The notes beneath the pieces were generated by a model. It saw only the letters and a list, made by a program, of their open reading frames with translations. It was not told the origin of the DNA and searched no databases. The position numbers and the translations under genes are program-made. A stretch of 64,000 bases of DNA from Desulfobotulus alkaliphilus (lineage in GTDB: Bacteria > Desulfobacterota > Desulfobacteria > Desulfobacterales > ASO4-4): assembly GCF_007830435.1 (NCBI RefSeq), contig NZ_VLLC01000011.1:29268-93267 (forward strand), written 5' to 3'. Positions 1 to 64,000 of this stretch are shown piece after piece (within the stretch, counting starts at the first letter, position 1; every line of letters begins with the position of its first letter).

Positions 1-127
1 CTGCAAAGCTCTGATCCGAAACGATTGCAATGTCACTTGCAAATAGCCACGGAGCCTTGCAACAGTACGAAGCTGCTGCTGCAATTATAGCATTGGCAGT
101 TCAGAATAAACGGTGCTGAACAGTTAC
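1..127. repeat. R1 palindromic mobile repeat, copy A (partial)
   Basis: This is the right-hand part of an R1 element that is cut by the window edge. It matches the inverted complement of the left arms of the copies near 23.4, 25.9, 39.3 and 45.2 kb and ends in GTGCTGAACAGTTAC. The final bases provide the TAA stop of the gene on the minus strand. Only one end is visible, so a target duplication cannot be tested here; the right flank is TTACTTTT. Confidence 0.85.
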
Positions 128-1164
128 TTACTTTTTTCCTGAATGAAACCGCCGCCCAGCACCCTGTCCTCATCATAAAACACGGCCCCCTGTCCCGGAG
201 TGATGGCAGCCTGGGGTTCTGTAAAATGGACAGAGGCCCGACTGCTGCCCTCGGGTACCAGTGTTGCCGGTACATCCCGATGGCCATACCTTATTTTGAC
301 GGTGACCTGCATGGGGGCAGAAGGAAGGGGCATGAGCCAGTTGATATTTGTCACACGGCAGCCCGGCGCCATCATTTCTTCCCGGAATCCCACGACAAGG
401 TGATTGTTGACCGTATCCAGTGCCAGTACATGGTAGGGTGCGGGACCGGGACAGTCCAGCCCCCGGCGCTGACCGATGGTATAGCGGTGCAGGCCCCTGT
501 GGCGGCCGATGACTTTTCCGTCCGGGGTGACAATGGGGCCGGGGACCGGGCTTATTTTTCCTGTTGTTTCAAGAAAATCCGCATAGCCTCCCCGGGGTAG
601 AAAGCAGATGTCCTGACTTTCCTTGTCTGAGAGAGGGGCCAGCCTGAAGGTCTCTGCTTTCTTCCGTACTTCTTCCTTGGTAAAATTACCCAGCGGAAAC
701 AGAATGCGGTCAAGGCGGTAACGGGGAAGCCGTGAGAGGAAATAAGACTGATCTTTTTTGGCGTCCCTGCCCCGGAAAAGACCGGGAAGCCCGTCTGCTG
801 CAGGAAGAATGCGGGCATAGTGACCCGTAGCCACGGCCATGCAATTCATTTTTTCTGCCACATCCATGAGGGAGCCGAATTTGATGGCAGGGTTGCAGAC
901 AAGGCAGGGGTTGGGAGTGCGTCCTGCCCTGTACTCTTCCACAAAGTTGTCAATGACATATTTCTCAAAGTCTTTGGAAAAATCCACAAGGGCCACCCGG
1001 CATCCAAGCCTTTTTCCAAGCGTCTCCATGTCTTTTTCCGGCTTGTTTTTCTGATACCCCGTGAGAAAGTGAACGGCCCGGATTGCATGCCCTTCTTCCT
1101 GAAGAATACGGGCCGTCACCAGAGAGTCTATGCCGCCGCTGACGGCCACCAGAATGGGGCTCAT
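124..1164 (-). CDS. mnmA: tRNA-specific 2-thiouridylase MnmA
   Basis: The 346-residue protein is an ATP-pyrophosphatase-fold thiolase that installs the 2-thio group on U34 of Lys, Glu and Gln tRNAs. The PP-loop SGGIDS lies at residues 9-14. The TPNPCLVCN motif with Cys90, the SQDICFL motif carrying the persulfide cysteine, and the YTIGQRRGL motif of the family are all present. Length is slightly short for the family. Its ATG overlaps the stop of the upstream NIL/ferredoxin gene by 4 bp (ATGA), which suggests translational coupling. Its TAA stop lies inside the terminus of repeat R1 copy A, so the extreme C-terminus was probably set by that insertion. Confidence 0.92.
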   Translation of the reverse strand: MSPILVAVSGGIDSLVTARILQEEGHAIRAVHFLTGYQKNKPEKDMETLGKRLGCRVALVDFSKDFEKYVIDNFVEEYRAGRTPNPCLVCNPAIKFGSLMDVAEKMNCMAVATGHYARILPAADGLPGLFRGRDAKKDQSYFLSRLPRYRLDRILFPLGNFTKEEVRKKAETFRLAPLSDKESQDICFLPRGGYADFLETTGKISPVPGPIVTPDGKVIGRHRGLHRYTIGQRRGLDCPGPAPYHVLALDTVNNHLVVGFREEMMAPGCRVTNINWLMPLPSAPMQVTVKIRYGHRDVPATLVPEGSSRASVHFTEPQAAITPGQGAVFYDEDRVLGGGFIQEKSK

Positions 1165-1592
1165 TCAAAGAATTTTTCGGTTTTAGTGGCAGTCACACAC
1201 ATTGCCCGGGTGGGACAGGTGGGCACACAGAGCTCACAGACACTGCATTTTTCCTGATCAAAGACAACAGCCATGTCCGGTCTGTGAACATAAAGGGCTG
1301 CCGTGGGGCATACGGCGGTGCAGGCGCCACAGTGGGTACATCGGGATTCATCCCTTGTTATTTCCTGTCCGGCATTCTGCACATCAATGCCTTCACTTTC
1401 CAGATAGGCAAGGCCTTTTCTGAAATTCTCTCTGGTACCGGAGAGTTCCAGAACCATAAGGCCCTCTTTGCGGGGAAGGATCTGGGCGTGGAGAATGTTG
1501 AAGGTCAGTTCAAAGCTACGGGCAAGATTGCAGACCAGCGGTTTCTGGCTGGCTTCTGCAGGAAATCTTAAAATCAGAATTTTGGATTGCAA
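1161..1592 (-). CDS. NIL-domain ferredoxin-type protein with two [4Fe-4S] clusters
   Basis: This 143-residue cytosolic protein has an N-terminal NIL-type ligand/ACT-like domain (about residues 1-72) and a C-terminal dicluster ferredoxin domain. The cysteine patterns CTHCGACTAVCP and CSVCELCVPTCP each fit a [4Fe-4S] site. NIL-ferredoxins have been linked to sulfur transfer and sulfide metabolism in anaerobes. Being coupled to mnmA, it may feed electrons or sulfur to tRNA thiolation, but that is inference. The start is TTG at 1590-1592, supported by an AAGGAG ribosome site six bases upstream and by the absence of a better ATG. Confidence 0.85.
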   Translation of the reverse strand: MQSKILILRFPAEASQKPLVCNLARSFELTFNILHAQILPRKEGLMVLELSGTRENFRKGLAYLESEGIDVQNAGQEITRDESRCTHCGACTAVCPTAALYVHRPDMAVVFDQEKCSVCELCVPTCPTRAMCVTATKTEKFFE

Positions 1593-1696
1593 AGCGGTCT
1601 CCTTTTTCGGGTAGCAGTGTCTGGCAAAACGTTATTCGGGTGCGGGTGGCTTGTCAAGGAAGGCTTTGTTTTCTGGATATTTTGATAGACTCTTTC

Positions 1697-1725
1697 TTGA
1701 CAAAAATGACGGGTTTACCTAATCT
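1697..1725 (+). promoter_or_regulatory. candidate sigma-70 promoter for the SDR gene
   Basis: A perfect -35 hexamer TTGACA (1697-1702) is followed, after 17 bp, by TAATCT (1720-1725). It points at the dehydrogenase gene about 160 bp downstream. The surrounding 1593-1883 interval has no convincing gene. Confidence 0.45.
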
Positions 1726-1883
1726 CTGCAATTTAAAAAAGCAATATCTTTCTTGTGGTTGCACAGATAAGGAGGGCAGAAATTTTGCGGGTGAGGGTAT
1801 CCGGCAGTCAGGGATTGTGCATACCCTTTTCAAGTGGAACAGTCACTGATTTTTTTTGATATATGTGAAAAAGGAGGCTTCTT

Positions 1884-2792
1884 GTGGATCAGGAAAAAAA
1901 GCCCATTCGTTTTGATGATCAGGTTGTGCTCATAACCGGAGCCGGTGGCGGCCTTGGCCGGGCCTATGCCCTGGAGTTTGCCCGGCGGGGGGCAAAGGTT
2001 GTGGTGAACGATATCGGTGCCGCCAGAGACGGTGCAGGCAATTCCGAAGGACCGGCTGCTCAGGTGGTGGAAGAAATCCTTGCCATGGGTGGCGAGGCCA
2101 TTGCAAGCATGGATTCCGTTGCAGATCCCGATGGCGGTGAGGCCATGGTCGCCTCTGCTGTGGGGACTTTCGGGCGGCTGGATGTTCTCGTTAACAATGC
2201 GGGCAATCTTAAGGATGTGAGCCTTGTAAAAATGCAGCCCCAGGACTGGAATGCCGTTCTGGATGTTCACCTCAAAGGAGCCTTCTGTGTCACGGCACCG
2301 GCATTGCGTGTCATGAAAAATCAGAATTACGGGCGGATTCTTTTTACCACATCCGCAGCAGGTCTTTACGGAAATTTCGGTCAGTCCCACTATGCGGCGG
2401 CAAAAATGGGTCTGGTGGGGATGATGCAGTCGGTCTGCATTGAAGGCAGAAAAAATAATATTCAGGCCAATGCCATTGCCCCCCTTGCGGCTTCCCGGAT
2501 GACCGAAGACCTTCTGCCGCCGGAAGTCCTTGAAAATATGGACCCTGCAACGGTGGCCCCTCTGGTTCTCTGGCTATGTTCCTCTGCCTGCGGGGAAAGC
2601 GGAAGTATTTTCAACATGGGCCTTGGCTGCCTCAACCGGGTACAGCTGGTCACGGGCCGGGGTGTCCGCTTTGATCCCAAAAAAGCCATGGCACCCGAAG
2701 AGCTTGCAGGGATGTGGCCTGAGGTGCTCTCCATGGAAGGGGCTGCAGCCTATTCCGACATGAACGCCTTTATTTTCGGGCTTTTTTCATGA
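1884..2792 (+). CDS. SDR-family dehydrogenase (3-hydroxyacyl-CoA dehydrogenase-like)
   Basis: This is a 302-residue classical short-chain dehydrogenase/reductase. The nucleotide motif TGAGGGLG is at residues 18-25, NNAG at about 104-107, and the catalytic Ser157, Tyr170 and Lys174 are all in place. The sequence resembles the (3R)-hydroxyacyl-CoA dehydrogenase domain of multifunctional enzyme type 2, including the NDIG and DGAG motifs after the second beta strand and a longer C-terminus than usual. The start is GTG with AAGGAGG (1871-1877) six bases before it. The acyltransferase/hydrolase fusion follows by 25 bp, so the two probably form an operon acting on acyl chains. Confidence 0.85.
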   Translation: MDQEKKPIRFDDQVVLITGAGGGLGRAYALEFARRGAKVVVNDIGAARDGAGNSEGPAAQVVEEILAMGGEAIASMDSVADPDGGEAMVASAVGTFGRLDVLVNNAGNLKDVSLVKMQPQDWNAVLDVHLKGAFCVTAPALRVMKNQNYGRILFTTSAAGLYGNFGQSHYAAAKMGLVGMMQSVCIEGRKNNIQANAIAPLAASRMTEDLLPPEVLENMDPATVAPLVLWLCSSACGESGSIFNMGLGCLNRVQLVTGRGVRFDPKKAMAPEELAGMWPEVLSMEGAAAYSDMNAFIFGLFS

Positions 2793-2817
2793 GCCTAACC
2801 CCTGATTCCGGGAAAAC

Positions 2818-4980
2818 ATGAACCGTTTTGCCTTTCTTTCCACTGCCTTTGCCTTAAAACGCCTTTATCGTCTCTCCAATGCCAGAACCGCCATCAGCGG
2901 CGAGGAGAACATTCCGGACGGGCCGGTGATTTTTACGGTGAATCACTTCACCCGCATCGAGACCCTGTTTCTTCCCTATCATCTGGAAGAAATAACGGGC
3001 AGGCCCATCTGGTCTCTGGCTCACCATGCCCTGTTTACAGGGGCCATGGCCGGATTTCTGGAAAAAGGAGGGGCTGTGTCCACGGCAGCACCGGACAGGG
3101 ACAGTCTCATTATAAAAAGTCTGCTTATGGATGAAGCCCGCTGGATTATTTTTCCCGAAGGCAGCATGGTGAAAAGTAAGAAGGTGGTTTCTGAAGATGG
3201 CTTTATTGTGGACAACGGAGAAGAAAAAAAGCGTCCCAGAACAGGCGCTGCCAATCTGGCCCTGCGGGCGGAGTTTTATCGCAGAAGAATTCTGCACCAC
3301 AGGGCAGAAGAGGGCAGGGAGGCCGCCATGGAAGTCTGTCGGCCCTTTGAGGTGGAAAGCCCTGAAGGGGTAACGGATAAGGCCGTACATATTGTTCCCG
3401 TCAATATCACCTATTACCCCCTGCGTGTGAGGGAGAACGCCCTGAACCGTCTGGCCGCCTTTCTGGTGGATGCCCTTCCCCAGAGGGTCAGCGAAGAACT
3501 GATGACCGAAGGCAGCATGCTCCTCGACGGGGTGGATGTGGATATCCGTTTTGGCCGTCCCCTGGAGGCGGGAGCCTATCTGGAGGATTCGGTCATCACT
3601 TCGGACATTGAGTCGCCATGTCCCTTTGGCCCCGATGATCCCATTGCTTCCCTTGATGCCCTGCGGCAGGCTGCCGTGACGCTGATGCAGGATTACATGG
3701 CTGCCATTTATGCCATGACCACGGTGAACCCGGACCATCTGTTTGCAAGCATCCTCAGGGAAATGCCCGGAGATCTCATTGATCCCGAAGACCTGCGGCG
3801 CAGGGTCTACCTTGCAGCGACACTCAGGCTGGACAGCCAGCGGCTTTATCTGCACAGAAGCCTTGAGTACAGTCAGATTCATCTCATCACAGATGACCGT
3901 TTCGGAAGATGTGAGGATTTTTTCCGCTATGCACAGGACACGGGCGTTCTTCTGTCTGCGGAAAACGGGGTTTTCAGGCGAAACAGCGCAAAGCTCAGCG
4001 CAGACTATGATTTCCATGATATCCGTGTTGCCAATCCCATCGCTGTGATGGCCAATGAGATTGAGCCCCTTGCCCTGCTGCGGCCCCATCTGACCCGCCT
4101 TGCAAGGGAAACCTCCTTTCACATTCAAAGGCGGCTGGTGGCCCATCTGCTGGAAAAGGGTGTGCGGAGTTTTGAGAAAGCCCGCAGCCGCTATGGTTTT
4201 CAGCATGAGTTCATGGATAAGGAAGCAGGACGGCCTTTTTTTCTGGAGGGTATGCCCGGGAGGGCAGGTGTTCTGCTGATCCATGGCTACCTTTCTCTTC
4301 CTGCCCGGATGCAGGCTCTGGGGGACATCCTTCAGAAAAAAGGTTTCTGGGTTTATGGTGTGCGTCTGCCCGGCCATGGCACTTCACTGGAGGATCTGGA
4401 AAAAGCAAAGGCTGGCCAGTGGGAAGATGCGGTTCTGGAAGGCTACGCCCTCCTGCATGTACTCTGCGGAAAGGTGGCTGCTGTCGGGGTTTCTCTGGGG
4501 GGACTTCTTGCAAGTCTTCTTGCAGTCCGTATTCCCGGTCTGAGGGCCCTGTGTCTGGTGGGAGTGCCTTCCCGCATCCAGGAATACAGACTTTGCGATG
4601 AGCCCGGATCTGCCATCTGGGATCGTATTTTTTCCCGTATCCGTACCGGAAAAAAGGAAAAAATGCGCCTTCCCTGTGGCCTTGAGGCATCCGGTATGGG
4701 ATACAGGGAGCATTCGGAGACTGTTTTCAGGGAAATGGCCCTGCTTGCGGAGAAGGTAAGGACAGGGGTTCCCCTGATCCGTGTTCCCTGCATGGTCTTG
4801 CAGGGCCGGAAAGATCCTCTGGTAGCACCGGAAGCGGCTCCGGAAATTTTTAAGCGCCTCGAAACAGCGCACAAGGAACTCTACCTTGCCGATTCTCTTT
4901 TTCACGATATTCTCTCCGAAGACGGAGGAGAGAGAATCTGGGACCTGATAACGGGTTTCCTGACGAGATGGGAGGGCTGA
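2818..4980 (+). CDS. PlsC-like acyltransferase fused to an alpha/beta hydrolase
   Basis: The 720-residue protein joins two activities. The first half (about residues 25-290) looks like a 1-acylglycerol-phosphate-type acyltransferase: NHFTRIE at 42-48 fits the catalytic HX4D motif with Glu replacing Asp, and FPEG follows near residue 117. A middle region of about 180 residues is unassigned. The last 250 residues form an alpha/beta hydrolase with LLIHGY, the nucleophile elbow GVSLGG at about 556-561, and a late SLFHDI His near 694. It would act on acyl donors or lipids at the membrane face. The partner SDR gene is directly upstream. The substrate is unknown. Confidence 0.8.
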   Translation: MNRFAFLSTAFALKRLYRLSNARTAISGEENIPDGPVIFTVNHFTRIETLFLPYHLEEITGRPIWSLAHHALFTGAMAGFLEKGGAVSTAAPDRDSLIIKSLLMDEARWIIFPEGSMVKSKKVVSEDGFIVDNGEEKKRPRTGAANLALRAEFYRRRILHHRAEEGREAAMEVCRPFEVESPEGVTDKAVHIVPVNITYYPLRVRENALNRLAAFLVDALPQRVSEELMTEGSMLLDGVDVDIRFGRPLEAGAYLEDSVITSDIESPCPFGPDDPIASLDALRQAAVTLMQDYMAAIYAMTTVNPDHLFASILREMPGDLIDPEDLRRRVYLAATLRLDSQRLYLHRSLEYSQIHLITDDRFGRCEDFFRYAQDTGVLLSAENGVFRRNSAKLSADYDFHDIRVANPIAVMANEIEPLALLRPHLTRLARETSFHIQRRLVAHLLEKGVRSFEKARSRYGFQHEFMDKEAGRPFFLEGMPGRAGVLLIHGYLSLPARMQALGDILQKKGFWVYGVRLPGHGTSLEDLEKAKAGQWEDAVLEGYALLHVLCGKVAAVGVSLGGLLASLLAVRIPGLRALCLVGVPSRIQEYRLCDEPGSAIWDRIFSRIRTGKKEKMRLPCGLEASGMGYREHSETVFREMALLAEKVRTGVPLIRVPCMVLQGRKDPLVAPEAAPEIFKRLETAHKELYLADSLFHDILSEDGGERIWDLITGFLTRWEG

Positions 4981-5063
4981 TCCTTTTTAAAAGGACTTTT
5001 GAGGGAATTTTCTGTTTTCTGCCTTGACCCCCTGCAAAAAATTCCGTAAAGACTTCCTTTAAT

Positions 5064-5148
5064 GCCGAAGTGGTGGAATTGGTAGACACGCCAGACTTAG
5101 GATCTGGTGCCTTGCGGCGTGGGAGTTCGAGTCTCCCCTTCGGTACCA
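5064..5148 (+). tRNA. tRNA-Leu (anticodon UAG)
   Basis: This 85-nt class II tRNA has an acceptor stem GCCGAAG (5064-5070) paired to CTTCGGT (5138-5144), discriminator A and an encoded CCA (5146-5148). The anticodon arm CAGACTTAGGATCTG exposes TAG, reading CUN leucine codons. A long variable arm and a GTTCGAGTC T-loop are present. Confidence 0.96.
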
Positions 5149-5210
5149 AAGCAAAAGAAGGAGCAGGCCTGCCTTGATGCCGCAGGCCATTTGTGTTTGA
5201 GGGGGGCTTC

Positions 5211-6332
5211 GTGCGTTTTCTCATGCTGGAAGCATACTACGGTGGTTCCCATAAGGCCTTTATGGATGGTCTTTGCCAGCATCTTCCCCACACCACAGAA
5301 CTGAAGACCCTTCCGGCAAGGCACTGGAAGTGGCGCATGCGCTCAGCTGCCCTCCTTTTTTTAAAGGACATTGAAGAAATTGAAGCCTATGATGCCGTTA
5401 TCACCACCAACATGACGGGTGTGGCGGATTTCAAGGCCCTTGCCGGTCCCTTATGTCCTCCTGTTTTTCTTTATTTCCATGAAAATCAGTTCGATTATCC
5501 CCCTTCTCCCCATAGCGGTCATGATCTGAATCCGGCCCTGACGGATCTGACCTCCGCCCTTGCCGCAGATTGTGTGGCCTTTAATTCCGAAGCCCACAGA
5601 ATCCGGTTTCTGAAAACGGCCTCTGAGGTCCTTTCCCGTTTTCCTAAACCGGATCTTTTATGGACCCTTGAGGCAGTAGAAAAAAAAAGTGTGGTGCTGT
5701 ATCCCGGCTGTGATTTTGCACTTTTTTTAAACGGTAAAAAGGATTTTTCCATAAAACCCCGTTGTATTGTCTGGAACCACAGGTGGGAACACGATAAAAA
5801 CCCGTCGGATTTTTTTGATGCGCTTTCTGAAATCCAGAGGAAAAGAATTCCTTTTCACTTGATGCTTCTGGGGGCAAGGCATGCGAAAATCCCTGAAGTT
5901 TTCAATAAAGCCATGGCGGTTTTCAAAGATCACCTTGTGTATTCAGACTATCCTTCAAAAAAAGAAGACTATGCCCGCCTGCTTTCAAAGGCGCATATCT
6001 GTGTAAGCACTGCGGATCAGGAAAATTTCGGTATGGCTGTGGCAGAAGCCATGGCTGCAGGCTGTCTTCCGCTGCTTCCGGCAAGGCTTTCCTATCCGGA
6101 GCTTTTACCAGAGGAACTTCATCCCTTCCTCCTTTATAAAAACAGGGAAGGGCTGGTTTCCCGGCTGGAATGGCTTTTAAGCTGTCCGGAAAAGGAGCTT
6201 GAAAAATTAAAGGGGCTTTCTTCCTGGATCTTACGTTTTGACTGGAAGGAGAGTCTTGTTCCCCTGATGCAGGCGCTGGAGGGTATGGTGCTTGCCAGGC
6301 CATCATCCTGTTCAGAAATGATAAGGAAATAA
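5211..6332 (+). CDS. DUF3524 glycosyltransferase, tRNA-queuosine mannosyltransferase-like
   Basis: The 373-residue protein matches the DUF3524/GTDC1 architecture. It has an N-terminal domain opening with MLEAYYGGSHK and a FHENQFDYP motif, followed by a GT4-type glycosyltransferase domain containing ADQENFGMAVAEAMAAGC (about residues 266-283). The vertebrate member of this family is QTMAN, which adds mannose to queuosine in tRNA-Asp, so the same role is plausible here in the cytosol. GTG at 5211 is preferred over the upstream GTG at 5193 because GAGGGGGG lies just before it. The gene begins 62 bp after tRNA-Leu and is followed by a 66-residue gene. Confidence 0.8.
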   Translation: MRFLMLEAYYGGSHKAFMDGLCQHLPHTTELKTLPARHWKWRMRSAALLFLKDIEEIEAYDAVITTNMTGVADFKALAGPLCPPVFLYFHENQFDYPPSPHSGHDLNPALTDLTSALAADCVAFNSEAHRIRFLKTASEVLSRFPKPDLLWTLEAVEKKSVVLYPGCDFALFLNGKKDFSIKPRCIVWNHRWEHDKNPSDFFDALSEIQRKRIPFHLMLLGARHAKIPEVFNKAMAVFKDHLVYSDYPSKKEDYARLLSKAHICVSTADQENFGMAVAEAMAAGCLPLLPARLSYPELLPEELHPFLLYKNREGLVSRLEWLLSCPEKELEKLKGLSSWILRFDWKESLVPLMQALEGMVLARPSSCSEMIRK

Positions 6333-6353
6333 CCCTGAAACGAGGAGGATACC

Positions 6354-6554
6354 TTGAGTCAGTCCGTAACGGTTCATGCAACCATTGATGTCAGTCCCGA
6401 GACCCTTGCCTCCCTGGTGAGACATGCCAAAAGGCTTGCCGGTGAGCAGGGAAAAAAGGCCGACCCTGCAGAAACCCTGAATCAGATGGTGAGTCTTTTT
6501 CTGGCAAAGAATGATTTTGAAAGTTTTGTGGATGATCCGGCTAATTATTCCTGA
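6354..6554 (+). CDS. small conserved-looking protein, function unknown
   Basis: This 66-residue soluble protein starts at a TTG with a strong GAGGAGG site (6341-6347) seven bases upstream. It is predicted as a beta strand followed by a helix (residues 16-29, rich in Ala, Arg and Lys) and an acidic tail. It follows the glycosyltransferase by 21 bp, so it is likely co-transcribed. I do not recognise the family. Confidence 0.6.
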   Translation: MSQSVTVHATIDVSPETLASLVRHAKRLAGEQGKKADPAETLNQMVSLFLAKNDFESFVDDPANYS

Positions 6555-6561
6555 AAACCGC

Positions 6562-6601
6562 AGCCGGTCCCTTTCCTCCATTGGCGGGGAAGGGACCGGC
6601 T
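6562..6601. terminator. bidirectional hairpin between convergent genes
   Basis: A perfect 12-bp inverted repeat, AGCCGGTCCCTT (6562-6573) against AAGGGACCGGCT (6590-6601), sits between the small gene on the plus strand and typA on the minus strand. There is no long T tract, so termination is inferred from the stem and the convergent context. Confidence 0.6.
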
Positions 6602-6628
6602 GAACACGGGTGACAGGCAGAAATTGTC

Positions 6629-8458
6629 TTATCCGTTTTCTTTCTGCTTTTTTTGCCTTTGTCTCTCATGGATATCGAGATAGGTTTTTCTGAGCCGGAT
6701 ACTTAAGGGCGTTACCTCCACCAGTTCATCTTCGGCGATAAACTGCAGGGCCGCTTCGAGACTCATGGGTTTTACGGGTTTTAAGAGGACGTTGTCATCC
6801 TTGCCCGATGCCCGCATGTTGGTGAGCTTTTTTTCCTTGCAGGGATTGACGTCCAGATCATTGTTCTTGGCATGGGCCCCGATGATCATTCCCTTGTAAA
6901 CCGGTGTGCCCGGAGTGACGATCAGCTCTCCCCTTGGCTCAAGATTAAAGAGGGCGTAAGGAATGGCGGTGCCGGATCTGTCGGATACCAGGGAGCCTGA
7001 AAAACGGGACGGGAAATCTCCCCTGTAGGGTTCATAACCGGAAAAAAGGGCATTCAGTATCCCTGTTCCCCTCGTATCCGTAAGGAATTCATCCCTGTAT
7101 CCGATGAGTGCCCTGGAAGGGGCCTTAAAGTGCATACGGACCCTGCCGGAACCATTGTTTACAAGGGACTCCATGCGTCCCTTCCTGATGGACATCTTTT
7201 CCGTGACAACGCCCATGAAGGTTTCATCGCAGTCAATATAAACATCTTCCATGGGTTCTGTCCGGACACCGTTTTCTTCCCTGAAAATCACCTCAGGTCT
7301 TCCCACGCAGAGTTCAAATCCTTCCCTTCTCATGGTTTCTATGAGAATGGCCATCTGAAATTCTCCGCGTCCCTTGACAAGGAAGGTCTCCTTGTCATCG
7401 GTATCCTCTATCTGAATGGCCACGTTTCTGAGGGTTTCCCGCTGTAGTCTTTCCCTGATTTTCCGGGACTGAACAAGTTTTCCTTCTTTTCCTGCAAGGG
7501 GAGAATTGTTGGTGGTAAAGCGCATGGCCACCGTTGGTTCATCCACCCGGATGCGGGGCTGAATCAGGGGATTGTCTGCAATGGTAAGGGTGTCACCGAT
7601 TTCCACGTCTTCATTGCCGGAAAGCACCACGATTTCTCCGGCAGAGGCTTCTTCCGTTTTCACAAGCTGGGTGCCTTCATATACCTGAATGGTTGAAAGC
7701 CGGAAGGGAAGCAGAGACTTATCCGCACTGGCCCTTATGAAGGGCATACGGTTTTTCAGGCTGCCGCTCTGAATTCTTCCGATGGAAAGGCGTCCCAGAT
7801 AGTCGGAGTATCCGATATCGGAAATCAGCATGGAAAAAGGCCCTTCTGGGTTGACCTTGGGGGGAGGAATGCGGTCGAGGATGGTTTCAAAAAGAAGGGT
7901 CAGGTCTTCACCCAGCTGATCCGGTTCCGGACCTGCCACCCCATCCCGGCCGATGGCGTAAAGACATGGGAATTCAATCTGTGCTTCCGTGGCTTCAAGG
8001 TCAATGAAGAGATCATAGATTTCATTGAGAACTTCCTGTGGTCTGGCATCCTGGCGATCCACCTTATTAATGACAACGATCACAGGAATTTCTGCCTCAA
8101 AGGTTTTTTTGAGAACAAAACGGGTCTGGGGAAGGGGGCCTTCTGCGGCGTCCACCAGCAGAATGGCACCATCCACCATGGAAAGGGCACGTTCCACTTC
8201 CGCACCGAAGTCCGCATGGCCGGGTGTATCTAGGATATTGATTTTTATTGTTTTATAGCGTACAGAGCAGTTTTTGGCGGCAATGGTGATGCCCCTCTCC
8301 CTTTCAATATCCATGCTGTCCATGATGCGTTCAGCAACTTCCTGATCAGGACGGAAAACGCCACTTTGGCGGAACATGGTATCCACAAGGGTGGTTTTGC
8401 CGTGGTCTACATGGGCAATGATGGCAATGTTTCTCAGATTCAATGATTCAAATGACAT
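6629..8458 (-). CDS. typA: ribosome-associated GTPase TypA/BipA
   Basis: The 609-residue translational GTPase has the G1 motif AHVDHGKTT near residues 14-22, the switch region RERGITI, DTPGHADF, and NKVDR, followed by EF-G-like domains II, III and V and the BipA-specific C-terminal domain. It binds the ribosome and assists 50S assembly and stress adaptation. The reading frame is open 67 codons further upstream, but that stretch is AT-rich and unlike any TypA; ATG at 8456-8458 gives the family N-terminus MSFESLNLRNIAIIAHVDH and has AGGA just upstream. The gene is monocistronic and convergent with the preceding group. Confidence 0.95.
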   Translation of the reverse strand: MSFESLNLRNIAIIAHVDHGKTTLVDTMFRQSGVFRPDQEVAERIMDSMDIERERGITIAAKNCSVRYKTIKINILDTPGHADFGAEVERALSMVDGAILLVDAAEGPLPQTRFVLKKTFEAEIPVIVVINKVDRQDARPQEVLNEIYDLFIDLEATEAQIEFPCLYAIGRDGVAGPEPDQLGEDLTLLFETILDRIPPPKVNPEGPFSMLISDIGYSDYLGRLSIGRIQSGSLKNRMPFIRASADKSLLPFRLSTIQVYEGTQLVKTEEASAGEIVVLSGNEDVEIGDTLTIADNPLIQPRIRVDEPTVAMRFTTNNSPLAGKEGKLVQSRKIRERLQRETLRNVAIQIEDTDDKETFLVKGRGEFQMAILIETMRREGFELCVGRPEVIFREENGVRTEPMEDVYIDCDETFMGVVTEKMSIRKGRMESLVNNGSGRVRMHFKAPSRALIGYRDEFLTDTRGTGILNALFSGYEPYRGDFPSRFSGSLVSDRSGTAIPYALFNLEPRGELIVTPGTPVYKGMIIGAHAKNNDLDVNPCKEKKLTNMRASGKDDNVLLKPVKPMSLEAALQFIAEDELVEVTPLSIRLRKTYLDIHERQRQKKQKENG

Positions 8459-8900
8459 GGGATTCCTGAAAGCCTCCCCGCCCGGGCGGGTATTGAAGGT
8501 GTAAAAAACAGTAAAAAACAGACGTATAACAGCAAAACCGCTACTTATAACTGAAAAAATATGGAATTGACAATTGATAATTTTATCATGTATTCTTTTC
8601 TTATCCATTATGCTTTTTTGTCTGTCTGCCCTTATGGCCATGAATTGATTCGGTGCCATCCCTGCCTGACAGCAGAAAGTTTATACACACGGAAAGAAAC
8701 ATTGGCATGATATGGCAGACCTGTCTGTCCATGGCCGGAGTAATTATCTTTTTGGAAAACTTGCGCTGGCATTGTAACAGGGCTATGGTTTCTGTTCCGC
8801 ATGACTTTGTTTAATCTGTTTTTCGTCAACAGGCCGCAGCATGGGCGTACAGCCTTTGCCTCTCAGTTTTTCAGGACATCCTTGTGGAAGGGAGAATGTC

Positions 8901-9497
8901 ATGAACGAGTTTTTAAAGAATCTCCGGTCCAGTCAGAAAGATCGAAGCCAGGGGGCAGGAAGAAGCTCTCAGGAATCCTATGGTAATCAGGAAAGAAGGG
9001 CAGCCTATGATCGTCGATCCCAGCAGAAGAAGAGTACGGCCCAGGTCGGTGAGGATTTTTTCAAGCGCACGGAGGAAATCCTTGTGGGTATACACATGCT
9101 TCTGCAGGGGATGAATGAAACCATGGGTCGCCTTGCGGATGCACGGGAGCGTTCTGCGGATGTGGAAGATAGAAAACTTGCCCTCCTCGAAGCCATGCTG
9201 CCCCTGACGCTGGATGCCCTGAAGGTGGTGGCGGAAGGCTGGTCCCCTGCGGTGATGTCTCCGGGAAATCAAGAAAAGGAAGGGGGGCCGCCGGAGCAGG
9301 AAAGGGAGGCTCCTGTTTTAAAAAAACTATCCGGTGAAGAAAAAAAAGAAATTATAAAAAAAATACGCAGTCTGCGGGAGCAGGGCTATACCTATGATCA
9401 GATTGCGGAATATCTGGAAAATAACAGGGTGCCCACCTTTTCCAATAAAGGGAAATGGCACGCCCAGACCATACACAGGCTGTGCAGAATACCTTAG
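8901..9497 (+). CDS. unknown protein with C-terminal recombinase-type HTH
   Basis: The 198-residue protein has a polar Gln/Ser/Arg-rich N-terminus (about 1-50), a central helical segment and an acidic linker. The C-terminal 50 residues read IRSLREQGYTYDQIAEYL...KWHAQTIHRL, which resembles the DNA-binding recombinase module found after the catalytic domain of large serine recombinases, but no catalytic domain is present. The start at 8901 is chosen because AAGGGAGA precedes it; the frame is open back to 8841. It probably binds DNA or RNA. The tmRNA gene lies about 365 bp downstream on the other strand. Confidence 0.65.
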   Translation: MNEFLKNLRSSQKDRSQGAGRSSQESYGNQERRAAYDRRSQQKKSTAQVGEDFFKRTEEILVGIHMLLQGMNETMGRLADARERSADVEDRKLALLEAMLPLTLDALKVVAEGWSPAVMSPGNQEKEGGPPEQEREAPVLKKLSGEEKKEIIKKIRSLREQGYTYDQIAEYLENNRVPTFSNKGKWHAQTIHRLCRIP

Positions 9498-9824
9498 GGA
9501 TGTAAATTAAAGATGAGAAAGTCTGCCCAGCGTTAGGTCAGTGGACCTGACGGTTACACGTTTAAAAACAGCCCCCGCCATCTGGCAATGCTTACCGTGA
9601 TTTCCTTGGTGCCTCATTTTCACACACTATTGTCGTGATTTGTTTTTTGTTGCCATATTGCCTCCGATAAGTAACAAAAGAGGAACACAAGGAACAAAAT
9701 ACACAAATAACCCTTGTTTGTCCCTTGTTTTTTGCTCGGTTGACCATGTTTTTTTAGGTTTTGACTGGTTGCATGCGGTTACATGAAATCGGCAAAAAGC
9801 CCGTCATTTCTGGAAAATCGGGCA
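9498..9824. other. intergenic interval without a recognisable gene
   Basis: This stretch beyond the 3' end of ssrA holds no convincing reading frame. It contains a short palindromic patch, GGTCAGTGGACCTGAC, at about 9537, and an AT-rich tract near 9650-9730 with repeated AACAAGGAACA-like words. No integrase or second tmRNA end was found, although tmRNA 3' ends are common integration sites. Confidence 0.5.
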
Positions 9825-9826
9825 CA

Positions 9827-9850
9827 AAAAAAGCCACCCGAAGGTGGCTT
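9827..9850 (-). terminator. intrinsic terminator of ssrA
   Basis: Read on the minus strand, the stem GCCACC/GGTGGC (9842-9847 with 9833-9838) with loop TTCG is followed by a run of seven T. It lies 12 bp past the CCA end of tmRNA. Confidence 0.88.
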
Positions 9851-9861
9851 TAAATATGCTG

Positions 9862-10209
9862 CTGGTGGAGGCGGCGGGAATTGAACCCGCGTCCGAAGAC
9901 TCTCTATGAAAGTATCTACATGCTTAGTTCAGATTTTGATTTTAGTCCTTGCCAACGCCTCTGAACTGGCTGTGGTTCGGACGATCCTGCTGATTTAACC
10001 TGAAAAACCGCAGGCAGATTTTTCAAGCGGTCCCGCGAGTCGACGCCCCGTTCCAGCACTGCGGGAGTGTGCTGGCAGGACGGTAGCTATGCAGCTACGG
10101 CGTAGTTATAATCGTCTGCGATTACTTTAGGTTCCGCTGTTTTACGAGCCTGCGGAAGCTCGGCATGCAACCCTCACTTCAACATCCCCGTCGAAGCCAT
10201 GTCGCCCCC
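9862..10209 (-). ncRNA. ssrA: transfer-messenger RNA (tmRNA)
   Basis: The 348-nt RNA starts GGGGGCGACATGG (5' end at 10209) and ends in a tRNA-like T arm GGTTCAATTCCCGCC and CCTCCACCA (9862), so CCA is encoded. The tag reading frame runs from a GCA resume codon at 10117-10119 to TAG at 10087-10089 and encodes ADDYNYAVAA, a typical proteolysis tag ending in AVAA. It rescues stalled ribosomes together with SmpB. Pseudoknot-type GC helices are visible between the tag and the 3' domain. Confidence 0.97.
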
Positions 10210-10344
10210 AATTTTAAAGAACATGTTTTTCATGGTGTAATTGTCAATATATGAACAACCCTTTTTTAGAGCCAATCACACCGAAAGATAAGAATACAGG
10301 GCTTGGGTGAAACTGTCAATCATTATCAAAAAAAATAGCGGCAA

Positions 10345-12027
10345 TCAGATCCGCAGGCCGGATGCCATGGTCTTCCATCTGGAATCCGCCATTATGGAGA
10401 CGTCTCTGATGGCTTTCAGTTCAGGCTCCTCAAGAATTTTTTGCATAAGAAGGCTTTTCAGGGCAGGGGATATATAGTCTTTAAAAAAACTTTTGTTTTT
10501 TCTTTTCCATAAGAAAGAAAAGGCTCCGAGGATCTGAAGATTGCGGCAAAGGGCAGCGTATCTGTATCCCTTGCGGAAGGTATGCGGGCAGCAGCCTTCT
10601 TCTTCCATGAGGCCTGTGCATTTTTCCAGCAGCCTTTCCTGCATGGCAGGGGCAAGTCCTGCATAGGGATCGAGCAGGAGGGAGGCAAGATCGTACTGTA
10701 GGGGTCCCTGCATGGCTCCCTGAAAGTCAATGATGTGGATTTTTTCATTAAGGATCATGATGTTGCGGCTCTGGAAGTCTCTGTGAATGAGTCCTGTGCA
10801 GCCGTATTCAAGGGTTTTTTCCGCAAGAAAATGAAAGGCGCATGCAAGCCCTTCAGGCATATTCTCTAAGTCAAGGAGATCTTCAAGGAAGGCCTTTTTG
10901 AAGTAACCGCATTCCCGTTCAAGAATCAGATTTTTATTGTAAGCTGGAAAAATAAAGGCCATTTCAGGTATGAAGCCCGAGAGGGCTTTTTTCATTTGCG
11001 GAAAAAGGGCAAGAAGGTTTTCATAAAATGGCCGTGTTGTTTCTGTACCAGCAGCAAGAATGCGGTCGTGGAGTCTTTCATCTCCGAGATCTTCCATGGC
11101 CACAAGTCCTGCAAAAATATCGGCGCCGATACATTCCGGCACAGGAATGTGGTCGGCAAGGTGTTTTGCAATGGAGGCGCAGGCCATGGCTTCCGAAGGC
11201 CGGATAAGTCCCTGTATACCGTGGTCGGCGATGATGCAGCCTTTTCCGTCTTCCCATACGATGCGCCACCACTTCCGGTCCGATCCGTCTCCGGCCAGTG
11301 CCTTTTTTCGGAAAAGGGTGCTGGAATTCCTGATGGAAAGCAGCAGATCTTCCATGGCTGCTTCAGAAAAACGTTCGGGGGTTCCAAGGTCAGACCAGCG
11401 GGATGAAGGGGGAAGGGTGCAGGCGAAGGGAGCCTTGTCTGTATGAATCATGGACCTGTAAGCATCAATGGAAGAAAAAATTTTTCCCGATTCAAAAAAG
11501 GAAAGGGCTTCGGGAGAAAGCATCTGGATACCCGTAAATGCCATGCGACTGCACTCCGGGGCAACGCTGTCATCCCTGAAGCCTGCGATGCGTTCTCCAT
11601 GAACCGCCACATGGTTCATATCTGAAGAGGCGGAAAGAACCAGTGTTGCCATGGCCTGTTTTTGCAGGTGAAAGTCTGTGAGGGCTGAAAAATCCATATC
11701 CGTTCTGATGTCGGCATTGAGGATCAGCATGGGATCTTCGGTGAAAAAATCCTTCATATTGGCAATGGCACCACCTGTGTCCAGAAGGTTTTTTTCCCTG
11801 CGACAGAATACGGGTATGGGCCAGGTGTTCTGTCGGATATGGTTTTCCAGCAGTTCTGCCAGATGGTGGGTGTTGATGAGGATGGCATCCATTCCCTGAT
11901 CAGCCAGCTGGAAAATAAGGCGGTCGATGATGGGGATCCCCCCCGAAGGAAAAAGGGGTTTGGGAATATGGTCTGTGTGGGGTTGCAGCCGGGTCCCCCG
12001 GCCTGCGGCAAGGAGGATGGCGCGCAT
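10345..12027 (-). CDS. MurU-like nucleotidyltransferase fused to an AmgK-like sugar kinase
   Basis: The 560-residue protein has an N-terminal sugar-1-phosphate nucleotidyltransferase (about 1-235) with LLAAGRGTRLQPHTDHIPKP, and a C-terminal aminoglycoside-phosphotransferase-fold kinase (about 245-560) with HRDFQSRN near 414 and IDFQGAM near 434. In Pseudomonas, separate neighbouring genes amgK and murU phosphorylate MurNAc at C1 and convert it to UDP-MurNAc, bypassing the fosfomycin-sensitive MurA step. Here both steps seem to be on one chain. The domain order is MurU then AmgK. Substrate is inferred from similarity; another sugar is possible. A terminator separates it from plsB upstream. Confidence 0.82.
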   Translation of the reverse strand: MRAILLAAGRGTRLQPHTDHIPKPLFPSGGIPIIDRLIFQLADQGMDAILINTHHLAELLENHIRQNTWPIPVFCRREKNLLDTGGAIANMKDFFTEDPMLILNADIRTDMDFSALTDFHLQKQAMATLVLSASSDMNHVAVHGERIAGFRDDSVAPECSRMAFTGIQMLSPEALSFFESGKIFSSIDAYRSMIHTDKAPFACTLPPSSRWSDLGTPERFSEAAMEDLLLSIRNSSTLFRKKALAGDGSDRKWWRIVWEDGKGCIIADHGIQGLIRPSEAMACASIAKHLADHIPVPECIGADIFAGLVAMEDLGDERLHDRILAAGTETTRPFYENLLALFPQMKKALSGFIPEMAFIFPAYNKNLILERECGYFKKAFLEDLLDLENMPEGLACAFHFLAEKTLEYGCTGLIHRDFQSRNIMILNEKIHIIDFQGAMQGPLQYDLASLLLDPYAGLAPAMQERLLEKCTGLMEEEGCCPHTFRKGYRYAALCRNLQILGAFSFLWKRKNKSFFKDYISPALKSLLMQKILEEPELKAIRDVSIMADSRWKTMASGLRI

Positions 12028-12061
12028 GGACAGCTTTCAGGTCTTTAAGGTGGAAGATATT

Positions 12062-12093
12062 TAAAAGGGCCGCCCATGGATCGGGCAGCCCTT
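12062..12093 (-). terminator. intrinsic terminator after plsB
   Basis: On the minus strand AAGGGC-T-GCCC pairs with GGGC-G-GCCCTT around a short loop and is followed by TTTTAAAT. It lies just beyond the plsB stop and before the next minus-strand gene. Confidence 0.7.
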
Positions 12094-12100
12094 CTGAAAA

Positions 12101-14737
12101 TCAGGTGACGATGAGATTGATGTAATGCTGTATGCGGTTGGCATGGGCTTCTATGGCTTCCTTGTCTTCCGAGCCTTCAAGGCCTGAGCGAAGGAAAAAG
12201 GCAAGCCCATTTTTATAATTGACTCCGGACAGGGCTTCGATGCGGTTGATTTCACCACGCTTGCTCATGCGCTGGCCCATGGCCTGGATTTTTTTCAGTC
12301 GGTTTTTGGGGGCTACTGTATCCTTAGGGTAGCGCATGAAAAAGTTGAGGACCACCCAGTAAGATTCCAGATAGGTGAGAAGGAAGGCAGAGAAGAGTTT
12401 AAGTTTGCGCAGTCCAGAAGCCGTTACATTGTAGGTGTCCGGAAGGGTGGGGTGGGGCACCAGTATGGCATCATCAATGAAGGCCTTGAGGTTTTTACGG
12501 ACAAGCAGTTCTGCACTTCGGTCGGGATCCTGAAAAAATTCATCGTTGAAAAATTCTGTCAGCCTGCCATAGGTCAGATGCAGATCCCCTGATGTGAACT
12601 GCAGGGCATCCTGCTCCAGAATGGCAAGGGATGTGTAGGCCGCAGGGATGAAAAAGGCGATCACGTTGTTTTTATAGTAATCCAGTATGGGCCTTTTGGA
12701 TTCATTGAGTACAATCCGCAGATCATCGCGGTTTTCCGTGGCAGCGTCCACAAATCCCCTTTGCACAAAGGCTTCGGCTACCTGACGCAGGGCATAGTCA
12801 GGGTTAACCTGCAGGGTGTCTGCCATGCGTATGTCCATTCGGTAAAGGTAGGAAAGGTAAGCTTCCATTACCTCTTCTAAGCGGGCATAGGGAATGGTTG
12901 GCTGAAAAAGGTTGAGGAGGGCACCCGCCACAATGCCGTAGGGCGTTGCTACGCTGACCTGATTGATGGAATGGATGCATCGGTAGGCAAGGTCCGTGCA
13001 TATTTCCTGGTGGGTTATTTTGTCCAGTTCAGCCGGGTTGAGATTTTTTTCAGCAAAATAGTCGTTTAGGGAAATGGGGTTGTCAAAGTTCACATAAACT
13101 TTGCCGTATCGGACTTTTAAGGACTTTCTGGCTTTGACCAGCTGTCCCATGCTTTCGGGTTTTTTCTCTCCCCCTCCCAATTCATGGAGATAGGATTTTT
13201 CTTCCAGTACCCGGTCATAACCGATGGAAATGGGAACAATGGAAAGCTCCGGAGCCACGCCTTTGCCATAGGCGGAAAGGGTTTGGGAAAGGAGTCCCAT
13301 TTTTGGGGAAAGAAGTTTGCCAGTCCGGCTTCTGCCGCCTTCAATGAAAAATTCAATGTTAAAACCCTCCGAGAGAAGGGTTTCCACATAGGTGGAAAAA
13401 ATTCGGGCATAGAGACGGTTGTCTTTGAAGGTGCGCCTGAGGAAAAAGGCACCGCCGCCCCTAAAGATTGGGCCTAAGGGCCAAAAACTTAAATTTTTGC
13501 CTGCTGCAATATGGGGGCAGGGCATTTTATTGTGGTGGAAAAGGTAGGAAAGTACCAGATAATCCAGGTGGCTTTTATGGCAGGGTACCAGAATCAGGGG
13601 GCCTTTTTTGGCGGCCTGCCTTATTTTTGCCAACCCTTTCTGGTCTACGGATATTCCTTCAAAAATATTTTTGAGCATCCAGGTCAGAGCAATATCATAG
13701 ACCTTGATCCAGCCCATAGAATAGTTCGCTGCAATTTCATCAAGGTAGTCATTGGCTTTTTTTCGTACCGCAGGCAGATTTTTTCCGGAGTCCCGAACTT
13801 CTTCCTCTAGGATGCGCTGTACTTTTTCGCTGGTGAGGATGGATTCAATCAGTTCTGTCCGTTGCTTCAGAACAGGGCCGGTGATGCTCTGGCGCTGAAG
13901 GGTGAAAGTTTTCTGAAGTCTTCTGCGGAGCTGAAGGGTTTGATTTTCTGTGGAAAGTCCTTTGATCTCCGGCTCCGCCAGAAAGTCTTTCAGGCAGATG
14001 GGTTCGGAAAAATCCATGAAAACCTTTTGATTGTTTCTGCGCACAAGGGTCAGGAGCCGACGGATTTTTCCCGGATCTTCGGCAGAGCCAAAGATGAGGT
14101 CTATGATGGATGGCGTATCCCTGTGGGGGGTGATGCCAAAAAAAAGGGTCTGGGGGATGATGTAGACGGGTCGTTCCGTAATCTTTTGCAGGTCGATGAT
14201 GTGGCTGAAGGCATCGGTTCTGGACTTTAAAAAACGACGCTCAAATCCCCTTTTGCTGGAAAGGTAGATGAAGCCCGTATGCCCCTCCATGAGGCGGTTT
14301 CTGTAAAATCCCGTTGTATACGGGTCTGCAAGGCGGAAATGGGTTAAAAGGTAAAGAGCTCTTGTGAAAAAAATCCGGATTGAGCGGAGGATGGGCTGAA
14401 AAATAATGACTTTGTAATCCAGTCCGATCCTTGGGGCAGGCATGCCCATTCTCTGATAACGAAACCAGGAGAAGAGAAATTCAAGAGTGCTTCGCCTGGG
14501 CGTGGCGTAAAGAACAATAGCATCTTCAGGAAGGCGGTCCATGGTTTCTTTGAGCTCAGGACCCGTATGGATGTTACGGAAAAAAAAACGGAATATAAGG
14601 ATGGAAAGCCACCCGGCCTTTCTGTTGAGAACAGAGGTGCTGGATTCTTTTTCGTGGGTCATCTGGTCTCTGGACCATTTGCGCAGGGAAAAGGAACGGC
14701 GTTTTACAGGGAATCCCGGCTCAGGCATTTCATGCAT
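12101..14737 (-). CDS. plsB: glycerol-3-phosphate 1-O-acyltransferase PlsB
   Basis: The 878-residue protein is a full-length PlsB-type membrane acyltransferase that adds the first acyl chain to glycerol-3-phosphate. The catalytic HKSHLD motif (HX4D) is near residues 387-392, with GGAFFLRR and the substrate-binding FFIEGGRSRTGKLL following, and VPISIGYD completing the block pattern. The N-terminal half carries a helical regulatory region. The ATG start has AAAGGA six bases upstream. Most bacteria outside the gammaproteobacteria use PlsX/PlsY instead, so a PlsB here is notable but known in this phylum. Confidence 0.92.
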   Translation of the reverse strand: MHEMPEPGFPVKRRSFSLRKWSRDQMTHEKESSTSVLNRKAGWLSILIFRFFFRNIHTGPELKETMDRLPEDAIVLYATPRRSTLEFLFSWFRYQRMGMPAPRIGLDYKVIIFQPILRSIRIFFTRALYLLTHFRLADPYTTGFYRNRLMEGHTGFIYLSSKRGFERRFLKSRTDAFSHIIDLQKITERPVYIIPQTLFFGITPHRDTPSIIDLIFGSAEDPGKIRRLLTLVRRNNQKVFMDFSEPICLKDFLAEPEIKGLSTENQTLQLRRRLQKTFTLQRQSITGPVLKQRTELIESILTSEKVQRILEEEVRDSGKNLPAVRKKANDYLDEIAANYSMGWIKVYDIALTWMLKNIFEGISVDQKGLAKIRQAAKKGPLILVPCHKSHLDYLVLSYLFHHNKMPCPHIAAGKNLSFWPLGPIFRGGGAFFLRRTFKDNRLYARIFSTYVETLLSEGFNIEFFIEGGRSRTGKLLSPKMGLLSQTLSAYGKGVAPELSIVPISIGYDRVLEEKSYLHELGGGEKKPESMGQLVKARKSLKVRYGKVYVNFDNPISLNDYFAEKNLNPAELDKITHQEICTDLAYRCIHSINQVSVATPYGIVAGALLNLFQPTIPYARLEEVMEAYLSYLYRMDIRMADTLQVNPDYALRQVAEAFVQRGFVDAATENRDDLRIVLNESKRPILDYYKNNVIAFFIPAAYTSLAILEQDALQFTSGDLHLTYGRLTEFFNDEFFQDPDRSAELLVRKNLKAFIDDAILVPHPTLPDTYNVTASGLRKLKLFSAFLLTYLESYWVVLNFFMRYPKDTVAPKNRLKKIQAMGQRMSKRGEINRIEALSGVNYKNGLAFFLRSGLEGSEDKEAIEAHANRIQHYINLIVT

Positions 14738-15230
14738 GGTAAATCCTTTGACTTATAAAACGGTGGGAAAAGGCCTTCCGCATGCTGTTGGCAGCACACA
14801 CTCAAGCAGTAGCAGAGAAAGCCCCTGCTGGCAACGGTAAAGGAAGGGCAATTAAGGCAATCTGGTTTCTGTATTTGATTTTCTTCATGATAAAGCATAA
14901 GTCTCTGGTCCTGACATTTTTTATCAAACAGATTCCTTGAGCCATGGTCTGTTTTTTGATGATTTTTTCGTTGCGGGATAAAGTGGCTTGTGGCAAGGTC
15001 TGAGAGTTGAAATTATTTTCAGGCTTGTCTTGCTTTCTGGGCTGTGATATTTTCTCCAAAATTTATCAGGATTCAGAAGAACGTGGGTGTGTCTTTTGAA
15101 AAACAACCCCAAAGAGGGCGGTGATACAGGAAGGATCTGAAAAACTGAAGGATAATGTTTGCTTTTTGCCTAAGCATTATCACAGACTGAAGGATAATTT
15201 TGTAGATCGCCAGGAATGATAATTATTTTA
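14738..15230. other. long intergenic region with regulatory-looking repeats
   Basis: No gene is supported between plsB and the small membrane protein gene. The interval holds the likely divergent promoters. The 13-mer ACTGAAGGATAAT occurs twice in direct orientation at 15144-15156 and 15186-15198, and an AATGATAATTATT palindromic patch sits at about 15215-15228. Confidence 0.5.
15144..15228 (+). promoter_or_regulatory. direct repeats upstream of the small membrane protein gene
   Basis: Two identical 13-bp direct repeats (ACTGAAGGATAAT) start 42 bp apart, which is four helical turns. The first is followed by a GATAATG...CATTATC inverted pair, and AATGATAATTATT lies just before the ribosome site. 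The arrangement looks like an operator, possibly of an iron-responsive Fur-type repressor judged by the GATAAT words, but the regulator is not identified. Confidence 0.4.
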
Positions 15231-15247
15231 AAGGAGGCTTGTTTCCA

Positions 15248-15502
15248 ATGAAAACGTTAGTGGGTGGTGCGGTTGCTGCTGTTCTGGGTGTTATCGGTCT
15301 TGCGGTATGGTTTGGTGCCTTTCTCCAGTTGATTGCCGGTGCCCTTCCGATCATGCTCCTGATCGGTGGTGGCCTTGCCCTTTACCTTGGCTTTGATGAA
15401 CTCAAGGACAGCTGGAAAAACGAAGAGGGCGTGGAAGTAAAAAGCGACAAAGACCGTATTGAAGAACTGGAAAAAGAGCTGGAAGCCCTTAAAAAAGCCT
15501 GA
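15248..15502 (+). CDS. small inner-membrane protein with coiled-coil tail
   Basis: This 84-residue protein has two tightly packed hydrophobic segments (about residues 3-25 and 28-48, Gly-rich) and a charged C-terminal helix from 55 on, with an EELEKELEALKKA heptad-like end that suggests a coiled coil. ATG at 15248 is chosen over TTG at 15239 because AAGGAGG (15231-15237) would lie too close to the TTG. The gene stands alone between a repeat-rich promoter and an intrinsic terminator. I do not recognise the family. Confidence 0.72.
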   Translation: MKTLVGGAVAAVLGVIGLAVWFGAFLQLIAGALPIMLLIGGGLALYLGFDELKDSWKNEEGVEVKSDKDRIEELEKELEALKKA

Positions 15503-15523
15503 TTCCATATCCTTTTTGCTGTG

Positions 15524-15563
15524 AAAGGGGGCTGCGCTTTATCAAGCGTTCAGTCCCTTTTTT
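15524..15563 (+). terminator. intrinsic terminator
   Basis: AAAGGG...CTG.GCTT pairs with AAGC...CAG.CCCTTT around a TATC loop, with small internal loops, and ends in a run of T. It is 22 bp after the small membrane protein gene. Confidence 0.8.
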
Positions 15564-15617
15564 CGTATGGCGAATGTATCTCCCTCCCCTTTGCCCTTGT
15601 CTTGCAGGAGAATTTTC

Positions 15618-16742
15618 ATGTCACGTCCTCTGGAAATACTTGTGGTGGATGACAGCGCCCTGATACGGAGACTGATCAGGGAGGAGCTTCAGGCTGCCGG
15701 TTACCGGGTCAGCGAGGCTGCCAACGGATTTGAGGCGCTGGCAAGGGCTGCGGAGCCGCCTTCTCCGGACCTGATCACCCTTGACATTGATATGCCCGGA
15801 CTTGGGGGTTTTGAAACCTTCCGCAAGCTTCAGGAAGACCATTACCGCCGTTTTTTTACCCATGTGGAAGATGCAAGGATACCGATTATTTTTGTCACAG
15901 CCAATGACACCCTGAGCATCCGCCAGAAGGGCTTTGCACTGGGAGCTGCGGATTTTATTACAAAGCCCTTTGCAAGGGGAGACCTTAAAGCTGCAGTGGA
16001 GGCCATTTTAAAGCCGCCCCAGCCCATGGAAGGGCTTAGCGCCCTTGTGGTGGATGACAGTGATACGGCAAGGAGTATTGTTGCAGAAAATTTACGCAGG
16101 GAAGGGTTGCAGGTAACAGAAGCCGAAGACGGGCAGGCGGCCTGTGAAATTCTTTCGGACAGGCTGTGGGTCATGGATATGGTGGTTACGGATCTTGTCA
16201 TGCCGAGAATGGATGGCATTGCCCTCTGTCAGGAGATCCGCAGGCATGAATCCATGGAGGATACGCCGGTTATTTTTCTTACGGCCCTTGCGGACCAGAA
16301 GGAGCTTTTGAAGATTTTTGCATCGGGTGGCACGGATTATCTGGTAAAACCCTTTTTTAAGGAAGAATTCCTTGCACGGGTGAATGTCCATCTGGAAAGA
16401 ACCCTCCTCACCCGGAAACTGCGTAAAACCATTGTCGAGCTTCAGCATGTTCATCTTGAAAAGGAAAAACAGCAGAAGCTTGAAGGCGCTCTGGGCATGG
16501 CCGCAACCATCTGCCATGAACTGAACCAGCCCCTTCAGAAAATCAGTGGTTATTCAGAACTCCTGAAAACCCTTGGAATTCCCGAAAGAAAAGAGAGTGT
16601 ATATGCGGACCACATTCTTCAGGCTGTTCAGGAAATGGGGGATCTCACACGCAAGCTGATGACCCTGACCCAGTACCGTACCCGAAAATATCCCGGTGGC
16701 GAGAGCCTGCTTCATCTGGACGCCGAGGATCCTTCCGGCTGA
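15618..16742 (+). CDS. tandem-receiver response regulator with an orphan HisKA domain
   Basis: The 374-residue protein has two receiver domains (about 5-130 and 140-262) with phospho-acceptor aspartates in LDIDMPG (near 56) and VTDLVMPRMDG (near 192), and KP pairs at their ends (TKPF, VKPF). It ends with a histidine-kinase dimerisation helix carrying CHELNQPLQ, with the His near 299. The chain stops about 75 residues later, so no ATPase domain follows. It may act as a phosphotransfer hub or dimer partner of a separate kinase. The start at 15618 has CAGGAG before it and gives a standard receiver start. Confidence 0.85.
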   Translation: MSRPLEILVVDDSALIRRLIREELQAAGYRVSEAANGFEALARAAEPPSPDLITLDIDMPGLGGFETFRKLQEDHYRRFFTHVEDARIPIIFVTANDTLSIRQKGFALGAADFITKPFARGDLKAAVEAILKPPQPMEGLSALVVDDSDTARSIVAENLRREGLQVTEAEDGQAACEILSDRLWVMDMVVTDLVMPRMDGIALCQEIRRHESMEDTPVIFLTALADQKELLKIFASGGTDYLVKPFFKEEFLARVNVHLERTLLTRKLRKTIVELQHVHLEKEKQQKLEGALGMAATICHELNQPLQKISGYSELLKTLGIPERKESVYADHILQAVQEMGDLTRKLMTLTQYRTRKYPGGESLLHLDAEDPSG

Positions 16743-16832
16743 TCAGAAAAATCTGCAGTTCTTATGCATGGCTTTATTTTTCCCATGCGCTTTTTGCATG
16801 GGTGGATAGCAGATTTTCTCTGGAGTGAAAGC

Positions 16833-17276
16833 ATGCCCCGGATACAGATTCATCGCCTTGTTTCCCGCAGTACTTTTTCCTACCGTATGGATGTGGACAG
16901 TGAAGGTCAGCACTGGCAGGGCAGGGCGCAGATGGTTTGCAAGCCCCTGCAGGCTTATCAGAAGGTCCGGTTTTTTCCCACAGATGATATCTACGATACC
17001 TGCCTTGCCTGTGGCGTGAGGTCGGATCAGTGGATAGGTCATCTGCGTATTTTTTATCCCAACGGAGATGCGGCCCCTCTGCATCGTATGCGTATGGGTG
17101 TGGGCACTCAGGTTTTGTGTGCCATATGTGCAGATCTTTCCTCCGCAGGTGGCGCCCTTCTCTATGCCCTGCCCACATCGGAAAGCATGCGGGAATTTTT
17201 GAATAAAAAACAGTTTATCCCTTCTACAAAGTTTCCTGAACACTATTTCAGACCCCTGCCGCAGTCTTTATCCTGA
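16833..17276 (+). CDS. uncharacterised protein with two CxxC motifs
   Basis: The 147-residue protein is rich in beta-strand-like segments and has CLAC and CAIC pairs spaced about 48 residues apart, which could bind zinc or another metal. No signal peptide or membrane segment is seen. ATG at 16833 is preferred because GGAG lies before it; the frame is open back to 16764. It follows the tandem-receiver gene by about 90 bp on the same strand. I do not recognise the family. Confidence 0.6.
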   Translation: MPRIQIHRLVSRSTFSYRMDVDSEGQHWQGRAQMVCKPLQAYQKVRFFPTDDIYDTCLACGVRSDQWIGHLRIFYPNGDAAPLHRMRMGVGTQVLCAICADLSSAGGALLYALPTSESMREFLNKKQFIPSTKFPEHYFRPLPQSLS

Positions 17277-17456
17277 AAATATGAAAGAAGTGCCGGAGGA
17301 TTTTTTTGCCCCGTGAAAAATATCTTCTTGCATTAAGAAAAATTTGTGCCTAGCTTTTGGCTCAGGCAGGTTTTTTTATTGTTTCTGTTTATTCATTGAA
17401 TATCCGGTGCCGTGCTGGTCCATATTCTTTATATGCCATGGAAAGGCAGGATGCTT

Positions 17457-19907
17457 ATGTTGCGTAAGATTCGTTTACCCATAACTGGCATGCACTGTGT
17501 CAATTGTGCCAGTGGTGTGGAAAAGGCGGTTTCAGCCCTTGAAGGTGTCCATGGGGCAAGGGTGAATCTTGCTCTGGAAAACCTTGATGCGGAAGTTGAT
17601 CCGGAACGAACATCCCTTACGGAGCTCGTGGATGCGGTGAAAAAGGCAGGGTTTCAGGTACCTGAGGCCCGGTTGCGCATCCCTGTTACGGGCATGCATT
17701 GTGTCAATTGTGCGGGGGGGGTTGAAAAGGCCCTGTCCGCTGTTTCCGGTGTGCTGGATGCAAAGGTGAATCTGGCCGGAGAAGAAGCCCATGTGGTCTA
17801 TCTTCCGGGAGAAACAGGGCCTTCTGAACTGGCCGGCGCCGTCCGAAAGGCCGGATTTACCCCTGTAATGGAAGAAGGGGGAGGAGAAGCCCTTGAAGAT
17901 GTGGAAAAGGCGGCAAGGGAAGCCGAAGTGGCGGAACAGAAGAAGAAATTTCTCGTGGGTGCGGCCTTTACCCTCCCCCTTTTCATCCTTTCCATGGGCC
18001 GGGATTTTGACCTCATGGGGGCGTGGAGTCACGGGGTCTGGGTGAATTACCTGCTCTGGTTTCTTGCAACACCTGTCATGTTTTACACCGGTCTGGATTA
18101 TTTCAAAGGTGGCTGGCAGAGCCTTAAAAACAAAAGTGCCAACATGGATGTGCTGGTCAGCATGGGGACATCCGTGGCCTATGGATACTCTGTATGTATC
18201 GTTCTCTTTTTTCCTGACGGCGGCCATGTCTACTTTGAAACCGCTGCGGTGATCATTACCCTGATCAAGCTGGGCAAGCTCCTTGAGGCGGGAACAAGGG
18301 GAAAAAGCGGGGAGGCCATCCGCAAACTGATGGATCTTTCACCTAAAATGACCATCCGCATCGAAGAAGGCCTTGAAGTGGAAGTTCCCGTTTCCGGAAT
18401 CAGAAAGGGAGACCGGATTGTCTTGCGTCCGGGAAGTACTGTTCCCGTAGATGGTGTGGTGGAAGAAGGCCGCAGTGCCGTGGATGAATCCATGCTCACA
18501 GGGGAATCCATTCCCGTAGATAAAAAGCCCGGTGATGCCGTAACCGGAGGTACCATGAACCATGGGGGGCGCCTGATTATGCTTGCGGAGCGGGTGGGGT
18601 CTGAAACGGTTCTTGCCGGTATCATCCGCATGGTCCGGGATGCCCAGGGCAGCCGCACCCGTGTGCAGGCACTGGCGGACAGGGTGGCTGGGGTTTTTGT
18701 GCCTGTGGTTGTGGCTGTGGCCCTTTTGACCTTTGCCATCTGGTGGCTTGCTGCGGGCGATGGCCTGGAGGGTATGGTACGCCTTGTGGCTGTGCTGGTC
18801 ATTGCCTGCCCCTGTGCCCTTGGCCTTGCAACGCCTACGGCTGTGATGGCCGGAACGGGCCGTGCTGCGGAAAGGGGGATTCTCTTTAAAAACGGAATGG
18901 CCCTTGAGGATGCCGCAGAGGTGGATACGGTGGTGTTTGATAAAACCGGCACCCTTACCTTTGGGCGGCCAGAGCTGACGGATGTTTTGTCTCTGGATGC
19001 GGGTTTGTCCGAAAAAGAGCTGCTTGCTCTGGGGGCTGCTGCGGAAAGGGGATCTGAGCATCCCGTGGGCAGGGCCGTGCTCAGGGCCGCGGAGAATCAA
19101 GGATTGTTTCTTCCCACTACAGAGGATTTCAGCAGTGTGGGAGGTGCCGGTGTCAGGGCCTTTGTGGATGGCCATGCCATTCTGATCGGTCGTCCGGACT
19201 GGGTGGCGGAGGAAGGCGTGGATACGGCATCCGGTGAGGGGGCAATCTTAAAGCTGCGCAGGGAGGGGAAAACCGTTCTGGCCCTTGGCATGGGGGGAAG
19301 GCTTGCGGGGCTTTTTGCCGTGGCGGATACCCTGAGACCGGAAGCCGTAGATGTGGTATCCCGCTTGAAGTCCATGGGGATGCGTACGGTGCTCATGACG
19401 GGGGATACGCCGGAAAGTGCAGCCGCCGCTGCTTCTGCCTGCGGTGTGGATGAGGTATTTTCCGAAGTCCGGCCCGAAGGAAAGTCCCTTACGGTGCAAG
19501 AGCTTCAGAAATCCGGTCGCAGGGTGGCCATGGTGGGGGATGGTATCAATGACGCACCTGCCCTTGCGGCTGCGGATCTGGGCATTGCCATGGGTTCCGG
19601 AACGGATGTGGCCATGGAAAGCGGTGGTGTGGTTCTGGCCGGAGGCCGGCTTTCCCAGGTGCCCATGGTTTTCAGGATGGGCAGGGTGAGTCTGCGGGTT
19701 ATCCGTCAGAACCTGTTCTGGGCCTTTTGTTACAATGTGCTTCTCATTCCTGTGGCCGCAGGGGTACTGGCATCCTTTGTTTTTCTTCCGGCCATGCTGC
19801 GGCATCTGGATCCCATGGCTGCGGCACTGGCCATGGCCCTGAGCAGCCTTACCGTGGTGAACAACTCCCTCAGGCTTTACCGCTCCCGGCGTCTTTTCCG
19901 GGAGTAA
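17457..19907 (+). CDS. copA: copper-translocating P1B-type ATPase CopA
   Basis: The 816-residue protein is an inner-membrane copper exporter. Two N-terminal heavy-metal-associated domains carry GMHCVNCASG and GMHCVNCAGG. They are followed by transmembrane helices, the TGESIPV actuator motif, the metal-binding CPC in ACPCALG near residue 450, the phosphorylation site DKTGT near 494, the SEHPVG nucleotide motif and GDGINDAPAL. The ATG at 17457 has AGG six bases upstream; 17451 is an alternative. No CueR or CsoR gene is adjacent. It is convergent with the PurF-like gene with a 4-bp gap. Confidence 0.95.
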   Translation: MLRKIRLPITGMHCVNCASGVEKAVSALEGVHGARVNLALENLDAEVDPERTSLTELVDAVKKAGFQVPEARLRIPVTGMHCVNCAGGVEKALSAVSGVLDAKVNLAGEEAHVVYLPGETGPSELAGAVRKAGFTPVMEEGGGEALEDVEKAAREAEVAEQKKKFLVGAAFTLPLFILSMGRDFDLMGAWSHGVWVNYLLWFLATPVMFYTGLDYFKGGWQSLKNKSANMDVLVSMGTSVAYGYSVCIVLFFPDGGHVYFETAAVIITLIKLGKLLEAGTRGKSGEAIRKLMDLSPKMTIRIEEGLEVEVPVSGIRKGDRIVLRPGSTVPVDGVVEEGRSAVDESMLTGESIPVDKKPGDAVTGGTMNHGGRLIMLAERVGSETVLAGIIRMVRDAQGSRTRVQALADRVAGVFVPVVVAVALLTFAIWWLAAGDGLEGMVRLVAVLVIACPCALGLATPTAVMAGTGRAAERGILFKNGMALEDAAEVDTVVFDKTGTLTFGRPELTDVLSLDAGLSEKELLALGAAAERGSEHPVGRAVLRAAENQGLFLPTTEDFSSVGGAGVRAFVDGHAILIGRPDWVAEEGVDTASGEGAILKLRREGKTVLALGMGGRLAGLFAVADTLRPEAVDVVSRLKSMGMRTVLMTGDTPESAAAAASACGVDEVFSEVRPEGKSLTVQELQKSGRRVAMVGDGINDAPALAAADLGIAMGSGTDVAMESGGVVLAGGRLSQVPMVFRMGRVSLRVIRQNLFWAFCYNVLLIPVAAGVLASFVFLPAMLRHLDPMAAALAMALSSLTVVNNSLRLYRSRRLFRE

Positions 19908-19911
19908 GGGG

Positions 19912-21318
19912 TCAGTGACCGTAGCTGGAGCCATCCCAGCAGTGGGTGCAGAGCTTTTCCTTTGGAAGGCCAATGGCCGTAACAAGGTCTTCAAGGGTCT
20001 GAAACTTAAGGGATGTCAGTTCCATGCGTTTTTGTATCCATGCCACCATTTCCGCATTTTTGGGGTCAAAGGCATCGGCATAGCGGTGGATGTTGCCCGT
20101 TTCATTGCCCTCAAGATCCAGAATGGCTTTGCGGCCAATGAGTTCAAGGGAGGATCTTGATGTGGAAAAATTTATGAATTCACAGGGGAAAATCAGTGTG
20201 GGGCAGGCAACGCGCATGTGTACATTTTCAGCGCCGTAGTTGCGGAGAACCCGTGCATTGTCCGAAAGCTGGGTACCCCTCACAATGGAGTCATCCATCA
20301 GTACCATGGATTTTCCCTCAATGAGGCTGCGGTTGGGAATCAGCTTCATCCTTGCAACCAGCGCTCTGGTTTTCTGATTCTGTGGCATGAAGCTTCGTGG
20401 CCAGGTGGGGGTGTACTTGACGATGGGCCGCTGATAGGGAATTCCCCTTGCATTGGCATAGCCTACTGCATGGCCGATACCGGAATCCGGAATGCCTGCG
20501 GCAAAGTCTGCGGGTACAGTATCTTTTGCGCCCATGGCCGCACCACAGCGGTAGCGGAAGGCTTCCACATTAATCCCTTCATAATTGGAAGAAGGGTAGC
20601 CGTAATAGACCCAGAGAAAGGAGCAGATCTGCATCTTATCCCTGGCCGGAATGCGTGTTTCCCAGCCCATGGGATTGATGAAGACCGCTTCTCCGGGTCC
20701 CAGATCCATGAGCGGCTCATAACCAAGGTTGACGAAGGCACTGGATTCCGATGAGAAAACAAAACTTCCCTCCTTTTCTCCCAGAATCAGAGGGGTTCTT
20801 CCCAGAAGATCCCTGCATCCGTAGAGGCCTTTTTCCGTCAGAATGATAAAGGTGCAGGAGCCTTTTACCTTTTCCTGTACGGCAAGGATACCCGCCTCAA
20901 AGGATTCTTCCGCACTAATGAGCATGGCTATGATTTCAGTGGGATTGACATCGCCTGCGGAGGATTCGCTGAAGGCATAGCGCCTCTGGTGGGCTTCTTT
21001 GGTCAGGGCTTCAATGTTGGCAATTTTACCTGCGGTCACTAGGGCAAAACGGCCCAGATGGGATGAGAAAACCATGGGCTGGGCATCCGTGTCGCTGATG
21101 ACCCCAATGCCCATATTGCCGGAAAAAAGGCCCAGATCCGGTTCAAACTGGGTACGGAAATAGGTGGATTCCAGACTGTGGATTTTGCGGGTAAAGCCCG
21201 CAGGTCCGGCAACGGCCATGCCGCCGCGTTTTGTACCGAGATGGGACAGATAATCCGTTCCGTAGAAAAGATCCCCTACGCAATCCGTTTTCCGGGCCAC
21301 TCCGAACACGCCCCCCAT
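19912..21318 (-). CDS. PurF-like amidophosphoribosyltransferase paralogue lacking the catalytic Cys
   Basis: The 468-residue protein has the overall PurF layout: an N-terminal Ntn glutaminase-like domain (about 1-245) and a C-terminal phosphoribosyltransferase domain with the PRPP motif VLMDDSIVRGTQL near 340. Genuine PurF begins with Met-Cys-Gly and uses that cysteine as nucleophile; this protein begins MGGVFGV, so Gly takes its place. Glutaminase activity is therefore unlikely. It may use ammonia, or be a regulatory or differently acting paralogue; similar MGG-starting forms are known among anaerobes. The C-terminus has CTHC. It is divergent from the ilvD leader. Confidence 0.82.
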   Translation of the reverse strand: MGGVFGVARKTDCVGDLFYGTDYLSHLGTKRGGMAVAGPAGFTRKIHSLESTYFRTQFEPDLGLFSGNMGIGVISDTDAQPMVFSSHLGRFALVTAGKIANIEALTKEAHQRRYAFSESSAGDVNPTEIIAMLISAEESFEAGILAVQEKVKGSCTFIILTEKGLYGCRDLLGRTPLILGEKEGSFVFSSESSAFVNLGYEPLMDLGPGEAVFINPMGWETRIPARDKMQICSFLWVYYGYPSSNYEGINVEAFRYRCGAAMGAKDTVPADFAAGIPDSGIGHAVGYANARGIPYQRPIVKYTPTWPRSFMPQNQKTRALVARMKLIPNRSLIEGKSMVLMDDSIVRGTQLSDNARVLRNYGAENVHMRVACPTLIFPCEFINFSTSRSSLELIGRKAILDLEGNETGNIHRYADAFDPKNAEMVAWIQKRMELTSLKFQTLEDLVTAIGLPKEKLCTHCWDGSSYGH

Positions 21319-21499
21319 GATGCTCCCCTCTTTTGGACTTCTTTGATGATTCAGTAGAAAGTGAAATGGCAGGATGAATAAAGATGCCCATCCTGCATGG
21401 CGGTTTCCATTGTTTCAGACAGGGGGCTTTATAGGCCTCATTGGCTTTCAAGTACAGAAAAAAAGTACCAAGGACTCGGATTTTTGATGGAAAAGGGTG

Positions 21500-21528
21500 T
21501 TGACAGCAGGGGTTTGCGCTGTTAAAGG
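21500..21528 (+). promoter_or_regulatory. candidate promoter of the ilvD leader transcript
   Basis: A perfect TTGACA (21500-21505) is followed after 17 bp by a weak -10 element TAAAGG (21523-21528). It lies 37 bp before the leader peptide start codon. Confidence 0.4.
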
Positions 21529-21564
21529 ACAGTTTCAAATAAAGATTTTTAAGGAAAGACAGAT

Positions 21565-21651
21565 ATGTTTAATTTTGTACTTACCAGCCTTATTCTCCTT
21601 CTTATCGTTCTCGTGGTGGTGGCGCCACCGCTTGAGGGCCGGGCTTGGTAA
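21565..21651 (+). CDS. branched-chain amino-acid attenuator leader peptide
   Basis: This 28-codon frame starts at ATG 21565 with AAGGAAAG six bases upstream and ends at TAA 21651. Residues 9-19 are eleven consecutive branched-chain residues (LILLLIVLVVV), and 14 of the 28 residues are Leu, Ile or Val. An intrinsic terminator follows within 32 bp and ilvD 21 bp after that. This is the classic design of leader-peptide attenuation, in which stalling at uncharged-tRNA codons prevents the terminator hairpin. A 12-bp palindrome, GGTGGCGCCACC (21618-21629), overlaps the Val-Ala-Pro-Pro codons and may be part of the alternative fold. Confidence 0.88.
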   Translation: MFNFVLTSLILLLIVLVVVAPPLEGRAW

Positions 21652-21682
21652 TGGCATTATAACCGCCGAACGGAAGATTCAG

Positions 21683-21725
21683 AACCGTTATCAGCCTGGC
21701 AGCTGGTAGCGGTTTTTTGTTTTTT
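21683..21725 (+). terminator. attenuator terminator upstream of ilvD
   Basis: A 13-bp stem with two G-T wobbles joins 21683-21695 to 21702-21714 around a short loop, and is followed by TTTTTTGTTTTTT. The upstream segment GGGCTTGGTAATGG (21641-21654) is partly complementary to the left arm of the stem, so a mutually exclusive antiterminator is possible. It ends 21 bp before the ilvD start. Confidence 0.9.
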
Positions 21726-21746
21726 ACATGTATGAAAGGAGTGTCC

Positions 21747-23417
21747 ATGCGCAGCGGGCAAGTAAAAGACGGCATAGAAAGGGCTCCCCACAGGTCCCTT
21801 TTCAAGGCCATGGGGTATACGGATGAGGAAATCCGACGGCCGATCATCGGTATTGCCAATGCAGCCAATGACATCATACCGGGGCATGTGCACCTTGATA
21901 AGATCGTGGAAGCTGTCAAGGCCGGTATTTATATGGCAGGGGGGCTTCCCGTCACCTTTGGTGTGATTGGTGTCTGCGACGGTATTGCCATGAACCATAC
22001 GGGCATGCATTACTCCCTCGGAAGCCGGGAACTGATCGCCGATACCATTGAAGTCATGGCTACGGCCCATGCCTTTGACGGTCTGGTCATGGTTCCCAAC
22101 TGCGATAAGATTGTTCCGGGCATGCTCATGGCTGCGGCCCGCCTTGATCTGCCTACGGTGGTCATCAGCGGTGGTCCCATGCTGGCGGGTAAGCACCCAG
22201 AAAAGCCGGGCCAGAAGGTGGACCTCATTTCCGTATTTGAGGCTGTGGGTGCCGTCAAGAGGGGCACCATGGATGAAAGGGAGCTTGGGCTGATTGAGGA
22301 TGCCGCCTGCCCGACCTGCGGTTCCTGTTCCGGCATGTTCACGGCCAATTCCATGAACTGCCTGACGGAAGTCATCGGCATGGGGCTTCCCGGTAACGGC
22401 ACCGTACCTGCGGTTATGGCGGAGCGCCAGCGCATGGCCAAGTATGCGGGCATGAAGGTGATGGAGCTCCTTGGGGCAGGTATCACCCCCCGCAGCATCA
22501 TGACGGAAAAGGCCTTTGAGAATGCCCTGGCCGTGGATATGGCCTTAGGATGTTCCACCAATACCGTGCTGCATCTGCCGGCCATTGCCGGTGAGGCCGG
22601 AGTGAAGATTGACCTGTCCATGATCAATGAGGTCAGCGCCAAAACGCCCCACCTCTGTTCCTTGAGCCCCGGTGGCAAGGATCACATTGAAGATCTCAAC
22701 CGGGCAGGTGGCATATCCGCAGTGATGAAGGTGCTGGCCGATGCGGGCCGGATTCACGGAGACTGCATGACGGTGACAGGTAAAAGCGTTAGCGAGAATA
22801 TTGCCGCAAGCCGGGTGCTGGATGCGGATGTGATACGGCCCCTCAGCAATCCCTACCATGAGCAGGGTGGCCTTGCCGTTCTCTTCGGCAATCTGGCACC
22901 CGAAGGCTGTGTGGTAAAGCAGTCTGCGGTTCGGGATGAAATGATGGTCCATGAAGGCCCTGCACGGGTTTATAACTCCGAGGAGGCTGCTTCCGCTGCC
23001 ATTATGGCCGGGGAAATCCGCAAAGGGGATGTGGTGGTGATCCGCTATGAAGGCCCCAAGGGTGGTCCGGGCATGCGGGAAATGCTCACTCCCACTTCCA
23101 CCATCGCAGGCATGGGGCTGGACGGGGATGTGGCACTGATCACGGATGGCCGTTTTTCCGGCGGAACCCGTGGTGCAGCCATTGGCCATGTATCTCCCGA
23201 GGCCAGCAGCGGTGGTCCCATTGCCTTTGTGGAGGAAGGAGATATCATTTCCATTAATATCAGGGAAAAAAGTATTGCCCTGAAGGTGGAGGATGCGGTG
23301 CTGGAAAAGCGGAAAGCCTCATGGACGCCGCCAGCAGCGAAAATTACTAAGGGGTATATGGCCCGTTACAGCCAGAGGGTATCTTCCGCAAGCAGGGGTG
23401 CCGTGCTGGATGGGTAG
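21747..23417 (+). CDS. ilvD: dihydroxy-acid dehydratase IlvD
   Basis: The 556-residue iron-sulfur dehydratase converts 2,3-dihydroxy-isovalerate and -3-methylvalerate to the 2-keto acids of valine and isoleucine synthesis. Family motifs include the cluster cysteines in GVCDGI, PNCDKI and [19 protein letters not shown], and the C-terminal GPKGGPGM and [13 protein letters not shown] at 21747 has AAAGGA upstream and gives the usual [10 protein letters not shown]-terminus; the frame is open 10 codons earlier, inside the terminator. It is controlled by the leader/attenuator directly in front and followed by repeat R1 copy B and ilvB. Confidence 0.96.
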
Positions 23418-23428
23418 TTTGTTTTTTT

Positions 23429-23700
23429 GTAATTATTCAGAACAGTTTAATCTGAATTGCTAATGCTGTAATTGTAACAGGTTCGTACTGTTGCAAGGCT
23501 CCGTGGCTATTTGCAAGTGACATTGCAATCGTTTCGGATCAGAGCTTTGTCCGGCACTCAAGATCCTTGAAGCACTTTTGCTCCCGTAAAGGGCTTGAGC
23601 TTTTCAGCTTGAGTGCCGGATTGCGTCACGGGCAAATAGCCCGGGGTCTGTGCATCTGCCTTGCAGGTATGGTACTTGGAAAACTGTGCTGAACAGTTAC
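23429..23700. repeat. R1 palindromic mobile repeat, copy B
   Basis: The 272-bp element begins GTAATTATTCAGAACAG and ends CTGTGCTGAACAGTTAC, imperfect inverted termini. It carries the outer arms plus one 71-bp hairpin module at the apex. The flanks are GTTTTTTT on the left and GTTTTTTA on the right, a 7-of-8 direct repeat. It lies 11 bp after the ilvD stop and 47 bp before ilvB. Confidence 0.92.
23550..23620. repeat. R3 hairpin module within R1 copy B
   Basis: This 71-bp module has perfect inverted ends TCCGGCACTCAAG and CTTGAGTGCCGGA. Its interior closely matches the modules at 30467-30536 (inverted) and 39619-39689. Confidence 0.9.
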
Positions 23701-23747
23701 GTTTTTTATTACATCACTTTTTTTACCCAAAACGAAGGATGATCCCT

Positions 23748-25442
23748 ATGGAGTTGACAGGCGCACAAATTCTCTGGCAGTCGCTCAAGGACGAGGGCGT
23801 GGATACGGTTTTCGGCTATCCCGGCGGCGCTGTCATCGATTTTTATGATGCACTGGTACAATATGATATCAATCATATTCTGGTTCGCCATGAGCAGGGT
23901 GCCGTTCATGCGGCAGATGGTTATGCCAGGGCTTCCGGTAAGGTCGGTGTCTGCATGGTAACCTCCGGTCCCGGAGCCACCAACACGGTAACGGGCATTG
24001 CCACGGCCTACATGGATTCCATTCCCATGGTGGTGATTACCGGTCAGGTTCCCACCAGTCTCATCGGTAACGATGCTTTCCAGGAAGTGGATATTGTGGG
24101 CATTACAAGGCCCTGCACCAAGCACAACTATCTGGTGAAGGATATCACCAGGCTGGAGCGCATCATCAAGGAAGCCTTTTACATTGCCCGCTCCGGACGT
24201 CCCGGACCGGTTCTCATTGATATTCCCAAGGATGTGACCAACAGCCGTACGGTGTATCAGGCCATTCAGGCTGTTCAGATGGAATCCTACAACCCCACCT
24301 ACCACCCCAACACCAAGCAGCTTGCCAAGGTGGTGAACCTGATCAAGGAAGCCAAAAAGCCCATTATCTTCACGGGCGGCGGGGTGGTGCTTTCCAAGGG
24401 CGCCGAGGCCCTGACAAAACTGGCCCAGAGAACCAATATCCCCGTAACCGGCTCCCTCATGGGGCTGGGAAGTTATCCCGGTACGGATGCAAAACTCTGG
24501 CTGGGGATGCTGGGCATGCACGGTACCTACCGGGCCAATATGGCCATTTCCGATGCGGATCTCATCCTTGCCATCGGGGTCCGTTTTGATGACAGGGTGA
24601 CGGGCAAGACCGATGAGTTTGCCAGAAAAGCCACCATTGTCCATGTGGACATTGATCCCACCTCCATCCATAAGAATGTCACCGTGGATGTGCCTGTGGT
24701 GGGTGACTGCCGCCTGACCCTTGAGGCCCTGAACCAGCTTCTGGATGCCGAAGATCCGGCTGTGATCGGGCCGGAGCGCACGGAGTGGCTGGGCCAGATT
24801 AAAAAATGGAAGGACACCAATCCCCTTGGCTACAACCAGAAGGATTGTGCCACCATCAAGCCCCAGTATGTCATTGAAAAGCTTTTTGAGCTGACCAAAG
24901 GCGATGCCATCATCAGCACGGAAGTGGGGCAGAACCAGATGTGGGCGGCCCAGTATTATCATTTCTCCAAACCCAATCAGTGGCTGACCTCCGGTGGCCT
25001 CGGTACCATGGGTTATGGATTCCCTGCGGCCATTGGTGCCCAGATGGCTTTCCCGGATAAGGTGGTGGTGGATGTGGCAGGGGACGGCTCCATTCAGATG
25101 AATATTCAGGAAATGGCCACGGCGGTTCAGAACAAGCTGCCCGTGAAAATTGTCATCCTGAACAATCAGTATCTGGGTATGGTACGTCAGTGGCAGGAGC
25201 TGTTCTATAAAAAGAATTACTCCCAGACGGACATGACCCATGCCCCTGATTTTGTAAAACTTGCCGAGGCTTACGGTGCTTCGGGTTTCAGAACGGAAAA
25301 GCCCGATGAGGTTGAATCCGTACTGAAAAAAGGTCTTGAGACCCCCGGCCCTGTAATCATGGAGTTCATGGTTTCCCGTGAAGAATGTGTGTATCCCATG
25401 GTTCCTGCCGGAGCCCCCATCACCAACATGCTCTTGGTCTGA
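23748..25442 (+). CDS. ilvB: acetolactate synthase large (catalytic) subunit
   Basis: The 564-residue ThDP enzyme condenses pyruvate with pyruvate or 2-ketobutyrate in the first common step of branched-chain amino-acid synthesis. The ThDP-activating Glu lies in RHEQGAVHAADGYARA, the FAD-binding middle domain has GVRFDDRVTGK, and the cofactor motif runs from GDGS to NNQYLGMVRQWQ. ATG at 23748 has GAAGGA upstream and gives the usual MELTGAQIL start; the open frame upstream of it is inside repeat R1. The small-subunit gene follows after 12 bp, so the two are co-translated. Confidence 0.96.
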   Translation: MELTGAQILWQSLKDEGVDTVFGYPGGAVIDFYDALVQYDINHILVRHEQGAVHAADGYARASGKVGVCMVTSGPGATNTVTGIATAYMDSIPMVVITGQVPTSLIGNDAFQEVDIVGITRPCTKHNYLVKDITRLERIIKEAFYIARSGRPGPVLIDIPKDVTNSRTVYQAIQAVQMESYNPTYHPNTKQLAKVVNLIKEAKKPIIFTGGGVVLSKGAEALTKLAQRTNIPVTGSLMGLGSYPGTDAKLWLGMLGMHGTYRANMAISDADLILAIGVRFDDRVTGKTDEFARKATIVHVDIDPTSIHKNVTVDVPVVGDCRLTLEALNQLLDAEDPAVIGPERTEWLGQIKKWKDTNPLGYNQKDCATIKPQYVIEKLFELTKGDAIISTEVGQNQMWAAQYYHFSKPNQWLTSGGLGTMGYGFPAAIGAQMAFPDKVVVDVAGDGSIQMNIQEMATAVQNKLPVKIVILNNQYLGMVRQWQELFYKKNYSQTDMTHAPDFVKLAEAYGASGFRTEKPDEVESVLKKGLETPGPVIMEFMVSREECVYPMVPAGAPITNMLLV

Positions 25443-25454
25443 TACGGAGGCAAA

Positions 25455-25943
25455 ATGAACGGAGACAAAAGTATTCTTTCCATTCTGGTGGACAACGAAC
25501 CCGGTGTGCTTTCCCGCATTACAGGGCTGTTTTCCGGCAGGGGCTACAATATCGAATCCCTTTCCGTGGCGGAAACCATGGAACCGGGTATTTCCCGCAT
25601 CACCATGATTACCCGGGGGGACAAGCACATTGTCGAGCAGATTAAAAAGCAGCTGAACAAGCTCATCAATGTAATTAAGGTATTGGATTTTACGGAACAG
25701 CGTCATGTGCTGCGTGAACTGGCCCTGATCAAGGTCCATGCCCGTGCCGAAAGCCGGGCGGAAGTGCTGCGCATCGTGGATATTTTCAGGTGCAAGATTG
25801 TGGACTCCGGTCCGGATCACTATACCCTTGAAGTGGCCGCAGACGAAGACAAGCTGTCTGCCCTTCTCAACATGCTGCAGCCCATGGGTATCAAGGAAAT
25901 TGCCCGTACGGGAAGCATTGCGCTGGTCAGGGAAATGCATTAA
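25455..25943 (+). CDS. ilvN: acetolactate synthase small (regulatory) subunit
   Basis: The 162-residue protein has an N-terminal ACT domain (about 6-80, with ILVDNEPGVLSRITGLFSGR) and the C-terminal ALS_ss domain. It binds the large subunit, stimulates it and confers valine feedback inhibition. Length fits the IlvH/IlvN family. CGGAGG precedes the ATG. The gene ends 5 bp before the target-site duplication of repeat R1 copy C overlaps its stop region; no ilvC follows, unlike many ilvBNC operons. Confidence 0.95.
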   Translation: MNGDKSILSILVDNEPGVLSRITGLFSGRGYNIESLSVAETMEPGISRITMITRGDKHIVEQIKKQLNKLINVIKVLDFTEQRHVLRELALIKVHARAESRAEVLRIVDIFRCKIVDSGPDHYTLEVAADEDKLSALLNMLQPMGIKEIARTGSIALVREMH

Positions 25944-25948
25944 TTTTT

Positions 25949-26295
25949 GTAATTATTCAGCACCGTTTATTCCGAACTGCCAATGCTGTAGTTGCAGCAG
26001 CTTCATACTGTTGCAAGGCTCCGTGGCTATTTGCAAGTGACATTGCAATCGTTTCGGATCAGAGCTTTGCAGGCCTGTGCGAAAGAAGCGGCAAACTGTC
26101 TGAGCCGCCACAAAGGCAGCGTACCAAGGCCTGCTATGGTAATCAAAAAGCTTATCCTGCCTGTGGCGGGGAGTTTTTGCCGCTTCCGCACAGGACAAGA
26201 AGCTCCCGAATAAGATTGCGTCACGGGCAAATAGCCAGGGGCCTGTGCATCTGTCTCGCAGGTATGGTACTTGGAAAACCGTGCTGAACAGTTAC
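25949..26295. repeat. R1 palindromic mobile repeat, copy C
   Basis: The 347-bp element has ends GTAATTATTCAGCACCG and CGGTGCTGAACAGTTAC-like. It contains the middle inverted module (CCTGTGCG...CGCACAGG) but no R3 hairpin. It is flanked by the perfect 8-bp direct repeat TAATTTTT (25941-25948 and 26296-26303), direct evidence of transposition. Confidence 0.95.
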
Positions 26296-26386
26296 TAATT
26301 TTTTGAATTTATCCCTGAAGGGCAGAAGATGTTCTTCAGGGGTGAGGGATGTATTTTTATCCCGGCGGCCAGTCGCGTGGATTTTA

Positions 26387-26430
26387 AAAAAAGACCTGTT
26401 CTTCCTTAACAAAGAGGGCAGGTCTTTTAA
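26387..26430. terminator. intrinsic terminator between ilvN and the CGGC gene
   Basis: AAAAGACCTG (26389-26398) pairs perfectly with CAGGTCTTTT (26419-26428); inner bases CTTCCTT and AAAGAGG extend the stem. It is symmetric with A and T tracts, so it can work in both directions. A smaller CCCTGAA/TTCAGGG hairpin lies at about 26314-26342. Confidence 0.8.
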
Positions 26431-26478
26431 GCCTTTGTGTGAAATGGGTGCAAGAAATGATGTGAAAGGAGGCCTTGT

Positions 26479-26811
26479 ATGAAAAAAGCAGGTATTATCC
26501 GTTGTCAGCAGACCGAGGATATCTGTGCCGGAGCAATGGATTTCAAGGTGGCAGGGCAGGGTAGCCTTGCCTTTGAAAAAACAGGCCCCGTGGACGTGGT
26601 GGGTTTTGTCTCCTGCGGCGGATGTCCGGGAAAAAAGGCTGTGATGCGGGCAAAAATGATGGTGGATAAGGGTGCCGGGGTTATTGCCTTTGCTTCCTGC
26701 ATATCAAAGGGAAATCCCATTGATTTTGCCTGTCCCCATTTTGAAAACATGAAGGCAGCCGTAGAAAATAAGCTGGGTTCGGATATTGAGATCCTTGATC
26801 ATACCCACTGA
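26479..26811 (+). CDS. CGGC-domain protein
   Basis: The 110-residue protein contains the SCGGCPGKKA motif for which the family is named, with further cysteines in IRCQQTEDIC, ASCISKG and FACPHF, consistent with metal or cluster binding. Family function is unproven. The start has AAAGGAGG a few bases upstream. It is set apart from ilvN by a terminator and followed by a strong hairpin before cimA, so it is probably transcribed on its own. Confidence 0.85.
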   Translation: MKKAGIIRCQQTEDICAGAMDFKVAGQGSLAFEKTGPVDVVGFVSCGGCPGKKAVMRAKMMVDKGAGVIAFASCISKGNPIDFACPHFENMKAAVENKLGSDIEILDHTH

Positions 26812-26856
26812 TTATTTTGTATCCTCTTTTTTAAGGCTGTCTCTTAACAGTAATTG

Positions 26857-26921
26857 TTCCGGTTTTCTGGATTGGCCGGACTGGGTTTTGGCCAATCCAG
26901 GCAGCCGGAAAGATCTTTTTT
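26857..26921 (+). terminator. hairpin terminator or attenuator between the CGGC gene and cimA
   Basis: Perfect 11-bp arms CTGGATTGGCC (26867-26877) and GGCCAATCCAG (26890-26900) are nested in TTCCGG/CCGGAA (26857-26862, 26905-26910) and followed by AGATCTTTTTT. It ends about 100 bp before cimA, so it may end the CGGC transcript or attenuate cimA. A second CCGGCC/GGCCGG hairpin is at 26986-27000. Confidence 0.75.
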
Positions 26922-27024
26922 ATAGATTTTTCCGGTAAGGGGCCTTTCTTTGAGGATAAGGTTTCCCGTGAAAAAGACCCTTTCCCCGGCCAGAGGCCGG
27001 GTTATGACCATAAAGGCGGTTACC

Positions 27025-28614
27025 ATGACATCCATGCTGCTCTACGACACCACCCTCAGGGATGGCGCCCAGGGAGAACACATCAATTTTTCCGCTGAAG
27101 ACAAGATGAAAATTGCCCTGCGCCTTGATGATATGGGTTTTCATTATATCGAAGGCGGATGGCCCGGAGCCAACCCCAAAGATACGGCTTTTTTTGAAGC
27201 TGCCAGATCCATTACCTTTAAGAATGCAAAGCTTGCTGCCTTCGGTTCCACCTGCAGGCCGGGCATGAAGCCGGGCGATGATCCTCTTCTCAAGGCGCTG
27301 GCCGCAAGCGAAGCACCGGTGGTTACCCTTTTTGGGAAAACCTGGGATCTCCATATCGAGCGTATCATGGAGAACACCCTGGAAGAGAATCTGCGCATGA
27401 TCCGTGAGTCCGTGGCCTGGTTTGTTTCTCTGGGCCGGGAAGTGATTTACGATGCAGAGCATTTTTTCGACGGCTACAAGGATAACCGGGATTATGCCCT
27501 TGAAACTCTGGCTGCCGCATGGGAAGGCGGGGCTGAGGTCCTGACGCTTTGCGATACCAACGGCGGCACCCTTCCCCACGAGATTGAAGCCATCATGGAG
27601 GATGTGAAGGGCTGGTTTGCGGATCGTCCCTTTGGTGATCAGCGTCCTCTGAAGCTGGGCATCCATGCCCACAATGACTCAAACCTTGCCGTTGCCAACA
27701 GCATTACCGCCGTGCGCAGTGGTGCTGTCATGGTACAGGGGACCATCAACGGATACGGAGAGCGCTGCGGTAATGCGGATCTCACATCCATTATCCCCGT
27801 AATGCAGCTGAAGATGAACATCGACTGCATGGGGCAGGAGCGTCTGGCCCGCATTAAAAGTCTCTCACGTTTTGTCAGTGAGACAGCCAATGTGCCGCCC
27901 TTAAACAGCCGTCCCTTTGTGGGAAAAAGTGCCTTTGCCCACAAGGGAGGCGCCCATGTGTCTGCGGTTCTCAAGGAGCCAAGGGGCTATGAGCATATGA
28001 CGCCGGAGCTGGTGGGGAACGAGCGGCGGGTAATCATGAGTGATTACTCCGGCAAAAGCAACGTGACCTACAAGGCAAAGGAAATGGGCATTGATCTGGA
28101 GGGTGTGGACTCCAGGGAAGTGGTGTCCGAAATCAAGCGCCTTGAGCAGGAAGGGTATCAGTTTGAGGCGGCAGAAGGGTCCTTCCGGCTGCTGGTGGAA
28201 CGCATGGCCGGCCGCTTCAAGCCCCGTTTCCAGTTGAAAAATTTCCGTGTTACGGTGGAAAAGGACAAGGACAGGCACTGCAGCTCCCATGCGATTGTGC
28301 ACATTGACACACCCTTTGGCGAGGAGATGAGTGCCGCATCCGGAGACGGACCTGTATCTGCTCTGGACAATGCCCTGCGCAAGGCACTGGAATGCTTTTA
28401 CCCCAGAGACATGGCCCACATGCAGCTTGTGGATTACAAGGTTCGTGTGCTGGACGGGGCAGGGGGGACGGGGTCCAAGGTGCGGGTACTCATTGAGTCC
28501 AGAGATCCGGATACCATATGGAGCACCATCGGCGTTTCCGAAGATATTATTGAAGCCAGCTGGCAGGCCCTTGCGGACAGCTTCCACTACAAGCTGGGGT
28601 CTTCCGAGATTTAG
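27025..28614 (+). CDS. cimA: (R)-citramalate synthase
   Basis: The 529-residue HMGL-like aldolase condenses pyruvate with acetyl-CoA to citramalate, the threonine-independent entry to isoleucine. The N-terminal barrel has LLYDTTLRDGAQGEHINFS and IHAHNDSNLAVAN, and the C-terminal LeuA-type regulatory domain is present (about 390-529). The GAQ form of the DTTLRDG motif and the length fit the CimA/TIGR00977 group rather than LeuA. ATG at 27025 has AAAGGCGG five bases upstream; 27004 is an alternative. leuA follows after 208 bp, giving citramalate and isopropylmalate synthases side by side. Confidence 0.9.
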   Translation: MTSMLLYDTTLRDGAQGEHINFSAEDKMKIALRLDDMGFHYIEGGWPGANPKDTAFFEAARSITFKNAKLAAFGSTCRPGMKPGDDPLLKALAASEAPVVTLFGKTWDLHIERIMENTLEENLRMIRESVAWFVSLGREVIYDAEHFFDGYKDNRDYALETLAAAWEGGAEVLTLCDTNGGTLPHEIEAIMEDVKGWFADRPFGDQRPLKLGIHAHNDSNLAVANSITAVRSGAVMVQGTINGYGERCGNADLTSIIPVMQLKMNIDCMGQERLARIKSLSRFVSETANVPPLNSRPFVGKSAFAHKGGAHVSAVLKEPRGYEHMTPELVGNERRVIMSDYSGKSNVTYKAKEMGIDLEGVDSREVVSEIKRLEQEGYQFEAAEGSFRLLVERMAGRFKPRFQLKNFRVTVEKDKDRHCSSHAIVHIDTPFGEEMSAASGDGPVSALDNALRKALECFYPRDMAHMQLVDYKVRVLDGAGGTGSKVRVLIESRDPDTIWSTIGVSEDIIEASWQALADSFHYKLGSSEI

Positions 28615-28822
28615 GCTGACGGGCATTCTGTTTAAAAAAACGGGAAAGGATCAATGACTTTGATTCCATGGAGTGTATACGCCGCAGGCAAGGCACAAGC
28701 CCCTGTCCTGCGGCCCATGCTTAAAAAATATCGGGATGTGTTTGTTTGAATTTTTTTTAAGATAAAAAAATGATGGCCAGATGAATCTGTCCGTTTCTTT
28801 AGGATCCTGAAAGGAAATCCCG

Positions 28823-30364
28823 ATGAATAATCGCGTAATTATTTTTGATACCACCCTGCGGGATGGCGAACAGTCGCCCGGTGCCAGTATGAACACCCAG
28901 GAAAAAATCCGCATCGCAAGGCGTCTGGAAGAGCTGGGCGTGGATGTGATTGAGGCGGGTTTTCCTGCGGCCAGTGAGGGCGATTTTGATGCGGTGCGCC
29001 GCATTGCAGCTTCCGTGGAGCGGGTGCAGGTGGCCGCCCTCTGTCGGGCTTCCAAGGCAGATATTGACAAGGCATGGAATGCCATCAAAGAGGCCAGACA
29101 CCCCCGCATCCATACCTTCCTTGCCACCTCAGATCTGCACATGAAGTACAAGCTCCAGATGGACCCGGATACGGTGGTGGCCAAGGCCGCCGAAGCGGTG
29201 CGCTATGCCAAAACCTTTACGGACAATGTGGAGTTTTCCGCAGAGGACGGTTCCCGTTCGGATAAGGATTTTCTCTGCAGGGTTTTTGCCGCCGTGATTG
29301 AAGCAGGGGCCACCACCCTGAACCTGCCGGACACGGTGGGCTATGCCGTGCCGGAAGAATATGCGGCCCTCATCCGTTATGTGCTGGCCAACACGCCGGG
29401 CATTGATAATGTGGTGCTGTCCGTGCATTGTCACAACGACCTTGGCCTTGCCACGGCCAACACCCTGGCAGCCCTCATGGCCGGAGCCCGTCAGGCGGAA
29501 GTGACCATCAACGGTATTGGTGAACGTGCCGGGAACACGGCGCTGGAAGAAGTGGTCATGGCCATCAATACCCGCAAAAATGTATTTGGTCTGGAAACGG
29601 GCATTGATACCACAAAGATTTATCCCGTAAGCCGTACGGTCCGGGAGATTACGGGCATGATCGTGCAGCCCAACAAGGCTATTGTGGGGGCCAATGCCTT
29701 TGCCCATGAGTCCGGCATTCATCAGGACGGGGTTTTGAAAAATCCCATGACCTATGAGATCATGCAGCCGGAAACCGTGGGCCTTGCCAAGAACAATCTG
29801 GTTCTGGGCAAGCATTCCGGCAGGGCTGCCATCCGTGCCCGTCTGGAAGCCATGGGGTATACCCTGGAGCCCGACGAGGTCAATGTGATCTTTACCCGCT
29901 TTAAAGCACTGGCGGATAAGAAAAAGAACATTCAGGACGAGGATCTGGAGGCGCTGGTCACGGAAAGTGTACTCAGGGCCAATGACATCTTTGAGGTGGG
30001 GGATGTTCAGATTTCCTGCGGTAACACCTTCCATCCCATGGCAGGGGTAACCATCCGGCGGGAAGGGGTGCTTCTGGGCCCTGTATTCACCAGCGGTAAC
30101 GGTCCCATTGATGCGGTTTTCAATGCCATCATGCAGTTGACGGGGGTCTGTCCGGAACTTTTGCGTTTTACGGTTTCCGCCATTACCGGGGGAACGGATG
30201 CCCAGGGTGAGGTGACGGTGCGGATCAGGGAAGGGGAAACCGTGGCGCTGGGAAGGGGTGCGGATCTGGATATCGTCACGGCCAGTGCCAGAGCCTTTGT
30301 CAATGGTCTGAACCGCCTTGCGGCCATACAGCAGAATCCGGCCCGCAGCACGGAAACGATCTGA
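28823..30364 (+). CDS. leuA: 2-isopropylmalate synthase
   Basis: The 513-residue enzyme catalyses the first committed step of leucine synthesis from 2-ketoisovalerate and acetyl-CoA. It has FDTTLRDGEQSPGASM, HCHNDLGLATANT with the metal-binding histidines, the HESGIHQDG motif and a complete C-terminal regulatory domain for leucine feedback. AAAGGAAA precedes the ATG. The 200-bp leader holds a GCCGCAGG/CCTGCGGC hairpin (28681-28714) within a short open frame. The genes leuB, leuC, leuD and ilvC are not in the window. Confidence 0.96.
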   Translation: MNNRVIIFDTTLRDGEQSPGASMNTQEKIRIARRLEELGVDVIEAGFPAASEGDFDAVRRIAASVERVQVAALCRASKADIDKAWNAIKEARHPRIHTFLATSDLHMKYKLQMDPDTVVAKAAEAVRYAKTFTDNVEFSAEDGSRSDKDFLCRVFAAVIEAGATTLNLPDTVGYAVPEEYAALIRYVLANTPGIDNVVLSVHCHNDLGLATANTLAALMAGARQAEVTINGIGERAGNTALEEVVMAINTRKNVFGLETGIDTTKIYPVSRTVREITGMIVQPNKAIVGANAFAHESGIHQDGVLKNPMTYEIMQPETVGLAKNNLVLGKHSGRAAIRARLEAMGYTLEPDEVNVIFTRFKALADKKKNIQDEDLEALVTESVLRANDIFEVGDVQISCGNTFHPMAGVTIRREGVLLGPVFTSGNGPIDAVFNAIMQLTGVCPELLRFTVSAITGGTDAQGEVTVRIREGETVALGRGADLDIVTASARAFVNGLNRLAAIQQNPARSTETI

Positions 30365-30466
30365 TAAGGTAATTTTCACCAGAGTTGTAACTGTTCAGCA
30401 CAGCTTTCCAGGTACCATAGCTACCAGACAGATGCACAGGCCCCAGGCTATTTGCCCGTGACGCAA

Positions 30467-30536
30467 TCCGGCACTCAAGCTGAAAAGCTCAAGCCCTTTA
30501 CGGGAGCAAAAATGCCTATGGATCTTGAGTGCCGGA
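30467..30536. repeat. R3 hairpin module within R1 copy D (first)
   Basis: This 70-bp module has ends TCCGGCACTCAAG/CTTGAGTGCCGGA. Its interior is the inverted equivalent of those in copies B and E (second). Confidence 0.9.
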
Positions 30537-30672
30537 TTCGGGAGCTTCTTGCCCTGTGCGGAAGCGGCAAAAACTCCCCGCCACAGGCAGGATAAGCTTT
30601 TTGATTACCATGGCAGGCTTAAGCACGCTGCCTTTGTGGCGGCTCAGACAGTTTGCCGCTTCTTATTAGCAC

Positions 30673-30742
30673 TCCGGCACTCAAGCTTGCAAAAAACCAT
30701 TTTTTTCATCGCAGGCTCTGGGTTTATGGCTTGAGTGCCGGA
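30673..30742. repeat. R3 hairpin module within R1 copy D (second)
   Basis: This 70-bp module has the same 13-bp inverted ends, but its interior is unrelated to the module in the matching slot of copy E. Confidence 0.88.
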
Positions 30743-30960
30743 ATCCGAAACGATTGCAATGTCACTTGCCAATAGCCACGGAGCCTTGCAACAGTACGAA
30801 GCTGCTGCAACTACAGCATTGGCAGTTCGGAATAATTACCCAGAGTTTTTTAAAACGACTGGAATGTCACTTGCAAACAGGCAGGGTATCTTTTCCTGAC
30901 TTGAGGTGTCTGTGTCTGAAATATCGTGGCGTTTCGGGCCTTTTTTGTACAATAATATCC

Positions 30961-30998
30961 AAAGCCGATGATCCCTTTTGGGATATCGGCTTTCGGGT
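30961..30998 (+). terminator. intrinsic terminator-like hairpin before the DMT gene
   Basis: AAAGCCGAT and ATCCC pair with GGGAT and ATCGGCTTT around TTTT with one bulge, followed by CGGGTTTTT. It ends only about 17 bp before the transporter start, so it may end the upstream leuA transcript or attenuate the transporter. Confidence 0.7.
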
Positions 30999-31014
30999 TT
31001 TTGGCGGAGTTTGG

Positions 31015-31902
31015 ATGAGAATCAATGAGCTGCAGGCTTTTTTACGTTCCCCTGCCGGAGCCGTGGCGGGCGGGGCGCTTTTTCTGACCCTTGCGGGTTT
31101 TTTTCTTGCCCTGATGGGGGCCATTGTCAAGGCTGTGTCCGCTGATCTGCCCAATGCCATGGTGGTTTTTTTCAGGAATGCGGCCACCTGTCTCTTTATT
31201 CTTCCCCAGCTTTTTCTGGGGTCGGGTTCCCTTACGGGACTGAAGACCAGCCATTTTTCCCTTCACCTGCTTCGCTGTGGCAGCGGTCTTGCGGCCATGT
31301 ATGCCTATTTTTATGCCTTGAGCGTGCTTCCTCTGGGTGAGGCGGTTCTTCTGTCTTATACCAGTCCCCTTTTAACCCCTGTGGTGGCCCGTGTATGGCT
31401 GAAGGAGCCGCTGGGCTGGGTGCACGGGGCAGGGGGCCTGACGGGTTTTCTGGGAATTCTTCTGATTCTCCGTCCCGGTTTCCATGAAATCCATCCCGCT
31501 GCGCTGGTGGCACTGGTATCGGCATTTTTTGCCTCCATTGCCATGGCTTCGGTCAGGAAGATGGGTTCAACGGAGCCACCTTTTCGTGTGGTGGCATGGT
31601 TTACCATTCTTGCCACCCTGTTTTCCGCACCTGCCGCTTTTTCTTCATGGCAAACCCCGGATCTTTCGCTGGCAGGACTCTTTTTTTGTCTTGGTGCCGT
31701 GGGTTTTGTGGCACAACTTTGTCTCACCCGTGGTTATGGCATGGCACCGTCCGCCCGGATAGGCCCCTTTACCTACACAACGGTTTTTTTTGCCAGCATC
31801 CTTGGAACCATTTTTTGGGGGGAGGTTCTTCACCCCATGACCCTGATCGGTGGGGTGCTGATTGTTACCGGAGGAATGCTTGCGGGCAGAAGCAAAGGCT
31901 GA
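31015..31902 (+). CDS. DMT-superfamily (EamA) transporter
   Basis: The 295-residue protein is an inner-membrane carrier with ten predicted helices arranged as two EamA repeats (about 15-145 and 160-290). The repeats contain the usual RNAATCLFILPQ and LLTPVVARVWLKEPLG signatures. Such proteins export amino acids or other metabolites; the substrate is unknown, although the location after the branched-chain biosynthetic genes makes amino-acid efflux worth testing. ATG at 31015 has GGAG seven bases upstream. The long open frame before it runs through repeat R1 and the terminator-like hairpin and is not coding. Confidence 0.85.
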   Translation: MRINELQAFLRSPAGAVAGGALFLTLAGFFLALMGAIVKAVSADLPNAMVVFFRNAATCLFILPQLFLGSGSLTGLKTSHFSLHLLRCGSGLAAMYAYFYALSVLPLGEAVLLSYTSPLLTPVVARVWLKEPLGWVHGAGGLTGFLGILLILRPGFHEIHPAALVALVSAFFASIAMASVRKMGSTEPPFRVVAWFTILATLFSAPAAFSSWQTPDLSLAGLFFCLGAVGFVAQLCLTRGYGMAPSARIGPFTYTTVFFASILGTIFWGEVLHPMTLIGGVLIVTGGMLAGRSKG

Positions 31903-31917
31903 GTAATTCCGGGTATT

Positions 31918-34539
31918 TTATTCGCCCTGACTGAGAAGCTCTTCCATGGTAAACTGCAGGGCAGCCATGGAAAAGGGTTTTTTAAGGAAGCGGGACGGAG
32001 AATTTTCCGTAAAGCTGCCTATGGTTTCCTGTTCATTGTAACCACTGCAGAGGATAATTTTCATATCCGGCCGGATGCAGCGCATGGCCCCAAGGGTGGC
32101 CTTGCCATCCATTCTGGGCATGGTCAGGTCAAGGATGACGCACAGAATATGCTGGCTGTATCGATGGAAAAGTTCCATGGCTTCCTGACCGTCACGGGCC
32201 GCAAGGGGGGTGTAGCCCATCATTTCCAGTGCATCGGCGTATAATTTTCTGAGCATTTCTTCGTCATCCACAACAAGAACCATGCCCTTATTTCCATTTT
32301 CCTGCCGTTCGCTTTGAATTTCTGCTGACTTACTGGCTTCTGCCCCTTTTAACAAATCTGTTTCTTGAAGTGCCGGGAAGAAAACCTGAAAAGATGTTCC
32401 CTTATCTGGCCTGCTATCTACCATGATGGCTCCCTTATGCCCCTGCATGATACCCAGCACCGCAGAAAGGCCTAAACCCCGCCCCGTGAATTTTGTCGTG
32501 TAAAAGGGTTCAAAGAGACGATCCAGACTTTCTTTATTCATGCCGCAGCCCGTATCCTTAACCATAAGAAAAATGAAATTGCCGGGAGCTGGCTTTTTGA
32601 GTCCCCGGCTGTTTCTGAGAAAATCCTGATCGCAGAAACGGACACCCGTATGGATGGACAGGGTGCCGGGCTGTTCTTCCATGGCTTCCGATGCATTGGT
32701 GATGAGGTTGATCACCACCTGCTGAAGTTGTCCGGGGTCCGCCATGATTTCAGGTAATTCCGGGGCAAGGCGGGTTTCCATGGTAATGGTTTTGGGCATG
32801 ACAGCCTGAAGCATGGTCATGTTTTCTTCAATGAAGCGGTTGAGGCCGATGCGCTGGACCAGAAACTGTCCTTTGCCGGAATAGGCAAGCATCTGTCGGG
32901 TGAGATCCGTAGCCCGGGCCACAGCGGTACCGGCCTTGCCGAGGCTGTCATGGGCAGGGGAAGAAACGGGAGTATCCAGCAGGGCCAGTTCCAGATTGCC
33001 CTGTATGGCCGCAAGGATGTTGTTGAAGTCATGGGCAATGCCTCCGGCCATGACACCGAGGCTCTCCAGTTTCTGGGAGTGCAGCAGACGCCGCTCCATT
33101 TCAAGGCGCTGGGCCTGTTCTTCCCTGACTCTGGTTACATCAATAATGAAGCCCCGGATACCCACCGGTTTTTCATTGTTGAAAATGGTGGATATATGGA
33201 GCTGCGCACTAAAGGTCTGCCCGTTTTTGCGCAGGGCCGTGAAAGAGAGGGGAGCGATGATTTCCTGACCGATGGTTTTCCAGAGGTAATCAAAAATCAG
33301 ATTGTGTTCATCCCCAATGGAAAAATCCATGAGGCTGAGACCGGCAGCCTCTTCTTCCTTGGTATAGCCGAACTGCTCAAGGGTTTTCTGGTTCATGTAT
33401 TGAAAATTATAGGATAAATCCGTTTCAAAAACACTTTCCGGCAGTGCATCGGCAAGGTTTCGGAACCTGCTTTCACTGCTGCGCAGGGCCTTTTCCCGCT
33501 GGGCAATGGCTTCTGCCATATCAATAAAGCCCTGCCTGAGGATCTGAAATTCCTGAAAAGGTGTTTTTTTAAGATTGGCCAGATACCGGATATTTTTTTC
33601 TTCTCCCCTTTCAAGGCTGTCCATGGCCTCTGCAAAGGTGGCAAGGGGAAGGGAGATTTCTTTGTTCAAGTTGTGTTGCAGCAGCCATACCGTTGTGGAA
33701 AGGAGGAGGAGAAGCAGCACCGTCAGGACGCCCATGGTGGTAAATACGGAGAAAAATTTTTCTCTGGCATTCCATGCCGTAAAAACCACCCAGTCTCCGC
33801 CAAGAACCGGTGCTGAGCTGAAAAGATGGTGGACACCATTGGTTCTGTGGATTCCAAGAAATATGGCCTCTCCCCCCAGCCCCTCCTGTACAGGCTGAAG
33901 CTTGCCCAGATTGGTTTGCTCTTCCACCATTTTCTGATCCGGGTGGGCCACAAGGTTGCCATAGCGGTCTGTGATAAAGAAAAATGCACTGTCTCCGGTC
34001 TGACCGAGGCCTGCAATAAAATTCTGCAGGCTGCGCAGATTCAGCTCTCCGGCCACAACCTTATGGTTCACGGGATAGCTGAAGAGGCTGGCTGTGATTT
34101 TGCTGCTCAGGGGAGCCTGATAGGGGGAGGAAATATAAACATCCTGCTTGTCCCTGTTTCTGTGGTTTGCGGGCATGAGTCTTGAGTAGTCTTTCAGGGA
34201 ACCCATGGGTGGGATGGTGGCCATGACCTCTCCCTGATCCGAGAGCAGAAGAATTCTTTCAAAGGCGTTGGAATGTTTGATAAACTGAGGGATCACCTCT
34301 GGAAAACCCCTCAGGTCTGAAGATTCAGCCATCAGGTTGATAATTTCTCTGGAAAAGCTGAGGTAGGTGGCCACATACTCCGAGAGGGCAAGGGTCTGGA
34401 GATGCTGTTCTCTCTGAATATCCTGCCAGCGTTGCCAGCCCAGCAGGGCGGAAAGGGTCAGCACCAGAAAAACCACAGGCAGAAGAAGCCGGAGGGCCAG
34501 ATAACGGCGGAGCAGGGTGCTGATGGAGGCGGCTGTCAT
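31918..34539 (-). CDS. hybrid sensor histidine kinase (Cache-PAS-HisKA-ATPase-receiver)
   Basis: The 873-residue membrane kinase has a first transmembrane helix at about 14-34, a periplasmic Cache-like domain to about 255, a second helix near 262-288, a HAMP-like linker, a PAS domain (about 355-475), the HisKA motif GGIAHDFNN with His near 503, ATPase motifs NLITNASEAM, DTGCGM and GRGLGLS, and a C-terminal receiver with LDLTMPRMDG near 805. Its ATG overlaps the stop of the binding-protein gene (ATGA), so the two are translationally coupled. The kinase probably reads ligand occupancy of that protein. No output regulator is adjacent. Confidence 0.92.
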   Translation of the reverse strand: MTAASISTLLRRYLALRLLLPVVFLVLTLSALLGWQRWQDIQREQHLQTLALSEYVATYLSFSREIINLMAESSDLRGFPEVIPQFIKHSNAFERILLLSDQGEVMATIPPMGSLKDYSRLMPANHRNRDKQDVYISSPYQAPLSSKITASLFSYPVNHKVVAGELNLRSLQNFIAGLGQTGDSAFFFITDRYGNLVAHPDQKMVEEQTNLGKLQPVQEGLGGEAIFLGIHRTNGVHHLFSSAPVLGGDWVVFTAWNAREKFFSVFTTMGVLTVLLLLLLSTTVWLLQHNLNKEISLPLATFAEAMDSLERGEEKNIRYLANLKKTPFQEFQILRQGFIDMAEAIAQREKALRSSESRFRNLADALPESVFETDLSYNFQYMNQKTLEQFGYTKEEEAAGLSLMDFSIGDEHNLIFDYLWKTIGQEIIAPLSFTALRKNGQTFSAQLHISTIFNNEKPVGIRGFIIDVTRVREEQAQRLEMERRLLHSQKLESLGVMAGGIAHDFNNILAAIQGNLELALLDTPVSSPAHDSLGKAGTAVARATDLTRQMLAYSGKGQFLVQRIGLNRFIEENMTMLQAVMPKTITMETRLAPELPEIMADPGQLQQVVINLITNASEAMEEQPGTLSIHTGVRFCDQDFLRNSRGLKKPAPGNFIFLMVKDTGCGMNKESLDRLFEPFYTTKFTGRGLGLSAVLGIMQGHKGAIMVDSRPDKGTSFQVFFPALQETDLLKGAEASKSAEIQSERQENGNKGMVLVVDDEEMLRKLYADALEMMGYTPLAARDGQEAMELFHRYSQHILCVILDLTMPRMDGKATLGAMRCIRPDMKIILCSGYNEQETIGSFTENSPSRFLKKPFSMAALQFTMEELLSQGE

Positions 34540-35678
34540 GGCTTGGGTTCCATAAGGATGGTACGGAGAATACGGAACTGTCCGTCCTTTACTTCTGTAA
34601 TAAATATGGAGCTGACCACGTCACCATAGGCATCAATGGAAATGGGCCAGCGCAGACCGGGGTAGTTCCGGGTTTCCAGAAGGGCCTCTGGCAGGCCCTT
34701 TTTCCGGCCGCCTGTTTTCTGGAGGGCTTTTCCCAGAATGCCCATGGTATCATAGGCATAATCTGCGGCAAAGGAAGGCCAGTGCCCGTAACGTTTGTGA
34801 TAATTTTCAAGAAATTTTTCATATTTTGGTGTGGGTTTATCACTGAAGGCATGACCGGAAAATATCATGGTTTCCACGGTTCTGCCCCCTGCGGTGAGAA
34901 GCTCTTCGGTCATGGCCCAGTTGGCACTGAGCAGGGGCAGTACCGCCTGACGTGCATGCATGGCCTGGGTCAGGGCGGCGGCATCCCTTGCGGAAAGCAC
35001 CACAAGAAGGGCGTCCGGTGCTGCTTCGGCCAGCTCGTCAGCAAGGGCATCCCAGTCGGGCCTTTCAGGGGAAGAAATGGTTTTTTCCAGCACAATGCTT
35101 TTTCCATGGGTGGTAAATTCCTCTGAAAATGCATCGTGGAAGGGCTGGGCAAAGGCCCTGTTGTTCATGTCCGATACGGATGCGATGCGTTTTAAATCCA
35201 TGTTCTGGGCAGCATAGCGGGCAAGGGCCGTTGCCGCCGTATCTGTTGTGGGCTGTATGCGGAAAAAGAAATCTTTTATGCCGCTGAGCTCCGGTGTGGA
35301 GGTGGTGGGGCTGAACAGCACCATTTCGGCTTCTTCAATGAGGGGCATGGCCGCAAGGGTCTGGGAGCTGGTCATGTGTCCGATGATGGCCACAACCTTG
35401 GCTTCTATCAGTTCCCTGTCCGCCTGAATGGCCCCTTTCGCAGTTCCTTTGTCGTCCCGGCTGATCATCTCCAGCCTGCGGCCTGCAATGCCGCCCTGGG
35501 CATTGATTTCCTCCAGGGCAAGCTGGGCACCGTTGCGGCCATGAACCCCCAGATCCGCATAGGATCCTGTGAGGGGGCCGGAAAATCCTATTAGAACAGG
35601 CGGTTTCTCACAGCCAGTAAGCAATATACAGGCAGCAAGACCCATCAGCAGGCAGATGCTTTTCATGTATGCCCCCAT
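34536..35678 (-). CDS. periplasmic binding lipoprotein, branched-chain amino-acid type
   Basis: The 380-residue protein has a lipoprotein signal peptide ending in ILLTGC (lipobox) and a type I periplasmic-binding fold of the Leu/Ile/Val-receptor kind (IGFSGPLTGSYADLG, ALEEINAQGG). It should bind an amino-acid-like or aromatic ligand outside the inner membrane. No permease or ATPase gene is near, and the gene is coupled to a hybrid kinase and preceded by a chemoreceptor, so a sensory role fits better than transport. ATG at 35678 has AAAGGAG seven bases upstream; an internal ATG at 35666 is the alternative. Confidence 0.88.
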   Translation of the reverse strand: MGAYMKSICLLMGLAACILLTGCEKPPVLIGFSGPLTGSYADLGVHGRNGAQLALEEINAQGGIAGRRLEMISRDDKGTAKGAIQADRELIEAKVVAIIGHMTSSQTLAAMPLIEEAEMVLFSPTTSTPELSGIKDFFFRIQPTTDTAATALARYAAQNMDLKRIASVSDMNNRAFAQPFHDAFSEEFTTHGKSIVLEKTISSPERPDWDALADELAEAAPDALLVVLSARDAAALTQAMHARQAVLPLLSANWAMTEELLTAGGRTVETMIFSGHAFSDKPTPKYEKFLENYHKRYGHWPSFAADYAYDTMGILGKALQKTGGRKKGLPEALLETRNYPGLRWPISIDAYGDVVSSIFITEVKDGQFRILRTILMEPKP

Positions 35679-35714
35679 GGTCACACTCCTTTATTATTGA
35701 GGAAAGGGCGTGGC

Positions 35715-37721
35715 TCAGGTCCGGAATCTTCCCAGAAGGGCCTGAAGCTCTTCGGCCAGAGCCCGGAGATCCTGGGCATTTCCGGCAACGTCCTGACTGT
35801 TGATTTTCATTTCTGCTGCGGCATGGCTCACATCCCCCACATCCTTTGTGATTTCCTTTACCACATGGCTGCTCTGGGCTACGTTGCCCGTGACTTCCTG
35901 AAGGCCTTTGGATGCCTGTCCCACATTGTCGGCAATTTCACGGGTGGCTGCGGACTGCTCTTCGATGGCCGTGGCGATGGTGGCAATGATTTCATTGATT
36001 TCAAGGATGGTTTTATCAATGGTACGGATCTGGCCGATGGTGTTGTGGGTACTGCCCTGAATGTCGCTGATGCGCTGCCTGATATCTTCCGTGGCCGTGG
36101 CGGTCTGTCTGGCAAGCTCCTTGATTTCATTGGCAACTACGGCAAAACCCTTGCCCGATTCACCGGCTCTGGCAGCCTCAATGGTGGCGTTCAGGGCCAG
36201 AAGATTGGTCTGTTCCGATATTTCGCTGATGGTGGCCGTCACCTTGCCAATGGCATCGGCGGCTTTTCCGAGCATATCCATGGACTCTGTGGCATCGCGG
36301 GCTTCCTTTACCGCCTGATCCGCAATGGCTCTGGCATTTTCCGTATTCTGTGCGATTTCAGAAATGGTGGCAGACATTTCCTCGGAAGCCGTTGCCACCA
36401 TATTGGTATTCTGGTTGGCTTCTTCCATGGCTGCGGCAATGGCAGTGAAACCCGCATTCATTTCTTCAATGGCCGTGGCCACAGCCCGGGCCTTTGTCGC
36501 GGTTTCTTCCACTTTTATATCCATGCTGCCCGCAATATCCATGAGCTGGCCTGAGGACCGGTTTACAAGGCCGGCTCTGGATATGACATCGGAAACAATC
36601 TCCCTGATTTTATCAATAAAGGTATTGAAGCCCGTGGCCATGACACCGATTTCATCACTGCTCTGAACCTTCAGCCTGCGGGTGAGATCCCCTTCGCCCT
36701 CGGCCACATCCTGAAGCATTTTGGTTGTTTTCTGGATGGGGATGGAGAGGGAAAGGGCCATAATGTAGGCCAGACCCATGAAAACAGCAAAAACAAGGAT
36801 GCCGATGACAACCATGAGGCGCATCATGGCCCTGAAGCCTTCCATGACTTCGTCTCTTTCAATGAAGCCCACAAGCTTCCAGCCCAGATCCGGAAGGGTG
36901 TGCACTTCGGCCAGCCATTCTTTCCCCTTGATTTCAAGGGATACGCTTCCCCTGTCTGTTTTGTCGAGAACCCTGAAGGCCTCAATGCCGCTTTCCGTCA
37001 GTTTTTTGAAGTTGGTTTCAGGGTTTCTCGGGTTGGCAAGGATGACACCGTCGCCCTGCACCAGCATCACATAGCCCGTTTCTCCGATCTGACTTCTCTG
37101 GATGAGGCTGGTCAGGGCACCGAGACTGACATCCAGACCGGCGATGCCCACAAGTTCATTTCTTTCGGACTGTATGCCATGCATGAGGCTGATGACGGGT
37201 TCTCCGGTGGTGGACATGTAGGCGCTTGTGATACTGGTTCTGGCTGGATTTGCAAGGGCCGTCTGATACCATGGGCGGGATCTCGGGTCGTAACCTGCGG
37301 GCAGCGCATCCTCTCCGGCATAGGTGAATCCGCCCCAGCGGCTGCCCAGAAAGACTTCAACCAGATGGGGGCTGCTGGCTTCGATGAGTTTTAAAAAGGT
37401 AATGATTTTTTCTTCGGTCTCACCGGGTGTCATATCTGAAGGGCGGGTGGGTCGGGTTGTCCGGGTATGGCTGGACAGGTTTTCATCTATTTTTTTGACT
37501 TCCGGATGCATGGCAAGCATGCGGGTGATGTTGCTGGCGTTTTCCATGAAAATGTCCATGGCCGCCTCTATGTGGGTCAGCTCTTTGGCTGTGCCCGTAT
37601 GAAAATTCTCCACACTGTTTTTGCGTATCTGTATCCCCAGAAAGAGAAAGGTGAGGAGAAGGGGAACAAGAATGCTCATGGAAAAGGCAAACAGCAGTTT
37701 CTGGCGTATGGAAAAGTGCAT
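35715..37721 (-). CDS. methyl-accepting chemotaxis protein with dCache domain
   Basis: The 668-residue chemoreceptor has a transmembrane helix at about 8-30, a double-Cache periplasmic domain to about 300, a second helix (about 305-330), a HAMP domain and a long cytoplasmic coiled coil with the conserved hairpin tip [20 protein letters not shown]. It would signal to CheA/CheW. It is first in an apparent operon with the binding lipoprotein (36-bp gap) and the hybrid kinase, suggesting that chemotaxis and transcription respond to the same ligand. GAGG-type bases precede the ATG. Confidence 0.93.
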
Positions 37722-37981
37722 GGCAGGCCTCCTTCGAGGTATTCAGGTAAGGTTTTTAGGGAAAGGCTTTTTTTAAACAGGAATCCCTGCGTTTCTTTAC
37801 AGGGACTGGAAAGAACTTATTGTCTGGGTGAGACGTGAAGGCAGTAACAGAATTATTATGGGGTATTTTTCCTGAAGAATCAAGGAAAAATGTGGGGGAG
37901 ACGGGAGAAGCGCTTCTTCCCGCTTCCCGCTATTATATGGGCAGGAAAGCCCTGCGGGAGGGGGAAAAAGCGGTCATCATT

Positions 37982-38419
37982 TCAGGAAACACCCTGAAAA
38001 CGGCGGATGCTTTCCTTTAAGCCTTCAGGTATCTGGGCTGCGGTGAATGTCGGGCCGATGCAGACCAGAATGATTTCTGCCCTGTTACAGAGTTCTTCCA
38101 TGCCCTCTGTTTCCTTGCTTATTTCCTGAATGACCGAGAGGCTTCTGCTTTTCATCCAGTTGAAACGGGTGCGGATAATGGCGGTTTCCATGTACCTGAC
38201 AGGTTTGCGGAACTGCAGGTGGGCATCGGCCACGGCCAGATGGTAGTCCTTTTCCATCAGGAGGGCATAGCTGTGGCCTGCGGCATCCATATAGCGGTCA
38301 CGGGCTTCGTGGTAAAGATCCAGATAACGGCTGTGGTAAACAACATTTCCCTGATCCACCATGGACATGGGGATACGGATACGGGTTTCATGGGGGAAAA
38401 AGGTGTCAAACTGCTGCAT
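37982..38419 (-). CDS. acyl-CoA thioesterase, 4HBT hotdog fold
   Basis: The 145-residue protein belongs to the YbgC/FadM-type thioesterases. The active-site region MVDQGNVVYHSRYLDLYHEAR has the Asp/Tyr pattern of the 4-hydroxybenzoyl-CoA thioesterase family, with Gln-Gly-Asn in place of the more usual Gly-His/Ala-Asn. It would hydrolyse short or medium acyl-CoAs in the cytosol. A GGGGG/CCCCC hairpin (38453-38469) and repeat R2 copy 1 lie upstream. No partner gene is obvious. Confidence 0.85.
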   Translation of the reverse strand: MQQFDTFFPHETRIRIPMSMVDQGNVVYHSRYLDLYHEARDRYMDAAGHSYALLMEKDYHLAVADAHLQFRKPVRYMETAIIRTRFNWMKSRSLSVIQEISKETEGMEELCNRAEIILVCIGPTFTAAQIPEGLKESIRRFQGVS

Positions 38420-38488
38420 GAAAAAAGATTCCTTGGTATGGCGTTAAATAATGGGGGTTGAAAGCCCCCGTATCGGATAAATTTTTAT

Positions 38489-38712
38489 TCTGATTACCAC
38501 TGTTTTTCAGCCATAGGGAGTTTAATCCATGGAAATTATATGACCATATTTTACGGTTGTTGGCGGGCACCCGTAAAGGGTGCCCCTACAAAACAAGGGC
38601 CGAAAAAACATTCGCAGGGGCAGGCCTTGCACCTGCCCGTATGAAAGCTCTCACCATGGGCCTGACAACAATCTGACCAGCAGGGTCTGGCTGAGTCAGG
38701 GTAGTAATCAGA
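38489..38712. repeat. R2 mobile repeat, copy 1
   Basis: The 224-bp element has ends TCTGATTACC and GTAGTAATCAGA. It contains two internal GC-rich hairpins (GGGCACCC.GGGTGCCC and GGGGCAGG.CCTGCCC). The flanks ATTTTTAT and AATTTTAT form an 8-bp direct repeat with one mismatch. It is about 80-85 percent identical by eye to copies 2 and 3. Confidence 0.93.
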
Positions 38713-38738
38713 AATTTTATTGTCTTACCTTCAGTTTT

Positions 38739-39257
38739 TTATCGGATGCTTTGGATAACCGCCTTCATGAAGGCCGGAAGATCATCGGGTGTGCGGCTTG
38801 TGACAAGGTTTTTGTCCACACACACCTCCTGGTCCACCCATGTGGCTCCGGCATGTTCCAGATCATCACGGATGGCAAAAAAGGAGGTGACGGTTCTTCC
38901 TTTGAGAATTTTTGCGGATGCCAGCATCCAGCCCCCATGGCAGATGGCGGCCACGGTCTTGTTTTGGGCATCAAGGCCGGAGACAAGGGCCACCATTTCC
39001 TTTGACCGGCGCATGAAATCCGGGGCAAATCCACCGGGAATGACCACGCCGTCCGTATTTTCAAGCTTGATGTCGCTGGCAGCCGCATCCACCTTTGTTA
39101 CGGTTCCTGCTTTCCCCGTATAGGTCTGTGCTGTTCCCGTTCCCACCACAATGACACGGGCATCGGCTTCCAGCAGCCTGTAGTAGGGATACCAGAATTC
39201 CTGATCATTGAATTGCTGTTCCACAAGAAGCAGTACGGTACGGCCCTGAAGTTCCAT
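38739..39257 (-). CDS. DJ-1/PfpI-family protein
   Basis: The 172-residue protein has the flavodoxin-like DJ-1/PfpI fold with the nucleophile elbow AAICHGGW (Cys near residue 104) and the N-terminal acidic partner in FNDQEFWYPYYRL. Relatives act as glyoxalases, chaperones or peptidases. It is likely cytosolic and stress-related; the exact activity cannot be told from sequence. GGAGAA lies before the ATG. Repeat R1 copy E starts about 37 bp upstream and R2 copy 1 lies just downstream, so the gene is bracketed by mobile repeats. Confidence 0.88.
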   Translation of the reverse strand: MELQGRTVLLLVEQQFNDQEFWYPYYRLLEADARVIVVGTGTAQTYTGKAGTVTKVDAAASDIKLENTDGVVIPGGFAPDFMRRSKEMVALVSGLDAQNKTVAAICHGGWMLASAKILKGRTVTSFFAIRDDLEHAGATWVDQEVCVDKNLVTSRTPDDLPAFMKAVIQSIR

Positions 39258-39411
39258 GGGGTTCTCCTTTTTTTAGGGGTTTTATTGCCTGTTTGTAATT
39301 ATTCAGCACAGTTTATTCTGAACTGACAATGCTGTAATTACAGCAGCATCGTACTGTTGCAAGGCTCCGTGGCTATTTGCAAGTGACATTGCAATCGCAA
39401 TCGTTTCGGAT

Positions 39412-39482
39412 TCCGGCACTCAAGCTCTAAAACCAAAGCTAGTCATGTAAACGATGCAGCCTTTTCAGGCTTGAGTGCCGGA
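39412..39482. repeat. R3 hairpin module within R1 copy E (first)
   Basis: This 71-bp module has TCCGGCACTCAAG/CTTGAGTGCCGGA ends and an interior different from all the other modules. Confidence 0.88.
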
Positions 39483-39618
39483 GTGCTAATAAAAAGCGGC
39501 AAACTGTCTGAGCCGCCACAAAGGCAGCGTGCTTAAGCCTGCCATGGTAATCAAAAAGCTTATCCTGCCTGTGGCGGGGGGGTTTTTCCGCTTCCCCACA
39601 GGGCAAGAAACTCCCCAA

Positions 39619-39689
39619 TCCGGCACTCAAGATCCATAGGCATTTCTGCTCCCGTAAAGGGGCTTGCGTTTTTTAGCTTGAGTGCCGGA
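39619..39689. repeat. R3 hairpin module within R1 copy E (second)
   Basis: This 71-bp module has the same 13-bp ends. Its interior closely matches those of copy B and copy D (first), e.g. the shared TGCTCCCGTAAAGGG core. Confidence 0.9.
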
Positions 39690-39831
39690 TTGCGTCACGG
39701 GCAAATAGCCTGGGGCCTGTGCATCTGTCTTGCAGGTATGGTACTTGGAAAACTGTGCTGAACAGTTACTTTTTTTATTGCTATCCGATGACAGCGAAGA
39801 AATATAGCTTTTTTTTAAGACAAAGGGGTTT

Positions 39832-40815
39832 TCACAACTCTCCCTGCAGGGAAAGCCAGAGTCCGGAAAGCGCATCTTCGTGGGATACCAGCAGTTCCAG
39901 ATAATCGCATTCCAGATCAATCATTTCCGCATCCTGTTTTCTCAGCCATTCCGAAAGCCAGCAGAAGCGTATGGCCGCCACCATGGGGGCCAGCGCCTGC
40001 CAGCCCGCAGGGGATATATGTCCCGATGCCCGTAGTTTTTTAAGCAGATCCCGTACAAAGGGCCCCTGCAGTGCCATGGGGTCTTCACTGCCAAGGCATC
40101 CCAGGAGATTGGCCGTATCATGGATGTCTGGTTTGGGGCCGAAGAACTCCCAGTCAATGAGGTAAAGCAGCTCTTTTTCGCCGAAAATGGCATTGACCGG
40201 GTGCAGATCCCCGTGGCTGAGGGTGAGGGGAACGGCTTCCAGAAGCGGGGCAAGCCGGGTTTCAATTTTTTCGCTGAGGGGATGCAGCCGGTCATGGAGC
40301 CGGGTTTCGCGGATTTTAAGAATCTGCATCAGCTCCCTGATGTATGCGAGGATGTTAAAGGCCTGTGCATGGACAGGGATCATGGGGCCTTTTTCCAGAA
40401 GTATGCGTATAAAGTCTGCAAAGGCTTCGCCCCGCCAGCCGTCTCTGGTGTATTCGGGTCTGGGAAGCTCTTTTCCCTTGATGTAGGGCGTGAACTGGAA
40501 GAAGGCGGCATTTTTTTTGATCAGCGCCCTGCCCCTGTCATCCCGCAGGGGAGGAAGGATGTGGGGTACGCTTAAGGCTTCAAGGTGGAAAAGAAGATCT
40601 GCAATGCGGTTTTTACGGGGCCCCTGATTCAGGGAAAAACGCTCCAGAACAAAGATTCCCTTTTTTGTTTCCACAGCCATGCGGCTCTGGCTGCGTTCCG
40701 GACTGCCCGCAAGGCAGATCTCAGGCAGGGGGGTGCAGCTTCCAAGGTCCATATGCGCGCAAAGGGCTTTAAGGGTATGGATATCCATGAAAGAGGGCTG
40801 GTTATGAGCATTCAT
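39832..40815 (-). CDS. aminoglycoside-phosphotransferase-fold kinase
   Basis: The 327-residue protein has the APH/choline-kinase fold with the catalytic loop LSHGDLHPVNAIF and the metal site YLIDWEFFG. It resembles the family of homoserine kinase II, stress kinase SrkA and choline-type kinases, so it phosphorylates a small molecule or a Ser/Thr residue. ATG at 40815 with AAAGG five bases upstream is chosen over in-frame starts up to 40869. It stands alone next to repeat R1 copy E, and the substrate is not evident. Confidence 0.82.
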   Translation of the reverse strand: MNAHNQPSFMDIHTLKALCAHMDLGSCTPLPEICLAGSPERSQSRMAVETKKGIFVLERFSLNQGPRKNRIADLLFHLEALSVPHILPPLRDDRGRALIKKNAAFFQFTPYIKGKELPRPEYTRDGWRGEAFADFIRILLEKGPMIPVHAQAFNILAYIRELMQILKIRETRLHDRLHPLSEKIETRLAPLLEAVPLTLSHGDLHPVNAIFGEKELLYLIDWEFFGPKPDIHDTANLLGCLGSEDPMALQGPFVRDLLKKLRASGHISPAGWQALAPMVAAIRFCWLSEWLRKQDAEMIDLECDYLELLVSHEDALSGLWLSLQGEL

Positions 40816-41146
40816 AGGGGCCTTTTCAGTCATGCAAAATAAGGGGTCATGGGCAGATACATGAACCACTAGCCAGATTTTTCATCAAAAAGCTTAGTAT
40901 TTTTATAGCCGGATTTGGGTTCCTTGTGACAACTGCATTTCTTATCCAGCTGTGTTATAAATGTCATAAGAGAAAGCCAAATGCAAAGACAGGCTCGTTC
41001 TTCTTATTCTCATTTGCCTGATTTTTGAAGTTTTTTTGTCAGAAAAGATTGTTAAGGAGAAAAGCCATTCAGGGAGACATTCGTTGGCAGCAGCCTTTTG
41101 CCAATTGCAGAAATGCCTTTGTGGAACCGCACCATGCCGCGCCTTT
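40816..41146. other. intergenic interval, no gene recognised
   Basis: This region between divergent units is AT-rich near 40870-41040 and would hold the promoter of the kinase gene on the minus strand. No hairpin, RNA gene or convincing short frame was seen. Confidence 0.4.
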
Positions 41147-41300
41147 GTGGGAGAAGGGTTAAGCCTGAAGGAGCTGAGCCGTATCCGTTTGCGGCTGGAT
41201 GATCTCTGCCTTCCCTACACCATCGACCATGTGGATTACGGAAATACTCAGGATCTGCGGGTTAAGGCGCACATTGACCGTAAAGGCATTGTGCCGGCAT
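41147..41300 (+). pseudogene. remnant of a MNT-type nucleotidyltransferase C-terminus
   Basis: About 50 codons in the open frame just upstream of the lipocalin read like the C-terminal end of minimal nucleotidyltransferases (SLKELSRIRLRLDDLCLPYT, then DHVDYGN and RKGIVP). Those proteins are HEPN-partner antitoxins. The N-terminal GSRARG catalytic part is absent, so only a degenerate tail remains. Similarity is judged by eye. Confidence 0.4.
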
Positions 41301-41368
41301 CCCGGAAGGAAAAAAATGACTCCCTTCTCCCTGCCCCCCTATTTATCCTCAGATATCAGGAGGCCCCA

Positions 41369-41884
41369 ATGAAAAAACTGCTTCTGGTCATCGCTGTTCT
41401 CATACTCGGCGGCTGCATGGGGATGCCCCAGTCCCTCCGGCCCGTTTCGGATTTTGAGCTGAACCGCTACCTTGGAAAATGGTACGAGATTGCCCGTCTG
41501 GATCATTCCTTTGAAAGGGGCCTGAGCCATGTCAGTGCGGAATATACGCTGAGAAAAGACGGGGGGGTGAGGGTTTTGAACCGGGGCTTTCTGGCATCGG
41601 AAAACCGCTGGAAGGAGGCCGAGGGCAAGGCCTGTTTTGTGGGCAAAAGCTCGGAAGGCTATCTGAAAGTCTCCTTCTTTGGCCCCTTTTACGGCTCCTA
41701 TGTGATTTTCGGGCTGGACCATGAAAACTATCAGTATGCCTTTGTTTCAGGGCCAGACACAAAGTATCTCTGGCTTCTCTCCCGGACGCCTGTCGTGGAA
41801 CCGCAAATTCTTGAAAAATTTATCGAAACCTCCAGAGCCGCCGGTTTTGATACGGATGCCCTGATTTTTGTGGAGCAGAACTGA
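41369..41884 (+). CDS. blc: bacterial lipocalin (Blc-like) lipoprotein
   Basis: The 171-residue outer-membrane lipocalin starts with a lipoprotein signal peptide (ILGGCMG lipobox near residue 16) and has the first lipocalin motif GKWYEIARLDHSFERGL, the YGSYVIF strand and the closing TKYLWLLSRTP with the conserved Arg. It binds lysophospholipids or fatty acids in relatives. ATG at 41369 has CAGGAGG just upstream; the frame stays open before it through the remnant of another gene. A decayed copy of the last 46 codons lies at 57193-57330. Confidence 0.93.
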   Translation: MKKLLLVIAVLILGGCMGMPQSLRPVSDFELNRYLGKWYEIARLDHSFERGLSHVSAEYTLRKDGGVRVLNRGFLASENRWKEAEGKACFVGKSSEGYLKVSFFGPFYGSYVIFGLDHENYQYAFVSGPDTKYLWLLSRTPVVEPQILEKFIETSRAAGFDTDALIFVEQN

Positions 41885-42109
41885 GGAAGGGAGCATCGTT
41901 TTTTCCATCCCGCTACGGAACCGTCCGGACATGCCAACAAAGGTGGCGGCGGCAGGGGCGTTGGCGCAAACAAAGGTCTTAGGGTTTTTTTTTGCCATTT
42001 TTGCAAAAGCTTGAAATAAATGCTTTTATTGTATGGCATGAAGAGTGCTATGGTTCAGTATATCGGATGGACAGGTCTTTTCGGATTAACAGATCAGGGA
42101 GGCACGACC

Positions 42110-42481
42110 ATGAATACGCTGATCCCGCTCCGCTCCACGCTTTTCTGTACAGGCCGGATTCTTCTCCTCATCGCTGCGCTGACACTCCTGACCGCAGGAC
42201 ATCTTTTCGCCCGGACCCTCGTCTGTCAAAACAACCCCGACTACTTCAGCAAGCGCTGCACCCTCCACCCTTACGCCGTTACCAGGATTGTGGATGGTAA
42301 GGTTGTCAAGGGGCATCTTGTGGGGTGTCAGTTTAAATCCCATACCTGCATGGATGGGGTATGCAGGGATAATTACGGATATTCCGAGATTCCTTATGAC
42401 ATTTCCATGGATGATCATCAGGGGTTTTGCAGTTTGCTCTGCAACAATCCCTCCTGCAACGATCCTCAGGGATGGCGGTAA
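42110..42481 (+). CDS. secreted cysteine-rich protein, unknown function
   Basis: The 123-residue protein has a signal peptide (hydrophobic core about 16-28, cleavage after LFA) and a mature part of about 90 residues with eight cysteines, including CRDNYG and CSLLCNNPSC, which suggests disulfide bonding in the periplasm. ATG at 42110 has GGGAGG seven bases upstream; the frame is open to 42020. I do not recognise the family. The next gene also encodes a secreted protein. Confidence 0.65.
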   Translation: MNTLIPLRSTLFCTGRILLLIAALTLLTAGHLFARTLVCQNNPDYFSKRCTLHPYAVTRIVDGKVVKGHLVGCQFKSHTCMDGVCRDNYGYSEIPYDISMDDHQGFCSLLCNNPSCNDPQGWR

Positions 42482-42516
42482 TTTTTTAGCTTGCATCCTT
42501 AAAAAGGAGGAACATC

Positions 42517-42972
42517 ATGGGGGAAATTCGGATCAGCTTATTGAAACCGGTTGCAATGGTCTTCATGCTCTGTCTGGCCGGACTTATCATGTCCGGAGAG
42601 CTTTATGCCAGTCGGTTTCTGGACAACGGAGACGGAACCATGACGGATTTGCAGACCGGCATGATGTGGACCAGAGAGCCCATACCGGTTGGTGAGGTTG
42701 TCTGGAATAAGGCGGTTTCAACGAGCCAGTCTTTCAGCATTTCCGGCATTGGTGGCTGGAGACTGCCGGAAAAGGATGAGCTTGCGATTTTTGCCCGTGC
42801 CCTGCGGTCAGAGCCCTTCCCCGGAGTGTTCAGGGCCACCTGCTGGTCCAATACGCAGGATGTGGCGGTCAGGGATAATGCCTTGTATGTGTACATGAAA
42901 TTTGGCACTGATTATAGCGACAGCATGTGGTTTTCCAGACATTGCGTGTGGCCCGTCCGAGCCAGCCAGTGA
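42517..42972 (+). CDS. secreted DUF1566 (Lcl C-terminal-like) domain protein
   Basis: The 151-residue protein has a signal peptide (about 1-32) and one DUF1566 domain: FLDNGDGTMTDLQTGMMWTR, then GGWRLPEKDEL and CVWPVRAS at the end. This fold is found in surface and envelope proteins of anaerobes, including the C-terminal part of the Legionella adhesin Lcl. AAGGAGG precedes the ATG. It lies 35 bp after the Cys-rich gene and is likely co-transcribed. Function is unknown. Confidence 0.82.
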   Translation: MGEIRISLLKPVAMVFMLCLAGLIMSGELYASRFLDNGDGTMTDLQTGMMWTREPIPVGEVVWNKAVSTSQSFSISGIGGWRLPEKDELAIFARALRSEPFPGVFRATCWSNTQDVAVRDNALYVYMKFGTDYSDSMWFSRHCVWPVRASQ

Positions 42973-43041
42973 CGGGAGAAGGATCTTTTACTGTCAGGAA
43001 GTATGCAGCACCTGTTTCCGTTTTTCTCCAAAGGAGCCTTT

Positions 43042-43809
43042 ATGAACGAACTCAGCCCCCGTTTTTGGGAAATTTTCTTTGAGGTTTATGGAAGTCTGCC
43101 CCGTCAGGGGCCGGGAAACCGGGCTTCTGCCGCCAGAGCCCTTGATTTGTGCCCAATCCCAGAAAAACCTTTGAGGATACTGGATCTGGGATGCGGGACG
43201 GGAGCCCAGACCTTCCATCTTGCGGAACTCACCACAGGCACCATCGATGCCCTTGATAATCATGCTCCTTTTGTGGATCTGCTTCAGGCAGGCGTCGTAA
43301 AACGGGGATTATCCCACAGGATACGTGCGAAGGTCGGGGACATGGCGGCTCCGGAATACCTGCCGGGCGGTTTTGATCTCATCTGGTCCGAAGGTGCGCT
43401 TTACAGCATCGGGCTGCGGAACGCCCTTTCTGTCTGCCATGGGCTGCTGCGTCCCGGTGGCTTTCTTTGCTTTACGGATGCCATCTGGCGCAGGGATGAT
43501 CCACCCGCCGCAGTCAAGGCGGGTTTTGATTTTGATTATCCCACCATGGGGCGACTGGACGATGATCTGGCAGCAATAAAAGACAGCGGCTTTGAGCTGA
43601 TCGGACATTTTACCCTGCCCGATGAGGCCTGGTGGGAGGATTTCTACACGCCCATGGAAACCTCGATTGCAGACCTGAGTATGAAATACGGCAGTGATCC
43701 CGAGGCTTTGTCCATACTTGCCCAGCTTGCTGAGGAGCCGGAAGTGCACCGCTCTTATTCTGAGTATTATGCCTATGAATTTTTTGTGGCGAGATGCATT
43801 AAGGAGTGA
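43042..43809 (+). CDS. class I SAM-dependent methyltransferase
   Basis: The 255-residue cytosolic enzyme has the SAM-binding motif LDLGCGTGAQT (about residues 47-57), the acidic loop ALDNHAPF, and motif LIWSEGALYSIG. It resembles small-molecule methyltransferases of the Methyltransf_25 group. ATG at 43042 is chosen for AAAGGAG five bases upstream. The next methyltransferase gene starts 3 bp after its stop, so the two are an operon and perhaps act in sequence or as a complex. The substrate is unknown. Confidence 0.85.
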   Translation: MNELSPRFWEIFFEVYGSLPRQGPGNRASAARALDLCPIPEKPLRILDLGCGTGAQTFHLAELTTGTIDALDNHAPFVDLLQAGVVKRGLSHRIRAKVGDMAAPEYLPGGFDLIWSEGALYSIGLRNALSVCHGLLRPGGFLCFTDAIWRRDDPPAAVKAGFDFDYPTMGRLDDDLAAIKDSGFELIGHFTLPDEAWWEDFYTPMETSIADLSMKYGSDPEALSILAQLAEEPEVHRSYSEYYAYEFFVARCIKE

Positions 43810-43812
43810 TTC

Positions 43813-44562
43813 ATGGAAGATACCTGTCGTCTTTATACGGATCTGGCTTGGCTCTGGCCCATGTGGGGGGAGGCGGCCACGGAATATGCCCCTTACTGCC
43901 AGTATGTCACGGCCCAGATCCGACGCCATGCAAAGGGTCCGGTACATACCCTGCTGGATATCGGGTGCGGTGGCGGAAAGAATGTCTTTAACCTGAAGCG
44001 GGAATTCAGGGTTACCGGTCTGGATTTAAGTCCTGCCATGCTTGCACAGGCAGGGGAGCTGAACCCGGAGTGCGTCTTTGTCCATGGGGACATGCGGACC
44101 GCAAGGCTTGGGAAAACCTTTGACGCCATTCTCATGGATGATGCGATCTCCCACATGAACTGCAGCAAAGACTTTGAAGCGGCCTTCCGCACAGCCTTTG
44201 CCCACCTGAATCCGGGCGGTGTTCTGGTTGTAACCCCGGACGTGATGACCGAAACCTTCCGGCAGAACAGAACCACCGTTACGCCTGTCCTGCAAGGCAG
44301 CCTTGATCTTGTCATCATCGAAAACGTGAACGACCCCGATCCCTCAGACGGGCAGTATGAAACGACCATCCTGTACCTGATCCGGGAGCAGGGCCGTCTG
44401 CGGATTGAAACCGATCACTGGACCATGGGGATCTTCCCACGGGAAACATGGAAGCAGGTTCTTCGTGAAACGGGTTTTCATGTGCATGAAGGGCTGTACT
44501 GCCATGGAGATGATGAATACACCGTATTTACCTGTGTGAAGGATTTTGCCTCTTCCATGTGA
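43813..44562 (+). CDS. class I SAM-dependent methyltransferase
   Basis: The 249-residue enzyme has motif I LLDIGCGGGKNVF (about residues 47-59), motif II GLDLSPAML and motif IV ILMDDAISHMN, followed by LNPGGVLVVTPDV. It is not closely similar to the methyltransferase encoded 3 bp upstream, so this is not a simple tandem duplication. AAGGAG near the end of the upstream gene serves as its ribosome site. The substrate is unknown. Confidence 0.86.
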   Translation: MEDTCRLYTDLAWLWPMWGEAATEYAPYCQYVTAQIRRHAKGPVHTLLDIGCGGGKNVFNLKREFRVTGLDLSPAMLAQAGELNPECVFVHGDMRTARLGKTFDAILMDDAISHMNCSKDFEAAFRTAFAHLNPGGVLVVTPDVMTETFRQNRTTVTPVLQGSLDLVIIENVNDPDPSDGQYETTILYLIREQGRLRIETDHWTMGIFPRETWKQVLRETGFHVHEGLYCHGDDEYTVFTCVKDFASSM

Positions 44563-44776
44563 TTTTGCGCAGGGGCATGCAAATAAAATGGTCAGTGTGT
44601 GACAAAAAACGTTATAATAATTTGGAACAGTAAAATTATCTGCAAGAATGTGAGCCTGACACCGTATTTTATGGATTAAATATTTGATATAATAATATGA
44701 TTTTTACAGGTGGACGTGTGGGTAAAGCTCGGGTCGCTAACAGAATAAACTTAACTCTGGTTTGTAACGACAGGTT

Positions 44777-45016
44777 TTATTTAATGGATAAGCTGCACTC
44801 ATAGAGCGTTTCCGAGTCTATATCAATATTACCGGGCCATACAACGGTTCCATTTTCCACACTTGCTGCCATAAAAACACCCTTCGTTTTCAAACGATTC
44901 CACGGCTTTTGCTCCAGATATTTTCCCATGTCCATGCAGCGTTGTTCACCGTTTTCAAATAAAAGCAGGAGGCGGAAGCCTTCCATAGGTTTTACATTGA
45001 CCACATCCAGTAGCAT
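44777..45016 (-). CDS. DUF2442 protein
   Basis: The 79-residue protein matches DUF2442: an N-terminal VVNVKPMEGFRLLLLFENGE strand pair and a C-terminal PGNIDIDSETLYECS. DUF2442 genes usually follow a DUF4160 gene and the pair is regarded as a toxin-antitoxin-like module. Here the partner directly upstream is truncated. AAAGGAGATG precedes the ATG. Interval 44563-44776 before it is AT-rich with no gene. Confidence 0.85.
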   Translation of the reverse strand: MLLDVVNVKPMEGFRLLLLFENGEQRCMDMGKYLEQKPWNRLKTKGVFMAASVENGTVVWPGNIDIDSETLYECSLSIK

Positions 45017-45026
45017 AACATCTCCT

Positions 45027-45200
45027 TTATTTTAGAGGATCAATACGGAAAGGTTGTTCGCCCTCTTGCATAAGCTCCCAGTTGGCAAGCAGTTCTTCCC
45101 GATGTAAATCCACCCAAACCTGTGCCATGCGTAGTTGTCTGGCGGGAAGATTACCCGCAAGGACAGAGCTGTCATGGATGGAAATGGATGCTTTGTTTCA
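45027..45200 (-). pseudogene. truncated DUF4160 gene
   Basis: The last 50 or so codons of a DUF4160 gene are intact (ASISIHDSSVLAGNLPAR, MAQVWVDLHREELLANWEL, PFRIDPLK and TAA at 45027-45029). The N-terminal half with the usual MPTIS start is missing; a TGA stands in frame just upstream, within 10 bp of the end of repeat R1 copy F. Removing the repeat and one target copy does not restore the missing part, so the loss is separate or involved a deletion. Confidence 0.75.
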
Positions 45201-45206
45201 TTATTT

Positions 45207-45553
45207 GTAACTGTTCAGCACAGTTTATCTTGAACTGTCAATGCTGTAATTACAGCAGCTTTGTACTGTTGCAAGGCTCCGTGGCTATTTGCAAGTGACA
45301 TTGCAATCGTTTCGGATCAGAGCTTTGCAGGCCTGTGCGAAAGAAGCGGCAAACTGTCTGAGCCGCCACAAAGGCAGCGTACCAAAGCCTGCCATGGAAA
45401 TCAAAAAGCTTATCCTGCCTGTGGCGGGGAGTTTTTGCCGCTTCCGCACAGGGCAAGAAGCTCCCGAATAAGATTGCGTCACGGGCAAATAGCCTGGGGC
45501 CTGTGCGTCTGTCTTGCAGCTATGGAACTTGGAAAACTGTGCTGAATAATTAC
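45207..45553. repeat. R1 palindromic mobile repeat, copy F
   Basis: The 347-bp element is nearly identical in layout to copy C: outer arms plus middle module, no R3 hairpins. The ends are GTAACTGTTCAGCACAG and CTGTGCTGAATAATTAC. It is flanked by the perfect 8-bp direct repeat CATTATTT (45199-45206 and 45554-45561). Confidence 0.95.
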
Positions 45554-45639
45554 CATTATTTTATATAAGGCCTGAAAAATCAGATTGCAATTCGTAATAA
45601 AAAAAGGGACATTTTTTCTTTTTTTGAATGGAGCTGTGA

Positions 45640-46539
45640 ATGGCTAAAAAAAGGCAGAAAAAAGCAGAGTTTGTCAAATGGATGGGGCCTTTGCTGGATG
45701 CGCTGCGTCAGCTTGGAGATTCCGGAACCCCAAGGGAGGTTTCGGATCTGATTGCTGTGAACCTTGGTCTGCCCGATGAAAAAAAAGAAGAGCTGATGGA
45801 AAGCGGTACGCCCAGATTCCACAATCAGGTCTGCTGGGCAAGGCAGTACCTTGTGTGGGAAGGTTTCATTTCTGCTGAAAAAAGGGGTGTCTGGCAGTTG
45901 ACCGGAAAGGGAAGGGATACCTTTCTCACTGAGGAAGATGGCCGGATTCTTTTTAAAAAATGGGTTGAGATCAATACCAGACAGCGTAAGGCAAAGCAGG
46001 AGGCCGTTTCTCCTGATGACACACAGGAAAAGCAGGATGACAGTAACGGGGAAAAAGCAGAGGAGCCAGAGGAAGAATATCCCCATAGGGAAAAACTTCT
46101 GAATGTTCTCAGAAAGATTTCTCCGGACGGTTTTGAGCGCCTGTGCAAGTATATCCTCAGATTGTACGGCTTTGAGAATGTTCAGGTAACACCCAAAGGC
46201 AAAGATGGCGGCATTGATGGTTATGGTACACTGAAGCTGAATCCCTTTGTGAGTTTTAAGGTTATTTTCCAGTGCAAGAGATATCAGGGGACCGTATCCA
46301 GAGCCCAGATAGGGGATCTGCGCAATGCCATGCTCGGAAGGGCTGACAAGGGAATCATGATTACAACGGGCAACTTCTCAGAGGATGCCAAACGGGAAGC
46401 GGACAGGGAAGGTGCACCGCCCATTGAGCTTATTGACGCTGAAACCCTGATTGAAATGATGGAAAAAGAGGAAATTGGCTTAAAACCCAGAACGGTTTAT
46501 GATGTGGATTATCCGTTTTTTGAAAAATATATGGATTGA
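45640..46539 (+). CDS. mrr: Mrr-type restriction endonuclease
   Basis: The 299-residue protein has an N-terminal winged-helix Mrr_N domain (about 8-100), an acidic linker, and a C-terminal PD-(D/E)XK nuclease domain: FERLCKYILRLYGFENVQV, GKDGGIDGYG (catalytic Asp), and the QCKRYQ motif (Gln-x-Lys). Mrr cuts modified foreign DNA. A clear AT-rich promoter stretch lies between repeat R1 copy F and the gene. A 34-bp copy of part of its nuclease motif region occurs at 49120-49153. The GNAT gene follows with 2 bp between. Confidence 0.93.
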   Translation: MAKKRQKKAEFVKWMGPLLDALRQLGDSGTPREVSDLIAVNLGLPDEKKEELMESGTPRFHNQVCWARQYLVWEGFISAEKRGVWQLTGKGRDTFLTEEDGRILFKKWVEINTRQRKAKQEAVSPDDTQEKQDDSNGEKAEEPEEEYPHREKLLNVLRKISPDGFERLCKYILRLYGFENVQVTPKGKDGGIDGYGTLKLNPFVSFKVIFQCKRYQGTVSRAQIGDLRNAMLGRADKGIMITTGNFSEDAKREADREGAPPIELIDAETLIEMMEKEEIGLKPRTVYDVDYPFFEKYMD

Positions 46540-46541
46540 AA

Positions 46542-47003
46542 ATGGAATTTTTTCAGATGGATTTTGGTTCTGATGCCTATGCCATAGCATGTGATCTGCG
46601 CCATGAGATCCTGAGAAAGCCCATAGGCCTCAGTCTGTATGAGGAAGATCTTGGGCAGGAAAAAAATCATCTGCATTTCGGGTTGAGGGATGCACGACAA
46701 AAGCTTCTGGCCTGTGTGATTGCTGTACCGCTTTCAAAAAGCGAGGCAAGAATACGGCAGATGGCCGTTGCACCCCGGCAGCAGGGGCAGGGATGTGGCA
46801 GATACCTCTTGCTTGAAATGGAAAATCTGCTTGCGGAAAAAGGGTTTACCCGCCTGAGCATGCATGCCCGCAGCAGTGCGGAAGGTTTTTATGCAAAGCT
46901 TGGTTATCTGCCTGTGGGGCGGGTTTTTATGGAAGTCGGACTTCCCCATCTTCCCATGGTAAAAAATATAGAGAATAAAAGCGGTGGAACCTTCATTGGG
47001 TGA
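46542..47003 (+). CDS. GNAT-family N-acetyltransferase
   Basis: The 153-residue protein has the acetyl-CoA motif RQMAVAPRQQGQGCGRYLL (about residues 70-88) and the following alpha helix of the GNAT fold, ending with a FYAKLGYLPVG motif. It is related to the ElaA/PhnO-like group of small-molecule acetyltransferases. ATG at 46542 starts 3 bases after the mrr stop; no strong ribosome site is seen, so translation may be coupled to mrr. The substrate is unknown. Confidence 0.85.
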   Translation: MEFFQMDFGSDAYAIACDLRHEILRKPIGLSLYEEDLGQEKNHLHFGLRDARQKLLACVIAVPLSKSEARIRQMAVAPRQQGQGCGRYLLLEMENLLAEKGFTRLSMHARSSAEGFYAKLGYLPVGRVFMEVGLPHLPMVKNIENKSGGTFIG

Positions 47004-47217
47004 TCCATGTGTTCTGGGGGGCTCTGTTATACTCTGCGCACTCATTCCTGATACATGGGGCACCCTTGAAACGATATGGAAAATCTCTTGATCGGTGCAT
47101 TTGATATTTTCTATTGTTTCAAAGCCTGCCCTGTTTTTGGGCAACCGAGTGTACCTGCAGAAAACCCATTTCCGATTCAGGTTCGTTTTTTAGATATCTG
47201 AAAGATCAGGAGGAAAA

Positions 47218-48984
47218 ATGGCAGGCAGTCTGTCCCCTCAGGGTGTGAAGAACGGCACCCTTTCAACATCTCCGCTGCTGTATGCCGTGGACGAAACCCC
47301 GCCGGAATGGATGAGTGTGTTTCTGGGCCTGCAGATGGTGATGCTCGTCCTTGCCCCCATCGCCGTGACGCCCATTGTGGTGGCCCGCATGGCGGGAATT
47401 GATCCCGGAGAATACGGCTGGATCATCTTTGCCTCCCTGCTTGCCAGCGGCATCGGTACCCTGATACAGGTCCGGCGTTTTGGCGCTGTGGGTTCGGGTT
47501 ACTTTCTGGTCATCGGGTCTTCCGGTTCTTTCATCGCCTGCGGTCTGGCTGCGGCCCAGATGGGCGGCATGGCCCTTGTGGCCACCATGGCCGTGCTCAC
47601 GGCCCCTTTGCAGCTCTTTTTGGCCTGGTTTCTCGGCCCCATGCGCCGCATCATCACGCCGCTGGTGGGCGGGGTGGTGATCATGCTCATCGTGGTGAGT
47701 GTTCTGGGTATCTCCTTAGATATGATGGCCAATACACGTTCCTCCGTCCCTTCCCTGCACAGCTTCTGGGTATCCGCAACCACCCTTGCCGTGATTCTGG
47801 GACTGGCCATATTCGGAAACAGGCACCTGAGGCTCTGGAGTCTGGTCATCGGTCTGCTGGCGGGAACTCTGGTGGCTGCGGGTCTGGGGCTTGCGGATTT
47901 TTCTGCGGTGGCGCAACGGCCCTGGCTGGGACTGCCCGATGGGCAGTGGCAGGGCTTTGCCCTTGATTTCAGACCGGAGTGGATTGGTCTTTATCTGGCC
48001 TTTGCCATGGTGACCCTTGTGGGTGCGGTGGAAACCCTGGGGGATGGCATGGCCATTCAGAGGATTTCCCAGAGAAATTTCCGGAAAGTGGATTATGAGC
48101 GGGTGCAGGGGGCCATGTACGCCGATGGGGTGGCCAATGCCGTGGCAGGCACGCTGGGAACCCTGCCCAATACCACCTACTCCAATGCCATCGCCGCCGT
48201 GCAGCTTACGGGAGTGGCCTCCCGGCGGGTGGGGCTGTATGTGGCCCTGTTTCTCGGGCTTCTGGCCTTTTCCCCGAAACTTTCCGCCCTCATCACAGCC
48301 ATTCCTTCCCCCGTTGTGGGTGCCTTTCTCTTTATTCTCCTTGCCATGCTCTTTGTGACGGGCATCCAGCTTGCCGCCTCCGAAGGTCTCAACTATGAAA
48401 GCGGTGTCATCATCGGTGTTTCCTTCTGGATGGGCTATGTGTTTCAGAACAAGCTTTTTTTTGCGGATCTCATGCCCCTCTGGCTGGGGCCTTTTCTCAA
48501 CAACGGCATTGCCGCAGGCGGGCTTTTTGCCATTGTGCTGAGCCTTCTTTTTCAGATGAAGCCCGCAGGCAGGGCCCGGCGTGTGTTTTCCCGTCAGGCG
48601 GCCGCCATGACGGATCTTCAGGATTTTATCAATGAATATGCCGCCGTCCGGAGAATGCCCGTTCAGGTTCTTCAGCGTCTGCACCTCACGGCAGAGGAGC
48701 TTTTCATGCATCTCTGCGGGTCGCAAACCTTCAGGGGGCCTGAGCTTAAGGTGCTGCTGCATTTTGCAGACGGCAGGGTGCATGTGGAGTTTGTGGACGC
48801 CTCGGATCTTAAGGATCTGGATTTTGTGGTGGAAGAGGCGGGAGAAATGAATGATTTCATGGATCCCGATCTGCTGGGTCTCCGGATTCTCAACCGTTTT
48901 GCCTCGGGTCTGCGGCATCTGCGTATCGGTGGCGTGAATTATATCTCTTATCATCTGGCTGCGGATGATGCTTCTTATGGGTAA
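47218..48984 (+). CDS. NCS2-family permease fused to an anti-sigma-like ATPase domain
   Basis: The 588-residue protein has an NCS2 (xanthine/uracil permease) part with about 12-14 membrane helices (residues 30-455). It contains the signature region VGAVETLGDGMAIQRIS and GTLPNTTYSNAI. After the last helix it carries about 120 cytoplasmic residues resembling the HATPase_c_2 fold of SpoIIAB/RsbW anti-sigma kinases (LTAEELFMHLCG, then FADGRVHVEFVD, LGLRILNRF, and GGVNYISYHL). The N-box is weak, so kinase activity is uncertain. AGGAGG precedes the ATG. Purine or pyrimidine uptake may be coupled to signalling. Confidence 0.85.
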   Translation: MAGSLSPQGVKNGTLSTSPLLYAVDETPPEWMSVFLGLQMVMLVLAPIAVTPIVVARMAGIDPGEYGWIIFASLLASGIGTLIQVRRFGAVGSGYFLVIGSSGSFIACGLAAAQMGGMALVATMAVLTAPLQLFLAWFLGPMRRIITPLVGGVVIMLIVVSVLGISLDMMANTRSSVPSLHSFWVSATTLAVILGLAIFGNRHLRLWSLVIGLLAGTLVAAGLGLADFSAVAQRPWLGLPDGQWQGFALDFRPEWIGLYLAFAMVTLVGAVETLGDGMAIQRISQRNFRKVDYERVQGAMYADGVANAVAGTLGTLPNTTYSNAIAAVQLTGVASRRVGLYVALFLGLLAFSPKLSALITAIPSPVVGAFLFILLAMLFVTGIQLAASEGLNYESGVIIGVSFWMGYVFQNKLFFADLMPLWLGPFLNNGIAAGGLFAIVLSLLFQMKPAGRARRVFSRQAAAMTDLQDFINEYAAVRRMPVQVLQRLHLTAEELFMHLCGSQTFRGPELKVLLHFADGRVHVEFVDASDLKDLDFVVEEAGEMNDFMDPDLLGLRILNRFASGLRHLRIGGVNYISYHLAADDASYG

Positions 48985-49072
48985 AAACTAAAAAAACAAT
49001 GGAGAGCTGTTGCTTCGGGCACATCCTGTTTTTTTTCGACAGAACGCCTTTCAAACCGGGGTGATTTTCCTT

Positions 49073-49153
49073 TTAAAAAACATCAACACATGGGGAGATT
49101 CGGATGCGCTGTATCCTGATGTTCAGGTGACACCCAAGGGCAAAGATGGTGGC
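49073..49153 (+). pseudogene. chimeric scar: GT1 gene 5' end joined to an mrr fragment
   Basis: Positions 49073-49120 repeat, with a few changes, the region 53074-53122 that includes the ribosome site and first five codons of the glycosyltransferase gene. Directly after, 49120-49153 repeats 46180-46213 inside mrr with three changes. The resulting frame stops at once. It records a past recombination or deletion involving copies of both genes. Confidence 0.75.
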
Positions 49154-49154
49154 C

Positions 49155-49814
49155 TTACGCCCCCGGTTCTCCCATGAGCAGTCGGTTTTTGGGGGTAATG
49201 ACCGATGGGATGGCTGCGGTATAAATGTCATATCCAGCCGCCCGGAGTTTCAGTGCCCTGACCGCATCCACGGCCAGATCCGGCGGCATCCATGGGGTAA
49301 GGCCGCCCGTATCACAGGTCTCAAGATCGTGGCAGCAGGGCAGCACGGCCACTCGGGTACGGGCAGCCACGGCCCTCGTCAGAATGCGGTCGGTCAGGCA
49401 GCCGCAGGCATGGGCGGAGACCACAAGATCTTCGGGTAAAAGCGTAATTTCTTCCATGTCCCGGGTTTCAAAGCAGACCCGGTCCTTCAGAAAGGGCCAG
49501 GTTTCGGCCATGGCGGCAAACAGCGCTTCAGCACTTTTGGGTATCCGGGTATCCACAGCCAGACCTGAGGGGGATGTCTGGTCCAGAATCAGCAGGATCT
49601 GGGCCAGAAGGCCGTGACCGCAGGCCAGATCCACCACCCTTCCCCCCCGGAACCGCCGCCGTATCCTTCTGGCCATTTCCCAGGCCTCGTAGAGTTCTTT
49701 TCTGGGCAGGACGCCAGCCCGGCAGACAGTCCGGGCAATGCGGCAAAAAAGGGTGTCTTCAGGGAACAGATCCTGATGCATGGGCATGAGACGGTTTTTG
49801 CTGGAAAGTTTCAT
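49155..49814 (-). CDS. class I methyltransferase-like protein
   Basis: The 219-residue protein has a SAM-binding motif VVDLACGHGLLAQIL (about 58-72), AVDTRIP and a HACGCLTDRIL motif, followed by VLPCCHDLETC. The Cys/His-rich middle and the RNA-methyltransferase-like pattern are reminiscent of TRM13/DUF-type methyltransferases acting on RNA, but the substrate is not clear. The start at 49814 has GGAAGA upstream and excludes a poor open stretch up to 49982. It is convergent with the permease gene, with the scar at its 3' end. Confidence 0.78.
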   Translation of the reverse strand: MKLSSKNRLMPMHQDLFPEDTLFCRIARTVCRAGVLPRKELYEAWEMARRIRRRFRGGRVVDLACGHGLLAQILLILDQTSPSGLAVDTRIPKSAEALFAAMAETWPFLKDRVCFETRDMEEITLLPEDLVVSAHACGCLTDRILTRAVAARTRVAVLPCCHDLETCDTGGLTPWMPPDLAVDAVRALKLRAAGYDIYTAAIPSVITPKNRLLMGEPGA

Positions 49815-50247
49815 GTAAGATCTTCCGGTGAAAGGGTTTTTATCCGGCCCACAATGAAGGCAGGATTTATTCAAAAAATGCCCCTGATGTTTGTTTTGTT
49901 CGCCCTGATCATCACCAGAGTCAACGGGAAATACCGCAGGTGCGTAAGCATATATCAGGAAGGTATAAAAATATACCTTCATTCCAGTATATTATATAAT
50001 GCATTGTAAAAGATTTCATATGATTATATGATTGTACGAAATAACTGGTATCTGCTTCATTGATATTCCCATGAAGGGTTTGCCCGAGACTGAATTCTGA
50101 GTGTATCGCCAGACTTGGCACCTCATCTTATCTCTCAAAAACTTGAAGACCACCGGGTGAGAAGATTTCGGAACCGGAGACCTTTCTACACTGGCTGCCC
50201 CCTTGTGTTCCACACACCTTCAACCCCTTCTTTATCTGGATATGCCC
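49815..50247. other. intergenic interval, no gene recognised
   Basis: This interval between divergent genes contains an AT-rich centre (about 49960-50060) suited to promoters. No RNA gene, repeat family or short frame with a ribosome site was found. Confidence 0.4.
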
Positions 50248-50883
50248 ATGAAGAAGATCGACCTTGCCACCTATAAGCGAAGGGGAATGTTTGCGGCCTT
50301 CAAGGATCGGGATATTCCTTTTTTTTCAACCTCAAGCCATATTGACATAAGCAATCTGAAAAAATTTATTGATGACCAAAGGTGCGGTTTTTTTCTGTCT
50401 GTCAGCTTTCTGATCACAAAAGCCGTGAATTCTGTACCAGAACTGCGGCACAGGGTCATTGATGGGGATCTTTTTGAATTCAAAAGGGTGGCTCCGGGCT
50501 TTACCGTGCTTTTGGAAGATGAGACTTTTTCCTTTTGTGATTCCCGGTATTTTGATTCCTTTGAGACGTATCGGAGATATTCGGAAGCAAAAATTCAGGA
50601 GGTGAAGGAATGTCCTGACCAGAGCACCGGGGAAAAACATCACATGTTTTTCATCACCAGTCTGCCATGGTTCAGTTTTACATCCATTGTGCATCCCCAT
50701 GACAGGCAGTATGGGTACATTCCTGTGGTGAGCATCGGAAAATATTTTCAAGAAGGCGAGAGGCTCCTGCTTCCCGTCGGAATTCAGGTCAACCATGCCC
50801 TGGTGGATGGTATCCATGTGGGCAAATTTTATCGGCAACTGTCGAATATGTGTGAGTATCCTGAGCTTTGGCTGTCCGTATGA
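50248..50883 (+). CDS. chloramphenicol-acetyltransferase-fold acyltransferase
   Basis: The 211-residue protein has the CAT trimeric acyltransferase fold: MKKIDLATYKRR at the start, FSTSSHIDIS, and the catalytic motif NHALVDGIHVGKFY near residues 186-199, where the His is the general base. CAT-like enzymes acetylate chloramphenicol or other small molecules. The DGIHV form and the flanking biosynthetic-type genes leave room for a native metabolite as substrate. ATG 50248 matches the family start; ATG 50242 is an alternative. Confidence 0.82.
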   Translation: MKKIDLATYKRRGMFAAFKDRDIPFFSTSSHIDISNLKKFIDDQRCGFFLSVSFLITKAVNSVPELRHRVIDGDLFEFKRVAPGFTVLLEDETFSFCDSRYFDSFETYRRYSEAKIQEVKECPDQSTGEKHHMFFITSLPWFSFTSIVHPHDRQYGYIPVVSIGKYFQEGERLLLPVGIQVNHALVDGIHVGKFYRQLSNMCEYPELWLSV

Positions 50884-50980
50884 AGGGGGGGCACAGGTTG
50901 TCAGGCCGGTGAGGAATCGTAAGCGTACGCTCGTCTGGAGATACCCGTCCAGTTTATTCAGATCCTGATGGAGGCATGGC

Positions 50981-52993
50981 ATGGAAAAACAGGTGCAGCA
51001 TGTTATCATCGTTGATGGCTTTTCCACCGGAACTTTTTATCCGCCGCTGCTGCGGGAGCGTGGAATTCCGGCAGTGCATGTACGTTCCGGTACCGTTGTT
51101 CCGGATGGACAGTTCGGAAAGGTTGTGGAGGAACTCCTCAGCCGGGTAAGCCGGGATTATGCGGCCATGCTGGAGGAAGGGCCGGATCTTGATGGCCTTG
51201 TCCGGAATCTTTCGGCCTTTACGCCCTGTGCCGTGCTTGCGGGCTGTGAAACGGGCGTGGAACTGGGTGATCTTTTGGCGGCACGCCTTTCCCTTTCCGG
51301 CAATGATCCGGCCTCAAGCGCCACCCGCCGCAACAAATATGAAATGCATCAAGCCCTTGCCCGTGCCGGACTGCGGCATCTCTCCAGTCTGCTGACCGAC
51401 AGCCTCGATGCCCTGCTCGGCTGGATACGGGAGGGAGACAGGCTGCCCGTGGTTCTCAAGCCGACAAGCAGTGCCGGTGCCGACGGGATTCATGTTTGCA
51501 AAACCTTGGAAGAGGTGCGTAAGGCATTCCATGTGCTGATGGGAGCATACGACTTTTTCGGTCGGAAACTTGGACTGGTTCTGGCCCAGGAATTTGCACC
51601 GGGGGTGGAGGTGGTTGTGAACACGGTTTCATGTCAGGGCCGTCACAGGGTCAGTGACCTTTGGCGCTACAGCAAAATGATTACCCCCGAAGGCCGCTCG
51701 GTTTATGACGGTGGAGGACTTGTTGCGGATTTCGGGGAGGATACGGAGCGGGTTCTGAAGTATGCTTTTGCCGCACTGGATGCCCTGAATATCCGTTTCG
51801 GACCGGCCCACAGCGAAATCATGATCACCCCCTCGGGGCCCGTACTGATCGAATGCGGCGCGAGGCCCATGGGTGCCTCTTTTCCACAGGATCTGCTCCG
51901 GGAATCCGTCGGGCATACCCAGCTGGAGCTGGCCCTGCAGGCCGTCCTTGATCCTGAAGTCTTTATGGCCCAGCTGAACACCCCTTATGTTCTTCGGAAA
52001 CACTTCTTCATTAAAAACCTTGTCTCTAACAGGCAGGGCGGTCTCGATGCCACCCCGGCCGTGACCCTTCTTTCAGGCCTGCCTTCGGTGCGCAGCGGCA
52101 ACTTTTTGCATTGTCTGGAAAGTGGCCATGTGGAGCAGACCGTGGATCTGCTCACCTCACCGGCAACCCTTTTTCTGTGCCATGAAAATCCGGATGTGCT
52201 CCGCGAGGATCATGAGCTGATCACCTCCCTGGAAGAGGAAGGCCAGAACCTGCTTTTTGAGCTGACATCCATGGACGGAGCCCACCCGGATCCGGACTGG
52301 TTTCAGCGGATACCCGATGAACTCTGGCTCCGTCCGGAAAGCGAGGGCGAAGTGGATGCGGATACGGTGTGGAAGGCCCTCGGGCTTTTGCCCGGTCAGG
52401 AGGTGCTGGACTGTCCCTGCGGAGATGCCCGCTTCGGACAGAATCTTGCCCGCAGGGGTGTCCGCTATACCGGCGTTGACATCAACCCCCGTTTCATTGA
52501 CCGCGCCCGTCAGCGTTTTTCCGGTCTCGGGCTTGAAGGAAGCCTTTCCGTCGGGGACATGCGCTCACTTGGTTTTGAAAACTGCTTTGATGCCGTGATC
52601 AACTGGTTCAACAGTTTTGGGTATTTTGATGTTGAAACGGACTTTCTTGTTCTTAAAAATCTGGCGGCTGCCCTGCGGCCGGGAGGTCTGCTCCTCATTG
52701 AAGCCCCCAGCCGCAGCAATATCATTGTTAATACAACGCCTAAATTTGACAGTGACGGAAAGGAACTGGAGCGCCGCTGGGATGAAATCAGCGAACGCAT
52801 GTTTCTGCCCGTGCCAGTAACGGAAGAGGGCAGGATTGTGCATGTGCTTACCGGCCCGAGGCTGTACTCCATCAGTCAGTACAAACTTCTGTTCCGCCTT
52901 GCAGGGCTGACCTTTGTAACGGTATATGACGAAAAACTCGGACCCTTCACGGATACTTCACGGCGGATGATTCTGCTTGCACGTAAAAACTGA
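50981..52993 (+). CDS. ATP-grasp ligase fused to a SAM methyltransferase
   Basis: The 670-residue protein has an ATP-grasp ligase part (about 1-430) with RRNKYEMHQALARAG, VVLKPTSSAGADGIHVC, AQEFAPGVEVVVN and the metal-binding region ending in LIECGARPMGASFP. That pattern resembles L-amino-acid ligases such as BacD. The C-terminal part (about 455-670) is a class I methyltransferase with VLDCPCGDARFGQNLA and GVDINPRFIDRA. It would join a carboxylate to an amine and methylate the product. GGAGG lies upstream of the ATG. It sits between a CAT-like acyltransferase and a GT1 gene. Confidence 0.85.
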   Translation: MEKQVQHVIIVDGFSTGTFYPPLLRERGIPAVHVRSGTVVPDGQFGKVVEELLSRVSRDYAAMLEEGPDLDGLVRNLSAFTPCAVLAGCETGVELGDLLAARLSLSGNDPASSATRRNKYEMHQALARAGLRHLSSLLTDSLDALLGWIREGDRLPVVLKPTSSAGADGIHVCKTLEEVRKAFHVLMGAYDFFGRKLGLVLAQEFAPGVEVVVNTVSCQGRHRVSDLWRYSKMITPEGRSVYDGGGLVADFGEDTERVLKYAFAALDALNIRFGPAHSEIMITPSGPVLIECGARPMGASFPQDLLRESVGHTQLELALQAVLDPEVFMAQLNTPYVLRKHFFIKNLVSNRQGGLDATPAVTLLSGLPSVRSGNFLHCLESGHVEQTVDLLTSPATLFLCHENPDVLREDHELITSLEEEGQNLLFELTSMDGAHPDPDWFQRIPDELWLRPESEGEVDADTVWKALGLLPGQEVLDCPCGDARFGQNLARRGVRYTGVDINPRFIDRARQRFSGLGLEGSLSVGDMRSLGFENCFDAVINWFNSFGYFDVETDFLVLKNLAAALRPGGLLLIEAPSRSNIIVNTTPKFDSDGKELERRWDEISERMFLPVPVTEEGRIVHVLTGPRLYSISQYKLLFRLAGLTFVTVYDEKLGPFTDTSRRMILLARKN

Positions 52994-53105
52994 AAACAGG
53001 AGGCGGTGGATCTGTATATAATGTGGGCATCAGCCATGTCCAGACACTGACCCTTGATTTTTTAGAAAATCATCTTAAAAAACATCAAAATACAGGGAGA
53101 TTCAG

Positions 53106-54368
53106 ATGCGCTGTATCCTGATACCTGTAGGCAGCCACGGAGATGTACATCCCCTTCTGGGGCTGGGAGTTCATTTGCAGGAAGAGGGTCATGAGGTGAT
53201 CGTCTGCACCTGCGGTTACTTCAGGGAGCTTGTGGAAAAGTGCGGCCTGCGCTTTGAAGAGGTGGGAACTGCGGAAGATTATCTGGATCTTATCGCCAGC
53301 CCGGATCTCTGGAATCCATTGAAAAGTTATACCTATATGTTCCGAAAAACGGGAAAGGCACTCATGCAGACCCAGTTTGAAACCATCTCCCGCCTGCATG
53401 AACCGGGAAAAACCCTTCTGATCAGCAGCTATCTGGCCATGGGAGCACGTATTGCCCAGGAGAAGCTGGGGCTTCCCCTGATCTCGGTCATCTACCAGCC
53501 CGCTGCCCTCTGGAGCATCCATGATACGCCCCGCTATTTTGGCATGCTCACCGGCCCGAGTGTGCCAAAATTCCTCAAACGACTTCAGGGCTGGCTCCTG
53601 CTTGACGGCCTCATCGGTGCCGTTATTGCACCTCCCCTCAACCGTTACAGAAAAAGTCTGGGTCTGGCTCCTGTCCGTAAAGTGGATCAGTGGCTGCTTT
53701 CCAACAGCTTTGTGCTGGCGGCTTTTCCCAAATGGTTTGCCCCCGCACAGCCGGACTGGCCCCGGCATATCCTTCATATTGGCTTTCCCATGTGGGATGG
53801 TATGGGAGAAAAAAATCTTCCTCCGGAAGTGGAAGACTTTCTTGCACAGGGCGAAGCCCCCCTTGTTTTCACGCCCGGAACGGCCAATATGCATGCAGTC
53901 CGCTTTTTTGAAAGTGCCAGAGATGCCTGTGTCATGCTGGGAAAAAGGGCTGTTTTTCTGACAAGATTTCCGCAACAGCTTCCCGAAAACCTCCCGGCCT
54001 CCATTCTCTGCCACAGTTATCTGCCCTTAAGTCTTCTTCTGCCAAGGGCCACGGCTCTGGTGCACCATGGGGGCATTGGTACGGCCTCTCAGGCCTTCCG
54101 TGCAGGTATTCCCCAGCTCATCATGCCCATGAGTTTTGACCAGCATGACAATGCCGAAAGGGTCAGGCGTCTTGGAGCAGGGGCCTTTCTCAGTCCTGGA
54201 AGGTTTACGGCTCCAAGGCTTGCAGGCCTTCTGCGCAGAATTTGTCAGGACCTGAAAATCCGTCAAAACTGCCGGGAAATCAGTCTCGCCATGCAGGGGG
54301 AAAATGCTTTTACCTGCGCCCGCAGGGCCCTTGAAATGTTAGGGGAAAATGCAGGAGCTGTTTTGTGA
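53106..54368 (+). CDS. GT1-family glycosyltransferase
   Basis: The 420-residue enzyme has the GT-B fold of UDP-glycosyltransferases. The N-terminal acceptor domain begins with ILIPVGSHGDVHPLLGLG, and the C-terminal donor domain carries the signature VHHGGIGTASQAFRAGIPQL and DQHDNAERV. Such enzymes glycosylate sterols, macrolides, lipids and other hydrophobic small molecules. GGGAG lies before the ATG. It follows the ligase/methyltransferase gene by 112 bp on the same strand. A partial copy of its 5' end is at 49073-49120. Confidence 0.9.
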   Translation: MRCILIPVGSHGDVHPLLGLGVHLQEEGHEVIVCTCGYFRELVEKCGLRFEEVGTAEDYLDLIASPDLWNPLKSYTYMFRKTGKALMQTQFETISRLHEPGKTLLISSYLAMGARIAQEKLGLPLISVIYQPAALWSIHDTPRYFGMLTGPSVPKFLKRLQGWLLLDGLIGAVIAPPLNRYRKSLGLAPVRKVDQWLLSNSFVLAAFPKWFAPAQPDWPRHILHIGFPMWDGMGEKNLPPEVEDFLAQGEAPLVFTPGTANMHAVRFFESARDACVMLGKRAVFLTRFPQQLPENLPASILCHSYLPLSLLLPRATALVHHGGIGTASQAFRAGIPQLIMPMSFDQHDNAERVRRLGAGAFLSPGRFTAPRLAGLLRRICQDLKIRQNCREISLAMQGENAFTCARRALEMLGENAGAVL

Positions 54369-54398
54369 TTTTTTTGTGTGTATCTGATTGGCAGGTCT

Positions 54399-54475
54399 CT
54401 TCTGAGTAACTTCAAAAGTTACTTTATGACAAAACGCCGCAACACGGCGTGGGTTGCTTCTGAGTAACTTGTGCC
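54399..54475 (+). repeat. short tandem words and hairpins between GT1 and the unknown gene
   Basis: The word CTTCTGAGTAACTT occurs twice (about 54400 and 54458). Between the copies are two hairpins: GTAACTT/AAGTTAC and CGCCG/CGGCG. The role is unclear; the first hairpin may contribute to termination. Confidence 0.5.
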
Positions 54476-54567
54476 GGATGCAAACCCATTTCGATCAGTG
54501 ATGGATGGTTGGCCATTTTTTAAGCTTTTGAATTAAAAGAACTAAATTTAAGCTGCTCAGGTGTTGT

Positions 54568-55326
54568 TTATCGGGAGGACATTTTGGGTTTAATGCTTTC
54601 CCAGCCCTTGGGAGATGCCAGCGCACCAATGGTCAGGGCGAATGTATTTATATCCTGACTGGGCGTATCTAATTCTAACTCACCTAATAAAATAGCGACA
54701 ATGGCCTGTGCCTGACGGCAGCCTTTTTTTCCACCTGTCTTTAGTTTCCTTAATACAGGCTCAATTTCCGGACGAGCTGCATTTTGAAGGGCCTGAGACA
54801 TCCGGTTCCTATCTTGTCCTGAAGTGCCCTGAATTTTTTTCTGTATCACCCGTCCAGCGGAGTAGAGCATTTCGAAAGGTGAGCCGACAACGGTACCTGC
54901 AATGGCTCCACGAGCCGCGCGACTGTTCAACTGATTACAAATAAATGTTAAAACCTCAGAGCAGTTCGCAACCGGTACCATTGCGATTTTTTTGAAAATT
55001 GGGGCAGTACAAGTGCATGGATAATCCCCCAGCTTGTATAATTTGTAATTTTTTGCATACTTTGCATCGGTTAGTGCCCAAAGCGTTTCTTGCAGGCTTC
55101 CTGCTTTATATGCCTTGTATGCTCCCACAAAAGGTGATGCTATCATGGTTAATGGGTTCAGGTTATGCAAGGCCTGCCCGATGGCATGGCTTGATCCTGT
55201 CGTTGCAACCGGATTAAGGGTAGATACAATTTTATTGAGGCGACGGTTCCAGTCCACTTGGCTGGCATAGTCTTTGTCTGTTGACATATACGCTATTATT
55301 TCATCGAGTTCGGGTATCTTTGCCAT
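54568..55326 (-). CDS. uncharacterised protein
   Basis: The 252-residue protein has no signal peptide. It contains several weakly hydrophobic Gly/Ala-rich stretches (about 55-75 and 135-160, e.g. ARGAIAGTVVGSP), a CTCTAP motif, and a Lys-rich C-terminal third. The glycine-rich segment may insert in a membrane. GGAGAA stands before the ATG. Codon use is less GC-rich than in the neighbours, which may point to recent acquisition. It ends next to repeat R2 copy 2. I do not recognise the family. Confidence 0.65.
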   Translation of the reverse strand: MAKIPELDEIIAYMSTDKDYASQVDWNRRLNKIVSTLNPVATTGSSHAIGQALHNLNPLTMIASPFVGAYKAYKAGSLQETLWALTDAKYAKNYKLYKLGDYPCTCTAPIFKKIAMVPVANCSEVLTFICNQLNSRAARGAIAGTVVGSPFEMLYSAGRVIQKKIQGTSGQDRNRMSQALQNAARPEIEPVLRKLKTGGKKGCRQAQAIVAILLGELELDTPSQDINTFALTIGALASPKGWESIKPKMSSR

Positions 55327-55349
55327 TTTTTTTCTCCTTTATTAAAAAT

Positions 55350-55572
55350 TCTGATTGCTACCCTGACTCAGCCAGAGCCTGCTGGTCAGATTGTTGTCAG
55401 GCCCATGGTGAGAGCTTTCATACGGGCAGGCGCAAGGCCTGCCCCTACGAATGTTTTTTACGGTCCTGTTTTGTAGGGGCACCCTTTACGGGTGCCCGCC
55501 AACAATCGTAAAATCTGGTCATGTAATCTCCATGGCTTAAAGTTCCTATGGCTGAAAGACGTGGTAACCCGA
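55350..55572. repeat. R2 mobile repeat, copy 2 (inverted)
   Basis: The 223-bp element is in the opposite orientation to copies 1 and 3. The left end is TCTGATTGCTACCC and the right end is degenerate (GTGGTAACCCGA). It is flanked by the perfect 8-bp direct repeat TTAAAAAT (55342-55349 and 55573-55580). Confidence 0.94.
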
Positions 55573-55929
55573 TTAAAAATAAGCTGCTTTTTCGTGTCTG
55601 TCCTTAAGCCTGTTCGGGGCAGACGGGAAAAGAGCCTGTCTGCTGTACCAGTGGCTGATGGTGCTCCATGAATATTCCCTGCCGGAGGTAATGGTGACAT
55701 CAGGAAGTTCCGTTACGGCTGCATTCCCCGCATTAAGATTGCCATTGCTGCACGCATAGAATGCCATTTCAACCTTCCGGTGCCGTTCAGGTTTACAAGA
55801 CATGGAGCGGTTATTTCCAGCTTTTTACCGAGGCTCTGAGTATCTGAGGATGACTCCGTTTTTCATGGGCAGGATGTTTTCATACTCTTTTTAAATAATT
55901 CTTTTTTTTACAATTTGCAATAAAGACAA
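55573..55929. other. intergenic interval, no gene recognised
   Basis: After repeat R2 copy 2 there is an unassigned stretch. A minus-strand open frame of 76 codons crosses it and the repeat edge, but it lacks a ribosome site and any family resemblance. A T-rich tract at about 55885-55915 precedes the structured leader. Confidence 0.4.
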
Positions 55930-55937
55930 AAAATGGG

Positions 55938-56032
55938 GTAAGGCCTTCCGGAGGAGGCCTCTGAAATCCGTCTGCCGCCTTAATACGGAACCGGCAGGGG
56001 GGTGAGCCGAAGGAAAAGGGCGGGCCTTTTTT
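55938..56032 (+). promoter_or_regulatory. structured leader RNA candidate before the ion transporter
   Basis: Three mutually complementary segments are present: AAGGCC (55940-55945), AGGCCT (55955-55960) and GGGCCTTTTTT (56022-56032). Either of the first two can pair with the third, and they can also pair with each other around TCCGGAGG. CTGCCG (55972-55977) pairs with CGGCAG (55992-55997). The last segment ends in a T run, as in a switchable terminator. It lies 30 bp before the start codon. The ligand class is not identified. Confidence 0.5.
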
Positions 56033-56062
56033 ATTCTTGAACGATTATTCTGGGAAAATGGG

Positions 56063-57166
56063 ATGGCAGTGACCCTTCATGTCATTTTGCGGAGTATCAG
56101 GGACAACTGGCTGCTGGTTCTGCTCACGGCGGTACTCCTTCTGCTGCTGTGGGGACGTCCTGAAAAGACTCTGGAGCTGGATCGCTTTGTACACTGGCCC
56201 ACCCTTGCGGCCCTTGCAGGGCTGATGATTCTCAGCCGGGGGCTGGAAGACAGCGGTATGCTGGCCAGAGCAGGACATCTTCTCCTTGGCTGGGTTTACG
56301 GTCAGCGGCGGCTGGCCTGTGTGCTGGTTCTGTTCTCAGCCCTGCTGTCGGCCATTGTCACCAATGATGTGGCACTTTTCATTGTGGTTCCCCTGACGCT
56401 GGCCCTGCGGACCGTAACGCCGCTTCCCATTGGCCGGATGGTGATCTTTGAAGCCTTTGCCGTGAATGCGGGTTCTGCCATCAGTCCTGTGGGCAACCCC
56501 CAGAATCTTTTTTTGTGGCAGGCCTCGGAGGCAGGCTTCATGGATTTTCTTTTTGCCATGATGCCCCTGAGTGCCATGCTTCTGCTGCTGGTTCTTCTTC
56601 TGATTCCCCTTGCCTTTCCTGCCATGCCCATTGAATCCGCAGACCTTGGTGATTCCCGGCCCGTGAAATTGCCCATGGCCCTTGTTTCCCTTTTCTTTTA
56701 TCCTGTTTTTCTTTTCATGCTGGAGCAGGGATGGGCACTGGCTGCGCTGGGGCTGATTGCTGTGGTGTATCTTGTTTTCTGGCGCGGTGTGCTGTGCGGG
56801 GTGGACTGGCTGCTGCTGATGGTTTTTGTGCTGATGTTCATGGTAACGGGCCTTCTGGCTGCCCTGCCATGGATGCATGGTGCTGCCGGGCTGGGGGCAA
56901 AGCTGCCGGGTGGTATTTTCACATCCGCCATGCTGCTTTCTCAGGGGATATCCAATGTGCCGGCAACCCTTTTTCTCCATCACTTTACCCATGACTGGCA
57001 GCTCCTTGCCTGGGGAGCCAGTGTGGGAGGATTCGGGCTGGCCACAGGCTCCATGGCCAACCTGATTGCCCTGCGTCTTGCCAGAAACTACCGGCTCTGG
57101 TGGTCTTTTCACCTCTGGTCCCTGCCACTGCTGGTCATGGGCTGGCTTGCGGGTATGATTCTATAA
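56063..57166 (+). CDS. ion transporter of the ArsB/NhaD (CitMHS-like) superfamily
   Basis: The 367-residue inner-membrane protein has about 10 helices in two inverted halves. Each half carries the family turn motif: TNDVALFIVVPL with AISPVGNPQNLFLW in the first, and QGISNVPATLFL with a late GSMANLIALRLA in the second. Relatives exchange Na+ for protons or carry arsenite, citrate or other anions. The SPVGNPQN form fits the Na+/H+ or anion branch. The structured leader RNA in front suggests ion-dependent control. No arsenic genes are nearby. Confidence 0.82.
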   Translation: MAVTLHVILRSIRDNWLLVLLTAVLLLLLWGRPEKTLELDRFVHWPTLAALAGLMILSRGLEDSGMLARAGHLLLGWVYGQRRLACVLVLFSALLSAIVTNDVALFIVVPLTLALRTVTPLPIGRMVIFEAFAVNAGSAISPVGNPQNLFLWQASEAGFMDFLFAMMPLSAMLLLLVLLLIPLAFPAMPIESADLGDSRPVKLPMALVSLFFYPVFLFMLEQGWALAALGLIAVVYLVFWRGVLCGVDWLLLMVFVLMFMVTGLLAALPWMHGAAGLGAKLPGGIFTSAMLLSQGISNVPATLFLHHFTHDWQLLAWGASVGGFGLATGSMANLIALRLARNYRLWWSFHLWSLPLLVMGWLAGMIL

Positions 57167-57192
57167 AAAGGTTTTTTTCAGAGCCCCTGATT

Positions 57193-57330
57193 TCAGGCCC
57201 AAAAATAAAATGTCTCTGGCTTTGCTCCCGGATGCCCACCATGGAGCCACAAATGCTGGAAAAGGTCATCGGAATGTCGGGAGCGGGCGACTTTGAAACG
57301 GGTGCCATGATTTTTGTGCGCAGAACTGAA
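57193..57330 (+). pseudogene. decayed lipocalin (blc) C-terminal fragment
   Basis: Forty-six codons resemble the end of the lipocalin encoded at 41369-41884: SGPKIKCLWLCSRMP against SGPDTKYLWLLSRTP, then EPQMLEKVI against EPQILEKFI, and TGAMIFV against TDALIFV. The N-terminal two thirds with the signal peptide are absent. It is wedged between the transporter and the Lnt-like gene. Confidence 0.8.
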
Positions 57331-57478
57331 GGGCAGCAGATTGTTTGTTTCTTAAGGAAAAGAACTGTCGGCCCTGAAGATAATGGCAAAGTTTTTGCAT
57401 AAACAGGCGCGTGTACTGACAGAAGATTACCGAAGGGCATGGGCCTTTAAAGGTTCCCATGGGGGGAGGGAGAGGCTG

Positions 57479-59125
57479 ATGGGGCAGCGATATTTGCCCG
57501 TGGCATGCCTGAAGGCCCTGTTTGGCTGGGGGCTTCTTTTGGGTGCTGCTCTGGTACTTGGTCTCTTTTCTCCACTGGAAAAGACGCCATGGCTGGCCTG
57601 TGTTCTGCTTGCGCCCCTTATCCATATGCTGAACCATGGGGGAAGAACGGGAATCCTCAAGGGGCTGATGGCAGGGTGGATCTTTGGAACGCTGAGCTGG
57701 GCCTTTGGCACCTTCTGGCTTCTGAACGCCATGGAAAGCCTGATGGATCTGGCTTTCTGGCAGTCTTCGCTTTCGCTGGCAGGGATCTGGCTGTATCAGG
57801 GAAGTCCCTTTGCCCTGTTCGGGGCTCTCTGCGGCTGGATGAACCGTAAGGGAGCTCCGGCAGGGCCCCTGTTCTGCGCCAGTCTCCTGACCCTTTTGCT
57901 TTACCTGCGTCCCGTTCTTTTTCCGGTTTCATGGACGGTGGCCGTAACCTTCTGGCCGGGATTCATCCAGATCGCCGATCTTGGCGGAGAGCTTCTTGTC
58001 TGCTTTTGTCTGATCTGGGTCAATGGGCTGGTTGCCGATGTATTTTCCGGGATGAGGCAGCGCAAGGTCAAAAACTTTGCGGTGAGTTTTATTTCTCTTT
58101 TCATTTTATTGGCTCTGGTTCTGGGATACGGGGTCTGGCGCATTGCCATGCTGAACGGAGAGGAGCGGGAAGCCGTGGGACGGAGCATCCGTGTGGCTTC
58201 GGTGCAGCCCAATGTTCCCGTCCGCTGGGATTCTAAGAATATTGTGAATTTTAAAACCGATGAGACCCTCTGCCTTGAGGCCCTGACCCGAAACCCGGAT
58301 CTTGTCCGGGATGCGGATCTTCTTCTTTTTCCAGAGCTTCCGCGCATGGACTGCCGTTCGGAAGAATTTGAAAAGAGCGGACTCAGGGCTGCGTTAGAAC
58401 ATCTTCGTATTCCGGTTCTGATGCATGGCAAAGAGGAGATTCCGGCACCAGAGGCTCCCGTGATTCACAGACTGGAGGCAGAGGATCGCAGCATTGTGGA
58501 AGAAAAACTGGAAGCCCGGTACAGTGCTGTTTTTGCCTTGGATCATGGGAAGGAGTGCGCTCTGGTTTACAGAAAAAGGATTCCGGTTCCTTTTTCAGAA
58601 ACAAGCCTCTATTCTTATTTCTTTCCGGAAAGGATCCAAAAACCGGGTTTAAAGCTTTGGTTATCCAGAGGCAGTAAGCCCGGCCTGATCCCTGTGGGGG
58701 ATTTTTCTGTTCAGCCCATGATTTGCTTTGAAAGCGGCTTTCCAGAGCTTGTGAGGGAAGGCGTGGGGTTGGGGGCCAATCTTTTGGTGGAGCTTTCCAA
58801 TGACGGCTGGTTTTTCAGTTCCAGAGCGGAAAAGAAGCATCTGGGTATGGCGGTTTTCCGGGCTGTGGAGTTTCGCCGTCCCCTCGTTCGAAGCAGCAAT
58901 TCCGGCGGCGGTGCCCATGTCCGGGCCACGGGTGAGATTGTGGAAGGAACCCTGACGCCCCATGATACGGTCTGGGTCACACAGGAAGCACTTTTCTGCC
59001 CTGATGTTTCGACACTTTTTGCACGCAGGGGGTATGTCTGGCTGTGGGGTGCGGTTCTGATCGTGTGCTGGCACATGCGTAGTGCACTGGGGCGGGGCAG
59101 AAAGGCTTTATCCTGCCGGGTTTGA
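57479..59125 (+). CDS. apolipoprotein N-acyltransferase-like protein
   Basis: The 548-residue inner-membrane protein has about seven helices (residues 8-225 plus one at the C-terminus) and a periplasmic nitrilase-like domain. The catalytic triad of Lnt is recognisable: Glu in LLFPELPRM, Lys in LVYRKRIPVP and Cys in PMICFESGFPEL. Lnt adds the third acyl chain to outer-membrane lipoproteins. The loops are more divergent than in typical Lnt, so it may be a second copy with another acceptor. ATG at 57479 has GGGAGGG eight bases upstream. Confidence 0.82.
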   Translation: MGQRYLPVACLKALFGWGLLLGAALVLGLFSPLEKTPWLACVLLAPLIHMLNHGGRTGILKGLMAGWIFGTLSWAFGTFWLLNAMESLMDLAFWQSSLSLAGIWLYQGSPFALFGALCGWMNRKGAPAGPLFCASLLTLLLYLRPVLFPVSWTVAVTFWPGFIQIADLGGELLVCFCLIWVNGLVADVFSGMRQRKVKNFAVSFISLFILLALVLGYGVWRIAMLNGEEREAVGRSIRVASVQPNVPVRWDSKNIVNFKTDETLCLEALTRNPDLVRDADLLLFPELPRMDCRSEEFEKSGLRAALEHLRIPVLMHGKEEIPAPEAPVIHRLEAEDRSIVEEKLEARYSAVFALDHGKECALVYRKRIPVPFSETSLYSYFFPERIQKPGLKLWLSRGSKPGLIPVGDFSVQPMICFESGFPELVREGVGLGANLLVELSNDGWFFSSRAEKKHLGMAVFRAVEFRRPLVRSSNSGGGAHVRATGEIVEGTLTPHDTVWVTQEALFCPDVSTLFARRGYVWLWGAVLIVCWHMRSALGRGRKALSCRV

Positions 59126-59206
59126 TCAATGGCATTGCATTTGCTATGCAAAATAATGTCTGAGATGCAGTTCATACCAAAATTTTTTTAAAAAGGAGAA
59201 TTCCCC

Positions 59207-59566
59207 ATGTTCCGGTCAGCCTGTATCCTTTTGATCTGTATCGTCACTCTGGTGTTTCCTCCATTCGTCCTGGCTACAACCACAATCAACGTGGAGAACT
59301 GCAAAGCCGTCGGCTCTGTCGTCGTGAAATGTTATGACTGCCAGAGCGGCTCCGAGCGTTATCTTGGCAATGTGGCTGTCCTGACAGGTTATGAAGAGGC
59401 TCAGGGGAAAAAATTCTGTGTGGTCTCTGATGAGGCGGTAAAGGCCTGCAGCCGGGCATTCGGAGTTGCGGAGTATAAGATAGGATACTACACAAAGTTC
59501 AAGATAGGGATCGACACAAAGGAAGAGAGCTACAGGACATCCTGCGTGGAAGTCGTGGGAAAATAA
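59207..59566 (+). CDS. small secreted protein, unknown function
   Basis: The 119-residue protein has a signal peptide (hydrophobic about 5-23, cleavage after VLA) and six cysteines in the mature part, including CYDCQSG, which suggests disulfides. The ribosome site AAAGGAG lies upstream of the ATG. I do not recognise the family. It shares size, export and cysteine richness with the protein at 42110-42481 but not clear sequence similarity. Confidence 0.65.
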   Translation: MFRSACILLICIVTLVFPPFVLATTTINVENCKAVGSVVVKCYDCQSGSERYLGNVAVLTGYEEAQGKKFCVVSDEAVKACSRAFGVAEYKIGYYTKFKIGIDTKEESYRTSCVEVVGK

Positions 59567-59582
59567 GACAAAAGGAAACATC

Positions 59583-60044
59583 ATGCGCAGAATGCGAAGA
59601 CCAGACAGGCAGATGCAGGAGGCAGATGCCCTTTGTCTTCTGAATAGGGAGAAATACGGGGTTTTGTCCACCGTCGGAGCGGACAGGCAGCCCTATGGGG
59701 TTCCCTTGAATTTTTGTGTTATCGGGAATGGGATCTGTTTTCATTGCGCTCCGGAAGGACATAAAATCGATCATTTCACCGTGGTTCCCAAGGTGTCCTT
59801 CTGCGTGGTGGGACGTACCGAAGTGCTGCCGCCAAAATTTAGTACACGGTACGAAAGCGTCATTGTATCCGGCGGGATCACGGAAGTCTTTGAAGGGGAA
59901 AAACGGCAGGCCCTTGAGGGGCTTGTGCACAAATATGCCCCGGATCACCTTGAAGATGGTCTGATATATGTCGCGACCAGTCAAGACAAGACCCGCGTAT
60001 TCAGGATTTCCATGGATGCTGTGACAGGGAAAGCCCGGGACTGA
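59583..60044 (+). CDS. pyridoxamine-phosphate-oxidase-fold flavoprotein (NimA-like)
   Basis: The 153-residue protein has the split-barrel flavin-binding fold: MRRMRRPDRQM at the start, GVLSTVGADRQPYGVPLNF, and FHCAPEGHKIDH in the cofactor region. Members include 5-nitroimidazole reductases of the Nim type and general flavin reductases. It starts 17 bp after the secreted-protein gene and could be co-transcribed with it. The substrate is not known. Confidence 0.87.
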   Translation: MRRMRRPDRQMQEADALCLLNREKYGVLSTVGADRQPYGVPLNFCVIGNGICFHCAPEGHKIDHFTVVPKVSFCVVGRTEVLPPKFSTRYESVIVSGGITEVFEGEKRQALEGLVHKYAPDHLEDGLIYVATSQDKTRVFRISMDAVTGKARD

Positions 60045-60191
60045 CCATATGCCAGTTATGTTGGCAATGGCAAGTGTGTTGGCGCAAACGGTGGCAGTAA
60101 GCTGAAAAATGAGATTCTTTTTGATTGTATCTGTATAATTGTTCAGAACACTTAGGTCTCTGTTTTGATAAATCTTATCTGATGGGGGGAC

Positions 60192-60992
60192 ATGGCGATC
60201 CGTTTTTCATTCCGTTTTTTTATCACCCTGCCTGCTTTGCTGCTCGCGGTCTGGCCCTGCCAGGTTATTTCTTCCACCATTCATATTGCCACTCCTGAAT
60301 GGCAAGGTCAGACAGCTAAGGATGGCAGCGGTCTGTTTTTTGATTTGCTGAGAAGAATGTATGAGCCCCATGGCATAGAACTGTCCTTTGAAATTGCTTC
60401 CTGGAACCGTTCCATTCAGCTTGTAAGGGATGGTCATGCCGATGCCATACCCACTGTGTGGCGGGATGATGCGGAGGAAGCAGGTCTGAGACTGCCCCGT
60501 ATGCCGCTTTATATCGAATATACCTCTGTTGTTTTTAAAAGAGATCGTTTTCCAGAATGGAAAGGGTCGGATTCCTTAAGGGGCAGGAGTGCTGTATGGA
60601 TAAATGGCTATAATTATCATAGGGATACGCCGCTTGAGGGGTTGCCTTTGAGCTGGACTGAGGTCGCAAAGCCGGAAACCATGTGGCGTATGCTGGCGGC
60701 GGACAGGGTGGATGTGCTGATTGACGCACGGATGGATGTGGAAAAGTATATGAATAAACATCTGGTGGATACGGTTGTTTTCAAAATGGTGCCCCTCTGG
60801 GGGCATAAGGCGTATCTTGGTTTTTCCGACAGGCCTTCTTCGGAAAAACTGATGGAAATTTTTGATGAAAGTATGGCAGCAATGCTTGCTTCCGGTGAGC
60901 TGGCTACACTCCATGAAAAATGGGGTATGAAGGGTTTTGATCCCTTTGCGTGGGAGGCGGATGGTGAAATGGTTTTTGGCAAAGAGGAATAA
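60192..60992 (+). CDS. periplasmic solute-binding protein, type II (PBPb)
   Basis: The 266-residue protein has a signal peptide (about 1-27, cleavage near VISS) and a bilobal SBP_bac_3-type fold: IHIATPEWQG, then DLLRRMYEPHGIELSFE, RSIQLVRDGHADAIP and ATLHEKWGM at the end. It has no linked permease or kinase, so it may serve an unlinked transporter or sensor. GGGGGA precedes the ATG. Confidence 0.83.
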   Translation: MAIRFSFRFFITLPALLLAVWPCQVISSTIHIATPEWQGQTAKDGSGLFFDLLRRMYEPHGIELSFEIASWNRSIQLVRDGHADAIPTVWRDDAEEAGLRLPRMPLYIEYTSVVFKRDRFPEWKGSDSLRGRSAVWINGYNYHRDTPLEGLPLSWTEVAKPETMWRMLAADRVDVLIDARMDVEKYMNKHLVDTVVFKMVPLWGHKAYLGFSDRPSSEKLMEIFDESMAAMLASGELATLHEKWGMKGFDPFAWEADGEMVFGKEE

Positions 60993-61109
60993 AACAGCAA
61001 AGGGCTTAAGGATAGTTTTTGGATAGGCTTTTCTTTGTATGGCATGATGAATGTCGTTGATTCTCTGCCCCAAAAAACTGTTTCCATTATTTAGCCCTCC
61101 CGCACACTG

Positions 61110-61507
61110 ATGTTAAGAGAAACGCAGCTTTTTGCATGGTGTGCAGCAGCGATTCGTCATAGCCGGTCTGGAACTTGTCGGCCACGATCAGGAAGCGGTA
61201 AGGATTCTTTCACACCTTGTCCGGGATCTGGCTGCTGGGAAAGCCGTTCAGCGTCGCTTCGGTAACCTTCTTGCCGCCCATGGCCCGGAGGAAATCCTCA
61301 ATCCGGGCGATGAGCGCCCGCTCCAGCTGCCGTTCGCTGTGTTCCTCGCCCAGCTCCAGAAAATCGAGGTGTATTCGTCCTTCACTGCCAGTTTGGCTTG
61401 GGCGCGAAGTTCCAGAGTCAGCGTCTGGTAGAAATTGGTCTGGCCCAGCAGGGTTTTTCATCGATCAGGTCATCGGCATCGGTGGTGTCCTCATCCAGCT
61501 TTATCAT
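61110..61507 (-). pseudogene. fused remnant of a YhcG-type nuclease gene and hsdR
   Basis: A gene starts with ATG overlapping the stop of the intact YhcG gene (ATGATAAAGCTGG). It then breaks by frameshifts: LLGQTNFYQTL and LAVKDEYT lie in one frame and DFLELGEEHSERQLERAL in another, consistent with a single-base loss after the DEYT codons. At GG-KKVTEATLNGFPSSQIPDKV the sequence changes to the helicase end of type I restriction subunit HsdR, continuing after a stop as YRFLIVADKFQTGYDESLLHTM and then ending. Two genes were joined and decayed. Confidence 0.8.
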
Positions 61508-62574
61508 TCCGCCTCCTTGTTTTCGAGCCGGTTGCGCGACAGCTCAATGGCGGCATGAAGTTTTTGCTGCAAAACCTTTTTGGGTGGCAGTTCGGTGAGG
61601 TATTCGGCCACATGGATGCCGGACTGGCCGAGTTCCAGCAGTTCGATCCGTTCGTCATCCTTGCCGGAGCAGAGGATGATGCCCAGTGGCGCTTCCTCGC
61701 CCGGTTTGCGTTCGTATCTGTCGAGCCAGCGCAGGTACAAGGACATTTGCCCAAAATGATCGGGCCGGAATTTGTCCAGCTTCAGTTCAATGGCGATCAG
61801 CCGTCTGAGGCCACGGTGGAAGAACAGCAGATCCAGATAAAAATCATCGCCATCCACGGTCATGCGTTTTTGTCGGGCAACAAAGGAGAAGCCCGCGCCC
61901 AGTTCGAGCAGAAAGGATTCCATTTCCCGGAGGATGGCGGCCTCAAGATCTTTTTCGAGGTAGGCGTCTTTCATACCGAGAAAATCCAGAACGTAGGGAT
62001 CACGAAAGACCAGATCCGGGGTCATCAGATTCTCTTTTTGCAAGGCATCCAGTTCCATGCGGGCCAGATCCTTGGGCTTGCGGGACAAGGCGGTTCGCTC
62101 ATAAAGCATGGAGCCGATTTTTGTTTGCAGGGTGCGGGTACTCCAACCTTCAATCCTGCACATTTCAGCGTAGAAATCTCGTTTGAGGGGGTCATCAAGA
62201 TAGATGAGTGCCTTGAAATGCGTCCAGCTCAATTGTCTCCGCATTGCGGAGACAGTTGCCTCTTCGGGAAACGCCTCGGAAAACCGGATCATATGGCGAA
62301 GAGACTTCTCAGAAAATCCTCGCCCGAACTCCAGTTCCAATTCTCTCCCCGTTGCGGAGACAATCTGCCCACCATATTCGGCGCGCTCTCCCTTGAGAAT
62401 CTCCGTGTTAATCCGCTTGCCGATACGCCAATAAAGCAGGGTCAGGCCAGCGTTGACGGCAGTTGCCACCTGGGCACGGGTTTCTTTTATCAAGGCCCGG
62501 ATATCGTCCAGCAGCACACCACCGGAACCCACCATCAAAACCTCCCGGCTCCTGGACTTTGCAGTCTTTTTCAT
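61504..62574 (-). CDS. YhcG/DUF1016 PDDEXK-family nuclease
   Basis: The 356-residue protein has the DUF1016 N-terminal domain (about 1-170, with ALIYLDDPLKRDFYAEMC) and a C-terminal PD-(D/E)XK-like domain: DAYLEKDLEAAILREMESFL, GFSFVARQKRM, DDFYLDLLFFHRGLRRLIAIELK. Such genes travel with type I restriction systems and other defence loci. An hsdR remnant lies directly downstream, so this is probably what is left of a larger restriction locus. Repeat R2 copy 3 begins about 55 bp upstream of the start, in the likely promoter zone. Confidence 0.88.
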   Translation of the reverse strand: MKKTAKSRSREVLMVGSGGVLLDDIRALIKETRAQVATAVNAGLTLLYWRIGKRINTEILKGERAEYGGQIVSATGRELELEFGRGFSEKSLRHMIRFSEAFPEEATVSAMRRQLSWTHFKALIYLDDPLKRDFYAEMCRIEGWSTRTLQTKIGSMLYERTALSRKPKDLARMELDALQKENLMTPDLVFRDPYVLDFLGMKDAYLEKDLEAAILREMESFLLELGAGFSFVARQKRMTVDGDDFYLDLLFFHRGLRRLIAIELKLDKFRPDHFGQMSLYLRWLDRYERKPGEEAPLGIILCSGKDDERIELLELGQSGIHVAEYLTELPPKKVLQQKLHAAIELSRNRLENKEAE

Positions 62575-62629
62575 CGATCCGCCTCTCCGACAATCGGTTC
62601 CAGAAATCCTTCCCTATGCATTAAGGAAA

Positions 62630-62854
62630 TCTGATTATCACTCTCTTTCAGCCATAGAAATTTTAAGCCATGGAAATTACATGTCCAGATTTTGCGATTG
62701 TTGACGGGCACCCGTAAAGGGTGCCCCTACAAAACAGGGGCCGTAAAAACCATTCGTAGGGGCAGGCCTTGCGCCTGCCCGCATGAAAGCTCTCACCATG
62801 GACCTGACAACAATCTGGTCAGCAGGCTATGGCTGAGTCAGGGTAGTAATCAGA
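62630..62854. repeat. R2 mobile repeat, copy 3
   Basis: The 225-bp element has ends TCTGATTATC and GTAGTAATCAGA. It is flanked by the perfect 8-bp direct repeat TAAGGAAA (62622-62629 and 62855-62862). It has the same internal hairpins as copies 1 and 2. Confidence 0.95.
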
Positions 62855-62933
62855 TAAGGAAAAGCCCTTATCCAGTCTTGCGTTCCAGGACAAGGCTTTT
62901 CTTTTGACCGGGGCGGTGAAAACCTTTTCCACC

Positions 62934-64000
62934 TTACAGCCCCATAACCCCCGGCCCCAGAATCCCGTGGGGATCCAGATGCTTCTTCACGGCCCGCAGC
63001 AGTTCCATGCTTTCTCCCCCGAGCTGTTTTTCCATGAAAGGCCCCATCATCCTTCCTACGCCGTGGTGGTGGGAGAGGGTGCCCCCTGCATGGAGGATGC
63101 GTTCAATGATCTCCCTGTGAAAGGCCCTGTAACTGTCCAGATCTTCCATGCGGGCGATGAAGATAAAGTAGAGATTGGTGCCCTGGGGATAGAAATGGGA
63201 AGCGTGGGTCATGCAGACGGTCTGGGGGCGCGCCTTGATGAAGGCCCGCACACTGTCATGCACCCGGTGCAGGGCTGACCAGGTGACGCCCGTTTCCAGG
63301 GTATCAATGATGATGCCGAAATCCAGCAGATCTTCCCGCATGTAGGGATCAAGGTAGCGGCCATGCTCCCACTTGTGCACCGGGTAGGAAGTGAGGCCCA
63401 TGGCCCCGAATTTTTTGGCAATACGTCGGACGTTTTTTGCCACATTCCGGCTGAAGCCCGCTTCCCCCTCCGCCGTGCCCAGGGCGAGGCAGCGTTCCAT
63501 GGGCCGGTATCCGCTAAAGCGCATGAGGCTGTCCAGCGGCCCGCCTTCCACGCCATAGAGCTTCAGGGCCACATCCGTTTCTTCGGCATCCGAGATGCGG
63601 AACACCGCAGGCATGCCGCACTGGGCCTGGGTGATCTCTCTGGATGCGGCCACGGCCCTTTTCCAGTCCGGAAAAATGAAGGAAAAGCGTCTGGTGTTTT
63701 CCGGCATTTTGCGGAAGATTTTTAAGGTCACACTGACGAGAACCCCGAAGGCCCCTTCGCTTCCCTTGAAAATATCCTGAATCTTAGGACCCGTAGCCGT
63801 TGCGGGAACACTTTGTGTCACAATCTCCCCTCTTGGGGTGATGACTTCCACGGCAAGGAGGAGATCCGCCGCATCGCCGTAATAGGAGGAGGCCTGCCCC
63901 GATCCCAGGGTGAGAATCCATCCGCCCACGGTGCTGAACTCAAAGGACTGGGGGAAGTGGCCGCAGGTGTAGGGCCGCAGGGCACCGAAGCGTTTGGGAG
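62934..64000 (-). CDS. FAD-linked oxidase (glycolate/lactate oxidase or alkyl-DHAP synthase type), partial
   Basis: At least 355 codons are present; the frame continues past the right edge, so the N-terminus is missing. The visible part has the end of the FAD-binding PCMH domain (STVGGWILTLGSGQASSYYG, DIFKGSEGAFGVL) and the C-terminal oxidase domain with the SHHHGVGR motif. That His-rich motif is characteristic of alkyl-dihydroxyacetone-phosphate synthase-like enzymes, which make ether lipids, as well as of some related glycolate-oxidase-type enzymes. A lipid role would fit the acyltransferases elsewhere in the window, but this is inference. Confidence 0.85.
   Translation of the reverse strand, partial: PKRFGALRPYTCGHFPQSFEFSTVGGWILTLGSGQASSYYGDAADLLLAVEVITPRGEIVTQSVPATATGPKIQDIFKGSEGAFGVLVSVTLKIFRKMPENTRRFSFIFPDWKRAVAASREITQAQCGMPAVFRISDAEETDVALKLYGVEGGPLDSLMRFSGYRPMERCLALGTAEGEAGFSRNVAKNVRRIAKKFGAMGLTSYPVHKWEHGRYLDPYMREDLLDFGIIIDTLETGVTWSALHRVHDSVRAFIKARPQTVCMTHASHFYPQGTNLYFIFIARMEDLDSYRAFHREIIERILHAGGTLSHHHGVGRMMGPFMEKQLGGESMELLRAVKKHLDPHGILGPGVMGL

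What the first reader, a model, noticed from the sequence alone, without database searches (positions are those of the whole stretch)
50248..54368. Possible small biosynthetic cluster: acyltransferase, ligase-methyltransferase, glycosyltransferase
A CAT-fold acyltransferase, an ATP-grasp ligase fused to a methyltransferase and a GT1 enzyme lie on one strand within 4.1 kb. More methyltransferases lie nearby. The chemistry implied is amide bond formation, methylation, acylation and glycosylation of a small molecule. The ligase-methyltransferase fusion is not one I can name.
Basis: inference. Interest (0 to 1): 0.7.

Follow-up and report, generated by a model that had tools for sequence, protein, structure and literature searches.

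The report
Amino-acid ligase fused to methyltransferase
One gene in an anaerobic-type bacterium joins an enzyme that links two amino acids to an enzyme that adds a methyl group, an unusual fusion, but the 'three-gene cluster' around it looks like a neighbourhood made by DNA rearrangement rather than a long-lived biosynthetic pathway.

Summary
The three genes are real and at the stated coordinates: CAT-fold acyltransferase (50248-50883), ATP-grasp ligase fused to a class I methyltransferase (50981-52993) and a GT1-type glycosyltransferase (53106-54368). The reading as one biosynthetic cluster is only partly supported. The acyltransferase is a resident gene: both congeners carry it (91% and 82% identity) without the fusion or the glycosyltransferase. 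The fusion and the glycosyltransferase are private to this genome among the three of its genus, and no close ligase relative was found in samples of 395 phylum, 389 order and 321 class genomes. A 48-bp copy of the glycosyltransferase's 5' end and a 38-bp restriction-gene fragment at 49073-49156 form a scar showing that the segment was rearranged. The part worth keeping is the fusion. Its ligase half belongs to the PRK07206/dapdiamide-synthase-like amino-acid ligase subfamily; none of 46 genomic relatives has the methyltransferase fusion, yet 6 of 46 have a separate methyltransferase gene immediately upstream. Best guess: it makes a dipeptide and methylates it, probably on the free amine. A new domain variant of known enzymes; pathway and product unknown.

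The parts
50248..50883 (+). CAT-fold O-acyltransferase (P0001). HxxxDG catalytic motif intact (NHALVDG); Thr where CAT-III has the Ser of its ISALPW motif. Genus-resident gene.
   Evidence: present in congeners G002 (91%) and G001 (82%):
50981..52270 (+). ATP-grasp amino-acid ligase domain (residues 1-430), PRK07206/DdaF-like; K119, K160, H277, E279, E291 invariant and R295 nearly invariant in the family
52271..52993 (+). Class I SAM-dependent methyltransferase domain (residues ~431-670), fused in frame; DCPCGDAR SAM-binding motif; model pLDDT 86.5, pTM 0.85; nearest solved structure is the bacillithiol N-methyltransferase NmbA
53106..54368 (+). GT1/GT28-type glycosyltransferase (P0003) with HHGGIGT...DQHDNA donor-site motif; absent from both congeners, 52% identical gene in G011 of the same order
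54568..55326 (-). ORF of unknown function (252 aa), no match in Pfam, NCBIfam, PHROGs or PADLOC; lies in the segment missing from the congeners
49155..49982 (-). Methyltransf_32 gene, divergent neighbour of the CAT and conserved with it in G002
49073..49156 (.). Rearrangement scar: 48-bp copy of the GT 5' end (53075-53122, 90%) joined to a 38-bp internal fragment of the Mrr gene (46178-46215, 89%)
50918..56028 (.). Segment absent from the syntenic locus of congener G002 (its CAT is followed directly by the permease, and its permease by the CitMHS gene)

Best explanation
ORF 50981-52993 encodes a bifunctional enzyme. Its N-terminal ATP-grasp domain activates one amino acid as an acyl phosphate and joins it to a second amino acid (or amine). 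Its C-terminal class I methyltransferase then methylates the product or one substrate with SAM, most likely on the free alpha-amine of the product. The gene is probably foreign to this genus. The glycosyltransferase downstream may glycosylate the product, but that step rests on adjacency only. The CAT-like acyltransferase is an older resident gene with a separate, probably detoxifying, acyl-transfer role and is not part of the pathway. Shown: genes, domains, intact motifs, absence from congeners, the rearrangement scar, recurrent ligase-methyltransferase gene pairing elsewhere. Inferred: ligation and N-methylation chemistry, order of steps, horizontal origin, role of the CAT. Unknown: substrates and product.
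For: Ligase half: 326 bits to PRK07206 and 36-38% identity to its best relatives; a solved chain deposited as 'L-amino acid ligase' (30vh) aligns over residues 8-419 with E 4e-67. ATP-grasp residues invariant. Six of 46 genomic relatives have a separate methyltransferase gene directly upstream, in three phyla; those in the tree form one supported clade (100/99). The methyltransferase domain's best structural hits include N-methyltransferases acting on aminoacyl amines: NmbA (E 1.7e-19) and CypM; NmbA methylates the cysteine nitrogen of bacillithiol (PMC12719100). No comparable ligase elsewhere in samples of 395 phylum, 389 order and 321 class genomes (overlapping), apart from one at 27% identity. 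CAT conserved without the other two genes in congeners.
Against: No biochemical data. The fused methyltransferase does not group with the ligase-adjacent methyltransferases (its place in the tree is unresolved), so their pairing supports coupling only by analogy. NmbA matches ordinary stand-alone methyltransferases of the phylum more strongly than this one (122 and 105 against 81 bits), so N-methylation is a weak inference; carboxyl methylation is possible. Ligases of this superfamily have surprised when tested: CysD does not make the predicted Val-Val (PMC11427300). Base composition of the fusion gene is not foreign.
Confidence: 0.55

Rival explanations
1. The three genes are one co-inherited biosynthetic operon making an acylated, methylated, glycosylated amide.
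For: Same strand, gaps of 97 and 112 bp, good ribosome sites on the fusion gene and the GT. GT and fusion are both absent from the congeners.
Against: CAT occurs without the others in both congeners. No CAT or GT near 51 fetched ligase loci. The GT's 52% homologue lies beside a radical SAM gene, not a ligase. A GT 5' fragment lies on the other side of the CAT/fusion block.
Confidence: 0.15
2. Fusion plus GT form a two-gene unit, acquired together; the CAT is unrelated.
For: Both are missing from G001 and G002; adjacent, co-directional, similar G+C (0.54-0.57).
Against: No locus with both was found among the ligase relatives or the phylum GT hits; the duplicated 48 bp starts between the two genes, so they may have met by rearrangement.
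Confidence: 0.4
3. The methyltransferase domain makes a carboxyl methyl ester (protecting group or cap), as CysG does before ATP-grasp ligation in cystargolide assembly, rather than N-methylating.
For: Precedent of transient carboxyl methylation in a pathway with an ATP-grasp ligase (PMC11427300).
Against: Nearest solved relatives are mostly N-methyltransferases (NmbA, CypM, glycine N-methyltransferase).
Confidence: 0.25
4. A low-molecular-weight thiol pathway: ligase in place of BshC, NmbA-like methylation, GT in place of BshA.
For: NmbA is the closest solved relative of the methyltransferase domain; ligase + GT + methyltransferase recalls N-methyl-bacillithiol assembly.
Against: BshC is absent from this genome and both congeners; the GT is GT1/GT28-like by family match; NmbA matches unrelated methyltransferases better.
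Confidence: 0.04

Closest known systems
PRK07206 / NF005543 ATP-grasp subfamily, including DdaF-like L-amino acid ligases
   Same: Ligase half scores above the curated cut-off (326 vs 302 bits) over its whole length
   Different: Most relatives end at about the equivalent of residue 425-440; this one continues into a methyltransferase
Dapdiamide A synthase DdaF (Pantoea)
   Same: Same fold and subfamily, about 32% identity
   Different: Far below the DdaF equivalog cut-off (209 vs 840 bits); no sign of the dda partner genes among the neighbours examined
HalD halogenase - methyltransferase - ATP-grasp gene sets (Pantoea ananatis LMG 2665, Pantoea deserta, Paenibacillus caseinilyticus)
   Same: Same two enzyme types next to each other
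   Different: Separate genes in the order methyltransferase-ligase, with a HalD gene (PF23169); no halogenase among the window genes examined; methyltransferases not closely related
Double ATP-grasp fusion in Streptomyces (L052, L054, L055, L061, L062)
   Same: Same ligase family carrying an extra C-terminal enzyme
   Different: The extra part is a second ATP-grasp-like enzyme (read from L055 and L062), not a methyltransferase
NmbA, bacillithiol N-methyltransferase (PDB 9ri2)
   Same: Nearest solved structure of the methyltransferase domain, 28% identity
   Different: Stand-alone; this genome lacks BshC
Chloramphenicol acetyltransferase type A and CatA-like families
   Same: Fold and HxxxDG motif
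   Different: Below all curated CatA cut-offs (129.5 vs 270 bits for CatA)
Rifamycin-inactivating glycosyltransferase Rgt / macrolide glycosyltransferases
   Same: Best NCBIfam matches of the GT
   Different: Far below the cut-offs (111 vs 800 bits for Rgt, 88 vs 260 for MGT)

Membership tests
PRK07206 (NF005543) ATP-grasp ligase | Whole-protein score at or above the curated cut-off of 302 bits | tested here: met
   326 bits, residues 6-422
L-amino acid ligase (ATP-grasp) | Conserved ATP/Mg/substrate residues | tested here: met
   K119, K160, H277, E279, E291 invariant and R295 nearly invariant in 19 aligned sequences
L-amino acid ligase (ATP-grasp) | ATP-dependent formation of a dipeptide | not testable with these tools
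   needs enzyme assay
Dapdiamide A synthase DdaF | Score at or above 840 bits | tested here: not met
   208.6 bits
NmbA (N-methyl-bacillithiol pathway) | Genome encodes BshC | tested here: not met
   no match to TIGR03998 in own genome or two congeners; the control search rang in Bacillus subtilis
NmbA (N-methyl-bacillithiol pathway) | Clear orthology of the methyltransferase | tested here: not met
   28% identity, 81 bits; stand-alone methyltransferases of the phylum score 105-122 bits
Chloramphenicol acetyltransferase CatA | Catalytic HxxxDG motif | tested here: met
   NHALVDG aligned to HHAVCDG of CAT-III
Chloramphenicol acetyltransferase CatA | Curated CatA cut-off (270 bits) | tested here: not met
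   129.5 bits
Antibiotic-inactivating glycosyltransferase (Rgt, MGT) | Curated cut-offs 800 / 260 bits | tested here: not met
   111.5 / 88.3 bits
Biosynthetic gene cluster of three genes | Genes kept together in relatives | tested here: not met
   CAT found without the others in G001 and G002; no CAT or GT near the ligase relatives
Biosynthetic gene cluster of three genes | Co-transcription of the three genes | not testable with these tools
   gaps 97 and 112 bp; a terminator-like hairpin at 50935-50952 lies between CAT and fusion, but such hairpins are no commoner here than in shuffles

The most novel reading that the evidence does not exclude
A single polypeptide that ligates two amino acids and N-methylates the product, giving N-methyl dipeptides without an NRPS, which the neighbouring glycosyltransferase then glycosylates: a minimal two-gene route to glycosylated N-methyl dipeptides in an anaerobic-type bacterium.
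Probability: 0.15. Interest if true: 0.6.

Novelty: new variant of a known kind. Interest (0 to 1): 0.35.

Why it matters
Amino-acid ligases of this family and methyltransferases are separate gene products in every relative seen here. A natural fusion points to coupled chemistry, would be a compact tool for making methylated dipeptides without an NRPS, and gives a direct handle on what the recurrent methyltransferase-ligase gene pairs do. The three-gene cluster itself is probably ordinary juxtaposition.

Tried and rejected
Direct back-translated search of genome contigs with the fusion found nothing; an alignment-based search found 46 ligase relatives but no methyltransferase fusion. Apparent whole-length matches in L050, L058, L065, L071 and L075 turned out to be separate adjacent genes. 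Phages: no match; plasmids: 211 records, none covering 80% of the query; viral contigs: none. G171 has a GT relative and an ATP-grasp gene on one contig, but the latter is a distant ligase about 4 kb away on the other strand. Bacillithiol-like pathway rejected because BshC is absent. An alignment joining ligase and methyltransferase relatives for a full-length model misaligned, so only the methyltransferase domain was folded. Literature searches found no description of this fusion; the library is incomplete. Other phyla could not be used as centres for a fusion census.

Full report
Observation. ORF 50248-50883 is a CAT-fold protein (PF00302, E 8e-37), 50981-52993 an ATP-grasp protein followed in the same frame by a class I methyltransferase, and 53106-54368 a GT1/GT28-type glycosyltransferase. 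The ATP-grasp part is weak in Pfam but scores 326 bits against PRK07206 (cut-off 302) and 209 against dapdiamide A synthase (cut-off 840). The fusion is a single open frame; the internal Met431 at the junction has no ribosome-binding site, whereas the start of the fusion gene (GGAGG) and of the GT (GGGAG) do. The methyltransferase domain models well (pLDDT 86.5, pTM 0.85).

The acyltransferase is not part of a conserved cluster. Both other genomes of the genus carry it (91% in G002, 82% in G001), and neither has the fusion or the glycosyltransferase. In G002 a block matching window 49152-50917 (91% DNA identity), that is, the divergent Methyltransf_32 gene and the CAT, lies between the Mrr gene and the permease, and the permease is followed directly by the CitMHS gene. 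The window has the permease and this block in the other order and an extra 5.1 kb (50918-56028) holding the fusion, the GT and an orphan ORF. In G001 the CAT lies elsewhere with other neighbours.

Rearrangement scar. Between the permease and the Methyltransf_32 gene, 49073-49120 is a 90% copy of 53075-53122 (the 31 bases before the GT start and its first 17 bases), joined to 49119-49156, an 89% copy of an internal piece of the Mrr gene. The segment has therefore been broken and rejoined, with one break at the 5' end of the GT gene. Adjacency of the fusion gene and the GT could thus be recent; I give a shared history of the two somewhat less than even odds.

The ligase family elsewhere. An alignment-based scan of one genome per species gave 46 related ligase loci in Actinomycetota, Pseudomonadota, Bacillota and Myxococcota; this scan used two short motifs and is not exhaustive. 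211 plasmid records also match but none covers 80% of the query. Within the window's phylum nothing comparable was found in a 395-genome sample, a 389-genome order sample or a 321-genome class sample (overlapping samples), apart from one 27% match in G472, which favours horizontal gain. None of the relatives carries the methyltransferase fusion; six Streptomyces-type loci carry an extended C-terminal part, which in L055 and L062 reads as a second ATP-grasp-like enzyme. No CAT or GT relative lies near any of the 51 fetched ligase loci. But six of the 46 have a separate methyltransferase gene directly upstream of the ligase (Pantoea ananatis, Pantoea deserta, Paenibacillus caseinilyticus, an Actinomycetota MAG, two Conexibacter), and in the first three a HalD-type halogenase gene (PF23169) precedes it. 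The eight methyltransferases of this kind in the tree form one clade (100/99); the fused domain is not in it, its position being unresolved. In the ligase tree the window protein groups weakly (84/85) with Micromonospora and Microbispora ligases that have an asparagine-synthase-like gene nearby (recognised by eye from the sequence), and in Micromonospora a taurine-dioxygenase-like gene. So ligase and methyltransferase have been paired more than once, and here they are fused, in the opposite order.

Chemistry. Invariant K119, K160, H277, E279, E291 and nearly invariant R295 are consistent with a working ATP-grasp ligase; a solved 'L-amino acid ligase' (30vh) aligns over residues 8-419. The methyltransferase domain's closest structure is NmbA, which methylates the cysteine nitrogen of bacillithiol, followed by CypM and other mostly N-methyltransferases; but NmbA matches ordinary methyltransferases of the phylum better and BshC is absent from this genome, so this is unlikely to be a bacillithiol enzyme. 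N-methylation of a dipeptide is my first guess and carboxyl methylation, as in cystargolide assembly (PMC11427300), the alternative.

Verdict. Real genes, a real and unusual fusion, but the three-gene cluster is not supported by comparison. The fusion is a new domain combination of two known enzyme kinds. That it is private to this genome makes evolutionary support for a pathway thin; only biochemistry can tell what it makes.

Noticed in passing
window 45204-45562, with copies at 25946-26304, 30387-30828, 39292-39778, 23407-23700 and 1-127: Intergenic repeat family of about 360 bp that is one long imperfect inverted repeat (DNA fold z-score -9), MITE-like.
   Followed up: partly
window 55343-55580, 38481-38719, 62628-62854: Second intergenic repeat family of about 230 bp, about 91% identical between copies, with matches at dozens of places in congener G002 and fewer in G001; no Rfam match.
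   Followed up: partly
window 47024-47185: Short intergenic repeats also found at several places in congener G002, lying between the GNAT gene and the permease near a breakpoint.
   Followed up: no
L049 6470-9239, L050 7068-9844, L058 7094-9882: Gene set HalD halogenase - methyltransferase - PRK07206 ligase shared by Pantoea and Paenibacillus; looks like a pathway to a halogenated, methylated dipeptide.
   Followed up: partly
L052, L054, L055, L056, L061, L062: Ligases with a long C-terminal extension in Streptomyces-type genomes, a second ATP-grasp-like part where read; in L052, L054, L055 and L061 a further single ligase gene lies nearby on the other strand.
   Followed up: partly
L065 7902-10632, L071 7902-10614, L075 7902-10704: Two tandem methyltransferases followed by the ligase gene in Conexibacter-like Actinomycetota.
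   Followed up: partly
L109 5549-8369, L108 3-2281: Relatives of the glycosyltransferase lie divergently beside a similar large gene in two genomes of the phylum; in L109 that gene is a PF02458 (BAHD-type) acyltransferase, a family best known from plants.
   Followed up: no
window 54568-55326: Orphan 252-aa ORF in the segment missing from congeners, no match in any family library tried.
   Followed up: partly
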